Of a DNA stretch of 64,000 nucleotides, positions 1 to 64,000 are shown one piece after another. A model generated the notes under the pieces. That model had not been told where the DNA came from, did no database searches, and was given only the letters and a program-made list of their open reading frames with translations. The position numbers and the translations under genes were made by a program. The DNA lies in contig NZ_SSHH01000001.1 of the NCBI RefSeq assembly GCF_004965515.1, positions 437,280-501,279 on the forward strand, written 5' to 3'. Position 1 is the first letter of the stretch, and the number at the start of each line of letters is the position of its first letter. The stretch comes from Alteraurantiacibacter aquimixticola. Its GTDB lineage: Bacteria; Pseudomonadota; Alphaproteobacteria; Sphingomonadales; Sphingomonadaceae.

Positions 1-27
1 GCCACCGTCAGGGAGGCTGCGGAATGA
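1..27 (+). CDS. C-terminal end of an upstream gene (partial)
   Basis: An open frame enters from the window edge and ends at TGA 25-27, giving the last residues ATVREAAE. The stop overlaps the cobA start as ATGA, which is typical of a translationally coupled operon. In related bacteria cobA often sits with sulfite or nitrite reductase genes, so this could be such a gene, but eight residues cannot identify it. Confidence 0.3.
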   Translation, partial: ATVREAAE

Positions 28-836
28 CCAAGATTGCAAAAGGCGAAGTCTGGGGCGAAGTCTGGCTGGTCGGTGCAGGTCCGGGCGATCCCGACCTGCT
101 GACCCGCAAGGCCGAACGGCTGATTGGCGCTGCCAGCGTGGTCTTCCACGATGCGCTGGTGGGCCCGGGCGTGCTCGACCTGATCCCCGCGGATGTCCGG
201 CGCGTTTCGGTGGGCAAGCGCGCTGGCCGCCATTCGAAGGACCAGAAGACGATCGATCAGCTAATCGTCGAAGCAGCGCTGGCGGGTGAACGGGTGGTTC
301 GTCTCAAAGGCGGCGACCCGTCGATCTTTGGTCGCTCCATGGAAGAGCTGACGGCTTGCCGCGAGGCGGGCATTTCGGTGCGCATCTGCCCCGGCATCAC
401 CGCCGCCAGTGCGGCTTCGGCCAGCCTGGGCACCTCCTTGACCCTTCGTGGACTGGCCCGGCGGCTGACCTTCGTCACCGCCCACACGAAGAAGGGGCAG
501 CTGCTCGCGCTCGACTGGCAGGCGCTGGCCGATCCGCAGGCGACACTTGCCATCTATATGGGCAAGAGCTCGGCCCCCGAGATCGCCAAAGGGCTGATGG
601 AAGCCGGCATGGCGGGCGATACGCCGGTGGCGATGGTGGAGAATGCCAGCCTGCCGGAGGAGAAGATCTTCCGCACTCGCCTTGACCTGCTGCCTCTCGG
701 TGCGAAGACCGCGCTTGGCTCCGGCCCGGCGCTGCTGCTGATCGGCTGCATTGCCGAACGCAACGAGGAGGTGGCACTGCATGAGGCGAAAGCGGAACTG
801 GCCCGCACTCTCGCACAGCAAGAGCCTGAAGCCTAA
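24..836 (+). CDS. cobA: Uroporphyrinogen-III C-methyltransferase
   Basis: SAM-dependent enzyme that methylates uroporphyrinogen III at C2 and C7 to give precorrin-2, feeding siroheme (sulfite and nitrite reductase) and cobalamin synthesis. The 270-residue length is normal for single-domain SUMT. The SAM-binding loop VGAGPGDPDLLT is at residues 16-27, the second signature RLKGGDPSIFGR near 93-104, and the ICPGITAASAA segment near 120. There is no CysG dehydrogenase domain. The ATG at 24 has a GGGAGG ribosome site about eight bases upstream and overlaps the previous stop. The 3' end overlaps the convergent glycosyltransferase gene by four bases. Confidence 0.95.
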   Translation: MTKIAKGEVWGEVWLVGAGPGDPDLLTRKAERLIGAASVVFHDALVGPGVLDLIPADVRRVSVGKRAGRHSKDQKTIDQLIVEAALAGERVVRLKGGDPSIFGRSMEELTACREAGISVRICPGITAASAASASLGTSLTLRGLARRLTFVTAHTKKGQLLALDWQALADPQATLAIYMGKSSAPEIAKGLMEAGMAGDTPVAMVENASLPEEKIFRTRLDLLPLGAKTALGSGPALLLIGCIAERNEEVALHEAKAELARTLAQQEPEA

Positions 837-1732
837 GCGTATTCTTCGTAAAGGCTCGCCCCGAAGGCCGAGGTAAGCACGCCTGCATGGAGGGCGCCGC
901 GTGCCAAATTACGCGCCTTACCGGTCTTGTTGGGCGCGAATAGCGCAGCAAGCGCGCAATAGGCGACCCGGATGAAGGCCGAGCCGGCAATAGAAACTCT
1001 CGACCGTGTCCCGCGCTGCAATGCACGGAAATGGATTTGTCCCGAGCGGTAGCGACGCCGCAGCAGCCACTTGAGATTTGCGCGCGCCGGCGCAACCGGT
1101 TCCGATACCATCGCCTTGGGCTCGAAGGCGAAGCTGGCGCCATTATCGAGCATGTCGTGGAAGAACATCGTGTCCTCACCGCCAACTGTCCCCAACTCCT
1201 CCCGGAAACGCAGGCCATGGCGCTCCACGAACAGGCGGTCGATCATGACATTGCAGGTCGATCCATTATGCGCCGCTTCGCGCGGGCCCATGCTGTGCGA
1301 ATGGAAATCGCCGCGGATCATCCAGTCGGGAGCGGTCTCGGGATCGTAGATCGCCCGGGTCGGACCGAAGACGCAGTTCTTGCCCGGTCGTGCGGCGGCC
1401 AGTGCCGCCAACCATCCCTCTTCCGCGGTCTCGTCATCATCGATGAAGGCTACCCAGTCCGCGCTTGCATTATCCAGGCAGGCATTGCGGGCGCGCGAGA
1501 TGTTCTTCTCCGGCGCATGCACATAGATGTGGTCGAGGTTCAAGGAACGGCAGCAGGCTGCGATCTCCTCGAGACGGGCAGCTGTGCTGTCATTATCCGC
1601 CACGATGACGCGGAGCCGCAAATGGTCGGGCAGATCCTGCGCCGCGATCGAGGCAAGAGTCCCGGCAATCTCGGGCCGGCGATAGGTGCAAATGCACACG
1701 TCGATCGTTTCAAGGGCTTGCGAAGAGGTCAT
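833..1732 (-). CDS. Glycosyltransferase family 2 (EPS locus)
   Basis: About 299 residues, a cytoplasmic GT-A enzyme probably adding a sugar to the lipid-linked EPS repeat unit. Visible are the nucleotide-binding start CICTYRRPE, the VIVADNDST strand, the SRARNACL segment and the metal-binding FIDDDETAEEGW motif. The C-terminal 60 residues (KWLLRRRYRSGQ onward) resemble the C-terminus of the glycosyltransferase at 19554, so the two are likely paralogues. The start is ATG 1732 or GTG 1738, six bases upstream. It lies a few bases downstream of the GMC oxidoreductase gene and is probably co-transcribed with it. The sugar donor cannot be read from the sequence. Confidence 0.85.
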   Translation of the reverse strand: MTSSQALETIDVCICTYRRPEIAGTLASIAAQDLPDHLRLRVIVADNDSTAARLEEIAACCRSLNLDHIYVHAPEKNISRARNACLDNASADWVAFIDDDETAEEGWLAALAAARPGKNCVFGPTRAIYDPETAPDWMIRGDFHSHSMGPREAAHNGSTCNVMIDRLFVERHGLRFREELGTVGGEDTMFFHDMLDNGASFAFEPKAMVSEPVAPARANLKWLLRRRYRSGQIHFRALQRGTRSRVSIAGSAFIRVAYCALAALFAPNKTGKARNLARGALHAGVLTSAFGASLYEEYA

Positions 1733-1745
1733 ATCCACCGATCGC

Positions 1746-3341
1746 TCAGGCAGGTTGCCGCTGCATCATATGGTCCGCCAGCCGCAATGCCAGCGCCACG
1801 ATGGTCAGGGTCGGATTCGCATGGCCGCCGGTCGGCATGACCGATGAGCCGGTGAAATAGAGATTGTCCACGCCGTGCACCGCGCTGTTGCCGTCGACCA
1901 CGCCGGTCGCACCGGTCTCGCTCATGCGCGTGGCGCCGATGTGGTGATAGCTTTCGCGCAACTGCCCGTTCGCCATCGTACCGCGCGTGGAAAAGCCCTC
2001 GTCGATCTGCAGCCGTCCGAAGCCCAGCCGCCGCAGCGCTACGTCCGCGAAATGGGTGAAGCTGAGCACGGTGCGATGCTCTACCTCGCTGATCCGCCAG
2101 TCGATGCGGGCCTTGCGCAGCCCAAGGCCATCACGGTCATCGAGGAGCATGACCCTGCTATCGCGGTCGGGAACCTGCTCGACCTCGGCCACGAACAGCG
2201 CGTCGGGCGAGGGCAGCAGGGAGTGGCGCCCGCACAGCCTGCGTGCGGCGTTGCTGGCAATGCGCTTGCTGTCGGTGAGCATGCCTTTGAAGTGCACATG
2301 GGCGGGCGAACGCGCGCCCTTGCGCCCCATCAGCGACTTGACGTGCCACCATCCGGAATCGGGACGCTCCACGTAGCGGAAGTGGCCGCTGCAATTCATC
2401 AGCCGGAGGTCGCGCTGCGCCTTTTCGGAGAGCGCAAGCCCCACTTCGTATTGCGTGCCGCGCGGCTGCAGCAGGATGTTGAACATGCGCTGCAGGCGGA
2501 TTTCCTGGCCGTCCTCCGGCAGGACCTTGGCGGTCACGGCCTTGGGGTGCTGCATGAAATAGCGGCCGAGCGCATCACTCACGCTTTCGAACAGGCCCGG
2601 CGTCTGCTCCGCGAAGTTGAGGGCGAGCCGGGCATTCTCGATCCCGCCGCAGGCAAAGATGAACTCTCGTGCCCGGATCTGCGCCCTTTTGCCCTCGCGT
2701 GAACTGATCTCCACCGCTTCGACATGATTGTTCGAGGGCGATGGCACGAGCGCGGTGGCATTGGCATTGAGCAGGACGGTCACATTGCGCGACTTCTCCA
2801 GCCGGGGGCCGAAACGCTTCGCCCAATCCTGATAGATCTCCCGACCTGTGGGAGCGAAGCGCCAGATATACGGCCGTATGGGGCTGTTATCGAGGTCGCC
2901 ATTGAATTTCAGGCGCTTGCGCAGGACGTCCGCATCGCTGGGCCCCAAGTCGCGAAAACCGCAATATTCCCAGGCCTGCCGGTAATGCTGCCCGAAATCG
3001 TGTGCTTCCAAGGGCCAGCCGGAATCGGGTACCCAGGGGCGCGGTTCGAAATCGATTGGATCGAGGGCAGCGCAGCGGCCCCGCCAGCGCAAGGTCGAGC
3101 CGCCATAAACCCGGTAGCGCCCTTCATCGAGCGCGATCGGCGCGCCTACGCTTTCTCCGGTGAACAGCTCTTGCGCACTCGCGCTGATCCCCTTGTCCCC
3201 ACCTTCCAGCAGGATGACGTCGAAGCCCCTGTCGCCCAGTTCCCTGGCGAGGGTTATGCCCGCGGCACCGGCTCCGACGACGCAGATGTCGGCGGCGAAT
3301 GTGTCAGCATTGTCCGAAAGACTGAAATCACGCAGCACCAT
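1746..3341 (-). CDS. GMC-family FAD-dependent oxidoreductase
   Basis: A 531-residue flavoprotein of the glucose-methanol-choline family that oxidises an alcohol or sugar hydroxyl. The Rossmann FAD motif GAGAAG is at residues 23-28, followed by the acidic LLEGG strand. The C-terminal GMC domain has SYHHIGATRM and the catalytic-type GGHANPTLT with His507 and Asn509. The frame extends 49 codons upstream, but ATG 3341 has a GGAGG site (3345-3349) at good spacing. It is divergent from the methyltransferase at 3567, with an EPS-type inverted repeat between them. A role in modifying a sugar or lipid part of the polysaccharide is an inference from location. Confidence 0.88.
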   Translation of the reverse strand: MVLRDFSLSDNADTFAADICVVGAGAAGITLARELGDRGFDVILLEGGDKGISASAQELFTGESVGAPIALDEGRYRVYGGSTLRWRGRCAALDPIDFEPRPWVPDSGWPLEAHDFGQHYRQAWEYCGFRDLGPSDADVLRKRLKFNGDLDNSPIRPYIWRFAPTGREIYQDWAKRFGPRLEKSRNVTVLLNANATALVPSPSNNHVEAVEISSREGKRAQIRAREFIFACGGIENARLALNFAEQTPGLFESVSDALGRYFMQHPKAVTAKVLPEDGQEIRLQRMFNILLQPRGTQYEVGLALSEKAQRDLRLMNCSGHFRYVERPDSGWWHVKSLMGRKGARSPAHVHFKGMLTDSKRIASNAARRLCGRHSLLPSPDALFVAEVEQVPDRDSRVMLLDDRDGLGLRKARIDWRISEVEHRTVLSFTHFADVALRRLGFGRLQIDEGFSTRGTMANGQLRESYHHIGATRMSETGATGVVDGNSAVHGVDNLYFTGSSVMPTGGHANPTLTIVALALRLADHMMQRQPA

Positions 3342-3506
3342 TGTCCTCCGTCCGGACCTGACCGAACATCCGAACCTCCTGCGGCTTCTCGTGCCCGTCT
3401 TGTCGCGGGCCGTTTGCCGATCGAACCGGGAATGCGTGCGGGCAGGGCATTTCCTACACCCCGGCCGACTCAATCCCGCCTCTTTCAACTCGCTTTAAAC
3501 CACATC

Positions 3507-3522
3507 TTGTGCAGTGCAGCAA
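3507..3522 (+). promoter_or_regulatory. EPS-locus inverted repeat, site A
   Basis: TTGTGCAGTGCAGCAA, matching TTGTGC-N3-GCARCAA. It lies 45 bases before the methyltransferase start and in the divergent promoter region of the GMC oxidoreductase. Its role as an operator is inferred from recurrence at other EPS promoters. Confidence 0.6.
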
Positions 3523-3566
3523 TATTCGATACGCTTTTCATCCAAGTCAATTGGAAGGAGCGCCTC

Positions 3567-4328
3567 ATGTCCTCAGGAACCGCCGCTCGTATTGAAAACG
3601 AAAAATCTTTCCACGACGCCCGATTTACGGAGGAAGTCCGTGATGCGCAGGGAAAGTACTATGCAAGCATAAAGCACGGATCTTCGCATTACGGAAACAG
3701 AGTCGCCGAGCTGGCGAAGGGAAAGGACATACTGGAATATGGCTGCGGTGGTATTTCCCAAGGGGATACACTTGCCAGCCTTGCGCGAACACTCACGGGG
3801 ATCGACATCTCGACCGTGGCTGTCGAAAAGGCCAATGCTGCAGCTGCGAACAGAGGTCTCTCCAACGTTCACTATCTCGAGATGAACGCGGAGGAGATGA
3901 CCTTCCCCGATGGATCCTTCGACCTCGTCTTCGGCCGCGGGATCATCCATCACCTCGACCTGAAAAAGAGCTTCGAGAGCATTCGCCGAGTGCTCCGGCC
4001 CGGCGGGACCGCGCTTTTCTGGGAGCCGCTGGGCCATAATCCGGTGCTCAACCGCTACCGCCAGATGACGCCCGAGGCGCGCACGCCTGACGAGCATCCG
4101 CTGCTGAAGAGCGACTTCACGCTGGCCGAACGCTATTTCGACGTCGAGCGGCTCGATTTCTACGGCCTGACCACGCTGCTCTCCGTGCCGTTGCGCGATA
4201 CCGGTCCGGGCGATGCCGTGCTTTCGGTGACATCGGCCATCGACCGCGTGCTGTTTCGCTCGCCCATGCGCTGGCTGGCCTGGTACGTCCTCATCGAACT
4301 GAAAAAGCCGGCGGAAGAAGAAGGGTGA
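3567..4328 (+). CDS. SAM-dependent methyltransferase (EPS locus)
   Basis: A 253-residue class I methyltransferase (Methyltransf_11/25 type). Motif I is ILEYGCGGI (residues 55-63), the acidic residue after strand 2 is in TGIDIS, and the post-I region FDLVFGRGIIHHLD and motif RVLRPGGTALFWEP follow. It probably methylates a sugar or lipid-linked intermediate of the polysaccharide; the substrate is unknown. The start at 3567 was chosen because a GGAAGGAG site lies immediately upstream and because homologues begin near this point. The stop overlaps the next gene as TGATG, so translation is coupled to the GH16 gene. Confidence 0.85.
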   Translation: MSSGTAARIENEKSFHDARFTEEVRDAQGKYYASIKHGSSHYGNRVAELAKGKDILEYGCGGISQGDTLASLARTLTGIDISTVAVEKANAAAANRGLSNVHYLEMNAEEMTFPDGSFDLVFGRGIIHHLDLKKSFESIRRVLRPGGTALFWEPLGHNPVLNRYRQMTPEARTPDEHPLLKSDFTLAERYFDVERLDFYGLTTLLSVPLRDTGPGDAVLSVTSAIDRVLFRSPMRWLAWYVLIELKKPAEEEG

Positions 4329-5122
4329 TGCCGGCCAGGGTCCTGCTGCCGGTCCTCGGGCTGGCAGGGATCGCTGGCATTTCCCTTGCCGACCGGAGCG
4401 GCGATGCCGCGCAAGGAGAGCGCCCATTGCCGGTTTTGCTGACGGGGGAGGCACCCTTCGTCGAGCGTTTCGAGACGATTGACAGGTCCTTCTGGTCCGT
4501 CTCCGATGGCTGGTACAATGGCGACTACATGGTCAATGACTGGCGCGCGATGCAGGTCTGGACTGAGGACGGCCTGCACATCGCTTTGGCGCCCAACAGT
4601 ACCGAGTTCGCGGATTATTCCTCCGGCGAAATCCAGTCGGGGGGGACATATGGCCACGGCTATTACGAAGCACGGCTGCGTGCAGCGCCGGGAAGCGGGA
4701 TCATCACCGGCTTCTTCACCTATATCGGGCCGCACTGGAACAAGCCGTGGAACGAGATCGATGTCGAGATTCTCGGCAAGTCCCCCCGGACGATGCAGGC
4801 GACCTATTTCACCGGCGGCGAAAAGGTGGCGACCACGATTCCGCTGTCTTTCGACGCGACGGAGGGGTTCCATACCTACGGTTTCGACTGGCAGCGCGGT
4901 TCGATCCGCTGGTTCGTGGACGGTAGCCTCGTCCATGAGGAGGAGGGCGATGAGCTCCCGCTTCCGAATGAGAGGCAGAAGGTCATGTTCTCGCTATGGG
5001 GCACGCGCACCTTGAGCGAATGGGCGGGCCGGTTCGATGAGACTGCCGTGCCCACCGAGGCGGTGATTACCTGCGTCGCCTATTCGGCGAGCATGAATGC
5101 GGGCGGCCATTGCAGCGAATAG
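4328..5122 (+). CDS. Secreted glycoside hydrolase family 16 glycanase
   Basis: 264 residues with a hydrophobic N-terminal export signal (VLLPVLGLAGIAGISL). The GH16 catalytic signature EIDVE is at residues 143-147, with Glu143 as expected nucleophile and Glu147 as acid/base, inside WNEIDVEILG. Family members cleave beta-1,3 or beta-1,4 glucans and galactans with retention. In EPS loci they (for example ExoK) trim the polymer to lower molecular weight. ATG 4328 overlaps the upstream TGA, and a GTG one codon earlier is possible. The polymer made by this locus is the likely substrate (inference). Confidence 0.9.
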   Translation: MPARVLLPVLGLAGIAGISLADRSGDAAQGERPLPVLLTGEAPFVERFETIDRSFWSVSDGWYNGDYMVNDWRAMQVWTEDGLHIALAPNSTEFADYSSGEIQSGGTYGHGYYEARLRAAPGSGIITGFFTYIGPHWNKPWNEIDVEILGKSPRTMQATYFTGGEKVATTIPLSFDATEGFHTYGFDWQRGSIRWFVDGSLVHEEEGDELPLPNERQKVMFSLWGTRTLSEWAGRFDETAVPTEAVITCVAYSASMNAGGHCSE

Positions 5123-5138
5123 CAGCAGCCGATCGCGC

Positions 5139-6635
5139 TCAGTTCAGTTCCTTGCGGGCGAAGAACTTGTCCCGATAGGCTGCCAGGACGGACATGGCTT
5201 CGCGCTCGGGGCCGTCCGGGTAGCCGGAGATGGCCCAGAGGATGATGAGGCTGCCCATATATGCGGTCGCCCCCAGGGGAATGCTGAGGGCGAGGTCGAG
5301 GACGAGGTCGGAAGTCTCGGTCCCGTGGGTCCACATGCCGCGCGCAAGCAGCACCGCCGCAACCATGATGATAGCGCTCAGTACCGGACGCAGGTTCGCC
5401 TGCAGCTGGCGCCTTATCGGAATATCGACCAGCCTCCGCACGATCGCCACATTGAAGCCGATACCCATCAGGCCGACGAATACGCGCCCGATGACCACAC
5501 CGGTGAGGCCACCGAAATAGAGACCGCCGACAATCGCCGGCAGGCGGAGCGCGAAATACTGGCAGTCGCGCTTGAAGATCAGCTTGGTTCGCCCCTGCGA
5601 AAGCGCCAGCGGATGCGCCAGCGACCCGATCGTCTGTAGCGCGAATACCGATGCCAGTGCCTGGATCACGAAGATGGAGGCCGCCCATTTCTCGCCCATG
5701 CCAAGGCGTACGGCCGGATCGGCGATTAGCGCCACACCAACGCCGACCGGAAGGACGAGGGTGGTGACGATGGCCTGTGCCCGTGCATAGCCTGCACCAA
5801 CGCGTCCCTTGTCCTTGCCGAGCGAGGCGAAGCCGGGAAACAGCGTCTTGGTCAAAGGCGTGGTCATTTCGCGCGTGGGCATCTGTGCGAGGTTGTCGCC
5901 GACCGTATAGGCACCAAGGCTCGCGCGCCCGATGAACTTGCCTATCAGCAGCTGGTCGAAGCGCCAGTTGATCGTGTTCATCGCCTGGCTGAGCGTCAGC
6001 CAGAAGGAGAACGACCACAGCTCCCGAAAGCGCGACAGGGTGAAATGCGGCCGGTAGGGCATCAGCACATAGCCGATGCCGACCGTCATCACGTAGCTGG
6101 CCAGCAATCCGCCGATCAGCGCCCAATAGCTGCGGAAAATCCACGCGATCGAAATGCTTGTCGCAACCATGGCGAGTTTCGCGCTGACTTCGATCAGGAA
6201 CTCTTGTTTGAAAACAAGGTCCCGCTGGAACAGGGCGCGGCGGGGGTTGGCGAAGCCGTTGATCATCATGCCCGCGCCGAGGGCGAACATGATGTTCGCT
6301 AACCGAGTATCCTCGAAGAACTGGGCGGTCGGATAGGCGGCGATAGCGAAGAGCGAGGCGATTATCGCCGCGCGTATCACGCCCATCGTCCAAGCGGTGT
6401 TGAGGTGGTCTGGCGTGGGATCGTCGAGCTGGATGATGGACTCTGCCAGCGAAAGCTGGGTCACCGCCATGGCAATGGCGAGGATCGTCGTTGCGATAGC
6501 CACCAACCCGAAATCCTCCGGGGTCAGCAGGCGCGCCAGCATGATCGTCGAGGCAAAGGCCAGCACGTTGATGATGACACGCGAGGCCATCAGCAGCATG
6601 CTGCCGCGGGCAAGGCGTGAGCGGATCTGGGTCAT
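5139..6635 (-). CDS. Wzx-type polysaccharide flippase
   Basis: 498-residue inner-membrane protein of the MOP/MviN superfamily (polysaccharide synthesis type 3). It begins RLARGSMLLMASRVIINVLA, has the LARLLTPEDFGLVAIA segment typical of family helix 2, and shows about 12-14 hydrophobic helices. It probably flips undecaprenyl-diphosphate-linked EPS units to the periplasm. ATG 6635 follows the upstream stop by four bases; an ATG at 6662 would overlap that gene. It is the last gene of the minus-strand unit that starts near 9602. Confidence 0.88.
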   Translation of the reverse strand: MTQIRSRLARGSMLLMASRVIINVLAFASTIMLARLLTPEDFGLVAIATTILAIAMAVTQLSLAESIIQLDDPTPDHLNTAWTMGVIRAAIIASLFAIAAYPTAQFFEDTRLANIMFALGAGMMINGFANPRRALFQRDLVFKQEFLIEVSAKLAMVATSISIAWIFRSYWALIGGLLASYVMTVGIGYVLMPYRPHFTLSRFRELWSFSFWLTLSQAMNTINWRFDQLLIGKFIGRASLGAYTVGDNLAQMPTREMTTPLTKTLFPGFASLGKDKGRVGAGYARAQAIVTTLVLPVGVGVALIADPAVRLGMGEKWAASIFVIQALASVFALQTIGSLAHPLALSQGRTKLIFKRDCQYFALRLPAIVGGLYFGGLTGVVIGRVFVGLMGIGFNVAIVRRLVDIPIRRQLQANLRPVLSAIIMVAAVLLARGMWTHGTETSDLVLDLALSIPLGATAYMGSLIILWAISGYPDGPEREAMSVLAAYRDKFFARKELN

Positions 6636-6639
6636 TTCG

Positions 6640-7674
6640 TCAGGTCGGCTCCCCGAGGGCATCGAGAGCCTTTAGCGCCTGGGGAATCTCTGCTGCCGAG
6701 CCTGCCAGGACGGCAATATCCAGGTCCCCATGCCAGCAGTTCCTGTAGCCCGAAACCTTGCCATAGCTATTGTCCAGCACGACATGCGGAATGCCCATCA
6801 TCGCGCAAAGGATGTGGGAGTGCAGCCGGTCGGTCACGACATGGCGGGCGCGCGAAAGCTGGCGCAAGCCGCGCTCCAGCCTGTGCGCGGCAATGCGGTT
6901 GAGCAGCAGGGTTCGGGTGAGTTCGAGCGAAAGCGAGCCGGATTTCAGCATGTCCCACACAGCGGCGCGGCGAAGGCTGCCGCGCGGCATCGGCGGCTCC
7001 TCCAGCCAGTCCTCCACGATGGCGCCTTCACCCGGCGCCTCGCGGTTGCGCGGATCGCGCTCGACATCGGATCGCAGCAGCCAGAGCAGGTCGATTTCCA
7101 CCGGACCGCGCCGGTCGAGCGGTCCCATGCCCATCGCGCAATCGGGAGCGAGGGTGGCGGCGCAGTTCAGTCGGGTCTCGGCAAACTGCATGCTCTTGTG
7201 GTCGCGCACGAAGAGGTGGAAGTCGCTGGTATCGGCGATGACCTTGGCGGTGCGATCGGCAGCCGCTTCGTCGCCATAGTGGATACTCTGCGGTAACTGG
7301 ACGATCGTGCGATCGCGGAACCTGCTCAGTATGCTCTCGCGAAACATCTGCGGTCCTTGCCAGATGTCGCCGAAATTGCCTCCACCGTTGATGAAGATGA
7401 CCCCTCCGTCGGGAAGGCGTTCGAGCGCTTCGGCACGAAACCCGTCGGCGCGCGAGGCGAGGAATGGCTGGCGGCCGGTCAGCCCCGTCAGCACGGAGAT
7501 CGCGCCCAGCCAGATGGCGCTGTCGCCGACATTTGCATAGTCCGGGAAATCCAGCAGGGCATAATCCGAACCCGGCCCGACGAAGCGCGCAAGATGGTCC
7601 CTCAGCAGGGCCTGCTGCCGCCCGACCAGTTCGGCGACGGGGTCCTCAACCATGGAAGGCTGTGTGGAGGGCAC
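6640..7674 (-). CDS. Polysaccharide pyruvyl transferase family protein (first copy)
   Basis: 344 residues with the PS_pyruv_trans fold (ExoV/CsaB-like), expected to transfer pyruvate from PEP to a sugar as a ketal and so make the EPS acidic. Typical landmarks are the N-terminal FPDYANVGDSAIWLG and FINGGGNFGD, the central VQLPQSIHY and RDHKS, and near the C-terminus RHVVTDRLHSHILCAMMGIPHV. The start is GTG 7674, supported by AAGGAGA seven to eight bases upstream, and overlaps the preceding gene by 29 bases. A second, longer family member lies at 20583. The sugar modified is unknown. Confidence 0.88.
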   Translation of the reverse strand: MPSTQPSMVEDPVAELVGRQQALLRDHLARFVGPGSDYALLDFPDYANVGDSAIWLGAISVLTGLTGRQPFLASRADGFRAEALERLPDGGVIFINGGGNFGDIWQGPQMFRESILSRFRDRTIVQLPQSIHYGDEAAADRTAKVIADTSDFHLFVRDHKSMQFAETRLNCAATLAPDCAMGMGPLDRRGPVEIDLLWLLRSDVERDPRNREAPGEGAIVEDWLEEPPMPRGSLRRAAVWDMLKSGSLSLELTRTLLLNRIAAHRLERGLRQLSRARHVVTDRLHSHILCAMMGIPHVVLDNSYGKVSGYRNCWHGDLDIAVLAGSAAEIPQALKALDALGEPT

Positions 7675-8497
7675 TTATGTTCTCCTTGATCCGCTGTTCC
7701 AGCTTCTTGTCGAAACTGCGGAATTTCCGGTTGGCCATGGCACGCGCGACACGTTCGCCGAGTTTGGCGCGGCGCGTCGGGCGTGGCCCGATCGAAGCCC
7801 TCAGCGCATCATTGCGCTCGTCGACCAATGTGCGGTTGTTGTGAATGCTTGAAGGCAGGCCGAGCTCGATGGCGGGGAAGGGATAGGCGACGACGACGGG
7901 CATGTCCGTTCGCCAGAAGCCGTCCAGCATCACGTCGATCGGTGCGATCAGACCAGTCGAATGGAAGCTTTCGAGCAGGCGCGTTGCGCCGGCCCGCGAA
8001 AGGAGGAAACACTGGGTCCCGAGCGCAGGCCAGGTGGCGCGATAGAACGCCATCCGCCCGACCGCTCCGAGGAAGTTCGCCGGCACGAAGAAGCGGGCAT
8101 ACAGGCGCATGAAGTGGACGTCGCAAAGCGCCATGAACCCGGCCATGGCATCGAGCCGGACATAGGGGTCAAGGAGGACGTCATCCTCCATGCACAGCAG
8201 GTAGTCGCTGGTGCCCTTGGCAACGAACTCTTCCATCATCGCGATATGGCTGGCCGCACAGCTGCGTTCGGCGGCCGACAATACGGAGCCATAGGTTTCG
8301 TAGGCCTTCGCCTCGTCATAGGCGACGGGGAGGCCTTCGGCGGGCACGACATCGAAGAAGGACCAGTCGCAATCGACCTTGCTGATCGACTCGGTCAAAC
8401 GGGCGCGCCGCTCTGCCGCATCGGCGAAGGACACGACGCGCACCTGCACGCGACGGGCAGGCTGCTCCGCCGCTGCCGGTGGCACGGGCGCTTCCAT
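7646..8497 (-). CDS. Glycosyltransferase family 25 (LPS/EPS)
   Basis: About 283 residues. The GT25 pattern is visible: VVSFADAAERRARL near the N-terminus, SCAASHIAMMEEF, the metal-binding MEDDVLLDPY and the later QCFLLSRAGATRLLE segment. It is likely a cytoplasmic enzyme adding a sugar to the lipid-linked unit. ATG 8497 is preferred because the alternative TTG at 8551 has no clear ribosome site and would overlap the upstream gene. That leaves about 15 non-conserved residues before the domain, so the start is uncertain. Confidence 0.8.
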   Translation of the reverse strand: MEAPVPPAAAEQPARRVQVRVVSFADAAERRARLTESISKVDCDWSFFDVVPAEGLPVAYDEAKAYETYGSVLSAAERSCAASHIAMMEEFVAKGTSDYLLCMEDDVLLDPYVRLDAMAGFMALCDVHFMRLYARFFVPANFLGAVGRMAFYRATWPALGTQCFLLSRAGATRLLESFHSTGLIAPIDVMLDGFWRTDMPVVVAYPFPAIELGLPSSIHNNRTLVDERNDALRASIGPRPTRRAKLGERVARAMANRKFRSFDKKLEQRIKENISALHTAFHG

Positions 8498-8528
8498 CGG
8501 TTCGACCTGTTTGGCTTCAAGCAAGGCT

Positions 8529-9602
8529 CTACCCCGTACGTTGTGTGGCAATGTTCAATTTCGGGTGAGGGGCGTCCGCCGTGCTGCGCGGCTTGATGCG
8601 CCGCGAGGCCCATCGCCCCAGGCGGTCGGTCAGCGGCAGTGGCACGAGCCGCAGGACGGACGGGTTCTCGAGGATAATCCCGGCGGCCTGCCGCCATTGT
8701 CCTGCCTTCACATGGTCGACGAAATGGACGAACCCGAGTGCCGTGCGCACCGAGTGCTTCCTGGCGCGGAAAGCGCGCTTTTCTTCGGGAGAAGCACTGC
8801 CAAGGGCCTGTTCCACTTCGCTCGTGACGAGCGATATCTGGTCGATATTCGCCTGCGAAAGCCGGTGTGAGATCGAGGTCGAATGCTTGCGGTAAAAGTA
8901 GCCGGGCAAGGCGGCCAGCCGGTAACGCATGCCCGCCATCAGCATCTGCAGCACCAGCAGGTCGTCCTCGCCGATGCGCAGCCTTTCGTCATAGCGAATC
9001 CCGGCTTCGCGAAGCGAGCTGAGCCGGAAGACCGGTTTGAGGAAGCCGAGATTGGGCCTTCGGCTGAACATCCGGGTCGCGTTCAGATATTTGGTCAGGG
9101 TCAGCCATTCGCGGCTGCCCGCCTTGTGCCGCCGCAGGTAACGCGAAGGCGGCGTGACATTGTCATTATCGAAAACGATCAGGTCATCGGCAATCAGGTC
9201 CGCCTGGTCCGCCTCGGCCATCTCGACGAGCTGGCGGAGCCGGTCCGGTGCGTAGAAATCGTCGGCATCGAGAACGGCAAACCACTCGCCGCGCGCTGCG
9301 TCCAGCGCAGCATTCCGCGCCGCAGCCGGGCCGCCATTGCTCTCCATGGACAAGGCCCGGATCCGCGCCTCATCGCGCGCGAGCCGCCGGGCGAGTTGTG
9401 CGGTGCCATCGCTCGATACGTCATCGACGATGATAACTTCCACCGGAACGCCTTGGTCCAGCGCGGACGCAACCGCCTCTTCGAGGAAGTCCTCGCAATT
9501 GTACGCCGCAATCGCGACCGAGACCAGCGGCGCTGGCTTCCCGGCGGAACTGTCGCGCGTCTCCACCAAGGGCGCAGTGCGGGATGGCGGGGCTTCAGTC
9601 AT
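8529..9602 (-). CDS. Glycosyltransferase family 2 (ExoO-like)
   Basis: 357-residue GT-A glycosyltransferase. Landmarks are VSVAIAAYNCEDFLEEAV, VIIVDDVSSDGT, NGGPAAARNAAL, the DXD-type VLDADDFYAPDR and the acceptor-side RIGEDDLLVLQ. It resembles the ExoO/ExoW group of succinoglycan enzymes and the gene at 14893. It is the first gene of the minus-strand set GT2-GT25-pyruvyl transferase-Wzx. ATG 9602 is chosen over an in-frame start at 9620. Two EPS-type inverted repeats lie upstream (9698-9713 and 9786-9801). Confidence 0.87.
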   Translation of the reverse strand: MTEAPPSRTAPLVETRDSSAGKPAPLVSVAIAAYNCEDFLEEAVASALDQGVPVEVIIVDDVSSDGTAQLARRLARDEARIRALSMESNGGPAAARNAALDAARGEWFAVLDADDFYAPDRLRQLVEMAEADQADLIADDLIVFDNDNVTPPSRYLRRHKAGSREWLTLTKYLNATRMFSRRPNLGFLKPVFRLSSLREAGIRYDERLRIGEDDLLVLQMLMAGMRYRLAALPGYFYRKHSTSISHRLSQANIDQISLVTSEVEQALGSASPEEKRAFRARKHSVRTALGFVHFVDHVKAGQWRQAAGIILENPSVLRLVPLPLTDRLGRWASRRIKPRSTADAPHPKLNIATQRTG

Positions 9603-9697
9603 GAACCCCGTGCTTGCCATTCGTCATGTTGCTCAAGCGGATCAATTGGTGCCCCAATCTTGGTTCTCGCAACGTAAACCAAGGCTATACTTGTTAA

Positions 9698-9713
9698 TTG
9701 TGCAATGCAACAA
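9698..9713 (+). promoter_or_regulatory. EPS-locus inverted repeat, site B
   Basis: TTGTGCAATGCAACAA, a near-perfect inverted repeat about 96 bases upstream of the glycosyltransferase start at 9602. It differs from site A at two positions and from site D at two. Confidence 0.6.
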
Positions 9714-9785
9714 TTCATCCTGCACGGGGCGCTTTCCGGCAGAGCGATGGCCTTCCTTCTCAACAATTTAGGGTAGGGAAGGCGA

Positions 9786-9801
9786 TTGCTGCGCTGCAAA
9801 A
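9786..9801 (-). promoter_or_regulatory. EPS-locus inverted repeat, site I (weaker)
   Basis: Read on the minus strand it is TTTTGCAGCGCAGCAA, keeping the GCARCAA half. It is 88 bases from site B in the same gap between the glycosyltransferase and phosphatase genes, and may be an accessory site. Confidence 0.42.
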
Positions 9802-9815
9802 TGTCCCAGAAGCGA

Positions 9816-10577
9816 TCAGATGGAGGCCTCGACCAGCCATTGCGCGGTCCCTTCAAGGCCAACAGCGGTCAACTTGCCGGTCTGGTAGGCGCCCGAGTCG
9901 ACATTGATCCGGTTGTGCCGGATTTCGGCCCCGTCATTCACGATCGAGTGGCCGTGAACGATCACCGCCCCGTGATCGACTTCGCTTTCCAGGAACTCAT
10001 CGCGGATGGTGAGCAGGTCGTCCGCACTCTGCCGGTGGAGCGGGATATAGGGACGCACGCCGGCATGGCAGAAGAAGTAGTCGCCCGACCGGGCGGATAG
10101 CGGGCGGTCTCGCAGCCAGTCGAGGTTTTCCTCGCCGATGCCCTTGGTAACCCGAAGCGCGAATGCTTCTGCGGACTCCCCGCTTTTCGGCGGCGCGATG
10201 TCGAAACTGCGTAGCGTCGTGTCGCCGCCATATCGCAGCCATTCTTCCTGCGCCTCGGCATTCCCTTCGGTGCAATCCAGCAAGGCGCTCTCATGATTGC
10301 CAAGCAAGACGCAAACCCTGTCCGATGCCTGGTCCAATAGGCGCAGCTTCTGCAGGACCTCGGCGGAATTGTCGCCGCGATCGAGGAAATCGCCCAGTAC
10401 GATGAGCCGCATGGGCATCCGCTTCCTCTTGGCGTGGTCCTCCCTGATCTTCGCCATGAGGCGGTTGAGCAGCTCGATGCTCCCGTGGACGTCGCCGATG
10501 GCATAGACACGCTCGCCAGTCCCCGCGCGCGGACCGAGGCCCAGCCGGCTGCGCATCGTGTATGGCATCCGCATCAT
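9816..10577 (-). CDS. Metallophosphoesterase, PPP-type phosphatase (EPS locus)
   Basis: 253 residues with the full PPP metallophosphatase signature: AIGDVHGS (Asp29, His31), VLGDFLDRGDNS, LLGNHES, FCHAGV and VHGHS. It should hydrolyse phosphoprotein or small phosphate esters using two metals in the cytoplasm. The frame runs further upstream, but ATG 10577 overlaps the upstream stop as TGATG, indicating coupling to the acyltransferase gene. A paralogue of similar length is at 50825. Its place in an EPS locus suggests control of a phosphorylated protein such as the tyrosine kinase at 23530, but this is an inference. Confidence 0.88.
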   Translation of the reverse strand: MMRMPYTMRSRLGLGPRAGTGERVYAIGDVHGSIELLNRLMAKIREDHAKRKRMPMRLIVLGDFLDRGDNSAEVLQKLRLLDQASDRVCVLLGNHESALLDCTEGNAEAQEEWLRYGGDTTLRSFDIAPPKSGESAEAFALRVTKGIGEENLDWLRDRPLSARSGDYFFCHAGVRPYIPLHRQSADDLLTIRDEFLESEVDHGAVIVHGHSIVNDGAEIRHNRINVDSGAYQTGKLTAVGLEGTAQWLVEASI

Positions 10578-11695
10578 CACCGCGACCGCCCCGTTGACGG
10601 ATTGTCGCGCGCGTCCGACGCGGAATAGGCCAGCATTCGCGGTTGCGTTCTTGTCCGCCACCAGTCCACGAACCGCCCGGGCAGGGCGTAGAACCAGCGC
10701 GCACCGATCGTTTCCAGGAGCGGCCGGAGGAGCAGGGACAATCCGATCGCCGCCGCGCCCATGGCGATTGCGCCCCAGATGGCAAATCCGGGCAAGGAGT
10801 CGGCGTCGGCACCGAGGGGGACGAACAGGCCCAACAACTGTGTGTGCGCAACATAGATTGTGAGCGTGTTACGTCCGAAGAACGCCAACACGGATTTCAC
10901 CATCGGGATGTAGCTCAGCGATATAGATCCAGCCAGTCCGGCGGCCAGACCGATGAGCGACATGACGGCGGTGACCCGTTGGGGGGCGTATCCCCACCGC
11001 AGCGCCAGGAACAAGGCGACATATGCTGCAGATGCCACGATCAGCGTGGCGCCCCAATGCTTGGCAACGCCCAGGATCAACGGCCCGCTATAAGCCCCGA
11101 AGAGGAAGTAGAAGGCGTAGTTGAGCGCTTTGGCATGTTCGACGGAGCGCACGGGCAGGGCGTCGATAGTCACCAGGATCGAAAGACCGAACGACAGGAC
11201 GAGTGCCGCGTTCTGGAACCTGCCCTGGCAAAGCTTGGCAACCACAAAATAGATCGCGAGTGCCCAGATGAACCAGAGGACCGCGTTGGGCCATGCAACA
11301 AGCGCGACCCAGCTGGAAAAAGCCTTGTCCGCTCCCAATGCAAGGGAGCGCAAGAAGCCGATCGTCGCCCACAGGACGTAAAGGTACCCAAGCAGGATTA
11401 CGCGCTTCTCAAGCAGTATCGGCCAGTCCCGGCTGAGCACCCGGGCGCTCAGCATGCCGGATATCGCAAAGAACAAGGGCATGCGGATGTAAGCGAAGAC
11501 ATCGTTGACCAGCCAGTATGTGGAATCGATATCCGTGACCAACTGTGCCGCGATCGACGCGTGGAACAGCACGACAAGCAGGATGGAAGATCCCCTGGCG
11601 ATATCGAGCCAGGCGATTCTGTCTCCCTTCGACGAGGTGGCATTCGTTAAAGCCGCCTTGCTTGCAGGGTGCTCAAGAGCCTCCGGATGCTGCAT
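10577..11695 (-). CDS. Acyltransferase 3 family membrane protein
   Basis: 372 residues with about ten membrane helices. The N-terminal motif RIAWLDIARGSSILLVVLFHA carries the family histidine, followed by RMPLFFAISGML. This is the Acyl_transf_3 family (ExoZ/OafA-like), which moves acetyl or succinyl groups onto extracellular or lipid-linked sugars. It heads a two-gene unit with the phosphatase. The assigned ATG 11695 lies inside an EPS-type inverted repeat (11687-11703), so either the mRNA has almost no leader or the real start is elsewhere. No other in-frame ATG, GTG or TTG occurs before the conserved domain. Confidence 0.85.
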   Translation of the reverse strand: MQHPEALEHPASKAALTNATSSKGDRIAWLDIARGSSILLVVLFHASIAAQLVTDIDSTYWLVNDVFAYIRMPLFFAISGMLSARVLSRDWPILLEKRVILLGYLYVLWATIGFLRSLALGADKAFSSWVALVAWPNAVLWFIWALAIYFVVAKLCQGRFQNAALVLSFGLSILVTIDALPVRSVEHAKALNYAFYFLFGAYSGPLILGVAKHWGATLIVASAAYVALFLALRWGYAPQRVTAVMSLIGLAAGLAGSISLSYIPMVKSVLAFFGRNTLTIYVAHTQLLGLFVPLGADADSLPGFAIWGAIAMGAAAIGLSLLLRPLLETIGARWFYALPGRFVDWWRTRTQPRMLAYSASDARDNPSTGRSR

Positions 11696-11703
11696 TGCAA
11701 CAT
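11687..11703 (-). promoter_or_regulatory. EPS-locus inverted repeat, site C
   Basis: On the minus strand the 17-mer is ATGTTGCAATGCAGCAT, identical to site E at 19405-19421. It covers the presumed start codon of the acyltransferase gene. Confidence 0.55.
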
Positions 11704-12141
11704 AGTATGTGTTCCAGGGCGCGTTTCAAAGCGGTTTTTGGCCCTTCTTGGCGGTTGATACGGATGGCGCGGCCTGCACAAAGCAGGAGCGTGAAATGCG
11801 CCGACGAGTATTCGAAAAGGGGCAAGCCGTTAAGGATCGCGGCGCGGTCGCGTTGCCTCCCGGCGATGTTTGTGCAACAGACGCCGCTTGGGAGATGCAT
11901 GCGTCCGATTGGTCGCGCGTCCACCAGCTGGAAGTCCGGTGCGCCTGTGCCGTCGGGTTTTGAAAGTTCCGCCGCGCGATCAAACCGAAGGTCGCAGGTG
12001 AAGCCGGAACAAACTCGCGACATCGGCGCAATTCGGGAAGCAACCCGATGGACCATGGCTGGCTGAAGAAGGTTGATTGGCTCCTACGAGGCGAATGGCA
12101 GGTTCGCGGGTTTCGAGCGTCACGGATCGGAAGAGCGTGCA
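11704..12141. other. Stretch without a confident gene
   Basis: Short open frames occur on both strands (up to 138 codons) but none has a convincing family match, ribosome site or export signal. A plus-strand frame at 11709-11963 includes MRRRVFEKGQAVKDRG, which faintly recalls small PilZ-type proteins, but the rest does not follow the domain. It may be a decayed gene or an upstream regulatory region. Confidence 0.4.
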
Positions 12142-12393
12142 ATGAGCAACAATGCCAAGCGACACATTGAAGGTCGCGGAAAAAACGTAGGTTCGCCTAG
12201 GGATTCCGAAACCGGATTGAAGCTATCTTCGGCGTCTTCGCAGAACGAGGAACTCGACGTGCCCGATGCCGCAGCAATTCCGTCTCACGTTTCAGGTGGC
12301 CAGCAGGCTTCGGGTATCCGCATTCGCTGGTGGGCCATCGGCGCTTTGGTGAGCCTCGCGCTCTGGTATGGCATCTATCTGATCATGACCTGA
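12142..12393 (+). CDS. Small single-helix membrane protein of unknown function
   Basis: 83 residues. The first 55 are hydrophilic and probably disordered. The C-terminal part WWAIGALVSLALWYGIYLIM is one membrane helix ending two residues before the stop, a tail-anchored layout. ATG 12142 has GGAAGAG just upstream. It is convergent with the sugar transferase gene. I do not recognise the family. Its location suggests an accessory of the EPS machinery, but nothing in the sequence proves that. Confidence 0.55.
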   Translation: MSNNAKRHIEGRGKNVGSPRDSETGLKLSSASSQNEELDVPDAAAIPSHVSGGQQASGIRIRWWAIGALVSLALWYGIYLIMT

Positions 12394-12462
12394 AGGACAG
12401 GGCTGAAAGCCTCGCTTCCTTCCACACCCACAAACAGCCGCTCCGTCGGGCCGCGGGCTGCT

Positions 12463-13257
12463 TCAGTAGCAGCCGCGCGAACCGAGAATGGCGGGGACTG
12501 TCCGTGCGCAGATGAACATGTCACCGACGAAGGTGTGCCGCCGCACATATTTCACATCGAGGCGTACGCGCTCCGAATAGCTCACATCGTTGCGGCCGCT
12601 GATCTGCCATAGCCCGGTCAGCCCGGGGCGCACCGCGCAATAGCGGCCGATATGGACGCCATAGCGGCTCACCTCATCCTGCACGATCGGGCGCGGTCCG
12701 ACGAAGGACATATGCCCCATCAGGATGTTCCAGAGCTGCGGCAATTCGTCCAGGCTGGTCCGGCGAAGGAAGTGCCCGATCGGCGTGATGCGCGGATCGT
12801 TACGCAGCTTCTGATCCTCCTGCCATTCGGCGCGGGCCTTCGGGTCGGTTGCCAGCAAGTGATCGAGCCGCGCTTGTGCGTCCACCACCATGGTGCGCAG
12901 CTTCAGGCAGGGAAACAATTCGCCATTCCTGCCGACACGCTGCTGGCAGAAAATCACGGGCCCGGGACTGGTCAGCTTCACCATCAGGACCAGCAGAAGC
13001 ATCAGCGGCGCGAAAACAATCGCCAATGTCAGGGCAAGGGTGAAATCGAACAGCCGCTTCGCATGATCGTCGGCCGTTCCGCGGGCATCCAGCCTTTCGG
13101 CGGCGCGCCGCGCCCTGGAGAGATCCGGAGTGTGCTTGGCAAGAGGCCAGATGACTTCCATGTCGAACCGGCCGACGCCGGTGGAGGCGTCCGAGACGAT
13201 GCGCCTTGCGATGCTTTTCCCGGAAACAGACTGAAAGCTGTGGTTCTGCACATTCAT
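12463..13257 (-). CDS. Undecaprenyl-phosphate sugar phosphotransferase (ExoY-type priming enzyme)
   Basis: 264 residues of the bacterial sugar transferase family, which loads the first sugar-1-phosphate onto undecaprenyl phosphate. After about 65 variable residues come [16 protein letters not shown] (membrane/re-entrant helix), [42 protein letters not shown] and the C-terminal [12 protein letters not shown]. It is the short monotopic form, without the N-terminal multi-helix domain of WbaP-type enzymes. ATG 13257 is supported by GAGGGAG nine bases upstream. An EPS-type inverted repeat lies 140 bases upstream. It is expected to start each repeat unit of the polymer. Confidence 0.92.
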
Positions 13258-13690
13258 AATCGTAGCTCCCTCAACGAGCTGGATTCTGTCGACTGTCAGG
13301 ACCCTCGCAGTTGTCTGCTGATTGCGTAGAGAGTTACGAATCACCCCTGTTTATGAAGTATTAAGGTATGTGAACGCGGTGAATCGTCAACCGAAATTAT
13401 TGCGCTGCACAAATTTTTCCGGACGGCTGTGACACCGATGAAATTCCCATATGCCGCTGGTCTGGCACGTAAAACATGCTGGCAGGCGGCGTGAAGAGGG
13501 GGCGGGCAATTTGCCCGTCGATACAGCATCTTGTGCCAGAATAGGGCGTTTGCAGCGAGATGGCCGTTCTATCTGGCGCTGGCTGGCAGCCGCTTCCATC
13601 AGATTACCGGGGCAGCGAAGTCTCGCTCCGAATTCCTCGCTTTTATGCTGCAACTGCGTCGTCAAGTGAGCACTTGCCGCATGCGTTTTC
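13258..13690. other. Upstream region of the priming transferase gene
   Basis: 433 bases with no supported gene. It contains the regulatory repeat at 13397-13412 and a 13-base palindrome (GGGCAATTTGCCC, near 13502-13514). The palindrome could be part of a terminator for the minus-strand glycosyltransferase, but it lacks a T-run. Confidence 0.5.
13397..13412 (-). promoter_or_regulatory. EPS-locus inverted repeat, site H
   Basis: Minus-strand sequence TTGTGCAGCGCAATAA, one mismatch from TTGTGC-N3-GCARCAA, placed 140 bases upstream of the sugar transferase start. Confidence 0.52.
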
Positions 13691-14701
13691 TCAGGCCGTG
13701 GATTGCCTGGCGTTGCCCACCCTGCGCAGGGACCGCAGCAGCTCCATCCAGAAGCCGGCCGACCATGCGGCGTGCATGATTAACGCCGCTACGCCGGACC
13801 AGAGTGCGCACCACGAACGTTGTCGCGCCGCGATAGCCGCTCCGACCAGCAACGCTGCTACCACCCAGCAGGCGAGCGGCACCGCGAAGGCAGCCGAACC
13901 GGGCAGATGAAACGGAGCCAGTATCGCGGCAACGACCGCCGGTACGATCGTAAGCGGCAGCACCTGGCGAAGGCGGACAGGAGGCCGATGGCGCTTGATC
14001 GTCATCGCCCGGCCTTCGCCATAGCGAAGATATTGCGTCCATAGCCGCCTTGCCGAACGCCTGGGGAAGTAGGTGATTGCCAGCGGCGCTTCGAGCCAGA
14101 TGCGGGTGCCGCGGCGAGTGAGCCTGATGTCCAGCTCCGCATCTTCATTGGCGCGGAATCCCTCGCAATAGCCACCCACGGCCTGGAATTCGCTGACGGT
14201 CATGAGGGCGTGATGGCCATGTTCAACCCATCGGCCCGTGCCGACATGCCGATGCGCCGACCCGCCCGTTCCCAGCACGCTGTTCTGCGCCGCCGCTACA
14301 CCTTTCTGGAAACAGCCACGGTCCGCTTCCGTCACCATCGACACGACGACCGAGCCCGCACCGGTGCGGCTGGCGGCTTCGACAAGCGAGGTGACGTAAC
14401 CGGCGGGATAGCGGCAGTGCGCATCCACACGCACGAATTGACGATAGTCTCCGCCATATCGCTCAACCGCCAGGTTGATGCCCGCACTCTGGATCCGCTT
14501 CGGATTGTCGAGCAGGACAATTCGCGTGTCGCCCTGTGCAGCATCGCGGACGATCTGCTTGCTGCCATCGGTGCTGCCGCCATCGGCCACCACGATCAGG
14601 CCGCTACACGGATCGTCGGCAAGCGATTTCAGAAGGCCTGGAAGGTGTGCCTCCTCATTGAGGCAGGGAATGACGACCAGAACCGGCGCTTTTTCCTTCA
14701 T
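13691..14701 (-). CDS. Glycosyltransferase family 2, ExoA-like
   Basis: 336 residues. The GT-A core shows VVIPCLNEEAHLPGLL, VVADGGSTDGSKQIV, VRVDAHCRYP and the later ANEDAELDIRLTRRG, which resembles succinoglycan ExoA (a beta-1,3 glucosyltransferase). The C-terminal third has membrane helices (VLPLTIVPAVVAAILAPF and two more), as in membrane-anchored ExoA proteins. ATG 14701 is chosen because homologues begin just before the VVIPCLNEE strand and a GGGGG-rich site precedes it. It is divergent from the glycosyltransferase at 14893, with one regulatory repeat between. Confidence 0.87.
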   Translation of the reverse strand: MKEKAPVLVVIPCLNEEAHLPGLLKSLADDPCSGLIVVADGGSTDGSKQIVRDAAQGDTRIVLLDNPKRIQSAGINLAVERYGGDYRQFVRVDAHCRYPAGYVTSLVEAASRTGAGSVVVSMVTEADRGCFQKGVAAAQNSVLGTGGSAHRHVGTGRWVEHGHHALMTVSEFQAVGGYCEGFRANEDAELDIRLTRRGTRIWLEAPLAITYFPRRSARRLWTQYLRYGEGRAMTIKRHRPPVRLRQVLPLTIVPAVVAAILAPFHLPGSAAFAVPLACWVVAALLVGAAIAARQRSWCALWSGVAALIMHAAWSAGFWMELLRSLRRVGNARQSTA

Positions 14702-14766
14702 TTGCAGATGCTGCCCCCTGCGATTGACTGCCCCAAAACGAAACGGATGACGATCAAGTAGCTTGA

Positions 14767-14782
14767 TTGTGCGGTGCAACAA
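14767..14782 (+). promoter_or_regulatory. EPS-locus inverted repeat, site D
   Basis: TTGTGCGGTGCAACAA, in the divergent promoter region between the ExoA-like gene (start 14701) and the glycosyltransferase starting at 14893. Confidence 0.6.
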
Positions 14783-14892
14783 TGCGATTGTCACGCTCAA
14801 ATTGCTGAAAGGGTTGATCTACCCTGGGGACTTGGGCTTCGGCCTGCGTCCACCTCCGAGTTCTATGTTGCAGTAGCGAGCGAGGAGTCGAA

Positions 14893-15900
14893 GTGAGCAT
14901 TGGTGCCGATCCGAACCGCGGTATTGCCGTCATCATAGCTGCCTATAATGCGGCAGGTACGATCGGGCGGGCGGTGCGTTCGGCTCTCGCGGAGCCAGAG
15001 GTCGCGGAAGTTATCGTCATCGACGATTGCTCTTCCGACAAGACGGTTGAGGCAGCTCGGCTTGCGGATGACCAGTCGGGCCGTTTGCGCATTCTCACGC
15101 AGGACAGGAACGGAGGGCCGGCAGCAGCGCGCAATCGCGGATTCGCCGAAGCTTCCAGCCCCTTCGTGGCGGTGCTCGATTCCGATGATTTCCTTCTTCC
15201 CGGCCGCTTCAGCCGGCTGCTCGACCTCTCCGAGGCGTGGGACATTGCCGCCGACAATATCATGTTCGTCCTGCAAGGCGGCGAGGCGGGCCTTCCGCTG
15301 ACCAGCGCGTCAGCAGGGGCGGAGCGTGCCCTTACCCTTGCAGACTTTGTCGAGGCGAACATCTCGCGTTTCGGACGGCAACGGGCCGAACTCGGCTTTC
15401 TCAAGCCTGTCTTCCGGCGCAGCTTCCTGCAGCAGCATGGCCTCCTCTATGATTCCAGCCTGCGGCTGGGCGAGGACTTTGCCCTCTATCTGCGCGCCCT
15501 GATATCGGGTGCGCGGTTCCGGATTACCTCCGGCTGCGGTTATGTCGCTGTCGAGCGGCCGGATTCGCTCAGCGGCCAGCACCGGACCGAAGATCTCGCA
15601 GCCTTGCGCGATTCCGACAATGATCTGCTCGCCGGGATGGATCGCGGATCACCGGCCTATGCGTCGGTGCGCCGCCATCGCGATCACATTGCGCGGCGTT
15701 ATCTTTACCGGGCCTTCCTCGACGAGCGGCGGCGTGTCGGCATAGCGCGCGCCTTCCGTTCATATCTGGGCCGTCCCGGCGAGGTGCTGTCCATCCTCCA
15801 TTCCAACGCACTCGATCGCGCAGCGTCATGGCTGCGGCGGGTGCGGAGGCAGCGGCGGGCGGGGCAGGCATTGAGAACCCGCTACCTGATGGAGACCTGA
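14893..15900 (+). CDS. Glycosyltransferase family 2 (ExoO-like)
   Basis: 335 residues with VIIAAYNAAGTIGRAV, VIVIDDCSSDKT, NGGPAAARNRGF, VLDSDDFLLPGR and LRLGEDFALYLRAL. It is close in plan to the enzyme at 8529. It starts with GTG 14893, preceded by AGGAG at 14883-14887. It likely adds one residue of the EPS unit. It leads a plus-strand run into the polymerase, the export lipoprotein and two further genes. Confidence 0.87.
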   Translation: MSIGADPNRGIAVIIAAYNAAGTIGRAVRSALAEPEVAEVIVIDDCSSDKTVEAARLADDQSGRLRILTQDRNGGPAAARNRGFAEASSPFVAVLDSDDFLLPGRFSRLLDLSEAWDIAADNIMFVLQGGEAGLPLTSASAGAERALTLADFVEANISRFGRQRAELGFLKPVFRRSFLQQHGLLYDSSLRLGEDFALYLRALISGARFRITSGCGYVAVERPDSLSGQHRTEDLAALRDSDNDLLAGMDRGSPAYASVRRHRDHIARRYLYRAFLDERRRVGIARAFRSYLGRPGEVLSILHSNALDRAASWLRRVRRQRRAGQALRTRYLMET

Positions 15901-15981
15901 CATGTCTTGTCCCGGGGCAGCGACAATCGATCACCGCGGCGGCGCGGTGGACATGGTCTAGACGAGACTTGGAGAACGGCG

Positions 15982-17271
15982 TTGGCGGTTGGACATTACC
16001 GAGCGGAGCTGATCCCGAGACCCAGTCTCAGGAACGCCGACCTGCCTCTCTATGATGAGGCTTTCGCCTTCCTCGCTCTTACTTTCGTGCTGTTTGCGAT
16101 CAGTCTTGGCGCATTGGTTCCGGTATTGGTCGTCTTGCTGCTGGGGGCCTTCTTCGTGGTCCGGCCTGCGCAGGGCGCGCAGGCGCTGCTGTCCAACTGG
16201 ATAGTCCTCTTATTGCCGGCCTTCGCGCTGCTCTCGGTGGTCTGGTCGATCGAGCCGTCGACCTCCGCCTATTATGGCGTGCAGTATCTGCTGACCGCTA
16301 TCCTCGGCATATTGCTGGGCAGTTGCCTCGATAGCGAGAAGGCGCTCAACGGAATATTCGGCGCCTTCGCAATCTTCAGTGTCGCCAGCATGATTTTCGG
16401 CCAGACGGTGAGCTGGGGCGGAACCGGCACGGCTTTCGCAGGCCTGGTCGCCTCGAAGAATTCGATGGGTGATATCGCTGCAATTGGCGCACTTGCTTCG
16501 CTGGCGTTCCTATTCCGGATGATCGGCCGTAGGTGGGTACTGACGTCTGCCGCCGCCGCAGTGGTCCTGTTGCTGCAGCTTTTCCAGGTCGGCGCATCGC
16601 AATCCTCAGGCGCGGTCATCAGTGCGGGACTGGGCATCGGCGTATTCGCCGTTCTCGGGGCGTCGAGGGCCATCCCGGGGCAATATCGCGTCCTTCTCGG
16701 CCTTGTCGGCCTCGCCACGATCTTCATCCTGTTCGTCCAGCGCGACTTGTGGTTCGAGCCGCTGATGACCTGGATCATGGAGGCTTTCGGCAAGAGCCCG
16801 ACGCTGACCGGCCGAACTCCGATCTGGGAGCATGGGCAGCGGCTGGTCGCCGAACGCCCGGTATTCGGGCTGGGTTTCTCGGCCTTCTGGCTGCATGGGA
16901 ACCTCGATGCGGAAGGCATCTGGCGCAGCATGGGTATCGGCAACAGGTCCGGCTTCAACTTCCACAACACGCCGCTCGAGCTGCTGGTGCATCTTGGCTA
17001 TGTCGGGCTCATCCTGTTCGCGGCGGTGTTCCTGTTCGCCCTGGTGAAACTGGTAGCCGTATCCGTTTCGCGTCCCACGCTGCCGCTGATGTTCTGGGCC
17101 AGCTTCATGGTCTACCAGGTAACGCGGATGTACGCGGAATCGCGCGGGCTCAAGCTCTTCGATTACGGCACGGTCCTGCTCTTTGCGGCCATGGCGATGG
17201 GGCTGCGCTACGCGCTCCAGCCTCCCGAAACGAACTCTTCCAGACCAGCGATCAAATACAGGGGATCCTGA
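15982..17271 (+). CDS. O-antigen ligase/Wzy-type polymerase (ExoQ-like)
   Basis: About 429 residues with ten or more hydrophobic helices and a Wzy_C-type periplasmic loop: TLTGRTPIWEHGQRLVAERP, then GFNFHNTPLELLVHLG with the conserved histidine. It should polymerise lipid-linked EPS units in the periplasm. The reading frame is open from TTG 15907, but TTG 15982 has GGAGA seven bases upstream and is preferred; no ATG exists near the N-terminus. The stop overlaps the next gene as TGATG. Confidence 0.85.
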   Translation: MAVGHYRAELIPRPSLRNADLPLYDEAFAFLALTFVLFAISLGALVPVLVVLLLGAFFVVRPAQGAQALLSNWIVLLLPAFALLSVVWSIEPSTSAYYGVQYLLTAILGILLGSCLDSEKALNGIFGAFAIFSVASMIFGQTVSWGGTGTAFAGLVASKNSMGDIAAIGALASLAFLFRMIGRRWVLTSAAAAVVLLLQLFQVGASQSSGAVISAGLGIGVFAVLGASRAIPGQYRVLLGLVGLATIFILFVQRDLWFEPLMTWIMEAFGKSPTLTGRTPIWEHGQRLVAERPVFGLGFSAFWLHGNLDAEGIWRSMGIGNRSGFNFHNTPLELLVHLGYVGLILFAAVFLFALVKLVAVSVSRPTLPLMFWASFMVYQVTRMYAESRGLKLFDYGTVLLFAAMAMGLRYALQPPETNSSRPAIKYRGS

Positions 17272-17882
17272 TGAACCATGCTGTTGAACACGATACGCCG
17301 CACCGTGGAGCGATGCTGGGGGTGCGAAAACTCATACCGGTAATGGCGCTTGCCGCACTGGCCGGCTGCACATCCTATTCGGTGCCCGTCATGGAAGCAT
17401 CGGAGATATCTTCCGAACCGGCTCCCTTGCTTCTTGGCGCTGGCGACAAGCTGCGCATCCGCGTCTTCGGGGAAGAGCGGCTGACGGGCGAATATTCCGT
17501 GTCGGCGGACGGCAATGTCGTCTTCCCGCTGATCGGAAGCGTCCAGGCGCAGGACCGCACGGTCGATCAGTTGCAGGTGGCCATGCGCGATGCGCTGGCT
17601 TCGGGCTATATCGAAGACCCCCGGCTGGCGATCGAGGTGATCGACTTCCGGCCATTCTACATCCTTGGCGAGGTCAACCGGCCCGGCGAATATCCATATG
17701 TTGCCGGTCTCACGCTGCAGCAGGCTATCGCGACCGCGGGCGGCTATACCTATCGCGCCAAGCGCGACCGCGTGCGTATCACCCGTTCGGCCGAGGATGC
17801 CGAGCGTGAGCTGCGGCTCGACGGGACGTCGGTTGCCGTCCAGCCGGGCGATACGATCATGATTCCGGAGCGGTTCTTTTGA
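17271..17882 (+). CDS. Polysaccharide export lipoprotein (Wza/ExoF-type)
   Basis: 203 residues. A lipobox-like LAALAGC near residue 33 suggests a lipid-anchored outer-membrane or periplasmic protein. The Poly_export domain begins LLLGAGDKLRIRVFGEERLTGEY and is followed by one SLBB-type domain (FYILGEVNRPGEYPYVAGLTLQQAI). It is shorter than E. coli Wza (about 380 residues), having one SLBB and no C-terminal amphipathic helix, like many alphaproteobacterial versions. The outer-membrane channel may therefore be completed by the barrel protein at 25706. Translation is coupled to the polymerase gene by TGATG. Confidence 0.9.
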   Translation: MNHAVEHDTPHRGAMLGVRKLIPVMALAALAGCTSYSVPVMEASEISSEPAPLLLGAGDKLRIRVFGEERLTGEYSVSADGNVVFPLIGSVQAQDRTVDQLQVAMRDALASGYIEDPRLAIEVIDFRPFYILGEVNRPGEYPYVAGLTLQQAIATAGGYTYRAKRDRVRITRSAEDAERELRLDGTSVAVQPGDTIMIPERFF

Positions 17883-17898
17883 TCGAGGGGATCGCCCT

Positions 17899-18258
17899 TT
17901 GAGGCTGCCTGCGGCCCTTGTCCTTCTCGCGGGAGCGGCTGCTCCGGCGGTCGCGCAGGATTCGCCGGGGTCGATCGGCTATTTGACGGCTGGGGGTCTT
18001 GCCGACCGCTGTGGCGAGAATTCGGCAGAGAGCCTCAGCTACTGTTTCGCCTTCATGGCCGCCGTGCGCGATACGGCCAGGGCCTATGAGATCTGGATCA
18101 ACCAGCGCGAGTTCTGCATGCCTGCGGGCACCGCGCAGAGCGAAATCCGCGACATCTTTCTCGCCAAGATCGAAAGCGAGCCATCCGCGCGCGAGGGGCA
18201 GGCCGCCTCTGTCGTGCTGGTAGCGCTCAAGGAAGCATTCCCCTGTGGCGCAGAGTGA
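17899..18258 (+). CDS. Secreted Rap1a/Tai-family protein
   Basis: 119 residues with a signal peptide cut after AAPAVAQ. The mature part shows the Rap1a/Tai pattern: LADRCGEN, SYCFAFMAAVRDTARAYE, EFCMPAGTAQSEIRDIF and a C-terminal ALKEAFPCG, with paired cysteines. Named members neutralise type VI effectors, but many relatives in proteobacteria have no known partner. The start is TTG 17899 with AGGGG upstream, 16 bases after the export gene. No effector gene is nearby, so an EPS or envelope role is as likely as immunity. Confidence 0.65.
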   Translation: MRLPAALVLLAGAAAPAVAQDSPGSIGYLTAGGLADRCGENSAESLSYCFAFMAAVRDTARAYEIWINQREFCMPAGTAQSEIRDIFLAKIESEPSAREGQAASVVLVALKEAFPCGAE

Positions 18259-19315
18259 TCCCCAAGAGCCGCCTACGGAGCTTGAGGCGCCCCCTAACGA
18301 TGGTCTGGCTCCGGAGACCGGTCGCTTGACCAAGCCTGAGGGGCCCGATGGCCGCATGATCTGGATCGGCGCGATCTGCCTTGCGCTGATCGTCTCCGTT
18401 TACTTCCTGGCCGACCGCTTCATCGCTCAAGGCTCGCCCATGCCCGAGACTGTTGCACCGGCCGCCAATGGCGAGACGTCGGGCAATGCGCTCGCGCTCA
18501 TTTCAGAGCCGGGGCCGGGGGCATTCAAGCCGCTCACCGCCGAAGAAGCGATTATCGCCAATGCGCTGGTGCCCGTGGCGGAAACGGACTTCGCGCCGGG
18601 GATGCGCCTGCAATTGCCGGATAGTAGCGAGAGTTTCGACGCTGCGGCGCACTGCCTTACCGCCGCGATCTATTACGAAGCAGGTTTCGAGCCGGCGGAT
18701 GGGCAGCGCGCGGTGGCGCAGGTGGTGATCAATCGCGTGCATCACCCGGCCTATCCCAACTCGGTTTGCGACGTGGTTTTCCAGGGTTCGGAGCGCAGTA
18801 CCGGCTGCCAGTTCACCTTCACCTGCGATGGTTCGCTGAACCGGCAGCCGATCCCGCAGGCCTGGGACGCTGCGCAGGACATTGCGCGGCAAGCGCTGTC
18901 CGGCACCGTCTATGAGGGCGTCGGCCTGTCCACGCATTATCATGCCGATTACGTCGTACCCTACTGGGCGAGCAGCCTTGCCGAGACGGCGACGATCGGG
19001 CGGCACATTTTCTATCGCTGGAACGGGCGGGAAGGGACGCGCATCTCCTTCGCCCAGGCATACCGTCCGGAAGGCCAGATCCCCGCCGGCCTCGCTTTCG
19101 CCGATGGGGTGGGTGACGCTTCGGGCAGGGTCCTGCTTTCCGCCCGGATCATTCCCGAAGAGCGGCCCATCCTCAACCTTGCCGGGGCGCAAATGTCCGG
19201 CGCCCCGATCGCGAGCGAGGAGGAGGCGACCGCACTCGGCACGCAGGATAGGCGGCCAAGCACAAGCGAACGGTTCGTTATTCCGATGACGGCGACCTCA
19301 GGCGGTGAGCGGTAG
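18245..19315 (+). CDS. Membrane-anchored SleB-type cell wall hydrolase
   Basis: 356 residues. One membrane helix (MIWIGAICLALIVSVYFLA, near residues 38-56) is followed by a periplasmic Hydrolase_2 (SleB/CwlJ) domain starting CLTAAIYYEAGFEPADGQRAVAQ, where the Glu of YYEA is the expected catalytic acid, and continuing VVINRVHHPAYPNSVCDVVFQG. It probably cleaves peptidoglycan glycan strands, perhaps to pass the export complex through the wall (inference). GTG 18245 has AAGGAAG upstream and overlaps the previous gene by 14 bases. Confidence 0.82.
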   Translation: MAQSDPQEPPTELEAPPNDGLAPETGRLTKPEGPDGRMIWIGAICLALIVSVYFLADRFIAQGSPMPETVAPAANGETSGNALALISEPGPGAFKPLTAEEAIIANALVPVAETDFAPGMRLQLPDSSESFDAAAHCLTAAIYYEAGFEPADGQRAVAQVVINRVHHPAYPNSVCDVVFQGSERSTGCQFTFTCDGSLNRQPIPQAWDAAQDIARQALSGTVYEGVGLSTHYHADYVVPYWASSLAETATIGRHIFYRWNGREGTRISFAQAYRPEGQIPAGLAFADGVGDASGRVLLSARIIPEERPILNLAGAQMSGAPIASEEEATALGTQDRRPSTSERFVIPMTATSGGER

Positions 19316-19404
19316 TCCATACGCAGGGAGCCGGACGGCATGCGAAGAGCGCTGCACGCTTGTCCCGATACTGGCCACCGGCAACGTAAAACTACCCTTA
19401 ACCA

Positions 19405-19421
19405 ATGTTGCAATGCAGCAT
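19405..19421 (+). promoter_or_regulatory. EPS-locus inverted repeat, site E
   Basis: ATGTTGCAATGCAGCAT, identical to the minus-strand reading of site C, 133 bases before the glycosyltransferase start at 19554. The rest of the 19316-19553 gap holds no supported gene. Confidence 0.6.
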
Positions 19422-19553
19422 AAATCGTGACAGGATTTCTTCGAAAGGCGACTCATCGGCCCTGAACGGGCTGAAATCTAAAAGAGAAGTCGCCACGGGG
19501 CATTGCGCTGAAATCCGGGTCGCGAATGGCAGTAACAACCCTGGGATAGACGC

Positions 19554-20552
19554 GTGCAAGTTGTACCTTCCTCTCTGAACTCAGCCGTGACCGGGGGCGA
19601 GAAGCGTTCCGGCGGTGCTGCCGTTTCGGAGGAGGGCGGGCCTGTGCATATCCTGCTCGCCGTCCTCACCACCGGAGCCCGCGACGGCTCGCTGCGCGAT
19701 TGCGTGGAAGCGATATCCCGCCTGAAGCGAGCAGAGGGCACGCGCCTGGAACTGATGCTCGTCCAGAACGGGACGGATGAGGTCACGCCCGAAGTCGCCC
19801 GCCTTCGTGACGAAGGGCCGATGCCGCTCACCGTCGTGGTCGAGCCGCGCAAGGGTATCCCGATCGCCCGCAACCGCGCCCTCGAAGAAGGCATCGCAGC
19901 GGGCGCCGACTACCTTGCCTTCATAGATGACGATGCCGAGCCCGATGAGGACTGGCTGATAGAGGCGGCGAAGGTCCTGCGCGTGTCCGGCACCCACGCC
20001 GTGGCCGGACCGCAGGAGCCCGTCTTCCCTCCCGATTCCCCCGAGCGCCTGCGCGGCGCGATCATCTACAAGGCGATCGAACAGGATCCCGACCGGCCCT
20101 GCCGGTGGGCGGCATCGAACAATGTCATCATGTCGTTGCCCTTCATCCGCGAGCAGGAACTGCGCTTCGACGAGAATTTCCGCACCGGCGGCAGCGACAA
20201 GGATTTCTTCCTGCGCTTCGCCAATCGCGGCGGCGTGATCCGCTGGGCGCCGAAGTCGATCGTTCGCGAGCCCGTGGTACCGGAGCGATTGTCGATGAAA
20301 TGGGCCATCAAACGGTCATGGAGGCTTGGCACAACCGGGTTCCAGCTAGAACGGTCGACGCGATCGCCACTCGCGGCGATGGCCAGATGCGCGTGGAAGG
20401 GGCTTTGCTACGTCCTCGCCGGTATCGCCCTCCTGCCGCTTGGCCTGCTCCCGCGCCGTGCGGCGCTGGTGGACGGGCTTTCCTACATCGCAAGGGGCGC
20501 GGGGTTCTTCCTCGGCATGGTCCCGGCACTGAGGCTGCGCAACTATGCCTGA
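19554..20552 (+). CDS. Glycosyltransferase family 2 (EPS locus)
   Basis: 332 residues from GTG 19554, or 302 from GTG 19644, which has the stronger GGAGGAGGG site. The GT-A core shows ILLAVLTTGARDGSLRDCV, LVQNGTDEV, IPIARNRALEEG and the metal-binding AFIDDDAEPDEDW. The C-terminal KWAIKRSWRLGTTG and following hydrophobic segments match the plan of the gene at 833, so the two are probably paralogues. It heads a plus-strand unit with the second pyruvyl transferase and the GT4 enzyme. Confidence 0.85.
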   Translation: MQVVPSSLNSAVTGGEKRSGGAAVSEEGGPVHILLAVLTTGARDGSLRDCVEAISRLKRAEGTRLELMLVQNGTDEVTPEVARLRDEGPMPLTVVVEPRKGIPIARNRALEEGIAAGADYLAFIDDDAEPDEDWLIEAAKVLRVSGTHAVAGPQEPVFPPDSPERLRGAIIYKAIEQDPDRPCRWAASNNVIMSLPFIREQELRFDENFRTGGSDKDFFLRFANRGGVIRWAPKSIVREPVVPERLSMKWAIKRSWRLGTTGFQLERSTRSPLAAMARCAWKGLCYVLAGIALLPLGLLPRRAALVDGLSYIARGAGFFLGMVPALRLRNYA

Positions 20553-20582
20553 CACGGGGCCTGACGCCGGAAAGAGGATCCC

Positions 20583-21881
20583 ATGACGGGTACTGCGAAA
20601 AAGGCAATTGTCGACCTTTGCGCCGCGGCGGGGGCGATCCGGTCGCGCCTGTCATCGGGCAAGCGGGCGCTGGTCATCCCTCCCGCCGGGCCGGGCAGCG
20701 TCGGCGATGCCGCCATGCTTACCTCGATCATCGCAACCTTGCGCAAGAACGGATATTCGCGGGTCGACCTGCTGCAGGTCGAAAAGGGCTGCCATTGGCC
20801 GCTCGATGCGCGCGAGGATCGCCTGATCCCGGCGGCGGACTTCATCGATTACGGATCGCGGATGAACCTTGCGGCGATCCTGCTGCAACTGGGTGGCTAT
20901 TCGGACCTGCTTTGCGTCGGTGCCGATATCCTCGACGGGATCTATGACGAGGACAAGATGACGCACCGGCTGGAGCTGCTGGCCCGCGCCGCCCGCATGG
21001 GCGTGCGCGCCACGGTGGTCGGCAGCAGTTTCAGCGATCATCCGTCGCCCCAGATCGTCTCGCTGCTGCGGAGCCTCCCGGCGGGCGTGCGCATCTTCGC
21101 CCGCGATGAATATTCGCACGAGCGCATGAAGCGGGCGCTCGGCCGCGATATCGGCCTTTCCGCCGACACGGCCTTCCTCCTTCCCGCCGCGGAAGAGCGC
21201 CTTGCGGGTCATGGCGTGCTCACATGGGTCGAGCGGCAGAAAGGCGAGGGCCGCAAGATCGTCGCGGTGAATGCCAACAACCTCCACGAAAAGGGGCATC
21301 CGACGCTGGTCGAAGACTATGCGCGCATGGCCGCCAAGCTGATCGAAGTGGGTGCATCGGTGCTGCTGATCCCGCACGATTCACGCATGGCCCGCTCGGA
21401 CCAGTTCATCGCCGGCGAAATCCTCGCCTTGCTGGGAGAAGGACGGGATAGCCACGCCTTCCGCTTCGAGGCGGAGACGCCGGGCCAGCTCAAGGCCTTG
21501 CTCTCGCGCGCCGACCTGGCGGTGACCGGGCGCATGCATGCGGCGATCATTGCATCCGGGGCGCATACGCCGGCCATGTCCTTCGCCTATGCCAACAAGT
21601 TCGAGGGTTTTTACCGCCACCTCGATCTCGATCCGGCGGAGATGATCCTCACGCTGGACGCGCTGCGGGACGAGCCGGACCGGGTGGTCTCCAGGATACT
21701 GGCTGTGCTGAAAAAGTCGGAGCAATTGTCCACCCATATCGCCGGGCGCCTTGGCGCGATCGAGCGGGAAGCGCTGCGCAATTTCGACTTTGCCGCGCCG
21801 GGTGAAATGCCCGCCGCCAATGGGCGCAAGAAGAAGACTCAAGGATATTCGGAACCGCAGGGCACGGTCTCGGGCAGTTAG
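20583..21881 (+). CDS. Polysaccharide pyruvyl transferase family protein (second copy)
   Basis: 432 residues of the PS_pyruv_trans family. It has ALVIPPAGPGSVGDAAMLTSII near residue 29, LLCVGADILDGIYD, VVGSSFSDHP, FARDEYSHERM, LSADTAFLLP, and the C-terminal ADLAVTGRMHAAIIASG with the conserved RMH. It is only distantly similar to the copy at 6640 and about 90 residues longer. It probably adds pyruvate ketals to a second sugar or position. ATG 20583 follows the glycosyltransferase by 30 bases. Confidence 0.85.
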   Translation: MTGTAKKAIVDLCAAAGAIRSRLSSGKRALVIPPAGPGSVGDAAMLTSIIATLRKNGYSRVDLLQVEKGCHWPLDAREDRLIPAADFIDYGSRMNLAAILLQLGGYSDLLCVGADILDGIYDEDKMTHRLELLARAARMGVRATVVGSSFSDHPSPQIVSLLRSLPAGVRIFARDEYSHERMKRALGRDIGLSADTAFLLPAAEERLAGHGVLTWVERQKGEGRKIVAVNANNLHEKGHPTLVEDYARMAAKLIEVGASVLLIPHDSRMARSDQFIAGEILALLGEGRDSHAFRFEAETPGQLKALLSRADLAVTGRMHAAIIASGAHTPAMSFAYANKFEGFYRHLDLDPAEMILTLDALRDEPDRVVSRILAVLKKSEQLSTHIAGRLGAIEREALRNFDFAAPGEMPAANGRKKKTQGYSEPQGTVSGS

Positions 21882-21934
21882 GACGCGGGCCGGATGTCAC
21901 CCGTAATGCGAATGCGAGTTTGTGGGGAAACGCG

Positions 21935-23206
21935 ATGAAGATCCTGTTTGTCAGCCACGCCGTGCCGGATGTGAACGGCAGGGGATCGGAACGCCGGGCT
22001 GCGCAACATCTCGCCACGCTGGAGACTTTGGGCGAGGTTACCCTCGTGCTCCCCGATTCCATCGCCGCCACGGCTGAAGGGAGAGGCGATGCCATGTCGC
22101 GGCTCAAGGTCGACAGGCTGGTGCGCCGGCCCGATCTCACCAATGCGGCGATCTGGAACAAGCGGCATGAGAATGCGAGCGGGCGGATATCGCGCGCCTG
22201 GGCGGCGCTGCATCGCCGGCCGGAAATCGACCAGGCTGCGCCCGGACGTTATCATGAAGAGTGCAGGGCGCTGATCGACGATGATTTCGACCTCATCTTC
22301 GCCTTCCGCATCGCCAGTGCCACCTGGCTCGATTCCTTCATGCCCGCGAATTCCGACAGCAAGGCGGTGCGGATCGTCGATTTCGACGACATCGAATCGA
22401 TCGGGATGACGCGCAACCTCCCGGCACTCCGCTCGAGCCTGTTCTGGCAAGTCATGCTGCGCCGCTGGATCAAGTTCACGCGCCAGACCGAGCAGCGCCT
22501 GTGCGACAGCTGGGACCGCGTCCTCGTCTGTTCGGATCACGATATTGGCGAAATCAGGGATCGCTATGGTGCGAAAGCGATCGCAGTACCCAACACAGTG
22601 CCGTTCGACCGAGCGGAAAGCGAGCCCGCGCCGCTGCCCTTCCGGGTGCTGTTTGTCGGCACGCTCAGCTATGGGCCCAATGTCGCCGGGATCGACTGGT
22701 TCGTGAAGGAAGTCTGGCCCAGCCTGCATGAGGCTTTGGGCAGCAAGATCGAGCTGGTCATCACCGGCTATGACGCCCCGCCCGAGATCATGGCTTTCGG
22801 GGAGATGGATGGCGTCACCGTCATCAGCCCGGCCGAGTCGCTCACGCCGCTCTATGCTGCTTCCCATGCCGTGATCGCGCCGATCCTGTCGGGGGCGGGC
22901 ACCCGCATCAAGATCATCGAGGCGATGGCATTCGGCAAGGCCGTGGTCACCACGGCGGTGGGTTGCGAGGGCCTGGCGGTCGAAAATGGCGAGCACTTGC
23001 TCATCGCCGATGAGCCGAAAGACTTCGCCGATGCGGTCCTGTCGCTGGCCGACGATGCCGCACTTCGCCGCCTTGTTGCCCGGCGCGGTCGTGAGTTCGG
23101 CCGCGATCACTTCGCACCCGAAGCGGCGGATGAGAAGCTCCGCGCGGCGATCATGGCCGAACTTGGCACCGCATCGGGAGGTGCGGATGCGCGGCTTTGT
23201 GCGTGA
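21935..23206 (+). CDS. Glycosyltransferase family 4
   Basis: 423 residues with two Rossmann domains (GT-B). The N-terminus ILFVSHAVPDVNGRGSERRAAQHL resembles the PEP-CTERM/EpsH-associated sugar transferase group. The C-terminal half has RVLFVGTLSYGPNVAGIDWF and the donor-binding AGTRIKIIEAMAFGKAVVTT with the E-x7-E type spacing. It likely uses a nucleotide sugar in the cytoplasm to extend the EPS unit. ATG 21935 has GGGGAAA upstream, and a TTG at 21920 is the weaker choice. Confidence 0.87.
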   Translation: MKILFVSHAVPDVNGRGSERRAAQHLATLETLGEVTLVLPDSIAATAEGRGDAMSRLKVDRLVRRPDLTNAAIWNKRHENASGRISRAWAALHRRPEIDQAAPGRYHEECRALIDDDFDLIFAFRIASATWLDSFMPANSDSKAVRIVDFDDIESIGMTRNLPALRSSLFWQVMLRRWIKFTRQTEQRLCDSWDRVLVCSDHDIGEIRDRYGAKAIAVPNTVPFDRAESEPAPLPFRVLFVGTLSYGPNVAGIDWFVKEVWPSLHEALGSKIELVITGYDAPPEIMAFGEMDGVTVISPAESLTPLYAASHAVIAPILSGAGTRIKIIEAMAFGKAVVTTAVGCEGLAVENGEHLLIADEPKDFADAVLSLADDAALRRLVARRGREFGRDHFAPEAADEKLRAAIMAELGTASGGADARLCA

Positions 23207-23529
23207 AGGGCAAATCCGTCCCAAATTGCTGCATTTGCGAAATCTTTGTTGCACATGCGAAAAGATTATGGTTCCATTAACTCATCAGAAATGATGTGAG
23301 GTTCGCATAGCGAGATCAGGGATGCGATCGCCGACCGACCGAACGGTGCAGTCCACATTCCATCATCTCGCGGCGATGTGTGATCCGCTTCGAGCAGCAA
23401 AGCCACATATCGCCGGCAAACCTCATTCGGGAGCGTTTCGACGTTCCGGCGCGTGCGCCGTCCTGTCCGCGAAGGGCAATCCGGCCAGCATGCGATCATT
23501 TGGCAGGTGGGGAACCTGGGAGGCAGTCA
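23207..23529. other. Leader region of the Wzc-type gene
   Basis: 323 bases without a gene. It carries the two tandem inverted-repeat sites at 23226-23242 and 23246-23262. The remaining sequence can be read through in frame with the kinase gene but lacks coding character. Confidence 0.5.
23226..23262 (-). promoter_or_regulatory. Tandem EPS-locus repeats, sites F1 and F2
   Basis: On the plus strand TTGCTGCATTTGCGAAA (23226-23242) and TTGTTGCACATGCGAAA (23246-23262) repeat with a 20-base period, about two helical turns. Both keep the GCARCAA half-site when read on the minus strand. They lie about 270-300 bases upstream of the kinase start. Confidence 0.55.
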
Positions 23530-25698
23530 ATGACGTCAATGGATCAAGCGATCACCGCGTCCGCCGGGCCACTGAGGGAGGAGAAGCTCTCCTTCTCGCA
23601 GTGGCTACCGAACCCGATGCACATCTGGACGGTTTTCCGACGCCATATATGGCTCTTCATCGGTGTCGTCCTCACCGTCCTCCTGCTCGTCGCGATCCGC
23701 GTGCTGACGCTGACGCCCAGCTATGCGGCGACCGCCAGCATCGTGCTCCAGCCGCGGTCGACGCAGGTCATCAATGTGCGGTCGGTGGTGCCCGATCTTT
23801 CGGTCAATAGCGACATCGTCGATACCGAAGTACGCATGCTCACCTCGATGGCGCTGGCGAGGCGCGTCTATGACGTGCTGGAAGCGCAGGAGGCGGGCAG
23901 GCCCGTTCCGGACTATGACCGCCCGCTGACGCCTGCGGAGGAAACGGAGCGCGACAATGGGGCGAATACCCTTCTGGGCGCGGTTACGGTCAGGCGCTCC
24001 GGCCTGACCTATGTGATCGATGTCATCGCAAAGTCGCCTGACGCTCAACGCGCGGCGGATATCGCCAACACCTTCGTCAATGAATATGTCGGCGAGCAGA
24101 TGCGCAGCAAGATCGCGACCACGCGCAATGCCCGCGAATGGCTGGACGAACGCATGGTCCAGCTGCGTTCCGAAGCTGCCGCCGCCGATGCCGAATTGCA
24201 GCAATTCACGATCTCAAACGGCCTGATGAGCGCCAATGGCGCGACCATGGCGGAGGAAGAGGCATCCGCCCTCAATCAGCAGATTGCCGGCGCCAGGGCC
24301 GACCTTGCCGAAAAGCGCGGACGACTGAGCGCGGCCATGGCCCAGGTGCGCAGGGGCGGGGCCGGCGCCGACGTGGCGCAGGCGCTCGACTCTACCACCA
24401 TCACCTCTCTGAGACAGAGGGAAGCGGACGCCAGCCGGCGGCTTGCCGAATTGAATGCCCGCTACGGCAATCTCCACCCCGACGTTCGCAACGCGGAAAA
24501 GGAACTGGCGGACGCCCGCGATCAGATCCAGTCGGAAATCAATCGGATCCTCTCGCGCATGAGGGCTGAGGTCTCGGTGGCGGAGTCGAGGCTGGCTTCG
24601 CTCCAGTCCAGCCAGTCGGCGGCCCAACAGGCGCTCGCCGCCAACAGCCGCGCGCAGGTCGGCTATCTGGAATTGCAGCGCAAGGCGGACGCCGCGCGCG
24701 AGATTTACGAGGCCTTCCTGTCCCGCTCCAAGGAAACCGCGGCGCAGGAGGGGCTGCAGCAAGCCGATGCGCGCGTATCGGCCAATTCGCCCGTTCCCAG
24801 CACGCCGGACTATCCCAACTACACATTGGCGCTGATCTTCGCGCCGCTCGCTGCCTTGGCATCGGGCGTGGGCTCGGTGCTGCTGGCCGAGTACTTCCAG
24901 TCCGGGATCCGCACCAAGAGCCAGGTCGAACGCAAGCTCCGGCTCCGCTACGCGGGCGCGGTGCCCGACCTCGAATCCACGCTGGGCGATATGCGCAATT
25001 CCGAAGGGCCGCACGATTACATCCTGACCCATCCCCGCTCGACCTTCATCGAGGCGTTCCGAAGTTTGCGGGCCTTCGTGCAACTGCGACGGCGCGGCAG
25101 CAAGCTGGCCGTGGCGATCACCTCGGCCCTGCCCATGGAAGGCAAGACCACGACTTCGGTCTGCTTTGCCCGCACCGCAGCGATGGATGGCACCAGGACG
25201 ATCCTGGTCGATTGCGACCTGCGCCGCCGCGGGACCAGCGCGATCTTCGACATCGAGAAGGACGGATTGCGCTCCTTCATTGCAGGTGAGGCAACGCTGG
25301 AAGAAGCGGTCTTTGTCGATGAACCGACGGGGCTCGCCGTTCTGGGCACTGCAGAGGGCAATACCGACACGTTCGACCCGCTGACGGCCGAGAAGCTGGA
25401 AGAGCTGATCGCCACGCTAAAGCGCGAATACGACCTGGTGGTGATCGATACCGCCCCCGTCCTCGGGGTTGCGGATGCCCGTACCGTTGCGGCCGGGGCC
25501 GACTCCGTTCTGGTGGTCGTACGCTGGGGCAAGACATCGCCTTCTGCGGCAGAGGCGGCGGTGGAGATCCTTGACGAGGCAGGCGTGCCGATGGCCGGTG
25601 CTGCCCTTACCCAGGTGGACATCCGCAAATATGCCAGCACGGGCAACGAAGATGTCTACGGCTATCACAAGCGGTTCGCCGGCTATTACCAGAACTGA
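23530..25698 (+). CDS. Wzc/ExoP-type tyrosine autokinase, polysaccharide co-polymerase
   Basis: 722-residue inner-membrane protein controlling chain length and export. TM1 is near residues 38-58, followed by a Wzz domain with long coiled coil (about 200-430), TM2 near 430-450, and a cytoplasmic BY-kinase domain. Walker A is SALPMEGKTT at 532-541, with Met536 where most relatives have Gly. Walker A-prime is ILVDCDLRRR, and Walker B is VVIDTAP around Asp640. The tail has a tyrosine cluster (Tyr710, 712, 719, 720) for autophosphorylation. ATG 23530 has a GGGAGG site. Confidence 0.93.
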   Translation: MTSMDQAITASAGPLREEKLSFSQWLPNPMHIWTVFRRHIWLFIGVVLTVLLLVAIRVLTLTPSYAATASIVLQPRSTQVINVRSVVPDLSVNSDIVDTEVRMLTSMALARRVYDVLEAQEAGRPVPDYDRPLTPAEETERDNGANTLLGAVTVRRSGLTYVIDVIAKSPDAQRAADIANTFVNEYVGEQMRSKIATTRNAREWLDERMVQLRSEAAAADAELQQFTISNGLMSANGATMAEEEASALNQQIAGARADLAEKRGRLSAAMAQVRRGGAGADVAQALDSTTITSLRQREADASRRLAELNARYGNLHPDVRNAEKELADARDQIQSEINRILSRMRAEVSVAESRLASLQSSQSAAQQALAANSRAQVGYLELQRKADAAREIYEAFLSRSKETAAQEGLQQADARVSANSPVPSTPDYPNYTLALIFAPLAALASGVGSVLLAEYFQSGIRTKSQVERKLRLRYAGAVPDLESTLGDMRNSEGPHDYILTHPRSTFIEAFRSLRAFVQLRRRGSKLAVAITSALPMEGKTTTSVCFARTAAMDGTRTILVDCDLRRRGTSAIFDIEKDGLRSFIAGEATLEEAVFVDEPTGLAVLGTAEGNTDTFDPLTAEKLEELIATLKREYDLVVIDTAPVLGVADARTVAAGADSVLVVVRWGKTSPSAAEAAVEILDEAGVPMAGAALTQVDIRKYASTGNEDVYGYHKRFAGYYQN

Positions 25699-25705
25699 CC
25701 CGGGC

Positions 25706-26995
25706 ATGATGGCGGATCACCGCGCACGGCACTTGCGCCAGTCAAGCCTTGCGGCGCTGGCATTGTCATTCGCTGTCCTGCCGTCCGGGGCGCTGGCGCA
25801 GGAGATACCCGATGGTGTCGGTGTGGCCGACAGGGTCCGGCCGGAGTTCCAGCCGGTTGGCGGGCGTGTCGGCTCCTTCTTCATCTACCCGGAGATCGAA
25901 GCCACGGTGGAGCTGGACGATAATGTCTTTGCCTCCGAGGACGACAGGAAGTCCGATGCGATCGGGACGCTGGAGCCCTCGGTCAGGCTCCAATCGAGCT
26001 GGTCGCGTCATATGGTCAGGGCCACGGCCCGTTACCGGCTGACGCGGTTCGCGGACAACAGTTCGGAGAACACCGATGAATATGGCGTGGGCTTTTCCGG
26101 CCGGCTGGATACAGGCTCTTCGGCGGATATCCGTGTCCGGCTGGAAGCCGATCGCCTGGCCGAGGAGCGCTACGATATCGCCTCGCCATCGGCTTCCGAG
26201 TCGCCGATCCAGTATGGCCGCCTGCTCGCCAGCCTGCAGGCGAGGCAGCGGCTGGGGCGCTTCAACGCGATCGTGGGTGCCAGTGTCCGCACGCTCGACT
26301 TCGAGGACAACAGGACGCGCGACGGAGAGCCGATCGACGGGGACATCCGCAATGTGGATGTCGTCTCCGGAGACCTGACCGTGAGTTACGGTGGCGGCGC
26401 GGCCTTTCGCACCTTCGTGCGCGGCGCGGTGGAGAAGCGCAGCTATCCCTTCGGTCCGGAAGACGCCGATTTCGATCCGACAGTGAACTTCAACCGCGAT
26501 TCCGAAGGTTTCCGGCTCGAAGGCGGCATCTCGGTCGAAATCAGGGACAGGCTCTATGGCAATGTGCGGGCCGGCTACCTTGTCCAGAACTACGACGACC
26601 CGCAGCTGCGCGACATTGACGGCTTTTCCTTCGGGGCCGACCTGCTGTGGAACCCGACGCTGCTCACCAGCGCGCGGCTGGCGGTCAGCCGTGCGGTTGA
26701 TCTCAACACCTCGGTCCAGAATGCCGGCAATCTGCGGACGAGCTATTCACTGGTCGTCAGCCACGAATTGCGCCGCAATATCGTGCTCACCGGTGCCGGA
26801 ACCTTTGCCACGATCTCACCTGTGGGCCCTGGAGAGAACAGCCGCGAATATGAAGCGAGTGCCGGTGTGACCTATTTGCTCAATCGCCGCTATTCGCTCG
26901 CCGCCGGCCTCATCCACCGCTCGCGCAGCTCGGATGATCCGAACCTGCGCTTCGACGCCAACCGGGCGGTCCTTACCTTACGGGCGCGCTTCTGA
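25706..26995 (+). CDS. Outer-membrane beta-barrel protein (BBP2 type) of the EPS locus
   Basis: 429 residues with a signal peptide (LAALALSFAVLPSGALAQ). The mature part alternates short amphipathic strands and ends in LTLRARF, with a terminal aromatic residue as in barrel proteins. It begins with the IYPEIEATVELDDNVF segment seen in the Putative beta-barrel porin 2 family, found repeatedly in exopolysaccharide loci. It starts seven bases after the kinase gene and probably forms or completes the outer-membrane exit for the polymer (inference). Confidence 0.85.
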   Translation: MMADHRARHLRQSSLAALALSFAVLPSGALAQEIPDGVGVADRVRPEFQPVGGRVGSFFIYPEIEATVELDDNVFASEDDRKSDAIGTLEPSVRLQSSWSRHMVRATARYRLTRFADNSSENTDEYGVGFSGRLDTGSSADIRVRLEADRLAEERYDIASPSASESPIQYGRLLASLQARQRLGRFNAIVGASVRTLDFEDNRTRDGEPIDGDIRNVDVVSGDLTVSYGGGAAFRTFVRGAVEKRSYPFGPEDADFDPTVNFNRDSEGFRLEGGISVEIRDRLYGNVRAGYLVQNYDDPQLRDIDGFSFGADLLWNPTLLTSARLAVSRAVDLNTSVQNAGNLRTSYSLVVSHELRRNIVLTGAGTFATISPVGPGENSREYEASAGVTYLLNRRYSLAAGLIHRSRSSDDPNLRFDANRAVLTLRARF

Positions 26996-27298
26996 CGCAG
27001 CCGGGAGGCCCCCGCGAATGGCGGGCCATCTCATCGAAAATGTCGGAAAAGATGGTCGGCGCGATGGGAGAAGGACGAATGGAAGCGACCAATCGAGGAC
27101 GCGGTCAGCTTGCCCGTCGCACCCTTCGGATCCTGCCGGCATCGGGCGATCTTGAGCGAGGTAAGCTGCACGTCCCGCCCCATTGCACCTCTGCGTAGAC
27201 TGGCCGGGCAGCCTGTCCGTTAAATGGTAAGAGGAAACCCCTAGGAGGTCGTTAACCTTTTTCCCTTAGCAAGCACCCCGAGAAACTTGGGGGGCAAC
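26996..27298. other. Intergenic region ahead of the DUF11 locus
   Basis: 303 bases with no supported gene. It separates the EPS locus from the surface-protein locus and should contain the promoter of the latter. The last 25 bases form the hairpin described separately. Confidence 0.5.
27276..27294 (+). promoter_or_regulatory. Hairpin over the ribosome binding site of the first DUF11 gene
   Basis: CCCCGA (27276-27281) pairs with TTGGGG (27287-27292) around a five-base loop, including one G-U pair. The right arm and following bases (GGGGGG, 27289-27294) are the only good ribosome site for ATG 27299, so the stem would mask it. Confidence 0.45.
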
Positions 27299-28276
27299 AT
27301 GATCAAGAACTCTCACTACCTGCTGGCCACTGTCGCTGTGGTCAGCCTTGGCGCCACGCCCGCACTCGCTGCGGGCGTACTTGCAGGCACCGATATCGAG
27401 AACACGGCGACCGCGACTTATCAGATCGGCGGCTCGCCTGGGGCGGTCGATTCGAACACGGTAACGATTCGCGTGGACGAAGTCCTGAATGTCAGCGTCA
27501 CCACGCTGGACAGCGGGTCCGTCGCCATCGACGGGACCGGAGCGGTGTTGACGTTTTCCGTTACCAACGAGGGCAACGGTCCCGAGGCGTTCGATCTGAC
27601 GGTCCTCGAATCGATCGGCGGTAACGATTTCAACGCGAATGTTACCTTCGTCGCGGTGGATACGAACAACAACGGTATCTACGATCCGGGGTCTGACCTC
27701 ATCCTGACGACCGGCGTCAGCACTCCGTCTGTCGACCCGGACGATGCGCTGACCGTTTTCGTCGGCGTGTCCCTTCCCGGTGGGCAGACCGATAGCGATG
27801 CCAGCCAGCTTCGCCTGACGGCGGAAGCCGCGACGGGAACCGGCGCGCCCGGCACCAGCTTCGCCGGTCAAGGCGCGGGCGGCGGCGACGCCGTTGTCGG
27901 CGCGACGGGTGCGGACGACGATGATCTTGGCGCACTGATTGTCAGCCTTGGAGGCTCACCTCTGGTCGCGCTGACCAAGTCGGCGACAGTGGCCGATCCT
28001 TTCGGCGGTACGCAGCCGATCCCTGGCGCGATTGTCACCTATTCGATTCTCGCGACGGTAAGCGGAACGGGATCGGTCGATCTCCTGACCGTTTCCGACG
28101 CGATTCCGGCAGGCACGACCTATGTGCCCGGCTCACTCGCGCTCGACAGCGGATCGTTGACCGACGCGGCAGATACCGATGCCGGCGAAGCGAACGGTTC
28201 CGGCATTTCCGTCGATCTCGGCAGCGTCACCAGCGGCGCGTCCCACACAGTCGAGTTCGACGTCGAGGTCAACTGA
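27299..28276 (+). CDS. Secreted DUF11-domain surface protein
   Basis: 325 residues: a signal peptide ending TPALA at about residue 24, then Thr/Val/Asp-rich beta-sandwich sequence. The N-terminal half has ENTATATYQIGG and LTFSVTNEGNGPEAFDLTV. The C-terminal half is a DUF11 repeat (LVALTKSATVADP, GAIVTYSILATVSG, AIPAGTTYVPGSL). It is acidic and nearly free of cysteine, with no anchor or sorting signal. DUF11 domains are common in large surface and adhesive proteins; the function here is unknown. ATG 27299 fits the GGGGGG site. Confidence 0.75.
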   Translation: MIKNSHYLLATVAVVSLGATPALAAGVLAGTDIENTATATYQIGGSPGAVDSNTVTIRVDEVLNVSVTTLDSGSVAIDGTGAVLTFSVTNEGNGPEAFDLTVLESIGGNDFNANVTFVAVDTNNNGIYDPGSDLILTTGVSTPSVDPDDALTVFVGVSLPGGQTDSDASQLRLTAEAATGTGAPGTSFAGQGAGGGDAVVGATGADDDDLGALIVSLGGSPLVALTKSATVADPFGGTQPIPGAIVTYSILATVSGTGSVDLLTVSDAIPAGTTYVPGSLALDSGSLTDAADTDAGEANGSGISVDLGSVTSGASHTVEFDVEVN

Positions 28277-28286
28277 GGGTAAACCC

Positions 28287-28760
28287 ATGAAAAATATGAC
28301 CTTTACGGCAGCGCTTCTTGTCGCCTGCTTCACCTCCCCTGCCATGGCGCAAGCTGCGGAGCGGCCGGTGACGCTGGACAGCGATATGAAGCTGGAACGT
28401 ATCGTTGAGGAAAACGGCAACCGGACGACCCTTCTGGTCGACCCGGAAGTCGTCGTGCCCGGCGATCGTCTCCAGTTCGTGACGCGTTACAACAATGTCG
28501 GCAACGAGACGGTGAACGACTTCGTCATCACCAATCCCGTGCCGAACAGCATCCGCGTCACGGATGATTCGGCCAATGAGCTCGAAGTCTCGGTCGATGG
28601 CGGCGTGAATTGGGGCAAGCTCGCCGATCTTACCGTCACCGACGAGGAGGGGGTCGTTCAGCCCGCCGGTGCCGATGACGTCACGCATGTCCGCTGGTCC
28701 ATTGCCGAACTGGTACCGGGCGCAGCCGGGCAGGTCCAATATTCAGGAATCGTAGAGTGA
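28287..28760 (+). CDS. Secreted DUF11-like small protein
   Basis: 157 residues with a signal peptide (ALLVACFTSPAMAQ) and one beta-sandwich domain: VVVPGDRLQFVTRYNNVGNE, FVITNPVPNSIRVTDDS, then VRWSIAELVPGAAGQVQYSG at the end. This is the DUF11 core without further repeats. It lies 10 bases after the previous gene in the same direction, so it is probably in the same operon. It could be a minor subunit or cap of a surface structure, which is inferred only from size and company. Confidence 0.72.
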   Translation: MKNMTFTAALLVACFTSPAMAQAAERPVTLDSDMKLERIVEENGNRTTLLVDPEVVVPGDRLQFVTRYNNVGNETVNDFVITNPVPNSIRVTDDSANELEVSVDGGVNWGKLADLTVTDEEGVVQPAGADDVTHVRWSIAELVPGAAGQVQYSGIVE

Positions 28761-28822
28761 TCCGTGGGCCGGGGCGACAGCCTCGCACCTTCTGACGCTA
28801 TGATAACTCGGGGAATAAGCCA

Positions 28823-29887
28823 ATGAAAACGCATACGAAATTTCTGGTTTCTACCAGTCTCTTGACGGCCGGTGCGCTTGTTGCATCGCCTGCTTTCGCT
28901 GCCGGTACTGCAGCCGGCACAACCATTCAGAACGAAGTGACCGTCAGCTACAATGTCGGCACTGTGGCCCAGACCGATATTGAGGCGACGGATGAAATCA
29001 TCGTCGACCGCAAGATCGACCTGGTGGTTCAGGAGCTCGGCTCCAACACCACGACGGTCAACCCGAACGAGACGCAGGTCGTGACGACTTTCACGGTCAC
29101 CAACCTGTCGAACGCGACGCTCGACTTCCTGCTCAGCGCGACTGACGGATCGGGTGACGATTTCGATATCTCGGGCGGCTACACCTTCTACGTGGACAAT
29201 GAGAGTGCAGGCGTGTCGGGCTCTCTCGACGCTGCTGACGGCGCACCCGTCACCAACCTGGACGATATTGTCGCCGACGATATCGTGACCGTGTTCGTCG
29301 TGGGCGCTTCCGTGCCCGGCACTGTGGTGAATGCCGAAGAAGCCGACGTGATCCTGACGGCCGCCGCTCGCGAAACCACGGGCGGTGCGCTCACCGGCGT
29401 TCTCACGTCGGGCGATGCCAATACCGCTGCTATGGACACAGTGCTGGCCGATGCCGCGGGTGAAACCGATGCGCTTCGAGATGGTGCGCATTCGGCTCTG
29501 GACACCTATGTGGTTTCCGCAGCCGGCCTCACCGTCACGAAGTCGAGCCGTGTGATCGACGATCCCGTCAACGGAACGACCAACCCGAAGATGATCCCGG
29601 GCGCGACGGTCGAATACTGCATCGCGGTGGTCAATGCTTCGGGCAGTGCGACCGCATCTGGCATCAATATCTCGGATACGCTGCCTAGCGGTCTCGTCTT
29701 CGTGCCTGGTTCGATCGTGATCAACGGCTCGCTTGCTGGTGCAGGCTCCGATCCGACCGATTGCGACACCGGCACCGGTTCGGCTGGCGGCAGCTTCTCC
29801 GGCAACACCGTTTCGGGTGGGCTGAGCGATATCGCCGGCGGCTCGAACGGCACGCTGGTGTTCCAAGCCACGATCGACCCGAGCTAA
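28823..29887 (+). CDS. Secreted DUF11-domain surface protein
   Basis: 354 residues, paralogous in layout to the protein at 27299: signal peptide ending ASPAFA, an N-terminal half with TIQNEVTVSYNVG and FTVTNLSNATLDFLLS, and a C-terminal DUF11 repeat (LTVTKSSRVIDDP, GATVEYCIAVVNASG, TLPSGLVFVPGSI). Two cysteines in the last domain could form a disulfide. It follows the small DUF11 gene by 62 bases. Confidence 0.75.
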   Translation: MKTHTKFLVSTSLLTAGALVASPAFAAGTAAGTTIQNEVTVSYNVGTVAQTDIEATDEIIVDRKIDLVVQELGSNTTTVNPNETQVVTTFTVTNLSNATLDFLLSATDGSGDDFDISGGYTFYVDNESAGVSGSLDAADGAPVTNLDDIVADDIVTVFVVGASVPGTVVNAEEADVILTAAARETTGGALTGVLTSGDANTAAMDTVLADAAGETDALRDGAHSALDTYVVSAAGLTVTKSSRVIDDPVNGTTNPKMIPGATVEYCIAVVNASGSATASGINISDTLPSGLVFVPGSIVINGSLAGAGSDPTDCDTGTGSAGGSFSGNTVSGGLSDIAGGSNGTLVFQATIDPS

Positions 29888-29945
29888 GGCTCATTTTGCG
29901 ACGGGGGGCCGGTGGTCCCCCGTTTGCTTCGGGCAAATATGGTTA

Positions 29946-32900
29946 ATGCGAACGCAACGGTTCTCTAACGGACTGGCGGCTCTCGTCCTCTGCTTGCTGG
30001 TGATCTTCGGTGCTGTGCCCTCCAGGGCGCAGACGATCGAAAATATCGCCAATGCGGAATGGACGGTGTCGGGCATGGAATATTCCACCACGTCGAACCG
30101 TGTCGTGTTCGACGTGGCGATGCCTGCTGCAACAATCTCGACCTACCAGCCTGTCGTGGCAGACGGCAGGTCGACGCAAATTGTCGCGTCGCGGTGCGGC
30201 AACCAGCCGATTACCACTGCAAGCGTCGATCCCCGGCAGATACTGAACTGGAGCATTTCGCCCACCACGACCATCAAGGTTGGCCGCATCGTGGTCTTCG
30301 AGGTGGTTGCGCCGATCGCAAACACCGATCCTGACGCTAGGGATCAATTGACTGCGGTACTGAACGCGCCGAGTGGCGACGCCGAGACACTCACCATCTA
30401 CGAAACCGAAGTCGATAGCGGGATTTTTATTGGCGAGCTGCCGACCCGTCGCATCCCGCCTGCGCCTGTATCGGGCGATTGCGTCCTCAGCCTGGCGGGC
30501 GGGGAAACCATCACGATCGATGTCAACTCGCCGGGATCGGACGAAGTTCTGGTCAGCGCAAAGGTGCTCGGACTGGCCGATCCTTACGGCATGGTGTTCG
30601 ATAGCGCGGACGGAACGCCGGTTGATGGCGCACGCGTCACCTTGATCGATACCACAACGGGATTGCCCGCCGAGGTCTTCTCTGAAGACGGCGTAACTCC
30701 TTATCCTTCAACGGTAATTTCTGGAACAAACGCGGTCGACAATGCCGGATTGGTCTATCCTGTCGAGGCAGGAGAGTTCCGTTTTCCGCTGACTCCCGCT
30801 GGCTCCTACCGGCTCCTGGTTGAACCGCCTGAGCCGTTCACCGCGCCTTCGGTCGTTCCGGAGTCCCAGCTTGCCACACTTACACGCCCCGGCGGCGGTA
30901 GCTTTATCATCACGGATGCCTCTTATGGCAATCCGTTCGCTCTCTCCGGAAATGACGCCGTCCAGATCGATATTCCGGTCGACCTGCCCGGCCTTCCCTT
31001 GCTGCTCGACAAGCGCGCATCGCGCGAGCGGGCACAGCCGGGCGATGTCGTCTTCTACACCGTAACCGTCCGCAATCCTGACGAGCTCCGCTCGCGGCAG
31101 GACGTCGTGTTTATCGACCTTCCGTCGACCTGGCTGCGCTTGCGGCCGGATTCCATCCGCCTGAACGGTGAGGATCCGGGCGATGCGCTAACCATCGCAA
31201 GCGATGGCAAGCGGTTCGAGATTGTGCTTGGGGCGATGACGGCGGGCCAGTCCCATCGGATAACCTATGCGATGACCGTGCGTCCCGATGCTTCACCGGG
31301 GCAGGCAGGCAATCGCGCAGAAGTCATTGATATTACCGGAGGTATCAGTCGTGCCGGTGCGACCGTGCGGATCGATCGCGACCTGATTGCAGGGCGGATG
31401 ACGCTGATCGGCCGCGTGACCGCCGGTGGCTGCGGCTCCTCCGGCGAAGCGATCGGAATTCCCGGTGTCCGGGTCATGCTGGAAGATGGCAGCTTCGCCG
31501 TCACCGATGCCGACGGCCGCTACCATTTCGATGGCCTGGTTCCGGGCGCGCATGTGGTCCAGGCGCAAAACGCTACCCTGCCCGAGGGCGGCGAGTTCGT
31601 CGACTGTGCGCCCTCGACGCGCAGCGCGGGAAGGGCCAATTCGCGCTTCATCACGGGCCAAGGCGGTAGCCTTGTCGTTGCCGATTTCCACGCGGTGATC
31701 CCCGAAGGTGCGTTGCTGGTCGATGCAGCGAGCACTCGTGCGGAACCGCTTCCCGATCCGGTCGCGGCTGGTGCGGAAACAAACTGGATCGCCATGGGCA
31801 ATGGCCCCAATGACTGGCTTTTCCCTGCTATCGATCACAATCCGCGTTCGCCCGCGATCCGCGTGGCTATTCGCCATCGGCCGACCCAGAGCGTGGTGCT
31901 GAAGGTTGACGGCGAGCCCATCGCTGATCTTTCTTTCGAAGGAACGGATACCGCTCCTTCGCGCGACTACGCCGTCAGCCTCTGGCGCGGTGTCCAGCTG
32001 GAAGGCGAGACGACACGCCTGGTCGCGGAGATCCGCGAGGCCGACGGATCGCTGGTCGAGACGCTGGAACGCGAAGTCTATTTCGTCAATCGTCCCGCCC
32101 GGGTGGAACTGCTTCCGGAAGCATCCAACCTCGTTGCCGACGGTCGCAGCCGCCCCGTACTTGCGGTTCGCCTGACCGACCGTCACGGACGCCCCGTTCA
32201 TGCCGGCCTTACCGGCCAGCTGACGATCAACTCGCCCTATGAAAGCGCGCGCGCGATCGAGGTAAGCCAGAGCCGTGCTCTGGGGGGGCTGGGTTCGGTG
32301 GCGCCTACCTGGCTGGTCGAGGGCGACGATGGCATCGCATATATCGAGCTTGCGCCGACCATGGTGAGCGGTGCCGTGCGTGCAGAATTCTCTTTCCTCG
32401 ACGGCGAGACGCGCCACACGCAAACGCTCGAAAGCTGGATGGTGCCCGGTGACCAGGAGTGGACGATTATCGGCCTCGCCGAAGGTTCGGTCGGCGCGCA
32501 GTCGATCGCCGACGAGATGGAGCGGGCCGGCAGCTTCGATTCCGACCTGGGCGAGGATGCACGGGTAGCCTTCTACGCCAAGGGTCGCGTACTCGGCAGC
32601 GTGCTCCTCACCGTGGCCTATGACAGCGCCAAGCAGCGCGAGGATACCGAGCTGCTGGGGATCATCGATCCGTCCGCCTATTACACGGTCTATGCCGACG
32701 GGGCGAACCGCCGCTTCGACGCCGCGAGCCGCGAAAAGCTCTATGTCCGCGTGGAAAGCGCAGCCTTCTACGCGCTCTATGGCGATTTCGAGACCGGCTT
32801 CGACCAGACCCGGCTGGCGGCCTACAACCGTGTCGCCACAGGCGTAAAGGGTGAGGTGCAGCTGGGACAGGTACATGCCCAGGGTTTCGCGGCCGAGATT

Positions 32901-34967
32901 GGCTCGCGCTATCGCCGGGACGAAATCCAGGGTGCGGGCATCAGCGGCCCCTACCAGCTTTCGAGCCGTGCGATCATTGCCAATAGCGAGACCGTGACGA
33001 TCGAAGTGCGCGACCGTTTCCGCTCGGAAATCATCGTCGAACGTCAGACGCTGACGCGCTTTATCGATTACGACATCGACCTGCTTTCGGGCACGATCAG
33101 CTTTACCCGGCCGGTGCTGAGCCGCGATTCCGGCCTCAATCCGCAATTCATCGTGATCGACTACGAGATCGACGAACTGGCAGGCGGGGAATGGAATGCC
33201 GGCCTTCGTGCCGACTGGACGACCGATGATGGCCAGCTGCGTTTCGGTGCGACCGCGATCACCGACAAGGGTGACGAGGAGCGCTCCGACCTGCTGGCAG
33301 CCGATATGCGCCTGCGCCTTGGCAATGCGACCGAGATCCGGGCCGAAGTCGCCGCCAGCCGCAGCGAGGGCGACACCGCGACTGCCTGGATGATCGAAGC
33401 CGAGCACCATGGCAGCGCCATGGACCTGCTCGCCTACGCCCACCAGGTCGGTTCGTCCTTCGGCGTCGGTCAGCTCAACGGTGCGGAGCGTGGGCGCCGG
33501 AAGGCAGGCGTGGATGCCCGCTACGCCGTCACCGAGCACTGGTCGGTGACCGCCAGCGGCTGGTACGAGAACAGCCTGGTCGACGATGCCAGCCGGCGTG
33601 CAGTCGAATTGCGCACCGATTATCGTGGTGAGCGGACCGATGGCTTCGTGGGCATTGCCTGGTTCGACGACCACCTCGCCGATGGCGACCGCAACAGCTC
33701 GACCGTTCTCGAGACCGGTGCTTCGCAGCGCCTGTTCGACAACCGCCTCGAGATCACGGGCACGACCAGCATTGCCCTCGACAGCACGGAATCGATCGAC
33801 CTGCCGACGCGCCACCAGCTGGGTCTGCGTTATGCGATCACTTCCGACATCCGCGCGCTGGCGACTTACGAGATTGCCGAGGGCGAGGCGATCGATGCGC
33901 GGACGCTGCGCGCTGGCCTCGAAGTGTCGCCCTGGAATGGCAGCAAGGTCATCGGCACGCTCGGCCGCCAGGGCCTGGACGATGACCGTCAGCGGACATT
34001 TGCGGCTTTCGGCCTGGCTCAGAGCCTTCCCGTCACCGACAGCATCACGATCGAGGCTACGCTTGACGGAAACCGCACGATCGGCGGCTTCGATCCGGGC
34101 GACATCGTCAATCCCGACCATCCGATCGCCAGTGGCGGTTTCGTGGGGAGCGGCGCCACACTGACCGAGGACTTCACTGCAGCGACCCTGGGCGCGACCT
34201 ACCGCCGGGATCGCTGGAGCGCGACCGGCCGGGCCGAATGGCGCGATGGCGAGTTTGCCGACCGCAAGGGCCTTAGCCTCGCGGCCATTCGCCAGCTGGG
34301 CGAAGGCAGCGTTGTGGGCAGCGGGCTGACCTGGACACATGCGAGCGCCCCTGACGGCACTTCGACCGAAATCATCGATGCCGCCATTGCAGCCGCGCAT
34401 CGTCCGGCGGATTCGGAATTCGCTTTCCTCAGCAAGCTCGAATTCCGCAGCGACAGCGTCCGGGGCGCGGTTTTCGGCGAGCCCGGCCCGGTCGGCGGCA
34501 CCGCGCTCACTGTCGATGGCGATGCGAAATCGCGCCGGCTAATCGGCAGTGTCTCCACCAACTGGACCCCGCGCGGTGGCGGTGCGGCTGGCGAGATCCT
34601 GCAGCGCAGCGAGTTCGCACTGTTCGTCGGCGGACGTTACAGCTTCGATGAATATGAAGGATACGCGCTCGACGGTTTCACCGCGCTGGTCGGCGCGGAT
34701 GTCCGCATCGGCATTGACGAGCGTGTTGAAATCGGCGCCAGCGCGACCGTGCGTTCCAACCTGACCGATGGAGCGACGAGCTTCTCGATCGGTCCGCAAA
34801 TCGGCTTTGCGCCGGTGGATAACGTCTTGCTTACAGTGGGCTACAACGTCACAGGCTTCCGTGATCGCGATTTCCGCGATGCACGATCGACGGAACGGGG
34901 CCTTTTCGCCAACATCAAGATGAAGTTCGACACGCAGAGCTTTTCCTTCCTGGGGCTGGGCCGGTGA
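29946..34967 (+). CDS. Giant outer-membrane protein with DUF11, SdrB-like and C-terminal barrel regions
   Basis: 1673 residues. The signal peptide ends PSRAQ. Residues about 30-480 carry beta-sandwich and DUF11 modules (LLDKRASRERAQPGDVVFYTV). About 490-540 is an SdrB/carboxypeptidase-regulatory-like module (IPGVRVMLEDGSFAVTDADGRY). The middle region has the conserved block with DPSAYYTVYAD, ALYGDFETGF and DEIQGAGISGPYQLS seen in large proteobacterial DUF11 outer-membrane proteins. The last 500 residues are strand-rich and end FSFLGLGR, as in a barrel. It may display or secrete the neighbouring DUF11 proteins (inference). The family function is unknown to me. Confidence 0.8.
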   Translation: MRTQRFSNGLAALVLCLLVIFGAVPSRAQTIENIANAEWTVSGMEYSTTSNRVVFDVAMPAATISTYQPVVADGRSTQIVASRCGNQPITTASVDPRQILNWSISPTTTIKVGRIVVFEVVAPIANTDPDARDQLTAVLNAPSGDAETLTIYETEVDSGIFIGELPTRRIPPAPVSGDCVLSLAGGETITIDVNSPGSDEVLVSAKVLGLADPYGMVFDSADGTPVDGARVTLIDTTTGLPAEVFSEDGVTPYPSTVISGTNAVDNAGLVYPVEAGEFRFPLTPAGSYRLLVEPPEPFTAPSVVPESQLATLTRPGGGSFIITDASYGNPFALSGNDAVQIDIPVDLPGLPLLLDKRASRERAQPGDVVFYTVTVRNPDELRSRQDVVFIDLPSTWLRLRPDSIRLNGEDPGDALTIASDGKRFEIVLGAMTAGQSHRITYAMTVRPDASPGQAGNRAEVIDITGGISRAGATVRIDRDLIAGRMTLIGRVTAGGCGSSGEAIGIPGVRVMLEDGSFAVTDADGRYHFDGLVPGAHVVQAQNATLPEGGEFVDCAPSTRSAGRANSRFITGQGGSLVVADFHAVIPEGALLVDAASTRAEPLPDPVAAGAETNWIAMGNGPNDWLFPAIDHNPRSPAIRVAIRHRPTQSVVLKVDGEPIADLSFEGTDTAPSRDYAVSLWRGVQLEGETTRLVAEIREADGSLVETLEREVYFVNRPARVELLPEASNLVADGRSRPVLAVRLTDRHGRPVHAGLTGQLTINSPYESARAIEVSQSRALGGLGSVAPTWLVEGDDGIAYIELAPTMVSGAVRAEFSFLDGETRHTQTLESWMVPGDQEWTIIGLAEGSVGAQSIADEMERAGSFDSDLGEDARVAFYAKGRVLGSVLLTVAYDSAKQREDTELLGIIDPSAYYTVYADGANRRFDAASREKLYVRVESAAFYALYGDFETGFDQTRLAAYNRVATGVKGEVQLGQVHAQGFAAEIGSRYRRDEIQGAGISGPYQLSSRAIIANSETVTIEVRDRFRSEIIVERQTLTRFIDYDIDLLSGTISFTRPVLSRDSGLNPQFIVIDYEIDELAGGEWNAGLRADWTTDDGQLRFGATAITDKGDEERSDLLAADMRLRLGNATEIRAEVAASRSEGDTATAWMIEAEHHGSAMDLLAYAHQVGSSFGVGQLNGAERGRRKAGVDARYAVTEHWSVTASGWYENSLVDDASRRAVELRTDYRGERTDGFVGIAWFDDHLADGDRNSSTVLETGASQRLFDNRLEITGTTSIALDSTESIDLPTRHQLGLRYAITSDIRALATYEIAEGEAIDARTLRAGLEVSPWNGSKVIGTLGRQGLDDDRQRTFAAFGLAQSLPVTDSITIEATLDGNRTIGGFDPGDIVNPDHPIASGGFVGSGATLTEDFTAATLGATYRRDRWSATGRAEWRDGEFADRKGLSLAAIRQLGEGSVVGSGLTWTHASAPDGTSTEIIDAAIAAAHRPADSEFAFLSKLEFRSDSVRGAVFGEPGPVGGTALTVDGDAKSRRLIGSVSTNWTPRGGGAAGEILQRSEFALFVGGRYSFDEYEGYALDGFTALVGADVRIGIDERVEIGASATVRSNLTDGATSFSIGPQIGFAPVDNVLLTVGYNVTGFRDRDFRDARSTERGLFANIKMKFDTQSFSFLGLGR

Positions 34968-36133
34968 AGCGGCGCCTGTTCCAGCTGGCGGCGTTAGGCT
35001 GTACGGTGCTGGCGATGCCGGCCCATGCGGCATGCTCGGCGTCGAACCTGTATACCTTCTCCTACAGCAGCCAGTCGTACCAGACGCTCAGCTATAGCGG
35101 CAGCTACAACTACACCGCCAGCAACTCCCTGGGTCAGACCATGCCGTTCACGGCATCGTTCTTTGCCAACGGACTGGCGAACCGGAACGTCAACGGGCAG
35201 GCGCTGCCCGCGATCACGAACCTGATAACCGGGGCAAACGGGGCAAGGACGCTGTCTCTCGGCGGAATCTTCACCAGCCGCACCTCGAATATCGAGAGCA
35301 ATACGCGCGTCACGCGCGTGACCTACACATTCGCTCAGCCGATCCGCGACTTCTTCATCGAAGTGCACGATGTGGACTACACGAACAACCAGTTCAGGGA
35401 CTGGATGCACATTACCGGTTCCAATGGCGCCAACACCTACGCGGCGAGCATGGTGACACCCCATGGCACGGGCAATAATGGCATCTTGCCGCAGACAGCG
35501 TCAGGCTCCTCCATCCGGGTCGGAAGCCCTTCAGGCTTCCCGAACCCGGATCAGGCCTTCGGCACCTCCGGCTCCGACAACAACAATGTCAATACCGGGA
35601 CGATTTCCGCCACTTTCGCCGAACCGGTCACCAGCGTGACGCTGACCTATGGCAATTACCCGCTCTTTGGCGGAGAGTACAGCACAGGGCAGCAGGCGGT
35701 CGGAATCGAGAGGCTATCGTTCTGTCCCATGCCGCAGGTTTCCATCACCAAGACATCGGAGCCGGTGAGCGGTGCGCTTGGAGCCTTCGACCTGCCGGAC
35801 AATGACGTGATCTATACCATCACGGTCAGCAACACTGGCGGCAGCCCGGTCGACTCCAACTCGCTGGTGCTGCTCGACCTTCTTCCCGAAGACATCGCAT
35901 TCCGGAACAGCCCGTTCGACGGGACCACCAGCCTGCCGTTCAAGCTCACCGGCTCGGCAGGCATGTCCCTTGCTCCATCGGGCATCTCATACAGCCAGAC
36001 CGGCAATGGATCCTTCGGCTATGCGCCGGCAGCCGGCTACGACAACCAGGTCGATGCAATCAGGCTGGTTCCGAGCGGACAGCTCCCTGCTAATGGAAGC
36101 ATCGCGATCCGGTTCCGTGCCAAGATAGATTAG
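34964..36133 (+). CDS. Secreted protein with C-terminal DUF11-type domain
   Basis: 389 residues with a signal peptide ending MPAHA. The N-terminal 240 residues are Ser/Thr/Asn/Tyr-rich (SYSSQSYQTLSYSGSYNY) with a lectin-like feel but no family I recognise. The C-terminal 140 form a DUF11-type domain (VSITKTSEPVSG, VIYTITVSNTGG, VLLDLLPEDI). GTG 34964 overlaps the stop of the giant protein gene by four bases, so the two are coupled and probably act together. Confidence 0.75.
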   Translation: MKRRLFQLAALGCTVLAMPAHAACSASNLYTFSYSSQSYQTLSYSGSYNYTASNSLGQTMPFTASFFANGLANRNVNGQALPAITNLITGANGARTLSLGGIFTSRTSNIESNTRVTRVTYTFAQPIRDFFIEVHDVDYTNNQFRDWMHITGSNGANTYAASMVTPHGTGNNGILPQTASGSSIRVGSPSGFPNPDQAFGTSGSDNNNVNTGTISATFAEPVTSVTLTYGNYPLFGGEYSTGQQAVGIERLSFCPMPQVSITKTSEPVSGALGAFDLPDNDVIYTITVSNTGGSPVDSNSLVLLDLLPEDIAFRNSPFDGTTSLPFKLTGSAGMSLAPSGISYSQTGNGSFGYAPAAGYDNQVDAIRLVPSGQLPANGSIAIRFRAKID

Positions 36134-36242
36134 CAAATATTCCCGGCTCTGAGGCGGGATATCCAAGAGGTTTTCTGTAAAATCCAGCTTCCATGGATTT
36201 TTCAAGGAAACGTCCATGCATCAACATAAGTGGTTGAAGACA

Positions 36243-36317
36243 TGGTGGGCGCGGCAAGGATTGAACTTGCGACCCCACCCGTGTGAAGGGTGTGCTCTAC
36301 CACTGAGCTACGCGCCC
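36243..36317 (-). tRNA. tRNA-Val (CAC)
   Basis: A complete cloverleaf on the minus strand, 75 bases with encoded CCA. The acceptor GGGCGCG pairs with CGCGCCC, the D arm is GCTC/GAGC, the anticodon stem CACCC/GGGTG closes the loop TTCACAC with anticodon CAC (codon GUG), and the T arm is GCAAG/CTTGC with TTCAATC. No integrase or duplicated tRNA end was seen next to it. Confidence 0.95.
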
Positions 36318-36378
36318 GCCGGATTGCTCTCACGGCAGGGGCGCGCCTTTGCCATGCCCCGCCGCCGATGACAAGCGC

Positions 36379-38298
36379 TCAATGCGCGAAAATCGCACCT
36401 GCGATGCGTTGCCACCAGCCCGCCTGCGGGACGGTGCCGGCCGAGGCGGAATTGTGGCCGAGGCATTCGAGGCACAGTGCCTGTACGCCGGGGGCGGACA
36501 TCAGGCGTTCGAAATCGCTTATCACGCGCAGTGTCGTGCGCTGTTCCTGCTGCGCGAACTGGCCTGATACGGTCACCAGCGCCTGCGGCTCTTCCTGCGC
36601 GCTGCCGCCGAGCAGGCCAGCGAGCATCGCCTCGAAGGGGTCGGGCGGGCTGGTGAGGAAACGCGGCTTCCATTCGCCTTCCTCCAGCCCCGCCTCGCTG
36701 GCCGCCCATTCCATCGCGGCGTCAAGATCGCCGAACTGGTCGACAAGGCCCAGCTGGCGCGCGCTGCCGCCGGTCCAGACACGGCCCTGCGCCAGCTCGT
36801 CCAGGCGATCCACACTGATGCCGCGCGCATCGGCCACCAGGCCCACGAAACGGTCGTAGATGGAAGCCGTCTCGGCCCGCAGCAGCGCTTCGGTCTCCGG
36901 GCTGAAACCGCCGAGAATGTCCGGCTGGCCCGACAGCGGCGTGGTCTCGATCCTCTCGGCATTCACGCCGTATTCGGCCAGCAGGTCCTCGAAGCTGGGG
37001 ATCACCGCGACCACGCCGATGGAGCCGGTTAGCGTTTCCGGCTGGGCGAAGATGCGCTGGCCGGCGGTGGCGATCCAGTAGCCGCCGCTCGCCGCGTAAT
37101 TGCCCATCGAGATGGCGACGGGCGTGCCCTTGTCGCGATGGCGCATCACGGCCCGTCGGATCGCTTCGGAACCGGTGACGGTGCCGCCGGGGGAATCCAC
37201 GCGGACCACGAGCGCATCAAGGTCATCGTCCAGCGCATCGTCCAGCAAGGCGGTGATGCGTGCGGCGCCGGCGCTGCCGGGCCCGGCCTCGCCATCGGAA
37301 ATCTCGCCAGCCACGGTGATGACGCCGATCGTGCCGCTGTCGCTGCCGCCAAAGCTGCGCAGGCCATCGCCGCCGGGGGAGGGCAGGGAGCCCAGCCAGT
37401 TGTCATATTCGGTATGTGCGAAAGCACCCGGCTTCTCGTCCAGCCGGTCCTCGCCCGCAATCTCGGCCACACGTGCGCCCCATTCGTCGCGCGTGCCGAT
37501 CGTGTCTGCAAGGCCCGCTTCCACGGCAATCTGCGCCAGGTCCCCGCCATGCTCCTCCAGCATAGCGGTGAGGCCGGTGGTCACCGCATCGATATCGGCA
37601 CCGGAGCGCGCCTGCACGACGCTGGCCTGGTACTCTTCCCACAGCTGGCTGGTATAGGTTTCGAGGTTCTCGCGCATTTCGGGCGACATGGCGGAGTTGG
37701 CAAAGGGTTCGCCGGTGCCCTTGTAGGCGCCGACCTGGTAGACATGGGCGGTGATGTTGAAGCGCTCCAGCGCATCGGCGTAGAACAGCACCGTGCCGCC
37801 GGGTCCGCGAATGGCCACGCCGCCCAGCGGATCGATCCAGATCTCGTCAGCCTGTGCCGCCAGCATCAGCGCATCGTCGGTATAGGCGACGGCATAGGCG
37901 ATGATCGGCTTGTCGGCATTGCGGAAGCGGGCGAGGGCATCTGCCACTTCCTTCATGCTCACCTGCCCGCCGCCGGTGAAGGTGGTGAGGTCGAGCGCCA
38001 GCGCCTTGATCCTGTCGTCGCGCGCCGCCTCGTCGATCGCGCGCACCAGATCGCGCGCCTGGTATTCGCGCGTGGGCAGGGAGCCGGAAAGCAGGGCATT
38101 GATCGGATCGATCTCGCTCGCTTCGTCCACCACTGCGCCACCAAGGTCGAGCAGTAGCGCCCCGTCGCGCACCTGCGCGGGATTGGGCCGCGCGCTCAGT
38201 GCGCTGAACAGAAGGGCGAAGAACAGCAGCAGGAAGAGGAGCGCCAAGGCATCCTTGATCCCAACCAGCAAACGCCAGACCTTGCCTGCAAAACTCAT
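36379..38298 (-). CDS. sppA: Signal peptide peptidase SppA, 67K type
   Basis: 639-residue tandem-domain membrane serine protease that degrades released signal peptides at the periplasmic face. One N-terminal helix (ALALLFLLLFFALLFSAL) anchors it. The catalytic lysine is Lys193 in GAYKGTGEPF and the nucleophile is Ser404 in NYAASGGYW, matching the Lys-Ser dyad split between the halves in E. coli SppA. ATG 38298 is preferred over one 33 bases upstream because homologues begin near it. It is divergent from pyrB. Confidence 0.93.
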   Translation of the reverse strand: MSFAGKVWRLLVGIKDALALLFLLLFFALLFSALSARPNPAQVRDGALLLDLGGAVVDEASEIDPINALLSGSLPTREYQARDLVRAIDEAARDDRIKALALDLTTFTGGGQVSMKEVADALARFRNADKPIIAYAVAYTDDALMLAAQADEIWIDPLGGVAIRGPGGTVLFYADALERFNITAHVYQVGAYKGTGEPFANSAMSPEMRENLETYTSQLWEEYQASVVQARSGADIDAVTTGLTAMLEEHGGDLAQIAVEAGLADTIGTRDEWGARVAEIAGEDRLDEKPGAFAHTEYDNWLGSLPSPGGDGLRSFGGSDSGTIGVITVAGEISDGEAGPGSAGAARITALLDDALDDDLDALVVRVDSPGGTVTGSEAIRRAVMRHRDKGTPVAISMGNYAASGGYWIATAGQRIFAQPETLTGSIGVVAVIPSFEDLLAEYGVNAERIETTPLSGQPDILGGFSPETEALLRAETASIYDRFVGLVADARGISVDRLDELAQGRVWTGGSARQLGLVDQFGDLDAAMEWAASEAGLEEGEWKPRFLTSPPDPFEAMLAGLLGGSAQEEPQALVTVSGQFAQQEQRTTLRVISDFERLMSAPGVQALCLECLGHNSASAGTVPQAGWWQRIAGAIFAH

Positions 38299-38408
38299 AT
38301 CATCGGCCCCGAAAATGCGTGATTTGCGCAACCTAGGGTGCCGCGTGCGAATGCGCCAGATGAAACCGCTTGAGTGGGCGAAACCTCTCGACTAGGGACT
38401 TGGCTTTA

Positions 38409-39446
38409 ATGACATCGCCGCAAGATACTTCCTCGCAAGGCCGCTATCCGGCCGGCGGACGGGCCTTCCCGCACCGCAACCTTATATCCATCGGCGCCTT
38501 GCAGACGCACGAGATCCTGTTCCTGCTCGACGAGGCGGAACAGTGGGTGGAACTCAATCGCCACGCGTCCAAGGACAGCGACGCGCTGAACGGCCTGACG
38601 ATCATCAACGCCTTCTTCGAAAACTCCACGCGCACGCTGTTGAGCTTCGAGATTGCCGGCAAGCGGCTGGGCGCGGACGTGGTCAACATGCATGCCGCGC
38701 AGTCGAGCGTGAAGAAGGGTGAGACGCTGATCGACACGGCGGTGACGCTCAACGCCATGCGCGCCGATGCCATCGTGATCCGTCACGGTTCCAGCGGGGC
38801 AGTGGGGCTGATTGCGGGCAAGGTCGATTGCCCGGTGCTCAATGCCGGGGACGGGCAGCACGAACACCCCACACAGGCGCTGCTCGATGCGCTGGCGCTG
38901 CGCTACACATTGCGCGAGCGGGGCGATGCCAGCAGCGACGGGATGATGAACGGGCTCACCGTGACCATTTGCGGCGATATCCTGCACAGCCGCGTTGCCC
39001 GTTCCAACATCCTCAACCTGCAGGCGCTGGGCGCGAAAGTGCGCCTGTGTTCACCGCCGGCGCTGATGCCCAGCGGGGTGGAGGCGATGGGCGTGGAGGT
39101 CTTTTACCGCTTCGATGACGCGCTGGACGGGGCCGACGTGGTGATGATGCTGCGCCTGCAGAATGAGCGGATGGACGGGCAATTCATTCCCTCCCCGCGC
39201 GAATACCGCCACCTCTATGGCCTCACCAGGGAACGGCTGGCGCTCGCCCGGCCCGATGCCATCGTGATGCATCCCGGCCCGATGAACCGCGGCGTGGAGA
39301 TCGATAGCGATGTTGCCGACATGGAGGGGCGCTCGATCATCACCCAGCAGGTGGAAATGGGCGTGGCCATCCGCATGGCCTGCCTCGACGTGCTGACGCG
39401 GCGTGCGCGCAAGCTGCCGGGCTGGGCGGAAGGGGAATGGGCATGA
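38409..39446 (+). CDS. pyrB: Aspartate carbamoyltransferase catalytic subunit
   Basis: 345 residues. It makes carbamoyl-aspartate from carbamoyl phosphate and aspartate, the committed step of pyrimidine synthesis. The phosphate loop [12 protein letters not shown] is near residues 71-82, with [23 protein letters not shown] and [10 protein letters not shown] further on. The start is ATG 38409, 110 bases from the divergent sppA start. It overlaps the dihydroorotase-like gene by four bases (ATGA), as in class A ATCase operons where an inactive dihydroorotase is a structural partner. Confidence 0.95.
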
Positions 39447-40672
39447 AGCAGCAATCCCCCATCGCCATCACCGGCGGCAGGCTGGTGACCGCAGACGGCA
39501 TTGCTGAAGGCGTGCTGAGGCTGGAAGACGGCGTGATTGCAGCGCTGGGTGCCCCGCCCAAGGATGGCGATACGATCGTCGATGCCGGCGGCAAGCTGGT
39601 CGCGCCCGGCCTGGTCGATATGGGCGTGTTCGCGATCGACAAGCCGGCCTTCCACTTCGGCGGGATTACCCGCGCGGCGTTGATGCCCGACCAATCCCCG
39701 CCGCTCGATTACCCGGCGCGGGTACGCTTCGCCGCACAGAGCGGCAAGCCTGACTTCTGGGTCCACCCGCTGGCTGGCGCGACCATTGCCCTCGAAGGGG
39801 AGAGCCTCGCCGAAATCGCCATGATGCGCGATGCAGGAGCGCGGGCGATCGCCACGGGGCGGGGCTGGATCGCCGATAGCGGCGTGATGATGCGACTGCT
39901 GCAATATGCCGCCATGCTGGACATGGTGGTGGTCACCCATGCCGAGGATGGCGGGCTGGCCAAGAACGCCGCCGCCACGGCAGGAGAGATGGCGACACGG
40001 CTGGGCCTGCCCAGTGCTCCTGCACAGGCAGAGGCGCTGGCGGTGGCGCGCGATATCGCGCTTGCCGAAGTGGCCGGGGCGCGGCTGCATTTGCGGCAGG
40101 TCACCACGCGCGCGGCGCTGGAGCTGGTGCGTGCGGCAAAAGCGCGCGGTGTCTCTGTCACGGCAGGGGTGACGCCCGCGCACTTCATGCTCTCCGACCT
40201 CGCGCTCGCCGAGTTCCGCACTTTCGCCCGGCTCTCGCCGCCCTTGCGCAGCGAGGATGACCGGCAGGCGGTGATCGCCGCCATTGGCGATGGCACGATC
40301 GATGTCGTCGCCAGCGGACACGATCCGCGCCCGCCGGAGGAAAAGAACCTGCCTTTCGCCGATGCGGCGGCGGGCATGGCCGGGGCGGAGACGCTGCTCG
40401 CCATGGTGCTGACGCTGGTGCGCGACGGGGTGATTGCGATGGAACGTGCCTTCGATCTGGTGGCGCGCAATCCCGCGCAATTGCTCGGCGTGGAGGCGGG
40501 GGGGCTGGCGGAGGGCTATGAGGCCGATATCGCCCTCATCGATCCCGAGGCGCCCTGGGTGGTCGATGCCCGCCGCAGCGAGGCGCAGGCGGGCAATACG
40601 CCGTTCGATCGCCAGCCGGTGCAGGGCCGCGTTACCGCACTGTGGAAGGGCGGGGTGGCCATTTCCCTCTGA
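39443..40672 (+). CDS. Dihydroorotase-like protein, probably non-catalytic (PyrC-prime/PyrX)
   Basis: 409 residues of the amidohydrolase fold, similar overall to type I dihydroorotases. The metal site is broken. The usual DxHxH after the first strand is replaced by [15 protein letters not shown] (57-71), the later histidine of the H-V-S-T strand is replaced in RQVTT (Arg218 onward), and the TDHAPH motif reads SGHDPR (His293). His166 in THAED remains. In Pseudomonas a PyrC-prime of this kind supports the ATCase dodecamer without catalysis, and the ATGA overlap with pyrB fits that. A true pyrC must then be elsewhere. Confidence 0.85.
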
Positions 40673-40689
40673 CATCTGCTCTCCAACGA

Positions 40690-40723
40690 GAAACGGCCCA
40701 CCTGCTGCCAGGCGGGCCGTTTC
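40690..40723. terminator. Strong hairpin between convergent genes
   Basis: GAAACGGCCC and CCTG arms pair with CAGG and GGGCCGTTTC across a four-base loop, with one A-C mismatch. It sits between the convergent pyrC-like and SPOR genes and probably ends both transcripts, although T-runs are weak. Confidence 0.6.
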
Positions 40724-40745
40724 AGAGAGAGACTGTATGTTTCGA

Positions 40746-42182
40746 TCAGCGGCGGGCGAAACGCGTGCCGTTGTCGATCGCGCCGGGCAGCGGGCTGCTG
40801 GCAGCCCAGCTGATGCAGCCATCGCCATTGGCGGCGTCCACACGGGCGCACATGGCGCGGCTTTCCGCACTGTCATAACCACCGGCGGAGACGCGGAAGT
40901 AGCGCTTGCCGCGAACCACGGCCTCGGTGATCACCATTTCGCGATCGGCCAGTTCGGGATAGCGGCTGACATAGATGCCCCAGGCGCGGCGAGCGCCCTG
41001 TTCGCTGGAGAAGCTGCCCAGCTGCACCAGGTGCGGCTCGTCAGTGTCGGCGCGGACCGGACGCGGATCGCCGATACGTTCGGCGGCACCCTGCGTCGTG
41101 CTGCGGGCAACCGTACGCGATGCCGGGGTCGCGAACTGGCCGGACACGCGCCGTTCCGACGCGGCGGCCTGACGGGCCGGGACGGTCTGGACCAGCGGGT
41201 CGTTGACATAGCGGATCGTGCCGTCCGATGCCTGCGCGTTGGAAGCGAAAGCCTGTTCGAAATCGCCCGAGCGATCGGCGGCAGGCGCTTCGTAGCGCGT
41301 GCTCGCTGCGGCCGGACGACCCACGGCAGGAAGTTCGCCACCGGTGGCCGGCACGCTCATGCGCTCGGCACTCAGCGCCAGCTGCTGACTATCGGCAGCC
41401 GGGGCATCGGCCTGCGCCAGGGCGCTGGCCTCGGAAGCGAGCTGCTCGATGCTCGGCGTGTTCGCCAGGGCAAGCTGCATCGGCTGGCCACGATCCTGCA
41501 CACCCGAAGGCACGCCGAGGAGGCCGGCGATGCGCTGTTCATAGGCCAGGGGGCTTGCCAGTTCGGCCCACTGTGCAATGCGGTTGCTCAGCTGGTCGGC
41601 GGGAACGTCCTGCGCGGCCATGGCACGCGCTTCGCGCCAGCGGCCGGCCACGGCATAGGCATAGGCCAGGTTCTGACGCATCTTCACCGTGTTCTGGCCG
41701 CCGCGGATGGCGTTGCTCATCAGGTGGATGCCGCGCTCCGGCTGGCCGGCCAGCGCCAGCGCCAGGCCGAGGTCGGCAGTAGCGATTTCGCCTTCCCAGT
41801 CGTTCAGCAGTGCGGCAGCCTCGCCATACTTCGCCTGCGCGGTCATCGACAGGGCCAGCGAGAGTGCAGTGCGCGGGCTGTTGTCGCCCAGCACCATGGC
41901 ATCGTTGAAGCTGGTCTCCGCCGAAGCGAAGCGCCCGGCGTCGAGATAGGACTTGCCCAGCATGGCGCGATATGAAGCGTTGCGCGGATCGCCGGCAACG
42001 GCCGCTTCGGCATGCTGAACGGCGCGGTCGTGGCGGCCCTGTGCCATTGCTTCTTCGGCTTCCAGTGCCGATACGTCGGCGCGCGGGGCACCGGTGCTGG
42101 CGCAGCCGGACAGAAGTGCGGCGGCCATGGCAGTGCTTGCGGCAAGACCCTTCATGCGAAAACCGTGCTCAACCTGATCCAT
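40746..42182 (-). CDS. TPR and SPOR-domain lipoprotein
   Basis: 478 residues. The lipobox is ALLSGC near residue 27. TPR-like helices follow from about 38 (DRAVQHAEAAVAGDPRNASYRAMLGKSY and similar units) to about 220, then a long Ala/Ser-rich linker, and a C-terminal SPOR domain (HLVQLGSFSSEQGARRAW to SAGGYDSAESRAMCARV) that binds denuded peptidoglycan at septa. ATG 42182 has AAGGAGGGG upstream. It is the last gene of the ParA-RHH-SPOR unit, which suggests a cell division or segregation role. Confidence 0.85.
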   Translation of the reverse strand: MDQVEHGFRMKGLAASTAMAAALLSGCASTGAPRADVSALEAEEAMAQGRHDRAVQHAEAAVAGDPRNASYRAMLGKSYLDAGRFASAETSFNDAMVLGDNSPRTALSLALSMTAQAKYGEAAALLNDWEGEIATADLGLALALAGQPERGIHLMSNAIRGGQNTVKMRQNLAYAYAVAGRWREARAMAAQDVPADQLSNRIAQWAELASPLAYEQRIAGLLGVPSGVQDRGQPMQLALANTPSIEQLASEASALAQADAPAADSQQLALSAERMSVPATGGELPAVGRPAAASTRYEAPAADRSGDFEQAFASNAQASDGTIRYVNDPLVQTVPARQAAASERRVSGQFATPASRTVARSTTQGAAERIGDPRPVRADTDEPHLVQLGSFSSEQGARRAWGIYVSRYPELADREMVITEAVVRGKRYFRVSAGGYDSAESRAMCARVDAANGDGCISWAASSPLPGAIDNGTRFARR

Positions 42183-42198
42183 GGGAATGTTCCCCTCC

Positions 42199-42759
42199 TT
42201 AGGAATGCTTGTCGCCGCGCTTCACTTGGGCGGCGAGGTCTTCGATTTCGGGCATTTCCGACAGCAGATTGTCGAGGGCCCGCGTAACAAGCTGCTGTGC
42301 GCTTTCACCGCTGACGGTGCTGGCGAGCTTGAGCTTGAGATGGCGTTCATCGTCCAGACGCAGCGTGAAGGCCGCGCGGCGGCTCTGCGTGGCAACCGGC
42401 TTGACCGGCTTTTCCTTGCTGCGAAGCGGTTCGGGATTGTTCTGGTTGTGCGCTGCCTTGAACGCGACCAGGTTCGAATCCGCGATGCGGTGCACCAGCC
42501 CCATCTGCTGGCGCCGCACTTCGGGCTCCTGCATGACGTGGGGTTCCTGCACGACATGCGGTTCCTGCATGTCGTGGTCACCCATGTCGTTCCAGCCGAG
42601 GTCCTCCTGGCTGGCGGACAGTTCGTCCAGATGGTCGACAACGTCTGCCGAAGTGCCGCGCGCAGAGGAATCCAGCTGCGCGCGCATGGCCGGCTTCGCC
42701 GTGCCCTTGCGGGCCAGGAGAAGCGGGCCGAGCGATGCGATGGGCTTGGGGTCGCTCAT
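42199..42759 (-). CDS. ParA-linked protein with C-terminal ribbon-helix-helix-like region
   Basis: 186 residues. The N-terminal 115 are low in complexity and hydrophilic and include a short repeat MQEPHVVQEPHVMQEPEV. The last 65 (RAAFTLRLDDERHLKLKLAS, then TVSGESAQQLVTRALDNLLS) have the strand-helix-helix pattern of small DNA-binding RHH proteins. ATG 42759 is chosen 16 bases after the ParA stop, although the frame runs upstream. By analogy with ParA-ParG or ParA-RHH pairs it may be the partner that stimulates the ATPase. The family is not known to me. Confidence 0.65.
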   Translation of the reverse strand: MSDPKPIASLGPLLLARKGTAKPAMRAQLDSSARGTSADVVDHLDELSASQEDLGWNDMGDHDMQEPHVVQEPHVMQEPEVRRQQMGLVHRIADSNLVAFKAAHNQNNPEPLRSKEKPVKPVATQSRRAAFTLRLDDERHLKLKLASTVSGESAQQLVTRALDNLLSEMPEIEDLAAQVKRGDKHS

Positions 42760-42775
42760 GGCCGGGCCGTGCACT

Positions 42776-43495
42776 TTACTGTGCCACCCGGCGACCGAAA
42801 CCGCCCTGTGCCCGGTTCGGGGCATGGCCCTGGGCAGCTGAGCCACCCGGAGCGGCGAAGACAGTGCGGCGGAAATTCTTTTCGAGGCGATCGGCGATAT
42901 AATGCCACAGCGCGGTCACTTCCTGCGCGCTGCGACCTTCGGGATCGACTTCCATCACCGTGCGGCCATCGATCATCGAGGCGGCGAAATCGGTGCGGTG
43001 GTGAATGGTGATCGGGGCGACGGTACCGTGCTGCGACAGCGCCACGGCGGCCTCCGACGTGATCTTCGCCTTGGGGGTTGCGGCGTTGACCACGAAGACC
43101 AGCGGCTTGCGGGCCCGTTCGCACAGGTCGACCGTGGCACCCACGGCGCGCAGGTCATGCGGGCTGGGACGCGTCGGGACGACCATCAGCTCGGCCACCT
43201 GGATCACCGACTGGATCGCCATGGTGATGGCCGGCGGGGTGTCGATCACCGCAAGCTTGAAACCCTGCTGACGCAGGACCGCAAGGTCGTTTGCCAGGCG
43301 GGCAACAGTGGTCTGGGCGAAGGCCGGATATTCGTCTTCGCGCTCATTCCACCAGTCAGCGAGCGAGCCCTGCGGGTCGATGTCGATCAGTACGACAGGA
43401 CCTGCACCAGCGCGCTGCGCTTGCACGGCGAGATGGCCCGACAGAGTTGTCTTGCCCGAACCGCCCTTTTGAGATGCCAATGCCAATACGCGCAC
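42776..43495 (-). CDS. ParA-family ATPase
   Basis: 239 residues with the deviant Walker A QKGGSGKTTLS near residue 9, switch I IDIDPQGSLADWW, and Walker B AVIDTPPAI. It belongs to the small ParA/Soj/MipZ-like group that moves DNA or protein complexes by ATP-driven dimerisation on the nucleoid. It lacks an N-terminal HTH. The chromosomal setting without ParB or parS nearby suggests a positioning role other than chromosome segregation. It begins the minus-strand operon with the RHH and SPOR genes. Confidence 0.88.
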   Translation of the reverse strand: MRVLALASQKGGSGKTTLSGHLAVQAQRAGAGPVVLIDIDPQGSLADWWNEREDEYPAFAQTTVARLANDLAVLRQQGFKLAVIDTPPAITMAIQSVIQVAELMVVPTRPSPHDLRAVGATVDLCERARKPLVFVVNAATPKAKITSEAAVALSQHGTVAPITIHHRTDFAASMIDGRTVMEVDPEGRSAQEVTALWHYIADRLEKNFRRTVFAAPGGSAAQGHAPNRAQGGFGRRVAQ

Positions 43496-43797
43496 GGCCT
43501 AATCCCCCTCATTAAAATGAGCCGAAATAGAGGAATTTCCGGCTCTTCTTGTTACTGAATTCGCAGATCACCGTTTATTTTGGGTTAATGCGACGATCTA
43601 TTTCGCCATCCGGCATTGTCCCAATCCGGCGATACCCCTGATCCATGCTACACTTGCGGGCGCATCGGCTTTGGCGGCCTTTGTGCCTCTCCCGCATATG
43701 AGCATGAGAGCATAAAGACTTTGCTAAAGCCTGGTTTACTATGAGGGCTTTCGTGATGGCGTTGCAGGCGCCGGTTCTCCACGCGAAAGGTTATGCG
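43496..43797. other. Divergent promoter region between ParA and Sel1-SPOR genes
   Basis: 302 bases, AT-richer than its surroundings. A possible hairpin (GAGCCG at 43518-43523 with CGGCTC at 43538-43543) lies in the ParA leader. No gene is supported. Confidence 0.45.
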
Positions 43798-44883
43798 ATG
43801 ATGATGCGGACACAGTGCTGGATTCGCCGCGCCGCCATGGTGGCGGGGCTGGCAGGAGGCATTGGCCTTTCCGTGCCTGTGCAGGCCGATGTTCGCGCAG
43901 GCGTGGAGGCTTGGAGCCGCGGCGATTTTGCTGCCGCTGTGGCCGAATGGGAAGGACCGGCCGCCGCCGGCGATCCCGATGCCATGTACAATCTCGCCCA
44001 GGCCTATCGTCTCGGACGCGGCGTAACGCAGGATGATGCTCGCGCCCTGCAACTCTATCAGCGCGCGGCCGAGGCCGGGCATGTGCAGGCGGCCGATACC
44101 TATGGCCTGATGCTGTTCCAGGGCGGCCGCCGCGAAGAGGCGCTGCCCCTCGTCACCGATGCGGCGCGGCGGGGCGATCCGCGCTCGCAATATCTGCTCG
44201 GGATTGCCCATTTCAACGGTGATCTGGTGGAACGCGACTGGGTGCGCGCCTATGCCTTGCTGACCCTGGCCAATGCGTCCGGCCTGCCGCAGGCGGCCCA
44301 GGCGATCGCGCAGATGGACGAATATATCCCGCTGGAACAACGCCGGCAGGCGGTCGACCTGGTGCAGGAAATGCGCGAGGCCGCCGCTGCGGCGAGTGCC
44401 AGCGAGCTTGCTGCCGCTGACCTGGGCATGGCTTCGGGCAGTCCGCGCGTCCCCCAGCCGATTGCGACGGCGGAAGTCCCGCCCTCCATCGCCTCGGCGG
44501 AAGCGGCGATTGCAGAGGCAGGGCAGGCCGACGGCACGCAGAGCCCGGCCGAAGCGGGGGCTAGCTTCGTCGAGAATACACCTGCCGAGGTTCGGGCACC
44601 TGTCGCAGCTGCTGCTCCTGCTGCCACTCCGGTTGCGGAGCCGGATCGGGCAAGCGGCCCCTGGCGCGTCCAGCTGGGCGCTTTCAGTGTGCCCGGCAAT
44701 GCAGAGCGGCTATGGGACAGGATGAGCTCTCGCAGCGAGTTTGCCGGGCGCGAGCGGCTGCTAATCCCCTCGGGCCGGGTCACATTGCTGCAAGCGGGCG
44801 GCTATGCCACGCGTGCGGAGGCGCAGCGGGTATGCACCTCGCTGAAAAATAGCGGGCAGGATTGCCTTGTGACGCGCGACTGA
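43798..44883 (+). CDS. Sel1-repeat and SPOR-domain exported protein
   Basis: 361 residues from ATG 43798 (GAAAGG site). The signal peptide MVAGLAGGIGLSVPVQA is followed by three or four Sel1-like repeats (GDPDAMYNLAQAYRLGRGV, AGHVQAADTYGLML, GDPRSQYLLGIAHFNGD), an Ala/Pro linker and a SPOR domain (PWRVQLGAFSVPGNAERLW to LLQAGGYATRAEAQRVC). It should act in the periplasm at the division site. It is related in architecture to the protein at 40746, on the other side of the ParA genes. Confidence 0.85.
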   Translation: MMMRTQCWIRRAAMVAGLAGGIGLSVPVQADVRAGVEAWSRGDFAAAVAEWEGPAAAGDPDAMYNLAQAYRLGRGVTQDDARALQLYQRAAEAGHVQAADTYGLMLFQGGRREEALPLVTDAARRGDPRSQYLLGIAHFNGDLVERDWVRAYALLTLANASGLPQAAQAIAQMDEYIPLEQRRQAVDLVQEMREAAAAASASELAAADLGMASGSPRVPQPIATAEVPPSIASAEAAIAEAGQADGTQSPAEAGASFVENTPAEVRAPVAAAAPAATPVAEPDRASGPWRVQLGAFSVPGNAERLWDRMSSRSEFAGRERLLIPSGRVTLLQAGGYATRAEAQRVCTSLKNSGQDCLVTRD

Positions 44884-44919
44884 CGCGTTAAGAGACCTTC
44901 CCTTCCACGAAGAGGTCGC

Positions 44920-46206
44920 ATGAATCACCAAGCAGAGCCGCTGCCACCAGCCGATGCAGCCGGATCGCCGCAGCCTGTTGCAGGCGGCGAGCGGTTGCAT
45001 TCGCTCGATCTTGTGCGCGGGATCGCCGTGCTCGGCATCCTCCTCGCCAATGTGGTCGCTTTCGGTCACCCCGATCTCGCCTATTTCTGGCCGCCCGCCT
45101 TGCCTGGTGGCGGAAACGAGGGGGACGAGCTGGTCTGGCTGGCGCAATTCGTGCTGGTCGACGGGAAGTTTCGCGGTGCCTTCACCATGCTCTTCGGGGC
45201 CGGGATGCTGCTGTTTATCGATGGAAAGGGCGGGGCGCGGGAAGGCGTTTCGCTCCAGATGCGGCGGCTGGGCTGGTTGGCGCTGTTCGGCGTGGCGCAT
45301 TTTATCCTGCTGTTCAGGGGCGACATATTGTTCAGCTACGCGCTGGCGGGACTGGTGGCGCTGTTCTTCATCCGGCTGGATGCGATGCGGCTGCTGGCGA
45401 TCGGCACCATCTGGGCGGTGGCGGGGGCGCTCGCGCCGATCCTCAATTTCCTCACACCGGTACTGATAGAGGCGGGCAGCTCCGCCGGGGTGGATGGTGC
45501 GAGCACATATTACGCCGAGTACTGGGCGACGCTGGAAACCGATTCCCGCATGCAGGAGGTTGTCTATTCCGGTGACAGCTATGGCGGCGTGCTGCACTTT
45601 GTGCTCGGCAACGAGATGACGCTGCTGGCAAGCTATGCCGTCTATATCTTCTTTGAGACAATCCCGAAGGTTCTGCTGGGCATGGGGCTCTATCGCGCCG
45701 GCGTCTTCGCGCTGGGCGAAGGGGTGCCGCATTGGCGCGGCCTGGCCGTCATCGGCGTGGTTGCCGGGCTGGCGCTGCACCTGGTGACGGGGCTTTACGT
45801 CATGGGAGAGGGCTTTCCCCCTTATCTGACGCAGATGGCCTTTTTCGGCCTGTCCGGCCTGTTCGCCATTCCGCTTCTGCTGGGTGCCATGCCCCTGCTG
45901 GCGCAGTGGGCGGCGCGCCCGCATGTTGGCTGGCTGGCAGAGCGGCTGTCGCTGGCAGGGCGCATGGCGTTCACCAATTACATCGGCACATCGCTGATCA
46001 TGGTGCTGGTATTTCAGGGCTGGGCAGGGGGACTCTACGGCCAGTTGCACCGGGTGGAGCTGCTGCCGGTCGTGCTGCTGGGCTGGGCGCTGATGATCGC
46101 CTTTTCGCGCTTTTGGCTCGCGCATTTCCGCTATGGGCCGCTCGAATGGCTGTGGCGTTGTCTCACCTATTGGCGGCTGTTTCCGAACCGCCTGCCGCGA
46201 GACTGA
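44920..46206 (+). CDS. DUF418 family membrane protein
   Basis: 428 residues with about ten helices. It has the family start RLHSLDLVRGIAVLGILLAN, the RGAFTMLFGAGML motif, and the C-terminal DUF418 block GRMAFTNYIGTSLIMVLVFQ with FRYGPLEWLWRCLTYW. The family (YeiB-like) has no established reaction but shares a fold with acyltransferase 3 enzymes. It lies 37 bases after the Sel1-SPOR gene in the same direction. Confidence 0.85.
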   Translation: MNHQAEPLPPADAAGSPQPVAGGERLHSLDLVRGIAVLGILLANVVAFGHPDLAYFWPPALPGGGNEGDELVWLAQFVLVDGKFRGAFTMLFGAGMLLFIDGKGGAREGVSLQMRRLGWLALFGVAHFILLFRGDILFSYALAGLVALFFIRLDAMRLLAIGTIWAVAGALAPILNFLTPVLIEAGSSAGVDGASTYYAEYWATLETDSRMQEVVYSGDSYGGVLHFVLGNEMTLLASYAVYIFFETIPKVLLGMGLYRAGVFALGEGVPHWRGLAVIGVVAGLALHLVTGLYVMGEGFPPYLTQMAFFGLSGLFAIPLLLGAMPLLAQWAARPHVGWLAERLSLAGRMAFTNYIGTSLIMVLVFQGWAGGLYGQLHRVELLPVVLLGWALMIAFSRFWLAHFRYGPLEWLWRCLTYWRLFPNRLPRD

Positions 46207-46250
46207 TAATCGCTCGCAAGAGGCTTGCTATTGCAAGCAATTCGCATTAA
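46207..46250 (+). promoter_or_regulatory. Fur-like iron-response region ahead of bfd
   Basis: TGATAATCGCTCGCAAG, and then TTGCAAGCAATTCGCATT at 46231-46248, recall alphaproteobacterial Fur boxes. They lie 34-77 bases before the bfd start, where iron control is expected. The assignment is by eye. Confidence 0.4.
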
Positions 46251-46283
46251 CTCTGGCAGAGCAATCAGGAGATTCGCCCGCCA

Positions 46284-46475
46284 ATGTATATCTGCGTCTG
46301 CAATGCCATCCGCGAATGCGAGCTGCGTAACGCAGCGCGTCGCACCGGCGGCGATGCGGAAAGCGTGTATGCGGCGCTGGGTAAGCGCCCCAATTGCGGC
46401 CACTGCCTTGACGATGCCGATGATGTGATCGTGGAGGAGCGCAATTGCGCCGCGCCCGCAACAGTCACCGCCTGA
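46284..46475 (+). CDS. bfd: Bacterioferritin-associated ferredoxin
   Basis: 63 residues with the [2Fe-2S] ligand pattern Cys4, Cys6, Cys38 and Cys41 (CVC and NCGHC). Bfd passes electrons to bacterioferritin heme to release stored iron. The length matches the family, and bacterioferritin follows 134 bases downstream, the usual arrangement. Confidence 0.92.
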   Translation: MYICVCNAIRECELRNAARRTGGDAESVYAALGKRPNCGHCLDDADDVIVEERNCAAPATVTA

Positions 46476-46609
46476 TTTCGCCTTCCTGAAACGCATTCGC
46501 AAAAGCCCGGTTTTCCGCGCTTTTTTTGTGTCTCGCCCCTGCCTTTTGCTTGCCAAATGCGCGCGCTGCTACGCACAATGCACACAATTGGATCAGCAGG
46601 AGAACCCCG

Positions 46610-47095
46610 ATGAAGGGCGACGCAACAGTCATCGAATTCCTCAACAAGGCGCTCACCAATGAGCTGACCGCGATCAACCAGTACTGGCTGCACTACCGCG
46701 TCCTCGACGACTGGGGCGTGCACAAGCTGGCCGAATATGAGCGGCACGAATCGATCGACGAGATGAAGCATGCCGACCAGCTGGCCGAACGCGTGCTGTT
46801 CCTGAACGGGCTCCCCAACTTCCAGGCAATCCACAAGCTGAAGGTCGGCGAGACGGTGGAGGAAATCCTCAAGGCCGACCTGGCCATGGAGGAAGAGGCG
46901 ATCCCGCTGCTGCGCGATGCCATCGAATATTGCGAGAAGGTGCGCGACTATGTCAGCCGCGACCTCTTCGCCTCGATCCTCGAAAGCGAGGAGGAGCATG
47001 TCGACTTCCTCGAAACGCAGTTCGACATGATCGCCCGCATGGGTCTGGAAAATTACGTCCAGCTCAATTCCAAATCAGCGGGCGACGGCGAGTAA
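46610..47095 (+). CDS. bfr: Bacterioferritin
   Basis: 161 residues, the normal subunit size for the 24-mer heme-containing iron store. Ferroxidase residues are visible in NELTAINQYWLHY (Glu18), ERHESIDEMKHAD (with the heme-ligand Met and the His/Glu pair) and ESEEEHVDFLETQ. ATG 46610 has AGGAG upstream. Confidence 0.96.
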   Translation: MKGDATVIEFLNKALTNELTAINQYWLHYRVLDDWGVHKLAEYERHESIDEMKHADQLAERVLFLNGLPNFQAIHKLKVGETVEEILKADLAMEEEAIPLLRDAIEYCEKVRDYVSRDLFASILESEEEHVDFLETQFDMIARMGLENYVQLNSKSAGDGE

Positions 47096-47110
47096 GTCAC
47101 TCCGGCCGCA

Positions 47111-47320
47111 TCAGCTCACATGCCAGAAGGCCGATCGGGTTCCCGGTCGACGCTGGAGGCGTGCGATCTGCCGGTCGCCGTCCCACAGCTCGGCCGAACC
47201 GCCAGGCATGTTGATTTCCGCGACGATCAGCGCGGTGCGGACATCGGGCACGGGGATCGCCATCCGCCGGCCCGGTTCGTTGCCGCATGAGAGATATTCG
47301 ATCCGGTATTCATGATGCAT
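47111..47320 (-). CDS. Small conserved-type protein of unknown function
   Basis: 69 residues: MHHEYRIEYLSCGNE, a central VRTALIVAEINMPGGSAELWDGDRQIARL and a short tail. No signal peptide or membrane helix. ATG 47320 has GAGGACG upstream. The segment SAELWDGDRQIARL suggests a small two-layer fold, but I do not recognise the family. It is convergent with bfr. Confidence 0.55.
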   Translation of the reverse strand: MHHEYRIEYLSCGNEPGRRMAIPVPDVRTALIVAEINMPGGSAELWDGDRQIARLQRRPGTRSAFWHVS

Positions 47321-47410
47321 GGCGTCCTCTCCTCGCCACACCACGTCGCCTTTGGACGACTCCGGTGCGGCTGAGGAGACAATACGCCACATCCATGTGA
47401 ACGGATTCTG

Positions 47411-48868
47411 TCAGTCCTTGCGGTCGAACGGATTTTTGGGGCTTTTCAGCGTCAAACGCACCGGAACAGCGCCGAAGCCCAGATGCTTGCGGATGCCGTT
47501 GACCAAGTATCGCTCATAGCTTGTCGGCAATTCGTGCAGGCGCGTGCCGAAGACCACGAAGCGCGGCGGGCGCGTGCCGACCTGGGTGATATAGCGCAGC
47601 TTGATCCGCCTGCCGCCGGGCGCAGGCGGCGGGTTGGCGGCCAGCGCATCGTCGAACCAGCGGTTGAGCGCCGATGTCGGAACACGCTTGCTCCACGCTT
47701 CGCGCAGTTCGAAAGCGGCGCCCAGCATCGCGTCGAGGCCCTTGCCGGTCATCGCGGATACGGCGAGCACCGGCACGCCCTTCAGCTGCGCCAGCCCTTC
47801 GTCCAGTGCCGCGCGGATGCCGTTGAACAGCGCGCTGGGATTTTCGGCAATGTCCCACTTGTTGATCGCTATCATCAGCGCGCGGCCTTCCTCGATCGCG
47901 AGGTTGGCGATCTTGAGGTCCTGCACTTCCAGCCCGCGCGTGGCGTCGAGCAGCAGCACCACGACCTCGGCATAATCGATCGCGCGCTTGGCATCGCCGA
48001 CCGAGAGCCTTTCCAGCTTGTCCTGCACCTTGGCGCGCTTGCGCATGCCGGCGGTGTCGACCAGCTTGATATCGCGCAACTCGCCCGATTTGGGGTCGGT
48101 CCATTGCCAGTCGACGGCAATGGAATCGCGCGTGATTCCTGCTTCGGGACCGGTCAGAAGCCGGTCTTCGCCCAGCAGGCGGTTGATCAGCGTGGACTTG
48201 CCCGCATTGGGCCGCCCGACGATCGCGAGGCTGAGCGGGGCGGTGGGATCGAGCTCGACGAACTCTTCCTCAGCTGCTTCGGCCGCGGCCATGGCGGCAG
48301 CGCGCTGGTCTGCGGCGATCGCGGCTTCGGCCTCGGCATCGAGCCGGAAGTTCTCGATCTTCTCTTCGAGCAGCGGGGCAAGGGCCGTGTAGATCTCCGC
48401 CACGCCCTCGCCGTGTTCGGCAGATATGCCGACCGGATCGCCGAAGCCCAGCGCATAGGATTCCATGATCCCGGCATCGCCTGCGCTGCCTTCCGCCTTG
48501 TTGGCGAGCAGCACCACGGGCACGTTCTGTCCGCGCAGCCAGCGGGCAATCTCTTCGTCGAGCGGGGTGACGCCGGCGCGTGCATCGATCACGAACAGCG
48601 CAGCATCGGCGCCTTGCAGTGAAACTTCGGTCTGCGCGCGCATGCGGCCGGGCAGGCTCTCGGCGTCCTCATCTTCCCAGCCGGCGGTATCGACCGCCTC
48701 GAATTCCAGGCCCATCAGGCCCGCCGTGCCGAAACGCCGGTCGCGCGTGACGCCGGGCTGGTCATCCACCAGCGCCAGCTTCTTGCCGACAAGGCGGTTG
48801 AACAGGGTCGACTTTCCGACATTGGGGCGGCCGATGATGACCACCTGGGGGCGTGTGCGCTGGTTCAT
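47411..48868 (-). CDS. der: Ribosome-assembly GTPase Der (EngA)
   Basis: 485 residues with two G domains in tandem and a C-terminal KH-like domain. Domain 1 has GRPNVGKSTLFNRL, DQPGVTRDR and LANKAEG; domain 2 has GRPNAGKSTLINRLLGE, AGITRDSI, DTAGMRKR and INKWD. The linker between them is long and Ala/Glu-rich (ADQRAAAMAAAEAAEEEFVE), making the protein some 30 residues longer than many relatives. It acts in 50S subunit maturation. ATG 48868 is chosen over an upstream start. Confidence 0.96.
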   Translation of the reverse strand: MNQRTRPQVVIIGRPNVGKSTLFNRLVGKKLALVDDQPGVTRDRRFGTAGLMGLEFEAVDTAGWEDEDAESLPGRMRAQTEVSLQGADAALFVIDARAGVTPLDEEIARWLRGQNVPVVLLANKAEGSAGDAGIMESYALGFGDPVGISAEHGEGVAEIYTALAPLLEEKIENFRLDAEAEAAIAADQRAAAMAAAEAAEEEFVELDPTAPLSLAIVGRPNAGKSTLINRLLGEDRLLTGPEAGITRDSIAVDWQWTDPKSGELRDIKLVDTAGMRKRAKVQDKLERLSVGDAKRAIDYAEVVVLLLDATRGLEVQDLKIANLAIEEGRALMIAINKWDIAENPSALFNGIRAALDEGLAQLKGVPVLAVSAMTGKGLDAMLGAAFELREAWSKRVPTSALNRWFDDALAANPPPAPGGRRIKLRYITQVGTRPPRFVVFGTRLHELPTSYERYLVNGIRKHLGFGAVPVRLTLKSPKNPFDRKD

Positions 48869-48926
48869 GAGCGTGCAGGTGGCCACTAGCGCGCCGGAAG
48901 GCAAGAAGAGTTACGCTGGTGGGCGA

Positions 48927-49190
48927 TCACTCAGCCTCTAGACTTGCACCGAGACGTGCCATCCTGTCGTCGTACTCGGCGACCTTGCGATCTCCCCTTC
49001 GCCTCCACGCCTGCGCGCCGAATCCGGCGATTATCGATGGAATTCCTGCGCTAGCCATAAACAGGATGGTCTCGATGATAGTGTAGCTGTGGTGCACTGA
49101 GAATGCTGCCCAACCGATCAGAGCTGCGCCCGCAGCTCCAACTAAGAAGAACAGTCGCTCAGGTAAGTGAGATGGCTTTGGCGGTCGCAC
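48927..49190 (-). CDS. Small two-helix membrane protein
   Basis: 87 residues with hydrophobic segments LFFLVGAAGAALIGWAAFSV and IIETILFMASAGIPSIIAGF, then a basic and an acidic stretch (RRRGDRKVAEYDDRM). I do not recognise a family. It lies between gloA and der on the same strand. Confidence 0.5.
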   Translation of the reverse strand: MRPPKPSHLPERLFFLVGAAGAALIGWAAFSVHHSYTIIETILFMASAGIPSIIAGFGAQAWRRRGDRKVAEYDDRMARLGASLEAE

Positions 49191-49199
49191 GAGGTTCAG

Positions 49200-49637
49200 T
49201 TACCAGCTGCCGACATTCTCCATGCTTGCCCAAGGTTCCTGCGGCTGCAGATGGCCGTCCTGCAGCAGCTCAATGCTGATCCCGTCGGGCGTGCGGACGA
49301 AGGCCATGTGGCCATCGCGCGGGGGGCGGTTGATGGTGATGCCTGCATCCATCAGCTTCTGGCAGGTCGCATAGATATCGTCGACGCGATAGGCGAGGTG
49401 GCCGAAATTGCGCCCGCCGGTGTAGCCCTCGGGCGCGCTGCCGTCTTCGGGCGGCCAGTTATAGGTCAGCTCCACCTCGGCCACATCTTCCTGTCCGGGA
49501 GCGGCAAGGAAGACGAGGGTGAAGCGGCCCTGCGGCACATCCTTGCGCTTTACTTCCTCCAGCCCCAGCAGCTTGAAGAAATCGAGCGTTGCGTCGAGGT
49601 CGGTGACGCGGATCATCGTGTGCAGATATTTGACCAT
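49200..49637 (-). CDS. gloA: Lactoylglutathione lyase (glyoxalase I)
   Basis: 145-residue VOC-fold enzyme that isomerises the methylglyoxal-glutathione adduct. Metal ligands fit the family: His6 (YLHTMIRV), Glu in VAEVELTYN, His in NFGHLAYRV and Glu in [21 protein letters not shown] and [10 protein letters not shown] are the expected signatures. The start ATG 49637 is unambiguous. Confidence 0.93.
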
Positions 49638-49732
49638 GGCGGGCGGTCTCCGTCGTGAGGGCAGTTACACGAAGCCCAATAGCGAAGCGTAGGGGCAGGG
49701 CGCCAGCCCCTTTCCTGCCACGCAAAGGAAAA

Positions 49733-49758
49733 GGCCCGCCCCGTTGCCGGGGCGGGCC
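49733..49758 (-). terminator. Intrinsic terminator of the porin gene
   Basis: A perfect 10-bp stem (GGCCCGCCCC with GGGGCGGGCC) with a six-base loop, followed on the minus strand by TTTTCC. It lies 28 bases beyond the porin stop. Confidence 0.8.
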
Positions 49759-49785
49759 CAATCCTGTTTGCCGTGTGGCGCTAGC

Positions 49786-50520
49786 TTAGAAGCTGGCGGC
49801 CAGCGTCACGACCACCGCATCGTCGGTGAAGTCGTAGGCCGGAGCGACGATGTCGCCTTCGGCACCGACATAGGCGACGCCGACGGACACCACGTCACCC
49901 AGGGCAACGTCGGCACCGATCGACCAGTCCCATGCCTTCGAGTTGTTCGTGAAGGTCAGGAAGCCGTCGGTGTAGCCGAGGTGGCCGGAGAGCGAGATCG
50001 GCGTGTCGGGGATGCCGACGCCAACATCGGTGTAGATGTAGAAGTTGTCGGTGCTGCCCAGCGAATCCTGGTCGGGTGCGTAAGCAACGCCCAGCGTCAC
50101 TTCAGCCGGACCGACGGCAACGCCGACCGAGCTGTAGAATTCGATGTAGTCGAAGTCGCCCGGACCCGCATTCGGGTACAGATAGGCGAGCACGCCGACG
50201 TCGAACGAAACGGTATCGGAGATGTCAGTCGACCAGCCGCCATAGATGTCCAGCTCGGTGTGGCCGTAACCGACGGTGTCTTCGTCCAGCGAAGAACCCC
50301 AGGTGCCGATGTAGAAGCCGGCGGGCAGGGCAGCGTCGACACCGCCCTGGATGGCGATATCGCCACCCGACAGGTCGACACCGCGGAAGCGGTATTCGCT
50401 GACGACTGCGGCGTTTCCGGAAAGCTCGATCCCAATGTCCTGGGCAGCTGCGGGAGCAGCAACCATGGCGGAACCGGCAAGAACAGTAGCAGCCATCAGG
50501 CTGCGGACGGACGTAAGCAT
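49786..50520 (-). CDS. TorF-family putative outer-membrane porin
   Basis: 244 residues with a signal peptide (AATVLAGSAMVAAPAAAQ). The mature part matches the TIGR02001-type family: AAVVSEYRFRGVDLSGGDIAIQ near the start, GTWGSSLDED, YGHTELDIYGGW, and a terminal VVVTLAASF with C-terminal Phe for barrel assembly. ATG 50520 has GAGGAAA upstream. Its role is probably general diffusion; the substrate is unknown. Confidence 0.87.
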   Translation of the reverse strand: MLTSVRSLMAATVLAGSAMVAAPAAAQDIGIELSGNAAVVSEYRFRGVDLSGGDIAIQGGVDAALPAGFYIGTWGSSLDEDTVGYGHTELDIYGGWSTDISDTVSFDVGVLAYLYPNAGPGDFDYIEFYSSVGVAVGPAEVTLGVAYAPDQDSLGSTDNFYIYTDVGVGIPDTPISLSGHLGYTDGFLTFTNNSKAWDWSIGADVALGDVVSVGVAYVGAEGDIVAPAYDFTDDAVVVTLAASF

Positions 50521-50824
50521 GGGCAATTTCCTCAATTGCTTGGTTGAAACTAATGCCTCGTCCCACCTGCGTGTTCGCGATCCGGCCTCTGTCACAAGGC
50601 GGGCCGATATCCGCGGTCACGCAATTTACCTGCCCATCCGTGCTGCGATGCACAAGGTTTATTGCGGACTGAGGTCCCAATCGGGACATAAGTGTTGATT
50701 TTTGGCACCACATTCAGCTTGCGCTCAGGCGAAAATGCAACTTAGGCAGGAAGAGGATGCCCAAAGTGCTTTTTGCTGCGTTGGTGGTATCATAGGCAAA
50801 TATTAAGAAAGACCGTGCCGCCTG
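50521..50824. other. Divergent region between porin and phosphatase genes
   Basis: 304 bases with no supported gene; promoters for both directions are expected here. I see no strong repeats or structured RNA. Confidence 0.45.
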
Positions 50825-51631
50825 ATGTTCCAGTTCATCCGCTCTTTGTTTCGCGAGGTTGAGGAGGAGGACCTGCCCAAGGTCCCACCTGGCCAGCGCG
50901 TTTATGCGGTGGGGGACATTCACGGACGGCTCGATCTGTTCGAGGCCCTGATCGCGGCTATCGAGGCGGATGACGACGAGGCGGGAAGCGCGGCCACCAC
51001 GATCATCCTTCTGGGCGACCTCGTCGATCGCGGGCCGGATTCGGCCGGTGTCGTGCGCCGGGCTCGCTTGTGGCAGATGCGCCGCGACGTTCGCATCCTG
51101 ACAGGCAATCACGAGGAGATGTTCCTCAATAGCTTCGACGATCTCGGTGTGATGCGCCATTTCCTGCGCCATGGCGGCAGCGCGACGGTGGCAAGCTATG
51201 GCGTTCCGGAAAACTCGCTCCGCTCCAGCGCCGTCGAGGATGTGCAATCGCTGATGCGCAGGGCCGTGCCGCCGGTCGAGCGGGCCTACATCTCGACATT
51301 CGAGGATATGATCCGGATCGGTGACTATATCTTCGTGCATGCGGGGATCGATCCCGAAACGCCGATCTGCTCGCAGCGGAAGCAGGACTTGCGCTGGATT
51401 CGCGAGCCCTTCCTTTCGCATGCGGATCCGTTGGAAGGCGTGATCGTGCATGGCCACACGATCAGTGACGACCCGGAAGATCGCGGTAATCGTATCGGGA
51501 TCGATACCGGCGCCTATTCGACCGGCAGGCTGACAGCGCTGGTGCTGGAAGGTGCGCGCCGCCGCTATTTAGAGGCGATGCAGGACAGTGACGGCGCGAT
51601 CGCAGCCGGACCACGCCAGATGCCGGCCTGA
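50825..51631 (+). CDS. Metallophosphoesterase, PPP-type phosphatase
   Basis: 268 residues with AVGDIHGRLDLF, LLGDLVDRGPDS, LTGNHEEMFL, FVHAGIDPE and VHGHT, the complete PPP metal-binding set. It parallels the EPS-locus enzyme at 9816 over its length (including the GNRIGIDTGAYSTGRLTALVLEG end) and is a paralogue. It is likely a cytoplasmic protein or small-molecule phosphatase. Confidence 0.88.
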   Translation: MFQFIRSLFREVEEEDLPKVPPGQRVYAVGDIHGRLDLFEALIAAIEADDDEAGSAATTIILLGDLVDRGPDSAGVVRRARLWQMRRDVRILTGNHEEMFLNSFDDLGVMRHFLRHGGSATVASYGVPENSLRSSAVEDVQSLMRRAVPPVERAYISTFEDMIRIGDYIFVHAGIDPETPICSQRKQDLRWIREPFLSHADPLEGVIVHGHTISDDPEDRGNRIGIDTGAYSTGRLTALVLEGARRRYLEAMQDSDGAIAAGPRQMPA

Positions 51632-51667
51632 ACTGGCGGCGCGGCGTTTTCGACAATGACCGAAAAG

Positions 51668-52107
51668 GTGCCAGGGGGCCTGTAAGCCGGGTTCTGTGTC
51701 CACCCACGGTATCCTTCGAAAAGGACCTATCGGCGGCGGCAGCCATTCATCTGGGCGAGGGATTGCTCCCTGCGCTCTAGCAACCAACCCGGGTCTCTCG
51801 GAGCGAAACACTCCTGCTTTTCAGCGCGAGACCCCTATTTGGTCTTGCTCCGGGTGGGGTTTGCCATGCGGGTCCTGTCACCAGTCCCCCGGTGCGCTCT
51901 TGCCGCACCCTTTCACCCTTGCCTGTGCCCTTTAGGGGCCATCGGCGGTATACTCTCTGTGGCACTTTCCCTGAGCTTCGGCCCGAAAGCCTCACCCGGC
52001 GGGCGTTACCCGCCACCCTTGTTTCGTGGAGCCCGGACTTTCCTCGCACCTCCGACCCGCTCATCCTGAGCCTGTCGAAGGAACGCGGCTGCCCGGCCCC
52101 CTGGCAC
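51668..52107 (-). ncRNA. rnpB: RNase P RNA, type A
   Basis: The catalytic RNA that trims tRNA 5' ends, about 440 bases. The 5' conserved core is GAGGAAAGTCCGGGCTCC (minus strand, near 52030-52047). The P1 ends pair as GTGCCAGGGGGCC with GGCCCCCTGGCAC (13 bp). P2 is GGCAGCC with GGCTGCC. The 3' core has AGAACCCGGCTTACAGG. The P3 region (about 52057-52088) consists of a copy of the dispersed repeat found around the GIY-YIG cassette. The 5' end is only five bases from the ampD stop, so its promoter must lie in ampD or it is processed from that transcript. Confidence 0.96.
52058..52085. repeat. Solitary copy of the dispersed repeat inside rnpB (R1)
   Basis: 28 bases centred on CCTGAGCCTGTCGAAGGA. 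It matches R3 of the GIY-YIG cassette at 22 of 28 positions and occupies the P3 hairpin of RNase P RNA. Outer pairs CCGC/GCGG and inner TCCT/AGGA keep a hairpin possible. Confidence 0.65.
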
Positions 52108-52111
52108 TTCC

Positions 52112-52819
52112 CTATCTAGTCATTCCGCGGTCGCGATCCAAGAGGAGTTGGAACGCAATCGCGCGGATTTCGCCATCGATCTCCCCATCGATCCGCTCGG
52201 GCCGCCAGCGGCGCTGGAATGCTTCCACCGCCTTGTGGCCATCGGTGATGTCATATCCGATGCGTTCGAGGGCGAGGTAGAAGGAGCCGTCATTGTCGAA
52301 GGGATCGCCCAGTTCCAGCTTTTCGGGGCGCGGCAGGCACAGCTTGCAGCGCGCCAGCCGGTCCCAGGGGAACAGCTCGCCCGGATCGACCTTGCGCGCG
52401 GGCGCGATGTCCGAATGGCCGACCACATTGGCGCGCGGGATGTTGTAGGTCTTCACGATCCGGTCGAGCAGCGGCAGCAGCGCCTCGATCTGCGCTTCGG
52501 CGAAGTCGCGATAGCCCAGAGCATGGCCGGGATGGTCCAGCTCGATCCCGATCGAATGCGAATTCACGTCCTTGCGCCCGCGCCAGTAGGACCGGCCCGC
52601 ATGCCAGGCGCGCTTCTCTTCCGGCACGAGGCGGATGACCTCGCCTTCCTCGGTGATGCAGTAATGCGCGCTGACTTCGGCTTCAGGGTCGCACATGCGC
52701 TCCAGCGCGGTCTCGACCGGTTTCATCTCCGTATAATGGAGAACCACCATGTCGATATCGCCCTGCCGCTCATTCCAGTTGGGCGAGGCGATCTCGCGAT
52801 GGACCAGCGGGTCGGACAC
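52112..52819 (-). CDS. N-acetylmuramoyl-L-alanine amidase (AmpD/AmiD-like)
   Basis: 235 residues. The amidase_2 domain has the zinc ligands in VVLHYTEMKP (His), the later VVGHSDIAPARKVDPG (His, Asp), and SIGIELDHPG. The C-terminal PG_binding_1-like segment is RIGYDITDGHKAVEAFQRRWRP. No signal peptide, so it is probably a cytoplasmic AmpD-type enzyme cleaving anhydro-muropeptides in wall recycling. The start is GTG 52819, 15 bases after the chpT stop. Confidence 0.9.
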   Translation of the reverse strand: MSDPLVHREIASPNWNERQGDIDMVVLHYTEMKPVETALERMCDPEAEVSAHYCITEEGEVIRLVPEEKRAWHAGRSYWRGRKDVNSHSIGIELDHPGHALGYRDFAEAQIEALLPLLDRIVKTYNIPRANVVGHSDIAPARKVDPGELFPWDRLARCKLCLPRPEKLELGDPFDNDGSFYLALERIGYDITDGHKAVEAFQRRWRPERIDGEIDGEIRAIAFQLLLDRDRGMTR

Positions 52820-52834
52820 CGGGTGCTCGCTCCG

Positions 52835-53491
52835 TCAGCCGATCAGTTCGGGCGCAGGAAGGGTGGCGCCCAGCACCAGCGCATCGGGAGTGAAGGCCGA
52901 TTGCAGCGTCCCGCCTTCCTTCTCCACCAGCAGGTGGATCATATGCGCAGGCGCCGTGCGGCCCGAAAGCTCTGCCGGGTCGAGCCGGCCTTCCAGCGCA
53001 TCGCCGATGGTCTGGTCGAAGGCGACCTTGGTCCCGGCTGCGCGCACGGCGATCTCGGTCTTCCCGTTGCTGGTCTCGGCCCCCACGGCCAGCGTGCCGC
53101 CGCGCACCAGCGCATCGAGGCCGATCGCGGCGAGGTTCAGCAGCACCTTTACAGCCGGTTTCGACAGCTTGGGTTCGGCAACGGCCCATTCCAGTTCCAG
53201 CCGCTCATTCGCATCGACCAGCGACTTGAGCAGGTTCCGCGGCTCCTCGCTCGCCACCATTTCGCCGAAACCGCCTGCGGCACCGAAGGCGAGGCGGAAG
53301 AACATCAGCTTGTCCGCGCTGACCCGCGCGCTCTGCTCCAGCAGCTCCATACACCGCGCGCGCATCTCGCTATCCTTCTCGGTCTTGTAGAGTTCAAGAC
53401 CGTTATTGATCGCGCCGACGGGGCTCAGCATGTCGTGGCACAGGCGCGAGCAGAGCAAGGCGGCAAGGTCGATATCGGTGGTTGCGGTCAT
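52835..53491 (-). CDS. chpT: Histidine phosphotransferase ChpT
   Basis: 218 residues. The HPt-like helix carries LCSRLCHDMLSPVGAINNGLE with the phospho-accepting His in CHDM, and the C-terminal half is a degenerate ATPase-like fold (VKVLLNLAAIGLDALVRGG). ChpT relays phosphate from CckA to CtrA and CpdR to control the alphaproteobacterial cell cycle. The frame is open 45 codons further upstream, but ATG 53491 has GAGGATG at the right distance. Confidence 0.92.
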   Translation of the reverse strand: MTATTDIDLAALLCSRLCHDMLSPVGAINNGLELYKTEKDSEMRARCMELLEQSARVSADKLMFFRLAFGAAGGFGEMVASEEPRNLLKSLVDANERLELEWAVAEPKLSKPAVKVLLNLAAIGLDALVRGGTLAVGAETSNGKTEIAVRAAGTKVAFDQTIGDALEGRLDPAELSGRTAPAHMIHLLVEKEGGTLQSAFTPDALVLGATLPAPELIG

Positions 53492-53637
53492 CACATCCTC
53501 TGGCTTGTCCCAGTCGCGCGAAGAGGGGCGATGGAACACATGGAACACTGTCCTATTGGAAAAAGCTCCTCCCTGCCAGCCACGTAGCTTTCGCGCTGAT
53601 TCAGAAAGGGAATTAACCATGGGCATTGAGCGGCGCG

Positions 53638-54339
53638 TTAGCCGCCTTCCACGCGGTAGGAAAGCGGGGAGAACCCGTGCTCACCGTCTTCCCAGAACGT
53701 CACGTCGCGCGATTGTCCGATAATCGCCCAGATGCGCCCGTCACGCGCGGCGTCTGCGTGGTCGGTGGCGGAGGGGCGGGCAGGGCCTTCCGGGTGCGAG
53801 TGGTAATAGCCGATCACCTGCGGCCCGCCTGCGCGAGCAGCGCGATGCGCGTCGATCAGGGGCTGGGGGGCAATCTCGAAATGCGTGCTCGGGGTGGAGT
53901 GGACGTTGCGCGTGGGCACGATGGCGGTGATGTTTGCGCCTTCGCCCAGCAGGATGCCACAGCATTCGTCGGGGTGAGCAGCGGTGGCTCTGGCGATGAG
54001 CTGCGCAAGCACGGCAGGCGCAACCTCGATCCCCGTTCGTCGTGAGCTTGTTGAAGGACCGCTTTTCCCTCTAGCCAGCTGCGATATCCTGTCCCAATCG
54101 CCCCGGATTAGCGCGAGCTTCTTCGCGCGCGACCACCCCTTGATCCGCCGCTCTGCCGCCAGAGCCTCCTCGCGCGTTGGAAACTCCTGCGACCACACAA
54201 GCTCGACGGGCAGGTATTTGCTGGTAAAGCCGGGGACGAGGCCGCTCTTGTGCTGGGCAATGCGATGATCGAGGTCATCAGTTTGACCCGTGTAGAACAC
54301 GCCGCCACGGCAGTGGAGGAGGTAGGTCCAGAACGGCAT
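53638..54339 (-). CDS. GIY-YIG nuclease domain fused to JAMM peptidase domain
   Basis: 233 residues. Residues 1-90 are a UPF0213/URI-type GIY-YIG domain: TYLLHCRGGVFYTGQ (the GIY and YIG strands), DLDHRIAQH with the catalytic Arg, and REEALAAERRIKGW with the metal Glu. Residues about 104-233 are a JAMM/MPN+ domain with YYHSHPEGPARPSATDHAD, the complete HxH-x7-S-x2-D zinc site. The linker GPSTSSRRTG is encoded by one end repeat of the 54031-54391 cassette. Insertion of the cassette therefore seems to have created the fusion. Whether both domains act together is unknown. Confidence 0.8.
   Translation of the reverse strand: MPFWTYLLHCRGGVFYTGQTDDLDHRIAQHKSGLVPGFTSKYLPVELVWSQEFPTREEALAAERRIKGWSRAKKLALIRGDWDRISQLARGKSGPSTSSRRTGIEVAPAVLAQLIARATAAHPDECCGILLGEGANITAIVPTRNVHSTPSTHFEIAPQPLIDAHRAARAGGPQVIGYYHSHPEGPARPSATDHADAARDGRIWAIIGQSRDVTFWEDGEHGFSPLSYRVEGG
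54031..54061 (-). repeat. Terminal inverted repeat R2 of the GIY-YIG cassette
   Basis: 31 bases, beginning CCCCGTTCG on the plus strand. It is the inverse of R3 with 27 of 31 identical. It encodes the linker of the fusion protein. Confidence 0.7.
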
Positions 54340-54360
54340 GATCTGGAGCTAAGAGAAGGG

Positions 54361-54391
54361 CGGCCCTTCGACAAGCTCAGGGCGAACGGGG
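54361..54391 (+). repeat. Terminal inverted repeat R3 of the GIY-YIG cassette
   Basis: 31 bases, CGGCCCTTCG at the left and GCGAACGGGG at the right. Its GGGG end is the likely ribosome site of the divergent rluD-like gene starting at 54398. Confidence 0.7.
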
Positions 54392-54397
54392 AATGAC

Positions 54398-55351
54398 TTG
54401 TCCGAAGCACAAACCATCACCGGCACCATCGCCAGCCCGGGCCGCCTGGACAAGGCTCTGGCCGAGCAGACGGAGCTGTCCCGCGAACGCATCAAGGCGC
54501 TGATCGGCGAGGGAAAGGTGGAGCTGGACGGCCAGCCTGCCACCAGCGCCTCCGCCAAGGCGCAAGCCGGATCGCGCTTTTCCATCCACATTCCGCCCCC
54601 AGACGATCCACAGGCTATCCCACAGGATATCCCCATCACGGTCGTCTATGAGGACGAGTATCTGATCGTGGTCGACAAGCCTGCAGGGATGGTCGTCCAC
54701 CCGGCCGCGGGCAATCCCGATGGCACGCTGGTCAACGCCCTGCTGCATCATTGCCGGGGCCAGCTGTCGGGCATTGGCGGCGTGGCGCGGCCGGGTATCG
54801 TCCACAGGATCGACAAGGATACCTCCGGCCTGCTGGTCGTCGCCAAGAGCGACAAGGCGCATGAGGGGCTAGCGCGGCAATTTGCCGACCATTCGATCGA
54901 GCGGGCCTATCTCGCCCTGTGCAACGGCCATCCGCACCCCGCTGCGGGAACGATCGACGAAAGAATTGGCCGTTCGGACGCCAACAGAAAGAAAATGGCG
55001 GTGCTGCCCAAGGATTCCTCGCGTGGAAAACACGCGGTGACGCATTACAAGGTTCTGCAACGTTTCGACCATTGTTCGTTAATCGAATGCCGCCTGGAAA
55101 CAGGGAGAACACATCAGGTACGTGTTCACCTTGCGTCAATCGGTCATGCGCTATTGGGAGATCCAGTCTATGGACGTGCAAATGCGCAGATTCGCCCGCT
55201 TCTCAAGCGCTTGGGTTTCGAACGGCAAGCCCTCCACGCAGCGATTCTCGGCTTTGACCACCCCATCATCGGTAACTTTGTGCGTTTCAGCAGCGAATTG
55301 CCTGCTGATATGCGGGAACTGATCGACGAAATGGGTCATTCCAATCGATGA
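54398..55351 (+). CDS. rluD: RluA-family 23S rRNA pseudouridine synthase (RluD-like)
   Basis: 317 residues. An N-terminal S4 RNA-binding domain (RLDKALAEQTELSRERIKALIGEG) precedes the catalytic domain with HRIDKDTSGLLVVAKSD, where the first Asp is the nucleophile, and the C-terminal GRTHQVRVHLASIGH. It makes pseudouridines in helix 69 of 23S rRNA if truly RluD. The start is TTG 54398; its GGGGA ribosome site is the tip of repeat R3. An ATG at 54393 is out of frame. Confidence 0.88.
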   Translation: MSEAQTITGTIASPGRLDKALAEQTELSRERIKALIGEGKVELDGQPATSASAKAQAGSRFSIHIPPPDDPQAIPQDIPITVVYEDEYLIVVDKPAGMVVHPAAGNPDGTLVNALLHHCRGQLSGIGGVARPGIVHRIDKDTSGLLVVAKSDKAHEGLARQFADHSIERAYLALCNGHPHPAAGTIDERIGRSDANRKKMAVLPKDSSRGKHAVTHYKVLQRFDHCSLIECRLETGRTHQVRVHLASIGHALLGDPVYGRANAQIRPLLKRLGFERQALHAAILGFDHPIIGNFVRFSSELPADMRELIDEMGHSNR

Positions 55352-55473
55352 AATACGTCCTATCTGACCGAATGTTCTGCTATAAATAGTGGGACCAATA
55401 TGTGGCCGCGAACGGATGGGTGCCCAGCAGGGGCCCGCAAGCTGCGGTCGACGCAAGAAAGGTAAGGGAACTA

Positions 55474-56376
55474 GTGAGCAACAATCGACCGACAGTCCCG
55501 GCCCTTGGCGGTGAGCAAGGCCTCAACCGCTACCTGGCCGAGATCAAGAAATTCCCGGTTCTGACGCCCGAGCAGGAATATATGCTCGCCGTGCGCTACC
55601 GCGAACATGAAGATCCCGATGCCGCCGCGCAGCTGGTGACCAGCCACCTGCGCCTGGTGGCCAAGATCGCCATGGGCTATCGCGGCTACGGCCTGCCCGT
55701 TTCGGACCTGATTTCCGAAGGCAATGTAGGCCTGATGCAGGGCGTGAAGAAGTTCGAGCCGGAACGCGGCTTCCGCCTCGCCACCTATGCGATGTGGTGG
55801 ATCAAGGCCTCCATCCAGGAATTCATCCTGCGCAGCTGGTCGCTCGTGAAAATGGGCACCACCGCCGCTCAGAAGAAGCTGTTCTTCAACCTGCGCCGGA
55901 TGAAGAAGCAGCTCGAAGCCTATGAAGACACCGACCTGTCGCCGGAAGACGTGACCAAGATCGCCACCGATCTGGGCGTGCCGGAGCAGGAAGTGGTCAA
56001 CATGAACCGCCGGATGATGATGGGCGGTGACGGTTCGCTCAACGTGCCGATGCGCAATGGCGAGGAAGGCTCGGGCGAATGGCAGGACTGGCTGACCGAT
56101 GACCGTCCTCTGCAGGACGTGGTCGTGGCTGACGCCGAGGAGGCGGAGGTGCGCCGTGAAATGCTGATCGAGGCGATGGATGCGCTGAACGACCGCGAGA
56201 AGCACATCCTGACCGAACGCCGCCTGACGGAAAACCCGCAGACGCTGGAAGAGCTGTCGCAGGTCTACGATGTCAGCCGCGAACGCATCCGCCAGATCGA
56301 GGTGCGCGCTTTCGAAAAGCTGCAGAAGGCGATGCAGCGTATCGCCGGCGAAAGGCTGATGCCCGCTGCTGCCTGA
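55474..56376 (+). CDS. rpoH: RNA polymerase sigma-32 factor RpoH
   Basis: 300 residues from GTG 55474 (AAGGGA site). Sigma region 2 is present (HLRLVAKIAMGYRGYGLP, DLISEGNVGLMQGVKKFEP, ATYAMWWIKASIQEFI). The RpoH box AAQKKLFFNLRRMKK is at about 131-145 and sets it apart from other sigma-70 proteins. Region 4 ends YDVSRERIRQIEVRAFEKL. It directs heat-shock transcription, which in such bacteria includes clp genes like those at 59561-61719. Confidence 0.95.
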   Translation: MSNNRPTVPALGGEQGLNRYLAEIKKFPVLTPEQEYMLAVRYREHEDPDAAAQLVTSHLRLVAKIAMGYRGYGLPVSDLISEGNVGLMQGVKKFEPERGFRLATYAMWWIKASIQEFILRSWSLVKMGTTAAQKKLFFNLRRMKKQLEAYEDTDLSPEDVTKIATDLGVPEQEVVNMNRRMMMGGDGSLNVPMRNGEEGSGEWQDWLTDDRPLQDVVVADAEEAEVRREMLIEAMDALNDREKHILTERRLTENPQTLEELSQVYDVSRERIRQIEVRAFEKLQKAMQRIAGERLMPAAA

Positions 56377-56404
56377 TCGCGGCTGATCGCTAAACGAAAC
56401 ACGA

Positions 56405-56430
56405 GGGGCCGGGCGGAAACGTCCGGCCCC
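56405..56430 (+). terminator. Intrinsic terminator of rpoH
   Basis: An 11-bp stem (GGGGCCGGGCG with CGTCCGGCCCC, one G-T pair) with a GAAA loop, followed by CTGTTGTTTC. It lies 28 bases after the rpoH stop. Confidence 0.8.
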
Positions 56431-56518
56431 CTGTTGTTTCAGCCGATTGGGTTTTTTGCGCCAATTCGGTGGTTGTGCCCGCTTCCCCCGTGCTTCGGCA
56501 TTGTCTAAAGCTCGCTCG

Positions 56519-57190
56519 ATGGGTCTTCGCATAGCATTCTGGATCGCAAAAGCCGCACTGGTCTTCGTCAGCCTCAGCATCGTGCTGGTGGTGCTGTTCC
56601 GCTTCGTTCCGGTGACCTACACCGCGACCATGCTGCTGGATGAGAATTCGGTCACCCGCGACTGGGAGCCGCTGTCCCGCATCGATCGCAACATGGTCTC
56701 CGCCGTGATCGCGGCGGAGGACGGCAAATTCTGCAGCCACAACGGCTTCGATGTCGAAGCTATCGAGGATGCGCTGGAGGAAGCGGCCGAGGGTGGCCGC
56801 CAGCGCGGCGCCTCCACCATCAGCCAGCAGACGGCCAAGAACGTCTTCCTGTGGCAGGGTGGCGGCTGGTTCCGCAAAGGGCTGGAGGCCTGGTTCACCT
56901 TCCTGATCGAGACGCTGTGGGACAAGCGAAGGATCATGGAAGTCTATCTCAATGTCGCAGAGACGGGCATCGGGACCTACGGCGTGGAGGCCGGCTCCAT
57001 GCGCTATTTCAACCATTCGGCCGCGCGTCTCTCTCGCGACGAGGCGAGCCGGATCGCCGCCGCGCTGCCGAGCCCCAAGAAGCGCGAAGTGGTCAACCCC
57101 ACCGGCTTCACCGCCCGCTATGGCAATACGATCGAGGCGAGGATCGGCGTCGTCAGGCGTGACGGACTCGATTCCTGCGTCTACGAGTAA
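56519..57190 (+). CDS. mtgA: Monofunctional peptidoglycan transglycosylase
   Basis: 223 residues. One N-terminal helix (AALVFVSLSIVLVVLFRF) anchors a GT51 domain with SAVIAAEDGKFCSHNGFD (catalytic Glu), GASTISQQTAKNVFLW and KRRIMEVYLNVAETG. It polymerises lipid II into glycan strands and has no transpeptidase domain. ATG 56519 is chosen because the membrane helix follows directly. Confidence 0.95.
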   Translation: MGLRIAFWIAKAALVFVSLSIVLVVLFRFVPVTYTATMLLDENSVTRDWEPLSRIDRNMVSAVIAAEDGKFCSHNGFDVEAIEDALEEAAEGGRQRGASTISQQTAKNVFLWQGGGWFRKGLEAWFTFLIETLWDKRRIMEVYLNVAETGIGTYGVEAGSMRYFNHSAARLSRDEASRIAAALPSPKKREVVNPTGFTARYGNTIEARIGVVRRDGLDSCVYE

Positions 57191-57196
57191 GGCCTG

Positions 57197-58117
57197 ATGG
57201 GGATCGGACATTCACACGGGTATGACCACGCCCATGGACACGGCCACGGGCACAGCCATGCACCGGCCGATTTCGGGCGTGCCTTTGCCATCGGTATCGT
57301 GCTCAACACAGCCTTCGTCATTGTCGAGGCGGTGTTCGGCGTGCTGTCGGGATCGATGGCGCTGGTTGCCGATGCGGGGCACAATCTCTCGGACGTGCTG
57401 GCGCTGGTGATCGCCTGGGGCGCGAGTATTGCGGCGAAGAAGCCGCCTTCGGCGCGCTTCACCTATGGCCTCAAGAGTTCGACCATCCTGGCAGCGCTCG
57501 CCAATGCCATGCTGCTGCTGATCGCCATCGGTGCGATCCTGTTCGAGACGGTGCACCGGCTGATCGATCCCATCGAGCCAGAGGGCTGGACGATGATCTG
57601 GGTCGCCGGCGTCGGCATCGTCATCAACACCGCCACCGCCCTGCTGTTCATGGGTGGCCGCAAGCATGACATCAACATCCGAGGCGCTTTCCTGCACATG
57701 GCCGCCGACGCGCTGGTGAGCGTCGGCGTGGTTATCGCAGGCGCGGCGATCCTGCTGACGGGTGCTGTGCTGATCGACCCGCTGGTCAGCCTCGTCATCG
57801 TGGCGGTGATCGCCTGGGGCACATGGGGCCTGCTCAAGGACAGCATAAAGATGGGCCTCCTCGCCGTGCCCGAGAATGTCGATGAGGCCGCCGTGCGCGG
57901 CTACCTGTCGGGTCTGGATGGCGTGGAGGTGGTGCACGACCTGCACATCTGGCCGATGAGCACGACCGAGACCGCGCTTACCGCCCACCTCGTCATGCCC
58001 GCAGGCCACCCGGGCGACGCCTTCCTGCGTGAGGTTGCGCATGAGCTCGACCACCATCATGGCATCGGCCACGCTACCTTGCAGGTGGAGCAGGCGGCCA
58101 ATGGGGGGTGCTGTTAA
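57197..58117 (+). CDS. Cation diffusion facilitator (zinc/divalent metal exporter)
   Basis: 306 residues. A His-rich head (HSHGYDHAHGHGHGHSH) precedes six helices. The transport site residues appear in LVADAGHNLSDVLAL (HxxxD) and LHMAADALVSVGV (HxxxD), the CzcD/ZitB pattern. The C-terminal cytoplasmic domain is VVHDLHIWPMSTTETALTAH. It exports Zn2+ or similar metal in exchange for protons. It starts seven bases after mtgA and ends GGCC. Confidence 0.92.
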   Translation: MGIGHSHGYDHAHGHGHGHSHAPADFGRAFAIGIVLNTAFVIVEAVFGVLSGSMALVADAGHNLSDVLALVIAWGASIAAKKPPSARFTYGLKSSTILAALANAMLLLIAIGAILFETVHRLIDPIEPEGWTMIWVAGVGIVINTATALLFMGGRKHDINIRGAFLHMAADALVSVGVVIAGAAILLTGAVLIDPLVSLVIVAVIAWGTWGLLKDSIKMGLLAVPENVDEAAVRGYLSGLDGVEVVHDLHIWPMSTTETALTAHLVMPAGHPGDAFLREVAHELDHHHGIGHATLQVEQAANGGCC

Positions 58118-58125
58118 GCTGGACC

Positions 58126-58941
58126 CTACCTCGCTGCGTGCAGCAGGACGGATGTCGTCGCATCGGGATCGGCCCACATGACATCATGCTGCAGTGGCAT
58201 GCTTGTCACCTCCCAATCCGGGTTGTCCTTCAACCGCTCGTAATATTGGCCGAAGACCGGAATGCCGCTGTTTTCCGCCCAGACGAATGTCTTGCGGGCG
58301 ATTTTCTCGCGTCCGCCCTGCAGGGGGATCGGTGTGGTCAGGGTCCCGCCCGGCTGCGGTGTGGATAGTCTTTCGGTCACATCGGGCAGCAGGAACTCAC
58401 GCTCCTCATCCGTCAATGCCGCTCCCGCCTGAAGTTCTATCGGCAGGCCGGACATATACCCGTCCTCGCCGATCAATGCCGCCAATTCGGGCGCATCGTC
58501 CACCACGGCCTTGCCGCTCTCCAGGTAGAACGCATCAAGATAGACGATCGACGAAATCGTGTCTTCCGGCAGCAGGTCGGGCACGATGGAGATGACCGAT
58601 CCGCCAAGCGAGTGACCCACCAGGACCACATCCTTGAGCAATTCCCACTTGATGAGATTGGCAACATCATTCGCGTGATCCTGCGGCGAGATGTCCGGTC
58701 GCAGCAGGTGCGAACGGTCCGCCATCCCGGTCAATGTCGGCGCGTAGACCCGATGACCTCTGGAGCGGAGCCGATTGGTGACGGCCCGCCAAAAGAAGCC
58801 ACCGCACATTGCGCCATGAACGAGGACGAAGGTCTTGCGATCTTCAGCAGGCGTGCCTTCTGTCTCATGCGCCAATGCTGTAGAACTGAGCCCTGTTGCA
58901 GTGGCAAAGGCTGCCAGGCCGACAAATTTCCGACGATCCAT
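58126..58941 (-). CDS. Tat-exported alpha/beta hydrolase
   Basis: 271 residues. A twin-arginine signal MDRRKFVGLAAFATATGLSS leads to the periplasm. The hydrolase fold shows FVLVHGAMCGGFFW (oxyanion HG), the nucleophile elbow VLVGHSLGGSVIS and, near the end, the catalytic His in MPLQHDVMW. It is similar to plant-like esterase/hydroxynitrile lyase and EstC-type enzymes, so the substrate is open. ATG 58941 has GAGAAGGAG upstream. Confidence 0.87.
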   Translation of the reverse strand: MDRRKFVGLAAFATATGLSSTALAHETEGTPAEDRKTFVLVHGAMCGGFFWRAVTNRLRSRGHRVYAPTLTGMADRSHLLRPDISPQDHANDVANLIKWELLKDVVLVGHSLGGSVISIVPDLLPEDTISSIVYLDAFYLESGKAVVDDAPELAALIGEDGYMSGLPIELQAGAALTDEEREFLLPDVTERLSTPQPGGTLTTPIPLQGGREKIARKTFVWAENSGIPVFGQYYERLKDNPDWEVTSMPLQHDVMWADPDATTSVLLHAAR

Positions 58942-59066
58942 CTCCTTCTCCCTTGGTTGAGAAAGGCGCTGGACTTTTAATTTACCATATCCACGCCGAT
59001 CCGGCAAAACGCTGCATCAGGCAGCGCCCGGCGCTGGCGTTGCCGATATCTGGAAGGGAAGCTTGC

Positions 59067-59564
59067 ATGGTTGACGATACAATTCGGGAAGGCGGCTGCG
59101 CCTGCGGGCAGGTGCGCTACCGTGTGACGGGCGAGCCGATCATGGTGCATAATTGCCATTGCAAATTGTGCCAGCAGCAGACCGGCTCCACCAGCGTGGT
59201 GAATGTTTTCACGGAAAGCGAGAATGTCGAACCGCTCTCCGGTGAATTGGTGAGCCACACCGTTCCGGGAGGGAGCGGCAACCCGCATACGATTTTCCGC
59301 TGCAAGACCTGCGGCACCGCTATGTGGAGCCACTATCCGCGCTTCGGATCACTCATGACGGGCTTTCGCGCCGGAACTCTGGACGATGCGTCGAGCGTGA
59401 CGCCCGATGTCGCCATCTTCACCGATTTCAGGATGCCCTGGGTGACCTTGCCCGAAGGCATCCCGGCTTTTGGCGAATATTACGACCCAGCCAAAACGCT
59501 CCCTGCAGCAAGCATGGATCGCCTCAGGAAGCTGACAGAACGCAGGAAAGTGGGCGAAGGTTAA
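59067..59564 (+). CDS. GFA-family (CENP-V/GFA) zinc protein
   Basis: 165 residues with the GFA zinc cysteines: [22 protein letters not shown], and [14 protein letters not shown]. The founding member was named a glutathione-dependent formaldehyde-activating enzyme, but most relatives have no proven activity. ATG 59067 has GGAAGGGAAG upstream. Its stop overlaps the end of clpX by four bases (convergent). Confidence 0.88.
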
Positions 59565-60829
59565 GCCGCCTCTTCCTTCTTGCCCTTCTTGCCGTCCATC
59601 ACGCGCACAGGCTCCTTGCGGCCTTGCACCACATCGGCATCGACGACGACTTCGGTGACGCCTTCCATGCTCGGCAGGTCGAACATCGTGTCGAGCAAAA
59701 TGCCTTCCACGATCGAGCGCAGGCCGCGCGCGCCGGTCTTGCGAATGATGGCTTTCTTGGCGATCTCGACCAGCGCCTCGTCGGTGAAGGTGAGTTCCAC
59801 ATCCTCCAGCTCGAACAGCTTGGCGTACTGCTTCACCAGCGCGTTCTTCGGCTCCTTCAGGATCGTCACCAGCGCTTCCTCATCGAGGTCGTGCAGCGTG
59901 GCGATCACCGGCAGGCGGCCGACGAATTCGGGGATCAGGCCGAACTTCAGCAGATCCTCGGGCTCGCACTTTTCGAGCATTTCGCCGATCTTGGCCTTGC
60001 TCGGGTCGGAGACATTGGCACCGAAACCGATCGAGCGCTTCTGCAGGCGGTCGCCGATGACCTTTTCGAGGCCCGCGAATGCGCCGCCGCAGATGAACAG
60101 GATGTTCGTCGTGTCCACCTGCAGGAATTCCTGCTGCGGATGCTTGCGGCCGCCCTGCGGCGGAACGGAGGCGGTGGTGCCTTCCATAAGCTTGAGCAGC
60201 GCCTGCTGTACGCCTTCGCCCGACACGTCGCGCGTGATGGAGGGGTTTTCTGCCTTGCGGGTGATCTTGTCGATCTCGTCGATATAGACGATGCCGTGCT
60301 GCGCCTTTTCGACATTGTAGTCGGAGGACTGCAGCAGCTTGAGGATGATGTTCTCCACATCCTCGCCCACGTAACCGGCTTCGGTCAGCGTGGTGGCGTC
60401 GGCCATGGTGAAAGGCACGTCGAAAGTGCGCGCCAGCGTCTGCGCCAGCAGCGTCTTGCCCGAACCGGTCGGGCCGACCAGCAGGATGTTCGACTTCGCC
60501 AGTTCCACATCGCCGGACTTGGCGGAATGCTTCAGCCGCTTGTAGTGATTGTGCACCGCGACCGAGAGCACGCGCTTGGCGCGTTCCTGCCCGATGACGT
60601 AATCGTTCAGCGTTTCGCAGATTTCGTGCGGAGTGGCGATTTCGCCATCCTTCTTGCCCGCGATGCCGGCCTTCGCCTCTTCCCGGATGATGTCGTTGCA
60701 CAGCTCCACGCATTCATCGCAGATGAAGACGGTGGGGCCGGCAATCAGCTTGCGCACCTCATGCTGGCTCTTGCCGCAGAAGCTGCAATACAGGGTGCTC
60801 TTGCTATCGGATCCGCTCAACTTCGTCAT
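59561..60829 (-). CDS. clpX: ATP-dependent Clp protease ATPase subunit ClpX
   Basis: 422 residues. The N-terminal zinc domain has CSFCGKSQ and CDECVELC. The AAA+ core has Walker A GPTGSGKT, Walker [10 protein letters not shown], the pore-type GYVGEDVEN and sensor-2 [10 protein letters not shown]. The RSIGFGANV segment is the IGF loop that docks on ClpP. It unfolds substrates, among them CtrA in alphaproteobacteria. ATG 60829 has AAGGACT upstream. Confidence 0.97.
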
Positions 60830-61035
60830 AGTCCTTGCCTGTCGCGCCACATCCAGCGGGAAATTCCGCGGGCGCGGGAATCAGCCTGCCTAATGTAAAG
60901 ACGACGGCCGTATAATCAATCGCATGCATCCCGAATCCACCGGCTTGTTCTAGCCTAGCGACGCGGGGTTGCCAAAATGCTACATTTTTTCACCCGGAAC
61001 TTACCGGGAAAGCAAGGCCGTGACCTTGGGTAGAA

Positions 61036-61719
61036 TTACTCAGGCGCGCCACCCGATCCTTCTTCGCCGGCAGCCTCTTCACCCTTCGGACGATGGGCGA
61101 AAACGGCGTCGACGAGGCCGAATTTCTTCGCTTCGTCGGCTTCGAGGAAGGTGTCGCGGTCCATTGCCTTCTCGATATCCTCGAGGCTCTGGCCGGTATA
61201 TTTCACGTAAAGGTCGTTCATCCGCGCCTTGATGCGCAGGATTTCCTTCGCCTGGATCTCGATATCGGAAGCCATCCCGCGCGCGCCGCCCGAAGGCTGG
61301 TGGATCATGATGCGCGCATTGGGCAGCGCCACGCGCATGCCCGGCTCACCCGCGGCCAGCAGGAAGCTGCCCATGGAGGCGGCCTGGCCGATGCACACGG
61401 TGCGCACCTTGGGCTTGATGTAGGCCATCGTGTCATGGATCGCCATGCCGGCCGTCACCACCCCGCCAGGCGAGTTGATATACATGGAGATGTCCTGGCT
61501 GTTCTCGCTTTCGAGGAACAACAGCTGGGCGACGATCAGCGAAGCCATATTGTCTTCCACCTGGCCGGTGACGAAGACAATGCGTTCGCGCAGCAGGCGG
61601 CTGAAAATATCGAAGCTGCGTTCACCGCGGCTGGTCGATTCCACCACCACGGGCACCAGTGCGCCGGTCATCGGATCGGTGGTGAACTGGTCTTTGCTGT
61701 CGCCGAACAGGTCGAACAT
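61036..61719 (-). CDS. clpP: ATP-dependent Clp protease proteolytic subunit ClpP
   Basis: 227 residues from ATG 61719, which has AGAAGGA seven bases upstream. The catalytic triad is Ser115 (GQAASMGSF), His140 (IMIHQPSGG) and Asp189 (MDRDTF). The C-terminal tail is Gly/Glu-rich and variable. It forms the barrel protease with ClpX. The 206-base gap before clpX suggests clpX may also have its own promoter. Confidence 0.97.
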
Positions 61720-61892
61720 GGACATTCCTTCTTTGGTCAAATGCGTGGGCCTATGTCGCGTGTGGCTGGCCGATGTTCAAGGGGGGAGCGCGATTGCACC
61801 TCTCGCCATCCACACGAATTCGTTTTCGCAGTGGCTTGGATGCGTCCACCCGGAGTGTTGCGCAGGGCCGCGTTGCAGCGCACAACAGGCTC

Positions 61893-63413
61893 ATGAAACG
61901 CGCTCTCCGCTTCCTCGCCCCGCTGGCGCTTGCGTCGCTCGCTGTCCAGCCCGTGCTGGCGCAGGAGGCGGCGGTCAATGGCGAGATCGGCGCGGAGGAG
62001 GCCGCGATGGAGGCGGCAGAATATCTCGATCGGATCGCCGCACTCGACGATGCAGGGCCGATGCTCAATGCGGTGATCCGCACCAATCCCGATGCGCTGG
62101 AACAGGCTGCGGAAGGACGGATAGCCGACACACTCCTCGACGGCCGCACGGTGCTGGTGAAGGATAATATAGAAACGCGCGAATGGCCCACCACCGCCGG
62201 ATCGCTTGCCTTGGAGGAGAACATGACCGACCGCGATGCGCCGCTGATTGCGCGGCTGGGCGCGGCGGGCGGGGTGGTGCTGGGCAAGACCAACCTGTCC
62301 GAATGGGCCAATATCCGCTCTTCCGACAGCTCCAGCGGCTGGAGCGCGGTGGGCGGGCAGACGCGCAATCCCCATGCCATCGACCGCAACGCCTGCGGTT
62401 CCTCCTCTGGCAGCGGAGCGGCGGTGGCGGCGGGCCTTGCCTGGGCGGCGATCGGGACGGAGACCGACGGTTCGATCACCTGTCCCGCCAGCGTCAATGG
62501 CGTGGTCGGCTTCAAGCCCACGGTTGGACTGGTGAGCCGCACGCATATCGTTCCTATCAGCGTAAGCCAGGATACGGCCGGGCCGATGGCCGCCAGCGTC
62601 TATGATGCGGCGCTGCTGCTATCCGCCATTGCCGGGTCCGATCCGCTCGATTCCGCCACTTCGGAGGCGGATGCGCACCGGATCAATTTCACGCGAGGGC
62701 TCGGCTCCGCTTCGCTGCTCGGGCGGCGTATCGGCGTGATGCGCAACAAGGCCGGCGGAAATGCGCAGCTGGAGGCTGTGTTCGAGCGTGCGCTGGTGGA
62801 TATGCGCGCCGCAGGGGCGATCCTCGTCGATATCGACTACACGCCCGACGAGAGCATGTGGGAGGATGAGTACAAGGTCCTCCTCTACGAATTACGCACC
62901 GGCCTCGACGCCTATCTGCAAGGCTCGCCGGCCGAGATTCCCGTGCGTTCGCTGGCCGATGTGATCGCCTTCAACGCCGTCAATGCGGAGGCAGAGCTGC
63001 GCTGGTTCGGGCAGGATATCTTCGAGGCCGCGGCACTGGCAACCGACGAGAGCACCTACCGCGAGGCGCGTGCCAATTCCTACCGCCTGGCGGGACCCGA
63101 GGGGATCGACCGCCTGCTGGCAGAGAACGAGGTCGAATTCCTCGTCGCACCGACAGAAGGACCTGCATGGCCCATCGACCTTGTGCTGGGCGATCATTTC
63201 ATTTCCGGTATAGGCATTGGCAGCCTCGCCGCGATTGCCGGCTATCCGCACCTCACCGTGCCGATGGGCGGGATCGAGGACTTGCCCGTAGGCCTCAGCT
63301 TCATCGGTACGAAGTGGTCTGATCATGCCATCTTGCAGGCTGGCACGGCCTATGAGCGTGCCCGCAGTACCGACATTCCGACCGCCGATTTCAACCGGTG
63401 GGGCGAAGAATAG
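61893..63413 (+). CDS. Exported amidase-signature hydrolase
   Basis: 506 residues with a signal peptide (LAPLALASLAVQPVLAQ). The amidase signature triad is visible: Lys in VLVKDNIETREWP, Ser in CGSSSGSGAAVAAG, and nucleophile Ser in GTETDGSITCPAS. It should hydrolyse amide bonds in the periplasm; the substrate is unknown. ATG 61893 is chosen because the signal peptide begins there, although the frame is open 40 codons upstream. A TonB receptor gene starts 100 bases downstream. Confidence 0.9.
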   Translation: MKRALRFLAPLALASLAVQPVLAQEAAVNGEIGAEEAAMEAAEYLDRIAALDDAGPMLNAVIRTNPDALEQAAEGRIADTLLDGRTVLVKDNIETREWPTTAGSLALEENMTDRDAPLIARLGAAGGVVLGKTNLSEWANIRSSDSSSGWSAVGGQTRNPHAIDRNACGSSSGSGAAVAAGLAWAAIGTETDGSITCPASVNGVVGFKPTVGLVSRTHIVPISVSQDTAGPMAASVYDAALLLSAIAGSDPLDSATSEADAHRINFTRGLGSASLLGRRIGVMRNKAGGNAQLEAVFERALVDMRAAGAILVDIDYTPDESMWEDEYKVLLYELRTGLDAYLQGSPAEIPVRSLADVIAFNAVNAEAELRWFGQDIFEAAALATDESTYREARANSYRLAGPEGIDRLLAENEVEFLVAPTEGPAWPIDLVLGDHFISGIGIGSLAAIAGYPHLTVPMGGIEDLPVGLSFIGTKWSDHAILQAGTAYERARSTDIPTADFNRWGEE

Positions 63414-63512
63414 CTCCGGTTGGCGAACACAGTTTATTACATTTGCTTCGTTGTTCCTTAAGTTGATCTGGTCTAGCTGGGCCGGACAAAATCAACAGGA
63501 TGGGGAAACTGT

Positions 63513-64000
63513 TTGCGTGCTTGCCTGACCCGGTCGGGGCGATTGGCGCTGGCCACAGCTTTGCTGGGCACGGCCGCTCCCGCTTGGGCGGAAGATGGCG
63601 AACAGGAACATCCCGCTGAGGAGCTGGCCGCGCCCGGAACCGTGCAGCAGGATGGCAGCGATTTCCCGCTGAACGAGGCGCCCACGGTCTACTACCCCGC
63701 CGATTTCGCCGCCTACAGTCCGCGTTCCGCGCTCGACATGGTCGAACAACTGCCCGGCTTCAACATCGATACCGGTGGTGGCGGCGGCCAGAACCGTGGA
63801 CTTGGGCAGGCCAACACCAACGTCCTGCTGAATGGCGAGCGGATCGTCGTGAAATCCGGTTCCATCACGGACGAGCTGGCCCGCATCGGTGCCGACAGCG
63901 TGATCCGGATCGAGCTGGTCGAAGGCTCGACGCTGAATATTCCCGGCCTTTCGGGACGCGTGGCCAATGTCGTTGCTTCATCTGCCGACGGGTTGCAGGG
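63513..64000 (+). CDS. TonB-dependent receptor, N-terminal part (runs off the window)
   Basis: 163 codons to the window edge. The likely start is TTG 63513 with GGGGAAA upstream. The signal peptide is ALATALLGTAAPAWA. The plug domain begins YSPRSALDMVEQLPGFNID, continues GLGQANTNVLLNGERIV and ends in the window near SVIRIELVEGSTL. Receptors of this family import siderophores, glycans or vitamins across the outer membrane. The barrel is outside the window. Confidence 0.8.
   Translation, partial: MRACLTRSGRLALATALLGTAAPAWAEDGEQEHPAEELAAPGTVQQDGSDFPLNEAPTVYYPADFAAYSPRSALDMVEQLPGFNIDTGGGGGQNRGLGQANTNVLLNGERIVVKSGSITDELARIGADSVIRIELVEGSTLNIPGLSGRVANVVASSADGLQ

Follow-up and report, generated by a model that had tools for sequence, protein, structure and literature searches.

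Small GIY-YIG nuclease genes between clade-specific REP repeats: a candidate class of minimal mobile element in bacteria

Among described systems, the REP/REPIN repeats and their RAYT partners (TnpA-REP, a Y1 HUH enzyme associated with GTAG REPs) belong to those closest to the locus analysed here, which lies in a 64,000-nt stretch of DNA from Alteraurantiacibacter aquimixticola (hereafter, the window). As in that system, a lone small nuclease gene is placed between inverted REPs, gene-less doublets of the repeats occur, and the REP type is tied to the enzyme clade. Unlike the RAYT system, the enzyme is a GIY-YIG protein instead of a Y1 HUH protein, and the repeats are either of the CGTC kind or of a type that we call T2 (CCTGAGC..TGTCGAAGG). 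Free-standing GIY-YIG homing endonuclease genes, as they are generally understood, share with the present element a selfish-looking GIY-YIG gene that is likely to depend on host recombination, but they differ from it in that inverted REP ends and gene-less relatives are found here, at sites that do not correspond to alleles of a single target. Similarities are also noted with insertion sequences and their MITEs, where gene-carrying and gene-less forms share ends and one site can be filled repeatedly; unlike these, the sole protein here is a GIY-YIG nuclease, which is of no known transposase type, and no target duplication was found.

The CGTC REPs, which include dRS3 and RPE-4/RPE-6, provide a further point of comparison. 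Di Nocera et al. (PMC3733652), writing in 2013, stated that they "lack a dedicated transposase". According to the passages of that paper that concern us here, they have an AT-led stem of 8–9 bp with a loop of 4–5 nt, predominate in Alphaproteobacteria and include Neisseria dRS3, and what spreads them is left open (PMC3733652). The dRS3 pattern is given as ATTCCC(N8)GGGAAT in the relevant part of PMC3898611, with almost 700 copies in meningococcus. The string "GIY" occurs nowhere in the text of Di Nocera et al. 2013 (PMC3733652). In the open-access literature, preprints excluded, no paper among the matches listed pairs GIY-YIG with REPs. The preliminary description of this locus named no established account of such a pairing. 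Searches of the same literature, again excluding preprints, with T2 sequence strings also found no paper.

The element occupies positions 54030–54392 of the window, where a nuclease gene is held between inverted ends of about 41 bp. The left arm (54030–54070, + strand) and the right arm (54352–54392, − strand) each comprise 41 nt, made up of a T2 REP and subterminal sequence, with a complementarity of 83% and a spacing of 281 nt. Both REP cores (54034–54059, +, and 54363–54388, −) are two mismatches off the typed consensus, and the two REP-core matches in the window compare with none in 100 shuffles. The inverted repeats that the preliminary description saw around a GIY-YIG frame are thus real; the 31-bp repeats that it took as the ends are present, but the arms reach about 10 bp beyond them, into sequence that recurs in other T2 doublets of the genome. 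The third, solitary copy that it placed in rnpB was also recovered, as a T2 core at 52066–52081 (+) within a match to RNase P RNA (51667–52104). This REP lengthens the apparent hairpin, presumably P3, of the RNase P RNA. In two relatives that share another genus (L146 and L149), sequence similar to this is found in the same hairpin, which is short in the other ten relatives compared.

The enclosed gene (54073–54339, − strand) encodes a GIY-YIG nuclease of the small UPF0213-like proteins. The whole ORF to which it belongs matches Pfam PF01541 (E 2.2e-15), and the enclosed frame matches the solved UPF0213 protein 1zg2 in the PDB (E 7.7e-13), which places the catalytic domain in the GIY-YIG nuclease superfamily. 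Six sequences of a related group (clade A, below) have Y6, Y17, R27, H31, E64 and N83 invariant, residues that we take to have catalytic roles. The preliminary description held that only a GIY-YIG domain is encoded between the repeats. A GIY-YIG domain match is present there, but the frame leaves the element through the left repeat and continues into a JAB-domain protein, so that the ORF (53638–54339, −, 233 aa) is an in-frame fusion in which a domain search places GIY-YIG at residues 3–74 and Prok-JAB at 109–216, with a REP-encoded linker between them. All 16 PADLOC matches of this protein fall in the JAB part and none in the GIY-YIG part; with one clade-A protein, PADLOC gave two weak matches (0.0024 and 0.0053).

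PF01541 has six matches in the window's genome, five in frames of 101–236 aa; the sixth lies in a frame of 688 aa, which we take to be UvrC. When the flanks were read by eye, a palindromic repeat was seen on both sides of all five small genes. Two of these, the window's gene and C1:413332, are flanked by T2 repeats (CCTGAGCTTGTCGAAGG-type), and the other three by repeats of the CGTC type, here T1 (CGTCATTCCCGCGAAGGCGGGAATCCAG; CGTCATTGCGAG..AATCCAG; TCATCCCAGCAAAAGCTGGGATC). At C1:48293, one of these three, the inverted alignment of the flanks is poor (12) and the direct alignment good (51). T2 has 25 copies in this genome at up to three mismatches, and 16 of them form eight inverted doublets 52–66 bp apart. 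The genome-wide T1 count covers one pattern, with the CGTCATTGCGAG type outside it, and gives 34 copies, 22 of them in eleven doublets 41–64 bp apart. The doublets are oriented like the repeats around the nuclease genes. As in the REP/RAYT system, inverted REPs thus enclose an enzyme gene and have matching doublets dispersed in the genome, whereas the Y1 HUH partner of that system was not found: Y1_Tnp (PF01797, the Y1/RAYT-type transposase) has no match in the window's genome.

The likeness between element and doublets extends beyond the REP itself. Twelve T2 loci, with 23 halves, were used to profile the 16 nt on the inner side of the REP core. Against this profile the window element scores 19.0 at its left inner end and 16.3 at its right one, close to the median of the REPIN halves (17.7). 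The mean for 50,000 random 16-mers of the window is −19.6 and their maximum, which can be the element itself, is 16.27. The genome's other clade-B element scores −31 and −24. Because of these subterminal scores, the fit of the T2 doublet family to the window element goes deeper than the REP core; the doublets share its ends and would be its MITE-like, gene-less relatives. T2 REPs fold no better than shuffles (z −0.31 and 0.10), whereas a T1 REP does (z −4.6). With the 5-bp stem and 11-nt loop of its computed fold, T2 lies outside the stem rule published for CGTC REPs.

A search of 143 alphaproteobacterial genomes with PF01541 gave at least 150 matches, listed down to about E 2e-11. We took in the 133 listed matches in frames of up to 426 aa and left out 17 UvrC-like matches in frames of at least 480 aa; because of the E value to which the matches reach, missing clade A or B genes are to be read as soft absences. 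For the first 95 genes, 94 of them usable, an inverted flank score of at least 20 was found at 45; in the controls, this score was reached by 3/470 pairings across genomes and by 8/710 placements after shifting. The tree of the 133 genes, which has few columns and a bootstrap that had not settled, and from which the clades are defined, resolves clade A with 75 rows (support 88/92), B with 20 (100/97, including the window's nuclease), C with 22 (89/88), D with 12 (99/99) and E with 4 (99/66).

Flanking follows these clades. When the best inverted or direct flank alignment was required to score at least 18, with 2 of the 133 rows too short, repeats were found at 57/74 genes of clade A, 17/19 of B, 2/22 of C, 0/12 of D and 0/4 of E. 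The repeat enrichment around GIY-YIG genes for which the preliminary description had asked is thus present in two clades (74/93) as against three others (2/38; Fisher p 5.8e-16). In the inverted sense alone the numbers are 48/74 for A, 17/19 for B, and 1, 0 and 0 for C, D and E (1/38). No repeat pair at threshold is seen at 19 of the 93 usable clade A/B genes. The two clades also differ in the repeat they carry: hairpin T1 is on both sides in 29/74 clade-A and 0/19 clade-B loci (shifted background 1/1062), T2 in 0/74 and 10/19 (background 0/1062), a split with p 1.6e-9 over rows that are not phylogenetically independent. Counting loci with at least one side, clade A has T1 in 50 and T2 in 4, the latter being T2 motifs on one side in 4/74, clade B has 0 and 14, and clade D 1 and 1; C and E have none, and the background is 47 and 23 of 1062. 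The clade-specific pairing of GIY-YIG genes with REPs is well supported.

REPs are found mostly in intergenic positions and downstream of coding regions, as the cited part of PMC3733652 has it, and could by chance or bias pile up beside small intergenic genes in REP-rich genomes. This reading is already contradicted by the controls with other clades and with neighbouring ORFs, and we give it almost no credence. The other GIY-YIG clades, as noted, are nearly devoid of flanking repeats. Over 4 kb in the clade A/B loci, 4/254 neighbouring ORFs are flanked, compared with 31/67 nuclease genes, and in 57 loci from the scan of named genomes described below the corresponding numbers are 4/186 and 36/57, so that unrelated genes are not flanked equally often, the outcome that the preliminary description had set against its own idea. 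Among neighbouring ORFs of less than 200 aa in these loci, one REP type on both sides was found in 1/91 and 0/76.

Repeat copy number tracks the gene, another expectation of the preliminary description. At least 10 T2 matches are present in 13/15 genomes with a listed clade-B gene and in 10/128 others (p 1e-10), with a reversed-pattern control of up to 5 per genome; the table lacks nearly all genomes with three or fewer T2 matches, which leaves the threshold tests unaffected. No such relation was seen between T2 copy number and the clade-C gene (p 0.51). For T1, a listed clade-A gene is present in 11/17 genomes with at least 5 matches of one pattern and in 30/126 others (p 0.001; clade C, p 0.13); 30 of the 41 clade-A genomes have fewer than 5 matches of this pattern, and some of the CGTC types fall outside it. 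Against the relation, among the matches listed, the gene of the matching clade is absent from 10/23 T2-rich and 6/17 T1-rich genomes, and the repeats may outlive the gene. In G077, 87 T2 matches accompany a single PF01541 match among those listed, an orphan REP population. A Y1 transposase was considered as an alternative partner and set aside, since Y1_Tnp is not associated with T2-rich or T1-rich genomes among the 143 (p 0.60 and 0.77) and is without a match in the window's genome.

The pairing is not confined to Alphaproteobacteria. From 219 genomes of the phylum we took 57 non-alphaproteobacterial loci (17 + 40), a part of the matches listed, and sorted them by eye on the C-terminal motif. 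At the threshold of 18, 4/8 clade-A-like loci, 1/1 B-like locus and 0/48 of the rest are flanked. Clade A was also used to scan named genomes, where the best 80 of 558 matches gave 78 usable loci from Pseudomonadota, Planctomycetota, Chloroflexota (Anaerolineae and Dehalococcoidia), Nitrospira, Elusimicrobia, Myxococcota, Bipolaricaulota, Daviesbacteria and others; metagenome bins are numerous among them, with assignments as deposited. Among these best 80 of 558, 75/78 loci have a CGTC REP no more than 260 bp away on one side or more, and 50/78 have one on both sides; the shifted control, which covers the both-sides count only, gave 4/882. One of the named loci is from Neisseria gonorrhoeae (L299), with repeats of the dRS3 pattern, and proves little by itself because dRS3 is so common in Neisseria. 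The records L341, L342 and L339 of the plasmid collection seem to be chromosomes deposited under the wrong heading, with 2.2 Mb for N. gonorrhoeae and 3.7 Mb for S. meliloti 'pSymB'.

The ends of the clade-A elements have the features of CGTC REPs, i.e., the CGTC tag at the head, an AT-led paired stem, a CCA tail and an arrangement in paired doublets. In 83 sequences picked by tags alone, with 24 distinct arms, the stems have a mean of 4.95 pairs out of 6, compared with 3.33 (sd 0.10) for shuffled arms, and 190/205 hairpin tails are of CCA-like kinds as grouped here. Unlike the CGTC REPs as described in 2013, which had no dedicated transposase, these repeats have a nuclease gene between them.

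In the window, the element sits in the gap of about 20 bp between the divergent start codons of the JAB-domain gene (53638–54033, −) and an ORF at 54398–55351 (+), which from its sequence we take to encode an RluD-like pseudouridine synthase, and whose orthologues mark the insertion site in relatives. Empty sites at orthologous loci, for which the preliminary description suggested looking, exist. Among the 30 best same-family loci, from 134 genomes with a JAB match, 23 have a gap of 19–45 bp, four including the window have REP-nuclease-REP, two (L122 and L130) have a solo REP, and L123 is unresolved. The same-genus set has 30 loci, window included, from 40 genomes searched: ten are empty (19–44 bp), eleven are filled on the JAB strand, three are filled in the opposite sense, and in six no JAB was found. 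Of the 24 loci with JAB, 10 are thus empty and 14 filled, in both orientations. On a tree of 35 rluD genes, the filled or empty state of 27 rows implies 7 changes, and the orientation in 17 rows implies 3.

Two pairs of rluD sisters carry divergent nucleases, which implies repeated insertion or replacement at this site. L420 and L430 have an rluD identity of 0.86 and a nuclease identity of only 0.69, and the L420 nuclease groups with those of L127 and L137 from another genus (99/97, midpoint root). For L434 and L441 the values are 0.90 and 0.75, and the elements have opposite orientation. The conflict between nuclease and host trees could reflect replacement or inversion in place of fresh insertion. 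The identities correlate at 0.70, and part of the set looks vertical. No target-site duplication was seen at JAB-rluD, where native gap bases are missing from filled loci and the empty relatives closest to them are diverged in sequence.

In empty-site relatives, JAB has its own ATG beside the gap of about 20 bp. The window has no ATG, GTG or TTG there, and insertion appears to have taken away the JAB start codon, leaving the GIY-YIG::JAB fusion in frame. Nuclease, REP and JAB form one open frame in 10 of the 11 same-strand same-genus insertions, L432 being the one out-of-frame case; these are not ten independent cases, because they are partly descendants of one event. An example of the REP-read linker is SGPSTSSGRT. 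The fusion may be partly domesticated, and a repeat may in this way have given rise to a new gene. The nuclease is under purifying selection, with dN/dS values of 0.11, 0.18, 0.14, 0.03 and 0.10 in five pairs. The values of 0.11 (window copy against L126 copy, dS 1.6) and 0.18 come with dS of 1.6–1.9, and 0.10 comes from four differences. In a sixth pair the two changes present are both silent, and a seventh is saturated.

This selection, and the fusion that remains open in nearly all same-strand loci, would also be expected if the enzyme served its host in repair or in policing REPs, with the gene kept near REPs for regulation and not for mobility. Small COG2827 genes are discussed together with nucleotide excision repair in Caulobacter, one of them with an SOS box (PMC1839093, in the section concerned). 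The presence of elements in both orientations at one site, the tree conflict in two sister pairs and the patchy presence of the gene argue against such a role, which we consider improbable.

A second site is found on Sphingobium plasmids, in the gap between fnrL and a response-regulator gene, where three aligned loci carry a clade-A-type element. The gene of Sphingobium TomTYG73 (L350) is frameshifted, the other two aligned copies being intact over that stretch. At the same place two relatives have only a CGTC-stem-loop-stem-GACG palindrome that equals the outer REP halves fused (perfect in TomTYG64, imperfect in TomTYG74). L347 and L352 have no such repeat in this gap, and L348 has an untagged stem-loop. 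The fused palindrome could have arisen by deletion between the cores of the two palindromes, or could be a target. The idea that it is the usual scar of excision was discarded, because such forms are rare (2/205 hairpin tails of named loci).

If the palindrome were a pre-insertion target, the REPs could be targets and not ends, spread by other means, with GIY-YIG genes cutting them and being copied into them as homing-type passengers. The solo REPs at JAB-rluD in L122 and L130 can be read in the same way, and GIY-YIG is a classic homing nuclease fold. We nevertheless think this unlikely, since element and doublets share subterminal sequence beyond the REP, REP types are clade-specific, copy number tracks the gene, and the window's genome is without a Y1 transposase that could spread the REPs.

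We think it likely, instead, that the feature in the window is an enzyme-carrying copy of a minimal mobile-type element with the T2 doublets as gene-less relatives. Such an element would consist of a REP end, one GIY-YIG nuclease gene and an inverted REP end, and clade-B nucleases would be to T2 REPs what RAYTs are to GTAG REPs, with clade-A nucleases in the same part for CGTC REPs. The nuclease would recognise the REP ends, as duplex or extruded hairpin, and nick or cut at these ends and/or at the target. GIY-YIG enzymes make plain hydrolytic breaks with no covalent joint, and copying would therefore fall to host recombination and repair, which would fill the break with a copy of the element or of a REP doublet. 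To our knowledge, GIY-YIG enzymes do not join DNA, so host factors must be assumed. The JAB-rluD gap would then be a site struck repeatedly by this element family.

The clade-specific pairing, the shared ends, the repeated filling of one site and the purifying selection on the gene would best be explained by a nuclease that moves the repeats. The preliminary description had proposed a minimal REP/REPIN-like mobile system with a GIY-YIG enzyme; the pairing stands and is wider than proposed, including a second clade with CGTC REPs, and it is mobility that we infer. On balance we favour the view that these elements represent a new class of bacterial mobile element, present in many phyla, with REP ends and a GIY-YIG protein of about 90 aa as the only enzyme. 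The CGTC REPs (dRS3, RPE-4/6 and others) would derive from this class, whose members would move by nuclease breaks and host repair without a transposase and, as in GIY-YIG::JAB, give rise to new genes by fusing reading frames through a REP.

The occurrence of the pairing in many bacteria suggests that a large class of bacterial repeats has a partner enzyme that had escaped notice. Once each repeat family can be given an enzyme of its own that is open to testing, the spread of CGTC REPs becomes an experimental question. If the proposed reading is true, a nuclease outside the known transposase types would join the enzymes that move bacterial DNA, and a function would be provided for many genes annotated only as "GIY-YIG nuclease family protein".
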